Positions 1-12,062 of a stretch of 12,062 bases of DNA are shown here, in pieces. The DNA is from Cytophagaceae bacterium (GTDB lineage Bacteria; Bacteroidota; Bacteroidia; Cytophagales; Spirosomataceae). The stretch lies in the NCBI GenBank assembly GCA_027485075.1, contig JAIXRT010000194.1, positions 1 through 12,062 on the forward strand, given 5' to 3'. Below the pieces are notes generated by a model. It made no database searches. It was given only the letters and a program-made list of their open reading frames with translations, and was not told where the DNA came from. Within the stretch, counting starts at the first letter, position 1, and each line of letters opens with the position of its first letter. Both the position numbers and the translations under genes were made by a program.

Positions 1-20
1 AGGAGAGCGGTTTTTTTTTG
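1..20 (+). terminator. Possible 3' half of a rho-independent terminator
   Basis: A G-rich arm (AGGAGAGCGG) is followed by nine consecutive T. This is the form of the descending stem and U-tract of an intrinsic terminator for a plus-strand gene to the left. The ascending arm would lie outside the window, so the hairpin cannot be confirmed. The T-run could also be a simple homopolymer. Confidence 0.35.
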
Positions 21-27
21 GCTAAAA

Positions 28-90
28 AGTAGTCAGTGGCCAGTAATCAGTGGCTAGTAGTCAGTCAACAGTCGCTAGTCGTCAGTCCGG
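28..90 (-). repeat. Degenerate 7-base repeat array, left arm (nine units)
   Basis: Nine back-to-back 7-mers each begin with AGT on the plus strand (at 28, 35, 42, 49, 56, 63, 70, 77 and 84), with no slip in phase. On the minus strand they read ACTnnnn. The other four positions vary, with units such as ACTGACG, ACTAGCG and ACTGTTG. The array is the inverted counterpart of the one at 165-214, and the two could pair as a long imperfect hairpin with about 75 bases between them. No coding potential is evident. Biological role unknown. Confidence 0.85.
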
Positions 91-164
91 ATGAATGTGA
101 AAGTAGCAGAACTCTTACTTCTTACTTCTCACCTCATATCTCTCCTCCGGACTCATTCCCTTCG

Positions 165-214
165 GACTAGCGACTAGGGACTAGCGACTGACGACTACTA
201 GCGACTTGCCACTC
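165..214 (+). repeat. Degenerate 7-base repeat array, right arm
   Basis: ACT recurs at 166, 173, 180, 187 and 194. After a 3-base slip (ACTACT) it recurs at 197, 204 and 211. The commonest unit is ACTAGCG. This array is inverted relative to 28-90; the string ACTGACGACTAGC and the pattern CTACTAGCSACT are shared in some form by both arms. It ends about eight bases before the putative rmuC -7 box, so it occupies the place where a -33 element would be expected. Confidence 0.85.
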
Positions 215-221
215 TTTTCCC

Positions 222-229
222 TATATTTG
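222..229 (+). promoter_or_regulatory. Bacteroidota -7 promoter element of rmuC
   Basis: TATATTTG matches the Bacteroidota -7 consensus TAnnTTTG exactly. Only four bases separate it from the rmuC ATG at 234. Transcription would therefore begin at or next to the start codon and give a leaderless or nearly leaderless mRNA. No TTG lies at the usual spacing of about 19 bases upstream, where the repeat array sits, so the promoter call rests on the -7 box alone. Confidence 0.5.
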
Positions 230-233
230 CGAC

Positions 234-1496
234 ATGACAATTCTCTATATCCTCATCGCCTGTATCGCCGGAGCAGGAACCACCTACCTCCTACTTCAAG
301 GTAAAATAACGCTATTAACGAGTCAATTGGCGCAATTAAGCAGCATACAAACCAAAGCAGACACACTTGAGCAAGAGAATAAATCGATGTTTGGGAAATT
401 ATCCCAACTCGAAGGCCAAAACGAGACACTCAAAGCAACCATCGACAACCAAAAAGCCGACGAAGATAAACTGCGGAAAATGTTGACAGATATTAGTAAT
501 GAATCGGTGCTCCGACAAGGCCGTATGCTCAGCGACCAACAACAAGTTAAGTTGAACGACGTTTTGAACCCATTAAAAGAGAAATTACAAGCATTTGAAA
601 CGAAAGTAAATGAAGGTCAAAAAAACTCTTTACATCAAAACACGGTGCTTTTGGAGCAAATAAAGAATTTAACCAACCTAAATCAAACCGTAACTCAAAA
701 AACAGAAGACCTGACCAACGCCCTCAAAGGCTCCAATAAATCCCAAGGAAATTGGGGTGAAATGATTTTGGAGAAAGTATTAGAAAGCTCTGGTTTAAAG
801 AATGGGGTGGAATATCAAACCCAATTCGTCACAAAAAATCAAATCAATGAAACCATCAAGCCAGATGCAGTTATCTTTTTACCAGATAACAAGAACCTTA
901 TCATCGACAGTAAAGTTTCATTAGTTGCTTACGAGCGATATACGAGTGCGGAAGAAGGAACAATGGAAAAGGATTTGGCCCTAAAGGCACATATAGAATC
1001 CTTAAAAACACATATTAAAGAGCTCTCTTCGAAAGATTACCACACCGCATTAGATTTAACAAGCCCAGATTTTACGCTACTTTTTATCCCTATTGAATCA
1101 GGATTCGTGGCTACAATCAGCCAAGACACCAGCTTGTTTAATTATGCCTGGGACCGTAAAATTGTATTGGTCTCCCCTTCTACCCTTTTAGCAACATTAA
1201 GAACAATCGCATCCGTTTGGAAGACTGAATATCAAACTAGAAATGCCATCGAAATTGCGCGTCAAGCGGGTGATTTATATGACAAATTTGTTGGATTCAC
1301 GAAAGACATGGAAGATGTAGGAAAGCACATCAAAAAAGCAGAAGATGCGCATCATGATGCCCTAAACAAATTAAGCACCGGCAAAGGAAACCTAGTCAAT
1401 AGAGCTCAAAACCTACATAAACTAGGGATCAAATCCACTAAGAAACTAAATCAAGGTTTGGTGCAAGACGAAGAGCCAGAGGTTGAGGAAGAGTAA
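234..1496 (+). CDS. rmuC: RmuC family DNA recombination protein
   Basis: The 420-residue product is an RmuC homologue, a family linked to limiting recombination at inverted repeats, with a predicted nuclease-like fold. Residues 2-21 form one membrane segment. A long polar, Q/K/E-rich coiled coil follows to about residue 165. The RmuC domain starts at GNWGE (172-176). It continues through the conserved segments PDAVIFLPD, LIIDSKVSL (about 223-231) and LLFIPIE (about 282-288), and the protein ends in an acidic tail (DEEPEVEEE). Length and domain order are normal for the family. The ATG at 234 is supported by the membrane segment directly after it and by TATATTTG four bases upstream. The gene stands alone on its strand and ends five bases from the end of a convergent gene, so no intrinsic terminator fits between them. 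The family assignment is secure. Its biochemical activity is not well established. Confidence 0.93.
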   Translation: MTILYILIACIAGAGTTYLLLQGKITLLTSQLAQLSSIQTKADTLEQENKSMFGKLSQLEGQNETLKATIDNQKADEDKLRKMLTDISNESVLRQGRMLSDQQQVKLNDVLNPLKEKLQAFETKVNEGQKNSLHQNTVLLEQIKNLTNLNQTVTQKTEDLTNALKGSNKSQGNWGEMILEKVLESSGLKNGVEYQTQFVTKNQINETIKPDAVIFLPDNKNLIIDSKVSLVAYERYTSAEEGTMEKDLALKAHIESLKTHIKELSSKDYHTALDLTSPDFTLLFIPIESGFVATISQDTSLFNYAWDRKIVLVSPSTLLATLRTIASVWKTEYQTRNAIEIARQAGDLYDKFVGFTKDMEDVGKHIKKAEDAHHDALNKLSTGKGNLVNRAQNLHKLGIKSTKKLNQGLVQDEEPEVEEE

Positions 1497-1501
1497 AAAT
1501 A

Positions 1502-2032
1502 TTAACATCCACCTTTAGCCACCCGCTTGTATACCACCTTATTGTCTTTTTCGAGGTAGTCACCATTAACAATTGGATAGGCATACTTCGGCGCCTTTGA
1601 TACAAAATGACTTCTGATGATAACTTTGTCATTCACTTTGAGACTTTTCAAATTTGCCAATTCCGCTTTAGAGACTTGACCCATAGACAAAATATATTCT
1701 TCACTTTCAATCTTAACCATTACGCCAAAGCCTAATTTTGAGCCTTCTGGAAGTGATAGAGAGGTCACAATGCCCTGCATATTCGAGTTACTCCGAACAA
1801 ATTTTCTGATTTTAGCAGCCCCAGCTTGTACTTTTTTCCCCGCAGGAGATGCTTCCCAATTTTTGAAATGAATGCCATCTGGGCTCGCTTCCCACTTCTT
1901 TAATGCAGCTTTATTCTCAGCAGCTGTTAATGTTTTTGGAGTGGATTTAGCTGTTGTTTCACTTATCAATTCATAAGAATTGAATAACAATACGATTGCT
2001 AGAACAAGTAATAACACAACATTAGCTTTCAT
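1502..2032 (-). CDS. Unrecognised membrane-anchored or secreted protein with tandem WEASP repeat
   Basis: I do not recognise this 176-residue protein. Residues 4-17 are strongly hydrophobic (VVLLLVLAIVLLF) behind a single Lys, which fits an N-terminal anchor or uncleaved signal; there is no lipobox. Residues 26-45 are a polar A/T/K linker. Two copies of a 12-residue unit follow, WEASPDGIHF at 47 and WEASPAGKKV at 59, with W47 and W59 twelve residues apart. The DNA of the two copies differs at synonymous sites, so the duplication is not recent. From about residue 70 the protein looks beta-rich (MQGIVTSLSLPEG, LKVNDKVIIRS), possibly an OB-like fold; that is inference. It ends in KGGC. The ATG at 2032 is the natural start for the hydrophobic segment. 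The 7-base repeat array lies 30 bases upstream, between this gene and the PhnA gene. Confidence 0.75.
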   Translation of the reverse strand: MKANVVLLLVLAIVLLFNSYELISETTAKSTPKTLTAAENKAALKKWEASPDGIHFKNWEASPAGKKVQAGAAKIRKFVRSNSNMQGIVTSLSLPEGSKLGFGVMVKIESEEYILSMGQVSKAELANLKSLKVNDKVIIRSHFVSKAPKYAYPIVNGDYLEKDNKVVYKRVAKGGC

Positions 2033-2061
2033 ATATTAGAATTTAAGGTTTACCAACCACC

Positions 2062-2096
2062 GACTAATGACTTGCGACTGTTGACTAGTGACTAAC
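2062..2096 (+). repeat. Degenerate 7-base repeat array, third copy
   Basis: Five in-phase 7-mers, each beginning GACT: GACTAAT, GACTTGC, GACTGTT, GACTAGT and GACTAAC. They share the invariant ACT and several whole units with the arrays at 28-90 and 165-214 (GACTTGC is also at 203; ACTGTTG is also in the left arm). Orientation is the same as the 165-214 array. The array directly abuts the stop codon of the PhnA gene (2097) and lies upstream of the 2032-1502 gene. Confidence 0.8.
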
Positions 2097-2324
2097 TTAT
2101 GCTTTCTTCAAAAATTCCGTTCTCAAAACCATCACAGACTTCTCCACTTTACCTTCCACTTCATCCGCAACATCCGTCAATCGAATATGCTTAACCATGG
2201 TCCCCCGTTTAATAACACTTGAAGATCCACGCACTTTCAAATCTTTAATCACTGTAACAGAGTCTCCATCCTTCAACACCGCACCATTACTATCGCGAAC
2301 TACCAATTCTTCATTATCATCCAT
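2097..2324 (-). CDS. PhnA (YjdM) C-terminal domain protein
   Basis: The 75-residue protein consists almost entirely of the PhnA C-terminal SH3-like domain. Its hallmarks are VVRDSNGAVLKDGDSV, VIKDLKVRGSSSVIKRG, IRLTDVADEVEG and the ending LRTEFLKKA. E. coli YjdM has an additional N-terminal zinc ribbon that is missing here; the short form is common in Bacteroidota. The frame is open up to a TTG at 2333 (MNSM-), but the ATG at 2324 is preferred because it lies directly before the domain. The start is 24 bases after the ygiQ stop, so the two may be cotranscribed. The old alkylphosphonate-uptake name is misleading: nothing here points to phosphonate use, and the cellular role of this domain is not known. 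Confidence 0.88.
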   Translation of the reverse strand: MDDNEELVVRDSNGAVLKDGDSVTVIKDLKVRGSSSVIKRGTMVKHIRLTDVADEVEGKVEKSVMVLRTEFLKKA

Positions 2325-2348
2325 GCTATTCAATATTTATGAAACTAC

Positions 2349-4208
2349 TTACTTCTTCCAACCCGTTTTATTATTTCTAAACCCTAACAAGCGCTGAGCC
2401 AAATCTGGCCGCTTTAGATAAGTCAATCTGTTTCTAATCCAATCCTTATACTCCGCCTTGTACCAAAAGAAATATTTATTCTGATTCTGCTTTTCCTCAC
2501 GCGTTTTTGCCGTTTTAATTGGCTGCAACGTATACGGATGTACTCCCGAATAATAGATAACTTCCGCCACCGTCATTGGAGTAGGCGTAAAGTCTTGAAC
2601 TTGCTCCAACTGAAACCCTAAATCCTTTGTTTCCGCAGCCAAGTTCGCCATATCCTCTTCCTCACATCCCGGATGTGAAGAGATAAAATAGGGAATCAAA
2701 GGCTGTTTTAAACCAAATTTGGCAGAAATTTCATCATACTTCTTCTTGAACGCATGAAAATACTTAAAAGATGGCTTACGCATCACACGTAATGTAGCAT
2801 CTGAAGTATGTTCCGGGGCAACCTTCAATCGACCAGATACATGGCGCGTAATCAATTGCTCCATATACTCATCGTGATTGCCATCCTGATTGTTCTTATT
2901 GAAGTCATCCACCAATAAATCATAGCGAACACCCGATCCCACAAACGCCTTCTTAATTCTTGGGTGCGCATCCACCTTGCGGTAAATCTCCGTCAAAGGC
3001 GTATGGTTAGTATCTAAATTATTACAAATAACTGGGTGAATACATGATGGACTCACACATTTGGCACATATCGACTCATCCTTCCCTTTCATACGATACA
3101 TGTTCGCAGAGGGTCCACCTAAATCTGAAATGTAACCTTTGAATTCTGGATGCTTCGTAATTTCATCCACCTCCTTCATAATCGACTTCTCACTCCGAGA
3201 AGCAATAAATTTCCCTTGATGCGCTGAAATCGTGCAAAAACTACAACCCCCGAAACAGCCTCGGTGCATATTCACCGAAAACTTAATCATCTCATAAGCC
3301 GGGATTGGGCCACGTTTCTTATATTTTGGATGTGGCAAACGTGTATATGGTAAATCAAATGACTTATCCATCTCCACTTCTTCCATCGTCTTGAACGGCG
3401 GATTAATGACTAGAAGATCAGCGCCAACCGCCTGTGTAATCCGATTCGCTTGCCATTTATTGGACTCAACTTCGACAATCTTGAAGTTGGACGCATACTT
3501 AATCTTATCTTCCAAACAAACCTCATGACTCGCCAACTCCACCGTTTCCCAGTCACCCACCACCGGTAAAGCTTCCGATTGCTTTTGAATAAATGCCACC
3601 TGATTAATATCGGTTAATTCCGACAATTGCTTACCAGATTTTACACCACGGATGATTTCACGCAAGGGTTGTTCTCCCATGCCATATACCAACATATCCG
3701 CTTTGGAATCCACTAAAATCGATGGAAATAATTTATCAGCCCAATAATCATAATGTGTTACACGACGCAATGAAGCTTCGATACCACCAATCAACACAGG
3801 AACATCTGGGTAAATCTCCTTTAAAATATTGGAATAAACCGTAGTTGCATAATCAGGACGAAAACCTGCTTCACCACCTGGGGTATAGGAATCATTTGAA
3901 CGCAGGCGCTTATTTGCCGTATAATGATTCACCATGGAATCCATACAGCCTGCAGTTACACCAAAAAAGTATTTGGGTTTACCTAACTTCTTAAAATCAC
4001 GCAAGTCGTCTTGCCAATTTGGCTGCGCCACAATCCCCACCTTCAAACCTTCACTTTCCATGATACGACCAATCACCGCCGTACCGAAGGCCGGATGGTC
4101 CACATAAGCATCACCTGAAATCAGAATGACATCGAGTTCATCCCAGCCACGTTTTTCAACTTCCTTTTTTGTCAACGGAAGCCAGTCGGTAATAGGTCTT
4201 TCTTGCAT
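2349..4208 (-). CDS. ygiQ: YgiQ family radical SAM protein
   Basis: The 619-residue protein is a YgiQ-type radical SAM enzyme of unknown substrate. The N-terminal part (MQERPITDWLPLTKKEV, then DVILISGDAYVDHP) is the characteristic YgiQ N-terminal domain. The radical SAM cluster motif is C318-x3-C322-x2-C325 (CFGGCSFC). After it come SDLGGPSANMYRMKGKD and a second cysteine group, C381-x2-C384-x4-C389-x5-C395. Conserved downstream blocks are GSGVRYDLL, LKVAPEHTSD and PYFISSHPGC. The C-terminus is shorter than that of E. coli YgiQ (about 740 residues), which is normal for the group. The ATG at 4208 has TAATTTTG four bases upstream. The peptidase gene ends 32 bases upstream and a PhnA gene follows on the same strand. 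Family assignment is very secure; the reaction is unknown. Confidence 0.95.
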   Translation of the reverse strand: MQERPITDWLPLTKKEVEKRGWDELDVILISGDAYVDHPAFGTAVIGRIMESEGLKVGIVAQPNWQDDLRDFKKLGKPKYFFGVTAGCMDSMVNHYTANKRLRSNDSYTPGGEAGFRPDYATTVYSNILKEIYPDVPVLIGGIEASLRRVTHYDYWADKLFPSILVDSKADMLVYGMGEQPLREIIRGVKSGKQLSELTDINQVAFIQKQSEALPVVGDWETVELASHEVCLEDKIKYASNFKIVEVESNKWQANRITQAVGADLLVINPPFKTMEEVEMDKSFDLPYTRLPHPKYKKRGPIPAYEMIKFSVNMHRGCFGGCSFCTISAHQGKFIASRSEKSIMKEVDEITKHPEFKGYISDLGGPSANMYRMKGKDESICAKCVSPSCIHPVICNNLDTNHTPLTEIYRKVDAHPRIKKAFVGSGVRYDLLVDDFNKNNQDGNHDEYMEQLITRHVSGRLKVAPEHTSDATLRVMRKPSFKYFHAFKKKYDEISAKFGLKQPLIPYFISSHPGCEEEDMANLAAETKDLGFQLEQVQDFTPTPMTVAEVIYYSGVHPYTLQPIKTAKTREEKQNQNKYFFWYKAEYKDWIRNRLTYLKRPDLAQRLLGFRNNKTGWKK

Positions 4209-4212
4209 GCGG

Positions 4213-4220
4213 CAAAATTA
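4213..4220 (-). promoter_or_regulatory. Bacteroidota -7 promoter element of ygiQ
   Basis: Read on the minus strand this is TAATTTTG, an exact TAnnTTTG match, with four bases (CCGC) before the ygiQ ATG at 4208. The geometry is the same as at rmuC and predicts a leaderless transcript. It lies in the 32-base gap after the peptidase stop, so ygiQ may have its own promoter as well as any read-through. No TTG is seen at the usual -33 spacing. Confidence 0.5.
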
Positions 4221-4240
4221 AGCTAAAATCACCTTGAAAC

Positions 4241-6361
4241 CTACTTTAACAACTTGGCTTTGAAATAATCAGCAGTCGCTTGAAAGACCTTCAAAGCATT
4301 CGAAAACTTCATCCAATGATGCGTATCATCTACAATAACCATCGTCTCCATCGGTACCTTTTTCTTCTGTAATCGATTAATCAAATCAATGCTTTGGCTA
4401 AATGGCACATTGCGATCATCATCCGCATGGATAAATAACACAGGAGACTTCCATGTATCTACTGAAGATATCGGTGAAGAACGAAAGGATAAACTCGTAG
4501 CCCAATCAGCATCTGGTGCTTTATGTGGACCAGACAAAGATTCTAAGGGAATCTCTCGCTGGTGCGCCCAGTCATGAACCCCATGAATATCAACACCTGC
4601 TGCAAATAATTTTGAATCTCGAGCCAATCCCAATGCAGTTAAATAGCCTCCATAAGATCCTCCGTATATACCTATCTTTTTACTATCCACAAAGGATTGT
4701 TGGGCCAGCCACTCCCCTGCCGCTTTGATATCCAAATATTCAGATGCACCCCATTGACCTGCTGATTTGGGATTATGAAAGTCATACCCATAGCCGATCC
4801 CCAATCGATAATTGACCGATAAAACGACAAATCCCAAATTTGCTAAATATTGATTTAAGGCATAAGCATTCGCATAATAATCGGAATAATGCCAACCCAA
4901 CAACATTTGACGAGGAGGTCCTCCATGTACAAAAATAATTGCTGGCTTTTTCTGCGTACCATTGGAAGAATCAAACACTTGACCATGAATAGTTAATCCA
5001 TCCAAAGATTTAAAAATAACTTGCTTAGGTTGAACCAATAATTTCTCCGGAAATTCTGCTGGAATCAAATTGGATGTTAACGAACGAGTCGCACCTGCAG
5101 ATGCCAACATAACTTGTGGTGCCATTTGTGCTCCCGCTCCAATGTAGACGTAACCGCCTACAACAGAAATTGGTGACCATTCAATCCCAATTCCGGGAGT
5201 CATAACCTTCATGTCCGCTTTATCAACAGATACCTGACAAATATGCCGACGGTCCTTATCGGTGATGTCGGCACCAGTATTGGCATCAAAAAATACCAAA
5301 TTACCATCCGCACTAATGCGCAGGTGTTCAACCATAAAATCACCTGGACTTAATAACAACGTGGGCCCACCTGCGGGAGCTATTGAATAGGCATGCGGCC
5401 AGCCGTCGTGGTAGGAAGTAAACACCAAACGATCCATCCGTGGCCAGAATAAATTGGTACCTCCTTGCGTAGTAGGTAAAGAACCACGATAGGTATTAGG
5501 CGCTTCCCATACAAGGGACGACTTCTCACCTTCCGTCAAACTTACTTTCCGAATAGACCATGGAATACGCTTCCTTTGCGTCAATGAGTCGGTAGATCCA
5601 CCAGAAGCAGGGGTACGAATAAATACGATTTGAGTTCCATCAGGTGACCAACGCGGACTAAAGTCTTTCGCAAAAGCAGGATCAAGCCAATTTACCTGCG
5701 ACTTCCCTAATTCAAAATAACCGATGAAGGAATGATCGTCTCGGTTCGCAACAAAAGCCAATTTATTTCCCTTAGGGGACCAAGCCAACGAATGCACAGA
5801 ACCGCGTGTTTTAAACAAACGTACGGGAGCTTCTAAAAAGTCCTCGTTTTCATTCGTATCTAATTTGCAAACCCATGGTTGGCCTTCTTTAATATAGGAA
5901 ACCACCTTGTTATCAGGTGAAATGACAGGAAAATCTCCCTCTGAAATAATACGTATGGGGCCTCCTACAAAGGCAATTTGCATGACACGTACCGTTTGTG
6001 GCTCTGCATTTCCAGAAGGATTAACGGCTTTTTCATCATCAAAATTAGCTCCATGATCTCCTCCACGAACAAACAATACCCACTTGCCATCATCTGAAAT
6101 GGAAATTGAAGTTATTTCTTGACCATCGTCTTCCTTGAAATTTGTCAATTTACGCGCGACAAAATTCGGTGCTTCTGCCACATAAACATTACGAACACCC
6201 TTTTCATCGATCGACCAGGCAATTTTATCGCCTTGTTTTGACCGAACTAACTCCGTGGGAAAAGCATATGATTTAATAGCCTCAAATGTAAAATTTTGAC
6301 CCATAACACCCATTTGGATACAAGTGAATAGCATGAAGAAAACCAGGAAACGTAAATTCAT
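4241..6361 (-). CDS. Secreted S9 family (prolyl oligopeptidase) serine peptidase
   Basis: The product has 706 residues from the ATG at 6361. It opens with a signal peptide (MNLRFLVFFMLFTCIQMG, likely cleaved after GVMGQ), so it should act in the periplasm or outside the cell. The frame stays open to an ATG at 6406, but that adds 15 residues ahead of the signal peptide and is rejected. Residues up to about 430 form a TolB/WD40-like propeller with repeated SPDG-type blades (AWSPKGNKLAFVANRD, RWSPDGTQIVFI, SADGNLVFFDA). The C-terminal alpha/beta hydrolase has an oxyanion-loop HGGPP, the nucleophile in GGSYGG (Ser569), an acid in HADDDRNVP (probably Asp649) and a histidine in DDTHHW (probably His681). 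All catalytic elements are present, so an active aminopeptidase or oligopeptidase of the S9 type is expected. The exact substrate cannot be read from sequence. The gene diverges from the glycosyltransferase gene. Confidence 0.93.
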   Translation of the reverse strand: MNLRFLVFFMLFTCIQMGVMGQNFTFEAIKSYAFPTELVRSKQGDKIAWSIDEKGVRNVYVAEAPNFVARKLTNFKEDDGQEITSISISDDGKWVLFVRGGDHGANFDDEKAVNPSGNAEPQTVRVMQIAFVGGPIRIISEGDFPVISPDNKVVSYIKEGQPWVCKLDTNENEDFLEAPVRLFKTRGSVHSLAWSPKGNKLAFVANRDDHSFIGYFELGKSQVNWLDPAFAKDFSPRWSPDGTQIVFIRTPASGGSTDSLTQRKRIPWSIRKVSLTEGEKSSLVWEAPNTYRGSLPTTQGGTNLFWPRMDRLVFTSYHDGWPHAYSIAPAGGPTLLLSPGDFMVEHLRISADGNLVFFDANTGADITDKDRRHICQVSVDKADMKVMTPGIGIEWSPISVVGGYVYIGAGAQMAPQVMLASAGATRSLTSNLIPAEFPEKLLVQPKQVIFKSLDGLTIHGQVFDSSNGTQKKPAIIFVHGGPPRQMLLGWHYSDYYANAYALNQYLANLGFVVLSVNYRLGIGYGYDFHNPKSAGQWGASEYLDIKAAGEWLAQQSFVDSKKIGIYGGSYGGYLTALGLARDSKLFAAGVDIHGVHDWAHQREIPLESLSGPHKAPDADWATSLSFRSSPISSVDTWKSPVLFIHADDDRNVPFSQSIDLINRLQKKKVPMETMVIVDDTHHWMKFSNALKVFQATADYFKAKLLK

Positions 6362-6381
6362 TTTGATATATTTTAGAATAG

Positions 6382-6389
6382 GAAATATA
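6382..6389 (-). promoter_or_regulatory. Possible -7 element of the S9 peptidase gene
   Basis: On the minus strand this reads TATATTTC, one mismatch from TAnnTTTG, 20 bases before the ATG at 6361. That would give a short leader. The site lies in the divergent region shared with the glycosyltransferase promoter. Evidence is weak because AT-rich intergenic DNA produces near-matches easily. Confidence 0.3.
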
Positions 6390-6453
6390 GAGAAATCCCA
6401 AGACAATGGAAAAGAAATACACAGCGAGAGGTCTAATTAAAATAAAATCAAAC

Positions 6454-6461
6454 TAATTTTG
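6454..6461 (+). promoter_or_regulatory. Bacteroidota -7 promoter element of the glycosyltransferase gene
   Basis: TAATTTTG is an exact TAnnTTTG match ending six bases before the ATG at 6468. The transcript would start at or just before that ATG. The box overlaps the TTG at 6459 that could otherwise be taken as the start codon, which argues for the ATG. No TTG is found at the canonical -33 spacing. This promoter may also feed the ebo genes downstream. Confidence 0.5.
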
Positions 6462-6467
6462 GGTCGC

Positions 6468-7472
6468 ATGGATGTATCAATTGTATTTGTCAACTACCAA
6501 ACAGAAGCACTCTTACAAGATTGCTTGCGTAGCATTTACGAGCATACGGAAAATCTAAAATTTGAATGCATTGTTGTTGACAATCATTTTATTCCAACTG
6601 CCAATCAACAAATTTTAAGTGAATTCCCTCAAACTAAGTGGGTTGACGCAGGACGGAATACAGGTTTTTCCACTGCAAATAACATTGGTTTACGTGAAGC
6701 TTCAGGAGAATTTATCCTTTTTCTAAATGCCGACACCCTTGTATTTGACAACAGTATCGGAAATGCTTGGAAACATTTGATGGCGGACCAAACTCTTGTA
6801 GCTATTGGTGGAATTCAGTTAGATATTAACAAAAATCCATTACCCTATTATCGAACGTTAAATGATGTTCGTAGAGATTTTTACATCGTTCCCAACAAAC
6901 CAGTTTTCCATCAAGTGATCAATGCATTATTACCGAATCAAAAATTTTCTCGTTCAGAGGAAACAAACAATTTGGTGGGAGCTTTTCTCATGGCTTCAAA
7001 GGAAAATCTGCTCAAACTAAACGGATGGGATGAGGATTTTTTCATGTACGCAGAAGACGCTGAACTGAGTTTCCGCTTAAGTAAGTTGGGTAAATTAGCT
7101 TATTTCGAAGACGTACACTTTATTCATTTAATCAAGGAAAATGAATTTCGTCGCACGGAATACTCCTGGGTCAATCGATTTTCAGTCCAAATTCAAGTAT
7201 CTAATTTGCTTTGGATAAGAAAAAGCTACGGGGTAATTGCCTTTCTTCTAATTTATCTTAACTATTCAGTTATTGCTCCTATTTTCTGGATTTGGAAAGT
7301 TGGCCTTAATCTATCAACAGGAAAATCGTGGAACCACGATACAAAAAACCAGCGTATTTTTGGACGTAAACTAGCTGTGCTATATCATTACTTTTTCCCT
7401 ATTCTCTTTCGCTTAAAAGGACCTTACCAAATAAAACCAGAGGAGAATATTGATCAAGTCATCAAATCATAA
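6468..7472 (+). CDS. Family 2 glycosyltransferase (rhamnosyltransferase-like)
   Basis: The 334-residue protein is a GT-A fold glycosyltransferase of the GT2/WbbL type, which transfers a nucleotide-activated sugar onto a cell-surface glycan or lipid carrier. The nucleotide-binding start is MDVSIVFVNYQTE, followed by CIVVDNH (about 34-40), RNTGFSTANNIGL (63-75) and LNADT with the metal-binding Asp89. The acceptor-side motif FFMYAEDAELSFRL contains the catalytic ED. A hydrophobic stretch at about 254-280 suggests membrane association. Sugar and acceptor cannot be determined. The frame is open to a TTG at 6459, but the ATG at 6468 matches the family N-terminus and sits just behind TAATTTTG. The gene precedes eboA by 48 bases in the same direction and has no clear terminator after it, so read-through into the ebo operon is plausible. 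A glycosyltransferase is not part of the standard ebo set. Confidence 0.9.
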   Translation: MDVSIVFVNYQTEALLQDCLRSIYEHTENLKFECIVVDNHFIPTANQQILSEFPQTKWVDAGRNTGFSTANNIGLREASGEFILFLNADTLVFDNSIGNAWKHLMADQTLVAIGGIQLDINKNPLPYYRTLNDVRRDFYIVPNKPVFHQVINALLPNQKFSRSEETNNLVGAFLMASKENLLKLNGWDEDFFMYAEDAELSFRLSKLGKLAYFEDVHFIHLIKENEFRRTEYSWVNRFSVQIQVSNLLWIRKSYGVIAFLLIYLNYSVIAPIFWIWKVGLNLSTGKSWNHDTKNQRIFGRKLAVLYHYFFPILFRLKGPYQIKPEENIDQVIKS

Positions 7473-7502
7473 AAATCCTCATTTTTTTTAGTATTTTCGT
7501 TG

Positions 7503-7508
7503 AAAGGA
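7503..7508 (+). promoter_or_regulatory. Ribosome binding site of eboA
   Basis: AAAGGA lies 12 bases before the GTG at 7521. An in-frame TAA at 7512-7514 rules out any earlier start, and the next in-frame ATG falls deep in the domain (residue 86), so the GTG start depends on this weak, slightly distant site. A near-match to the -7 box (TATTTTCG, 7492-7499) lies just upstream and could be a separate ebo promoter, but that is speculative. Confidence 0.4.
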
Positions 7509-7520
7509 ACCTAATTAGCC

Positions 7521-8273
7521 GTGAAAACGAATTTACAAATCACCGAAACCATTGTAGCCTTTGCCAATGAAACCGAATTATCTTGGTTAGCTGAGCAAAA
7601 AACCTTATCAGGTAAAGCATTGGCATTAGCTTTTGTAAAAGTTCCCCGATTTATTTCTAAAAAAATCATTGAAAGTAGTGAGTTTTCAAGTTGGACATTA
7701 GACCAACTCGTTCGCTTGGACATATTGATACAATTAGACGCAGCCAATATCGATTCATTATTCGAAACCGCAGAAATGCAAGAAGCTGTCGCACTGACTC
7801 GCTCATTACCATTTTTACCAAATCCTTCAACCTATTTGTTACGTGCAACTGATGCGGTAAGATCTAACATGGGGCCCGTATTCGATGCGATCGCCTTTGG
7901 AAATACCTATCCAAAAGACTATTTCAGTGAAGCTGCTTGGAACCAATTGGTCTTAAAATGTATTTTCAATGATAAAGCGATACACCAAATCATCGGATTG
8001 GATGAGCGTTCAAACCAAGACTTAGCGAATACGCTTTCCGATTTTGCACATGAACGATGGGCTGCAGACCGAAGAGTGCCTTCACAAGTATGGAGGTTAG
8101 TTCCTCGATTTATGAACGAAACCTTACAGGCTGACATTGAAAAATTAGCTCAGTCAGAAAATTCAAGAGACGTCCTCGCGGCATCTTTAGTAAAACAAGA
8201 AGTCCAAATTCCAGGCAGCACGCAGGGTATTTGGCATGAATTAGAAAACCCCGAACCGATTTACACCGCTTAA
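7521..8273 (+). CDS. eboA: EboA family protein, first gene of the ebo operon
   Basis: The 250-residue soluble protein belongs to the EboA family, whose biochemical function is unknown. The hallmark region is N116-MGPVFDAIAFGNTYP, then FSEAAWNQLVLK (135-146), IIGLDERSNQDLA and DFAHERWAADR (174-184). It finishes with QVWRLVPRF. These blocks are typical of EboA from cyanobacteria and Bacteroidota. The N-terminal 110 residues are helical and more variable. The start is GTG: an in-frame stop nine bases upstream leaves no alternative. The product is expected to act with the four downstream proteins in making or moving a small molecule; in Nostoc the ebo genes are needed for the scytonemin precursor to reach the periplasm. 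The cargo in this organism is unknown, as no scytonemin core gene is present in the window. The eboB start follows its stop by three bases. Confidence 0.92.
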   Translation: MKTNLQITETIVAFANETELSWLAEQKTLSGKALALAFVKVPRFISKKIIESSEFSSWTLDQLVRLDILIQLDAANIDSLFETAEMQEAVALTRSLPFLPNPSTYLLRATDAVRSNMGPVFDAIAFGNTYPKDYFSEAAWNQLVLKCIFNDKAIHQIIGLDERSNQDLANTLSDFAHERWAADRRVPSQVWRLVPRFMNETLQADIEKLAQSENSRDVLAASLVKQEVQIPGSTQGIWHELENPEPIYTA

Positions 8274-8276
8274 TAT

Positions 8277-9293
8277 ATGTGCCAAGAACATAAACCCATT
8301 GGAAATCCTTCTCATTTCGAAGGAACTGAACAAGAGAAAACAACGGCTCATGCAGTGGATGGGACATTTGCTCAATATACCCAAGGCATGAAATTCTTTG
8401 ATCCGCATGTGCACATGACATCACGGACTACGGATGATTACCAGGCTTTGGCAGATGCTGGGGTGGTTGCCTTGATTGAACCTGCATTTTGGTTGGGCCA
8501 ACCGCGAACCGGATTAGCCTCGTTTAAAGACTATTTCGCCAGCTTAGTGGGTTGGGAACGTTTTCGATCATCCCAATTTGGGATTAAACATTATTGTACG
8601 ATTGGATTGAATTCTCGTGAGGCAAATCATGAAGCTTTAGCCGAACAGGTAATGGAAATTTTGCCTTTGTTCTTACAAAAAGAAGGCGTGGTGGGCGTGG
8701 GGGAAATCGGCTTCGATGACCAAACAGCTGCTGAAGAAAAATATTACCGAGCACAATTAGAACTTGCGAAGGAAATGAATTTGCCCGTTCAGGTTCACAC
8801 ACCACACCGCGATAAGAAGAAAGGAACGGAACGTAGCATGGCCATTGCTTTAGAGCATGGTATCGCACCGAACATGGTCATCATCGACCATAACAATGAA
8901 GAAACCGTGAAATCGGTTTTAGATCAAGGATTTTACGCTGCATTTACGATTTATCCATTTACCAAAATGGGCAATGAGCGCATGGTGGAAATTGTAAAAC
9001 AATACGGACCAGAACGCATTATGGTAAACTCGGCTGCCGACTGGGGAATTTCAGATCCTTTGGCGATACCTAAGACTGCGGCTTTGATGAAGATTAAAGA
9101 AGTACCGGACGAACATATTCGATTGGTAACTTATCAAAATGCTTTGGATGCATTTGCTCAAAGTGGACAGATTCAAGAAGCTGATTTCATCCATGGATTG
9201 GAAATAGATCAAACACAAAAATTCAATGGTAATACCGTTTTACGCGGAGGACAAGCACCACGCATCGACAAGGACTCCTTAATCATTCGCTAA
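8277..9293 (+). CDS. eboB: TatD-like metal-dependent hydrolase EboB
   Basis: The product is a 338-residue amidohydrolase-fold TIM barrel related to TatD nucleases. Probable metal ligands are H44 and H46 (DPHVHM), E143 (GVGEIGFDD), H174 (VQVHTPH), H205 (IIDHNN) and D255 (NSAADWG), so the site looks complete. The stretch EPAFWLGQPRTG, then SLVGWERFR and FGIKHYCTIGLNS, is characteristic of the ebo-associated subgroup rather than housekeeping TatD, and the substrate is unlikely to be assumed from TatD DNases. The first 37 residues (with C2, H5, H13 and H25) precede the point where these proteins usually begin; Met38 at 8388 (MKFFDPHVH) is a credible alternative start. The upstream start is kept because it leaves only three bases after eboA. 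The stop overlaps the eboC ATG by one base, indicating translational coupling. Confidence 0.92.
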   Translation: MCQEHKPIGNPSHFEGTEQEKTTAHAVDGTFAQYTQGMKFFDPHVHMTSRTTDDYQALADAGVVALIEPAFWLGQPRTGLASFKDYFASLVGWERFRSSQFGIKHYCTIGLNSREANHEALAEQVMEILPLFLQKEGVVGVGEIGFDDQTAAEEKYYRAQLELAKEMNLPVQVHTPHRDKKKGTERSMAIALEHGIAPNMVIIDHNNEETVKSVLDQGFYAAFTIYPFTKMGNERMVEIVKQYGPERIMVNSAADWGISDPLAIPKTAALMKIKEVPDEHIRLVTYQNALDAFAQSGQIQEADFIHGLEIDQTQKFNGNTVLRGGQAPRIDKDSLIIR

Positions 9294-10180
9294 TGCGCAG
9301 TAAAATTAGAGCCTTTCTTGAACTCATGCGTCCAGCTAATGTCATCACGGCATTAACGGATGTATTGGCAGGTATGGCCATTGTAGGATTTACCTTTGGA
9401 ACCTTAGAATACCAATTTTGGCCAGTCGTTTTTTTAGGCATTTCAACCATGTGTTTATATGCAGGTGGAGTTGTATTTAATGATGTTTTTGACCACGAAC
9501 TGGATATCCTAGAACGTCCAGAGCGCGCCTTGCCAAGCGGTAGAATCCAACGAGCAGAAGCGGTATTTGGTGGAATTGTTTTATTATCATTGGGTATATT
9601 CTTGGCTTTTTGGCAGAGTAGACTAAGCGGAATCGTGGCAGTGCTCGTGACCATTCATGCATTATTTTATGATTTCAAGGGCAAACATATGCGTATTTTT
9701 GGCCCTATTAATATGGGATTATGTCGGGCATTCAACTTGATGTTAGGCATGAGCGTTTATGAACTAGGCGTATTGGAACATTTTTATTTGATAGTAATTC
9801 CATTGATATACATCGCTGCCATTACATTAGTCAGTCGCGGTGAGGTCCACGGAAGCCAGTCGGCGCCGTTATGGTTCGCGGCCATTTTATTCATTTTCGT
9901 CCACGCAAGCCAAATAGCCGTTGGCTATCAAGCTGGCAAATTGGTTTACATGTTACCATTCGTTTTGGTACATGCCTATTTAATCTTTGCCAAATTATTC
10001 CCGGCCATTAAAAAACCAATCGGTCCAAATATAGGCCAAACGGTAAAGACTGGAGTTTTGACACTAATTTTAATGAATGCCGCTTGGGTGAGTTTAAGTG
10101 AACAATATTACATGGCTTTTGTTACCTTAGCGTTGTTGCCATTATCCATGTGGGTGGGCAAAAAATTCGCCGTTTCATAA
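9293..10180 (+). CDS. eboC: UbiA-like prenyltransferase EboC
   Basis: This 295-residue integral membrane protein of the UbiA superfamily has about eight or nine hydrophobic segments. After the N-terminal LMRPANVITALTDVLAG comes the first aspartate-rich motif, N63-D64-x2-D67-x3-D71 (NDVFDHELD), which binds the Mg-diphosphate of a prenyl donor. ERPERALPSGRI (74-85) is typical of the superfamily. The second conserved loop is altered: near residue 180, where UbiA enzymes carry an Asp-rich motif, it reads TLVSRGEVHG. YDFKGKHMRIFGP and MGLCRAFNLMLGM match the EboC subgroup. Known UbiA enzymes prenylate aromatic or sugar acceptors; the substrate of EboC has not been shown. It is the only clear multi-pass membrane protein of the operon and probably the membrane step. 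The ATG overlaps the eboB stop (TAATG); eboD starts nine bases after its end. Confidence 0.93.
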   Translation: MRSKIRAFLELMRPANVITALTDVLAGMAIVGFTFGTLEYQFWPVVFLGISTMCLYAGGVVFNDVFDHELDILERPERALPSGRIQRAEAVFGGIVLLSLGIFLAFWQSRLSGIVAVLVTIHALFYDFKGKHMRIFGPINMGLCRAFNLMLGMSVYELGVLEHFYLIVIPLIYIAAITLVSRGEVHGSQSAPLWFAAILFIFVHASQIAVGYQAGKLVYMLPFVLVHAYLIFAKLFPAIKKPIGPNIGQTVKTGVLTLILMNAAWVSLSEQYYMAFVTLALLPLSMWVGKKFAVS

Positions 10181-10189
10181 TTTATATTC

Positions 10190-11335
10190 ATGCACGTATT
10201 ACAACAGCAATTTCAGGTTCCTTTTAATTACCAAGTGATTTTCACGAAGCACTTGTTTGAAAGCAGTAATAAAACCTTGTGTGAATTTATCTCAAATTTC
10301 GGCCAAAGTAATTTTCGCAAACGCATCTTATTTGTCATCGATAAAGGGGTAGCAGATGCGCATCCAACATTAACAAAATCAATTGTTACCTATTTTGAAG
10401 CTAATAATGTAGCCGATTTAGCCCCTGAATTGCTCGTCTTACCGGGAGGAGAAGGGTGTAAAAACGATCCAAGATTTTATGAAGAAGTGGTACGTGCGAT
10501 TGACGAACATCGCATCGATCGGCACTCTTTTGTAGCGGCCATAGGTGGTGGGGCCTTTTTGGATATGTCGGGTTATGCAGCAGCCATCTCCCATCGAGGC
10601 GTTAAATTGATTCGTATACCTACTACCGTTCTATCTCAAAATGATTCAGGGGTAGGCGTTAAAAATGGGGTCAATTACTTAGGAAAGAAGAATTTCTTGG
10701 GAACCTTCGCTCCTGCTGTAGCCGTATTTAATGATGTTGCATTTTTAGCGACGTTGGAAGATCGTGATTGGCGCTCTGGAATAGCGGAAGCGATTAAGGT
10801 TGCGTTGATTAAAGATATAGCTTTTTTCGAATGGCTTGAGACTAATGTCTCAGCTATGAATGCCCGCGATGAAGATGCCATGGTGGAACAGATTTATCGC
10901 TGTGCCGACTTGCACATGAAGCATATTTCGGGCGGAGATCCATTTGAGTTGGGGTCTGCTCGTCCATTGGATTTTGGGCACTGGGCAGCACATAAATTAG
11001 AATACTTAACGGATTTCAAGATTCGTCATGGTGAAGCGGTAGCGATTGGTATTGCTTTAGATTGCGTGTATTCGCACTTGATTGGAGCAATTAGTTTATC
11101 CGATTGCGAACGAATTTTGGCTGTGATTAAAGGCCTAGGATTTGATGCATACCATCCGGCATTGGCAGAAAACGAATGCCAAAACCTCCACAAAGGCTTA
11201 CAAGAATTCCAAGAACATTTGGGTGGTCACTTGACCATCACTTTATTGAAAGCGCTAGGAAAAGGAGAAGAAGTGCACGAAATGGACTTCAAGACTATCC
11301 AAGCATCCGTTGCTTTACTTGCCACCTACGCCTAA
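10190..11335 (+). CDS. eboD: 3-dehydroquinate synthase-like sugar phosphate cyclase EboD
   Basis: The 381-residue protein belongs to the sugar phosphate cyclase superfamily (NAD-dependent, metal-dependent cyclisation of a sugar phosphate). The NAD-binding segment is AIGGGAFLDMSGYAAA (117-132), then RIPTTVLSQNDSGVGVKN (142-159) and GKKNFLGTF. Probable metal ligands are E200 (SGIAEAIK, with K203), H264 (LDFGHWAAH) and H280 (RHGEA). The architecture resembles AroB, but several active-site motifs depart from it: GHW-AAHKLE instead of the usual GHT-x-GHAIE, and GVGVKNGVN instead of SVGGKTAVN. With the operon context this makes EboD, not the shikimate-pathway enzyme, the right call. The product is unknown; a cyclitol or dehydroquinate-like ring is plausible. 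The ATG at 10190 lies nine bases after eboC, and eboE starts one base after the stop. Confidence 0.93.
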   Translation: MHVLQQQFQVPFNYQVIFTKHLFESSNKTLCEFISNFGQSNFRKRILFVIDKGVADAHPTLTKSIVTYFEANNVADLAPELLVLPGGEGCKNDPRFYEEVVRAIDEHRIDRHSFVAAIGGGAFLDMSGYAAAISHRGVKLIRIPTTVLSQNDSGVGVKNGVNYLGKKNFLGTFAPAVAVFNDVAFLATLEDRDWRSGIAEAIKVALIKDIAFFEWLETNVSAMNARDEDAMVEQIYRCADLHMKHISGGDPFELGSARPLDFGHWAAHKLEYLTDFKIRHGEAVAIGIALDCVYSHLIGAISLSDCERILAVIKGLGFDAYHPALAENECQNLHKGLQEFQEHLGGHLTITLLKALGKGEEVHEMDFKTIQASVALLATYA

Positions 11336-11336
11336 G

Positions 11337-12062
11337 ATGAAAACAGCCCACGGACACCTCAGTTATTGCAGCAATATCCATCCGGGAGAGATTTGGGATG
11401 AACATTTTGCCAATTTGCAAGCGACCGTTCCGAAGGTAAAAACAGAAGTTTGCCCAGACCAGGCGATGGGATTGGGATTACGCATTGCCAACCAGGCGAG
11501 TATTGATTTAATCGAAGATCCCGATAAACTAGCAGCCCTAAAAACTTGGCTAGCTCAGGAAGACATCTATATTTTTACACTCAATGGATTTCCTTACGGG
11601 GGATTTCATAATACGATAGTCAAAGATCAGGTGCATGCGCCCGACTGGACAACACAGGATCGCGTGAATTATACGCGGCGGTTAATCGATTTATTGGTTC
11701 AATTATTGCCCTCGGATCAGCATGAAGGTGGAATTTCCACATCTCCCCTATCCTATAAGTTCTGGTGGGATCAACGTGGAGCGGCAATCGGTCAAGCTAC
11801 TATGGAATTGTTAAAACTCGTTCCTTATTTGGCCCAAACAGAGCAAAAAACAGGTAAATGGATTCATATTGATATCGAACCAGAACCGGATGGATTACTA
11901 GAAAATCACCGCGAATTCGTTGATTGGTACACAGATACCTTGATTCCATTTGCTATCACAGCAGGGATTCCGGAGGATTGGGTGCGCCGACATATTCACA
12001 TCTGTTTCGATGTATGTCATTATGGAGTTTCATATGACAAACCGGCTGACTGTTTGCAAGAA
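11337..12062 (+). CDS. eboE: EboE, xylose isomerase-like TIM barrel protein (partial, 3' end outside window)
   Basis: The first 242 codons are present and the frame is open to the window edge. The full protein is expected to be around 400 residues. It belongs to the EboE family (metabolite traffic protein), a xylose isomerase/sugar phosphate epimerase-like TIM barrel. Recognisable segments are GHLSYCSNIHPGE (6-18), MGLGLRIAN (44-52), YIFTLNGFPYGGFH (78-91), RVNYTRRL, GGISTSPLSYK (131-141), HIDIEPEPDGLLE (177-189) and HIHICFDVCHYGV (219-231). Candidate metal ligands are E183, D225 and H228. The ATG lies one base after the eboD stop, so translation is almost certainly coupled. The substrate is unknown. 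The usual last gene, eboF (alkaline phosphatase/nucleotide pyrophosphatase superfamily), would be expected just beyond the window. Confidence 0.92.
   Translation, partial: MKTAHGHLSYCSNIHPGEIWDEHFANLQATVPKVKTEVCPDQAMGLGLRIANQASIDLIEDPDKLAALKTWLAQEDIYIFTLNGFPYGGFHNTIVKDQVHAPDWTTQDRVNYTRRLIDLLVQLLPSDQHEGGISTSPLSYKFWWDQRGAAIGQATMELLKLVPYLAQTEQKTGKWIHIDIEPEPDGLLENHREFVDWYTDTLIPFAITAGIPEDWVRRHIHICFDVCHYGVSYDKPADCLQE

Follow-up and report, generated by a model that had tools for sequence, protein, structure and literature searches.

The window analysed here, a stretch of 12,062 nucleotides, corresponds to the whole of contig C75, base 1 to end, from a freshwater bacterium of the genus Aquirufa. Its right-hand part, positions 7521-12062, carries open frames for eboA to eboD and the start of eboE (242 codons), and a second contig, C48, carries the rest of the cluster:

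7521..8273, + strand: eboA, open frame with a GTG start, 250 aa
8277..9293, + strand: eboB, open frame, 338 aa, TatD-like metal-dependent hydrolase superfamily
9293..10180, + strand: eboC, open frame, 295 aa, UbiA-superfamily membrane prenyltransferase
10190..11335, + strand: eboD, open frame, 381 aa, a distinct type of sugar phosphate cyclase
11337..12062, + strand: eboE, first 242 codons, ATG start at 11337 and running to the contig end, xylose-isomerase-like TIM barrel
L004 7445-8014 (contig C48), minus strand: remainder of eboE (C-terminal part)
L004 6096-7460 (contig C48), minus strand: eboF, Pfam PF01663, 201.6 bits

A preliminary description of the window had recognized the five genes eboA-B-C-D-E, in this order and cut at the right edge, and both the frames and the NCBIfam/Pfam matches agree with it, as do the intergenic spacings of 3, -1, 9, and 1 bases (A/B, B/C, C/D, and D/E, respectively). 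The rightward extension it proposed in search of eboF was successful: the end of the window matches the reverse-complemented C48 over 119 bases without a mismatch, and eboF directly follows eboE on C48, the two genes overlapping by 16 bases with no unrelated gene between them. All six ebo genes are clustered on one strand in the order ABCDEF, with eboE spread over two overlapping contigs; the locus is a complete, canonical ebo operon, whose gene set and order lie far beyond chance. As already described, the scytonemin core genes scyA-C are absent from the annotated frames of the window.

The models for the EboA domain, EboC, EboD, and EboE were all matched above their cut-offs, which also bears out the preliminary description. 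For EboA, the domain model NF035938 (NCBIfam) gave 157.3 bits (cut-off 50) and the stricter whole-protein model NF035937 165.6 bits, under its cut-off of 320. The AlphaFold model of EboA (pLDDT 91.6) is all-helical and its fold search returned HEAT/armadillo-like solenoid matches, weak throughout, in a list where the absence of a family does not exclude that family; a function from fold was dropped. The EboA sequence gave one chance-like match in the PDB (E 0.16). EboB matches PF01026 (67.2 bits, cut-off 27) and scores 47.1 bits with the TatD nuclease subfamily model TIGR00010, whose cut-off of 206 is not reached. EboC matches NF035940 (348.8 bits, cut-off 250) and PF01040 (52 bits, cut-off 34.2), belongs to the UbiA superfamily, and contains the Asp-rich NDxxDxxxD motif with conserved N63, D64, D67, and D71. 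The partial EboE matches NF035939 (297.1 bits, cut-off 250) and has the fold and the metal-site residues of a xylose-isomerase-like TIM barrel; its sequence retrieved nothing from the PDB at E 0.1.

The operon is widely retained around Aquirufa. EboC was found above cut-off in 34 of 38 genomes of the genus, including all 16 with completeness ≥90% and contamination ≤5%, and in 181 of 200 genomes of the family; across the phylum, EboE passed its cut-off in 24 of 296 genomes. The order ABCDEF is observed in 19/20 genus loci, the remaining locus stopping at eboE, and in 18/20 family loci, the two others showing ABC alone within the 20-kb stretch. The preliminary description proposed to look for accessory biosynthetic genes; among the genus and family loci compared, no accessory gene accompanied ebo consistently. 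Indeed, among the family loci, whose genes were called by a simple longest-frame script, no non-ebo neighbour recurs in more than 5/20; the five loci with recurring neighbours have five such genes in common, suggesting a longer common synteny. The glycosyltransferase upstream of eboA (window 6459-7472) adjoins it in 13/20 genus loci and 0/20 family loci, the TonB-dependent-receptor-like gene 3' of eboF was found in none of the 19 eboF-containing genus loci, and a VioB-like gene pair occurs in 1/61 Bacteroidota ebo loci and 3/22 plasmid loci; none of the three was kept, as an ebo gene, a part of the system, or a general cargo, respectively. Neither the VioB-like pair, nor a candidate tryptophan-dimer enzyme lying next to ebo elsewhere, nor a PF12902 gene was found in the 87%-complete Aquirufa genome.

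EboD belongs by sequence to the sugar phosphate cyclase superfamily, with a mixed set of active-site residues. It passes the PRK06203/NF004852 model (560.6 bits, cut-off 333), which bears the NCBI name 3-dehydroquinate synthase (DHQS), so that EboD could be read as a second DHQS of the shikimate pathway. This is extremely improbable: EboD stays under the cut-off of the AroB model TIGR01357 (213.8 bits, cut-off 305), which another protein of this genome, the AroB on contig C136, does exceed (345.1 bits). Furthermore, E200, H264, H280, D261, W265, and H268 are present in 72/72 EboD rows, a set that includes near relatives and some repeated copies of a single gene; in all of these rows an Asp, as in sedoheptulose 7-phosphate (S7P) cyclase, replaces the Asn of DHQS/AroB; the AroB DKK motif is absent in the nine EboD rows printed. 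At the position of the S7P cyclase Pro, EboD keeps a DHQS-like His, and it carries a Trp absent from the five comparators (four distinct proteins), so that it matches neither the DHQS nor the S7P cyclase class. Judging from these residues, the EboD active site differs from that of DHQS, and EboD is distinct from the true DHQS of its host.

In other ebo clusters, sequence matches indicate that EboD is replaced by an unrelated cyclase, inositol-3-phosphate synthase (MIPS), together with an extra xylose-isomerase-like protein (XI2). MIPS converts glucose 6-phosphate into inositol phosphate. Among 59 plasmid records with an EboB match, 51 were retained as true EboB, the 8 at ≤75 bits being counted as other TatD proteins. 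Among the matches listed, MIPS lies within about 5 kb of EboB in 32/51 records, EboD within about 6 kb in 16/51, neither in 3/51, and both in 0/51, while XI2 is present in 32/32 MIPS-type, 0/16 EboD-type, and 1/3 other records. These counts come from coordinates read by eye among all EboB (59/59) and XI2 (37/37) matches, the best 60 of 79 records for MIPS, which means that a low-scoring MIPS may be missed in EboD-type records, and the best 60 of 115 for EboD, exactly 16 of which exceed 300 bits, the next being ≤158. The stretches were checked by tblastn for 9/16 EboD-type and 10/32 MIPS-type records. Three records for which neither cyclase was listed (Haladaptatus and two Streptomyces) were fetched and checked: they have EboB, yet no cyclase within 8 kb on either side. 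The MIPS-type evidence comes from plasmid records, many of which are Streptomyces plasmids similar to one another.

The only Bacteroidota ebo locus lacking eboD, which has the genes ABCEF, fits the same exchange: no EboD is above cut-off anywhere in its genome, which does encode a MIPS followed by XI2 at a distance of 16 bases. A Planctomycete genome considered as another possible MIPS user lacks MIPS and encodes both EboE and EboD. The EboB and EboF trees require at least two changes of cyclase type; they were built from 41 picked loci, minus 3 and 7, respectively, whose gene lay outside the stretch or gave no frame of the set length. Close inspection of 10 MIPS-type loci showed EboB, EboF, and a UbiA prenyltransferase in 10/10, EboE in 7/10, and EboA in 6/10. 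The conserved site residues of EboB, EboE, and EboF are common to both types of cluster: EboB H44, H46, E143, H174, D204, H205, and D255 reach ≥95% conservation among 75 EboD-type/other rows and 100% among 7 rows of the MIPS type. Likewise, EboC Y56, N63, D64, D67, D71, R75, and R145 are conserved in 69 EboD-type/other and 8 MIPS-type rows. The exchange, along with these common residues, supports a cyclitol as the probable intermediate. MIPS and XI2 also occur together without EboB in four plasmid records (Hymenobacter, Roseomonas, and two Methylobacterium), suggesting that the two form an independent module, not specific to ebo; of four MIPS records without EboB that were inspected (Runella, Halomarina, Bacteroides, and Hymenobacter), Hymenobacter alone has an XI2 relative.

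The most likely interpretation, with a probability of about 0.6, is that the Aquirufa operon encodes all steps of a pathway whose product, a prenylated cyclitol, remains within or at the inner membrane. From the six families, their order, their active-site-like conserved residues, and the replacement of EboD, the individual steps might be as follows. EboD would cyclize a sugar phosphate lacking a carboxylate into a keto-cyclitol, which the metal-dependent barrel EboE may isomerize, epimerize, or dehydrate. EboF would remove or cleave a phosphate, EboB would contribute one metal-dependent hydrolytic step, and EboC would attach a prenyl chain at the membrane, farnesyl being the one used in the published assay. 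EboA, as an alpha solenoid, may keep the enzymes together. The resulting lipid could be a membrane carrier or cofactor, assisting the crossing of the scytonemin monomer in Nostoc. In Aquirufa, a resident role is probable, given that EboC is retained in every high-quality genome of this small-genome genus. The preliminary description had also suggested a prenylated cyclitol-type metabolite; the EboD active site and the MIPS replacement speak for it, but the idea is not new, having been published for ebo in 2016 (PMC5133447, section 3.7). No cyclitol lipid from an ebo cluster is reported in the open-licence literature covered, and no title or abstract there links ebo with an inositol synthase.

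The aromatic-acceptor fit of the EboC assay and the indolic outcomes of both experimentally studied systems go against a cyclitol pathway. They would suit an operon that makes or matures a prenylated aromatic compound, with EboC prenylating a tryptophan-derived acceptor (quinoline or indole) and EboD supplying or modifying the ring precursor. Indeed, three EboC homologues farnesylate 8-hydroxyquinoline-2-carboxylic acid (8-HQA) in vitro, and the Maribacter one also accepts further quinolines such as quinaldic acid (PMC9235831). Scytonemin is indolic, and so is the outcome for the Pseudomonas fluorescens EDB cluster, which contains the full ebo set and, according to review passages, yields indole compounds when expressed in E. 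coli. A split-VioB-like gene pair, matched weakly by the VioB model (17.9-28.9 bits, cut-off 1250, in 4/6 proteins scanned), adjoins the EboB-bearing loci of Aureibacter, Mycetohabitans, and Gloeothece and one Bacteroidota locus, L159. Nevertheless, we consider an aromatic product unlikely: the MIPS that replaces EboD makes no aromatic precursor, that single locus is the only one with the pair among the 61 Bacteroidota ebo loci compared, and the Aquirufa genome, at 87% completeness, yielded no PF12902 gene. Still more doubtful is that the Ebo proteins themselves form a small-molecule translocation complex instead of a biosynthetic pathway. The scytonemin monomer is cytoplasmic in every N. punctiforme ebo mutant made, with no gene-specific intermediate, and EboA is modelled as a scaffold-type helical solenoid, but EboB, EboD, EboE, and EboF retain conserved polar residues, as enzymes would be expected to, and swapping one cyclase for an unrelated one fits a reaction, not a subunit.

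The exchange itself can be read in two ways. The pathway may be modular, with its identity set by the later enzymes and with EboD or MIPS plus XI2 feeding the same EboE-EboF-EboB-EboC steps; if they feed one intermediate, EboD would cyclize a hexose 6-phosphate, and ebo would yield a prenylated lipid of the inositol or inosose type. We put this forward tentatively, at less than even odds. Alternatively, the MIPS-type clusters might yield a different final product and have the later enzymes alone in common, EboD retaining the seven-carbon substrate S7P, as proposed in 2016. The S7P-cyclase Asp of EboD, its placement near S7P cyclases by Yurchenko et al. (PMC5133447), and the SCO3242 prenyltransferase of annotated Streptomyces loci, a separate family at NCBI, agree with this second reading, whereas the DHQS-like His and the unique Trp of EboD fit neither class; it is a serious possibility that likewise falls short of an even chance. 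SCO3242 and SCO3243 are tabulated in PMC3610822, in parts of that paper that make no mention of ebo.

The Aquirufa operon is ordinary in kind, and the added insight comes from the cyclase exchange of distant relatives, outside the window. Despite the wide spread of ebo, no product has been assigned to the six Ebo enzymes themselves in the literature covered. Because the reaction of MIPS is known, its exchange with EboD leads to a concrete prediction and opens the question of the product to testing. If true, the prenylated inositol or inosose lipid would represent a new class of membrane cofactor in bacteria and archaea.

Seven bacterial phyla, along with two plastid genomes of eustigmatophytes, are reported to contain ebo clusters, and ABCDEF was named the ancestral order in Bacteroidetes (PMC5133447). 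Compared with the ABCDEF operon of Yurchenko et al. (2016), the Aquirufa locus has the same six genes, order, strand, and families, with no essential difference; a TonB-dependent-receptor-like gene stands behind its eboF. With Nostoc punctiforme it shares the homologues of EboA, B, C, E, and F, required there for scytonemin: deletions of the whole cluster or of eboA, B, C, E, or F all trap the scytonemin monomer in the cytoplasm, and it is in Nostoc alone that movement of a metabolite to the periplasm via ebo was demonstrated (PMC6282210). In that species, eboD lies nearby in the opposite direction, whereas it is inside the operon in Aquirufa. The Ubi-297 proteins of Maribacter, Zobellia, and Algoriphagus are EboC homologues from ebo clusters (PMC9235831); they have the Asp-rich motif in common with Aquirufa EboC, whose Tyr56 and Arg145 carry the numbers described for Ubi-297. 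Finally, the MIPS-type, ebo-like clusters found in Streptomyces, Embleya, Nonomuraea, Gemmatirosa, and haloarchaea share EboB, EboF, and a UbiA prenyltransferase with Aquirufa in the 10 loci, the prenyltransferase being of the SCO3242 family in annotated Streptomyces loci, but use MIPS and XI2 where Aquirufa has EboD.

The window corresponds to C75, one of 286 contigs in a draft genome (2,309,648 bases, 87% complete). Frame calling recovered the five ebo reading frames of the preliminary description at the coordinates and spacings claimed for them. Curated models name the EboA domain, EboC, and EboE as such for the window proteins, while EboB is assigned to the TatD Pfam family and EboD to the PRK06203 model. 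The break of the contig falls within eboE. The missing portion of EboE was detected with the EboE family model on contig C48, and the last 119 bases of the window are identical to the first 119 of the C48 reverse complement. Summing the two overlapping frames gives an EboE of 392 amino acids, the length found in the close relatives L067 and L068. eboF (family PF01663), which had been proposed as a check beyond the right edge, is present on C48 immediately after eboE, with a 16-base overlap. Since contig C48 supplies the remainder of EboE and then eboF, the operon is ABCDEF. Elsewhere in the window, a 176-amino-acid protein (1502-2032, minus strand) gave no match in Pfam and NCBIfam scans.

Two genes flank the operon, the second in L004, the locus with the C48 part:
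window 6459-7472, upstream of eboA: family 2 glycosyltransferase, patchy within the genus Aquirufa
L004:3830-6085, minus strand: TonB-dependent-receptor-like gene, 751 amino acids, CarboxypepD_reg domains above cut-off and Plug slightly below

Across 20 loci from 20 genera of the family Spirosomataceae, the six ebo genes recur and any other gene is found in at most five loci. The glycosyltransferase adjoins eboA in 13/20 genus loci and in 0/20 family loci. The receptor-like gene begins about 10 bases past eboF in the window's genome and is absent from all 19 eboF-containing genus loci; a small protein of about 127 residues lies directly behind eboF in all 19. The order in 21 further Bacteroidota loci is ABCDEF (13), divergent ABC/DEF (6; cbaDEF or fedABC, one arrangement read from either strand), DEF only (1), and ABCEF (1). 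In the family genomes G004 and G018 only ABC lies in the stretch and EboD is located elsewhere in the genome. From the divergent orders and the separation of EboD from ABC, the operon appears to be built of two half-units, ABC and DEF.

A relative, Aquirufa antheringensis, bears the same cluster (L071), and Aquirufa is also the genus named for some of the EboA and EboE homologues. EboC scores above cut-off in 34 of 38 genus genomes (16/16 of the high-quality ones), the four others being 71-83% complete, and in 181/200 family genomes; EboE does so in 24/296 genomes across the phylum. These counts make the cluster patchy in the phylum, near-fixed in the family, and retained in a genus whose genomes are small (1.5-3.2 Mb in 38 genomes, whereas genomes sampled from the family reach 10.3 Mb). 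Near-fixation and retention in small genomes argue for a resident function in Aquirufa, as we infer.

The window's genome encodes a separate 3-dehydroquinate synthase (AroB) on contig C136 (345.1 bits), and EboD scores 213.8 bits on the AroB model, below the cut-off of 305. We aligned 72 EboD rows, many of them close kin, with four distinct comparators, namely AroB and AroB-like proteins and a sedoheptulose 7-phosphate (S7P) cyclase. The residues compared are those to which we assign, as an assumption, roles in metal, carboxylate, and phosphate binding. The three presumed metal ligands, E200, H264, and H280, are invariant. Three residues ahead of the first metal His, where AroB has Asn, 72/72 EboD rows have Asp (D261), as does the S7P cyclase. 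H268, a second His in all 72, is Pro in the S7P cyclase, and W265, also in all 72, is Thr in every comparator. The DKK motif that AroB carries close to its C-terminus is missing from all nine EboD rows shown for that region. On a plain reading of these residues, EboD would be a cyclase acting on a substrate without the DAHP carboxylate, fitting neither class compared.

Other loci carry a different cyclase. An EboB search of plasmid records with a Streptomyces query returned 59 records, 51 of them true EboB by score. Inositol-3-phosphate synthase (MIPS) lies within about 5 kb in 32 of these, EboD within about 6 kb in 16, and neither in 3. The two were not seen together in any of the 51 among the MIPS matches listed (60 of 79 records), so that a weakly scoring MIPS beside EboD could have gone unnoticed; tblastn found no MIPS in the nine EboD-type stretches checked. 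An extra xylose-isomerase-like protein (XI2; PF01261 in L121) is present in 32/32 MIPS-type records, 0/16 EboD-type, and 1/3 others. In L121 and L126, both MIPS Pfam domains score above cut-off in the MIPS protein. Genera are a fairer count than records, because many Streptomyces records are much alike. MIPS-type genera are Streptomyces, Embleya, Nonomuraea, Gemmatirosa, Halocatena, Halobaculum, and Natronococcus; EboD-type genera are Salipiger, Azospirillum, Mycetohabitans, Deinococcus, Ketogulonicigenium, Roseivivax, Gloeothece (EboB and EboD alone in the stretch), and Aureibacter. In a table on Streptomyces coelicolor (PMC3610822), the entry for SCO3242 is a putative transferase and that for SCO3243 a myo-inositol phosphate synthase, consistent with a chromosomal instance of this pairing.

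Identity to the proteins of the window operon across the 10 MIPS-type loci examined is 40-52% for EboB and 34-51% for EboF, and EboE in the seven non-archaeal loci is 31-37% identical to Aquirufa EboE. The shared genes are clearly homologous to those of the window operon. The three haloarchaeal loci have no detectable EboA and carry short barrel proteins in place of full EboE.

Several plasmid loci show further features. L132, L133, and L134 comprise two Streptomyces plasmids with EboB, EboE, and EboF alone in the stretch, and Haladaptatus, with EboB, EboC, EboF, two barrel genes, and no cyclase nearby. In two Streptomyces plasmids a ScyD/ScyE-family gene lies directly upstream of the MIPS-type cluster (L121:6880-8079, L130:5096-6298), and a gene for a multicopper oxidase follows several genes further on. 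Both Deinococcus clusters have a small hypothetical protein between eboD and eboB (L127:6593-6931, L144:7669-7995), which may be what Yurchenko et al. called EboG; EboA was not seen in either cluster.

One Bacteroidota genome is consistent with such an exchange. Among the 21 phylum loci, L167 of genome G383 lacks eboD between eboC and eboE, and EboD is found nowhere above cut-off in this genome, just an AroB-like protein at 165 bits. The genome has a MIPS gene, with an XI2 homologue starting 16 bases downstream (43.6% identical to Streptomyces XI2 over 275 residues). The same search found no MIPS in four EboD-bearing Bacteroidota genomes (G000, incomplete; G127, G004, G018), and none was found in the EboD-bearing planctomycete G204. 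A caution is that the MIPS-XI2 pair serves other ends too, since four plasmid records (Hymenobacter, Roseomonas, two Methylobacterium) have it without EboB. In the Hymenobacter plasmid cluster (L184:5536-12162), where no ebo gene is annotated, MIPS and an XI2 relative are accompanied by HD-domain, Gfo/Idh/MocA, and YcaO-like genes.

The MIPS label needs three changes on the EboB tree (38 rows), two of them forced by well-supported branches, and two on the EboF tree (34 rows), both forced; Gemmatirosa, a MIPS-type, groups with EboD-types on both. Because of these forced changes, the trees indicate that cyclase type changed more than once. The presumed metal or catalytic site residues of EboB, EboE, and EboF are identical in both types (7, 6, and 7 MIPS-type rows), which is why the later chemistry appears common to both.

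We favor a prenylated cyclitol as the ebo product class (probability about 0.6). EboD, or elsewhere MIPS with XI2, would make the ring, EboE and EboB would modify it, EboF would act on a phosphate, EboC would add a prenyl chain in the membrane, and EboA may assemble the set; we infer this order of steps. The bolder of our two readings, in which EboD and MIPS with XI2 would converge on one six-carbon intermediate, is tentative, with the odds somewhat against it.

A possible cargo is suggested by a gene pair adjoining ebo genes, also present in L159:
L143:4073-7133: gene pair
L125:1017-4099: gene pair
L139:11981-15262: gene pair

The pair, from three phyla, encodes a 587-675-amino-acid protein and a PF12902 ferritin-like protein; from locus to locus these are 34-36% and 40% identical, respectively. 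Weak matches to the VioB model suggest that the pair could be a VioB-like enzyme in split form, possibly belonging to a tryptophan-dimer cargo pathway.

In Nostoc, the scytonemin monomer is reported to stay trapped in the cytoplasm when the cluster or eboA, B, C, E, or F is deleted, and the proposal made there was a lipid carrier (PMC6282210). Three EboC homologues are reported to farnesylate 8-HQA (PMC9235831). The P. fluorescens EDB cluster is said to hold the full ebo set (PMC6282210); according to a review, E. coli expressing it yielded indole compounds, and nematodes were moderately repelled by two simple indoles (PMC9655573). The ebo name and the prenylated-cyclitol proposal date from 2016 (PMC5133447), so the same inference in the preliminary description repeats that proposal, and the window adds a member to a known ebo kind rather than a new kind.
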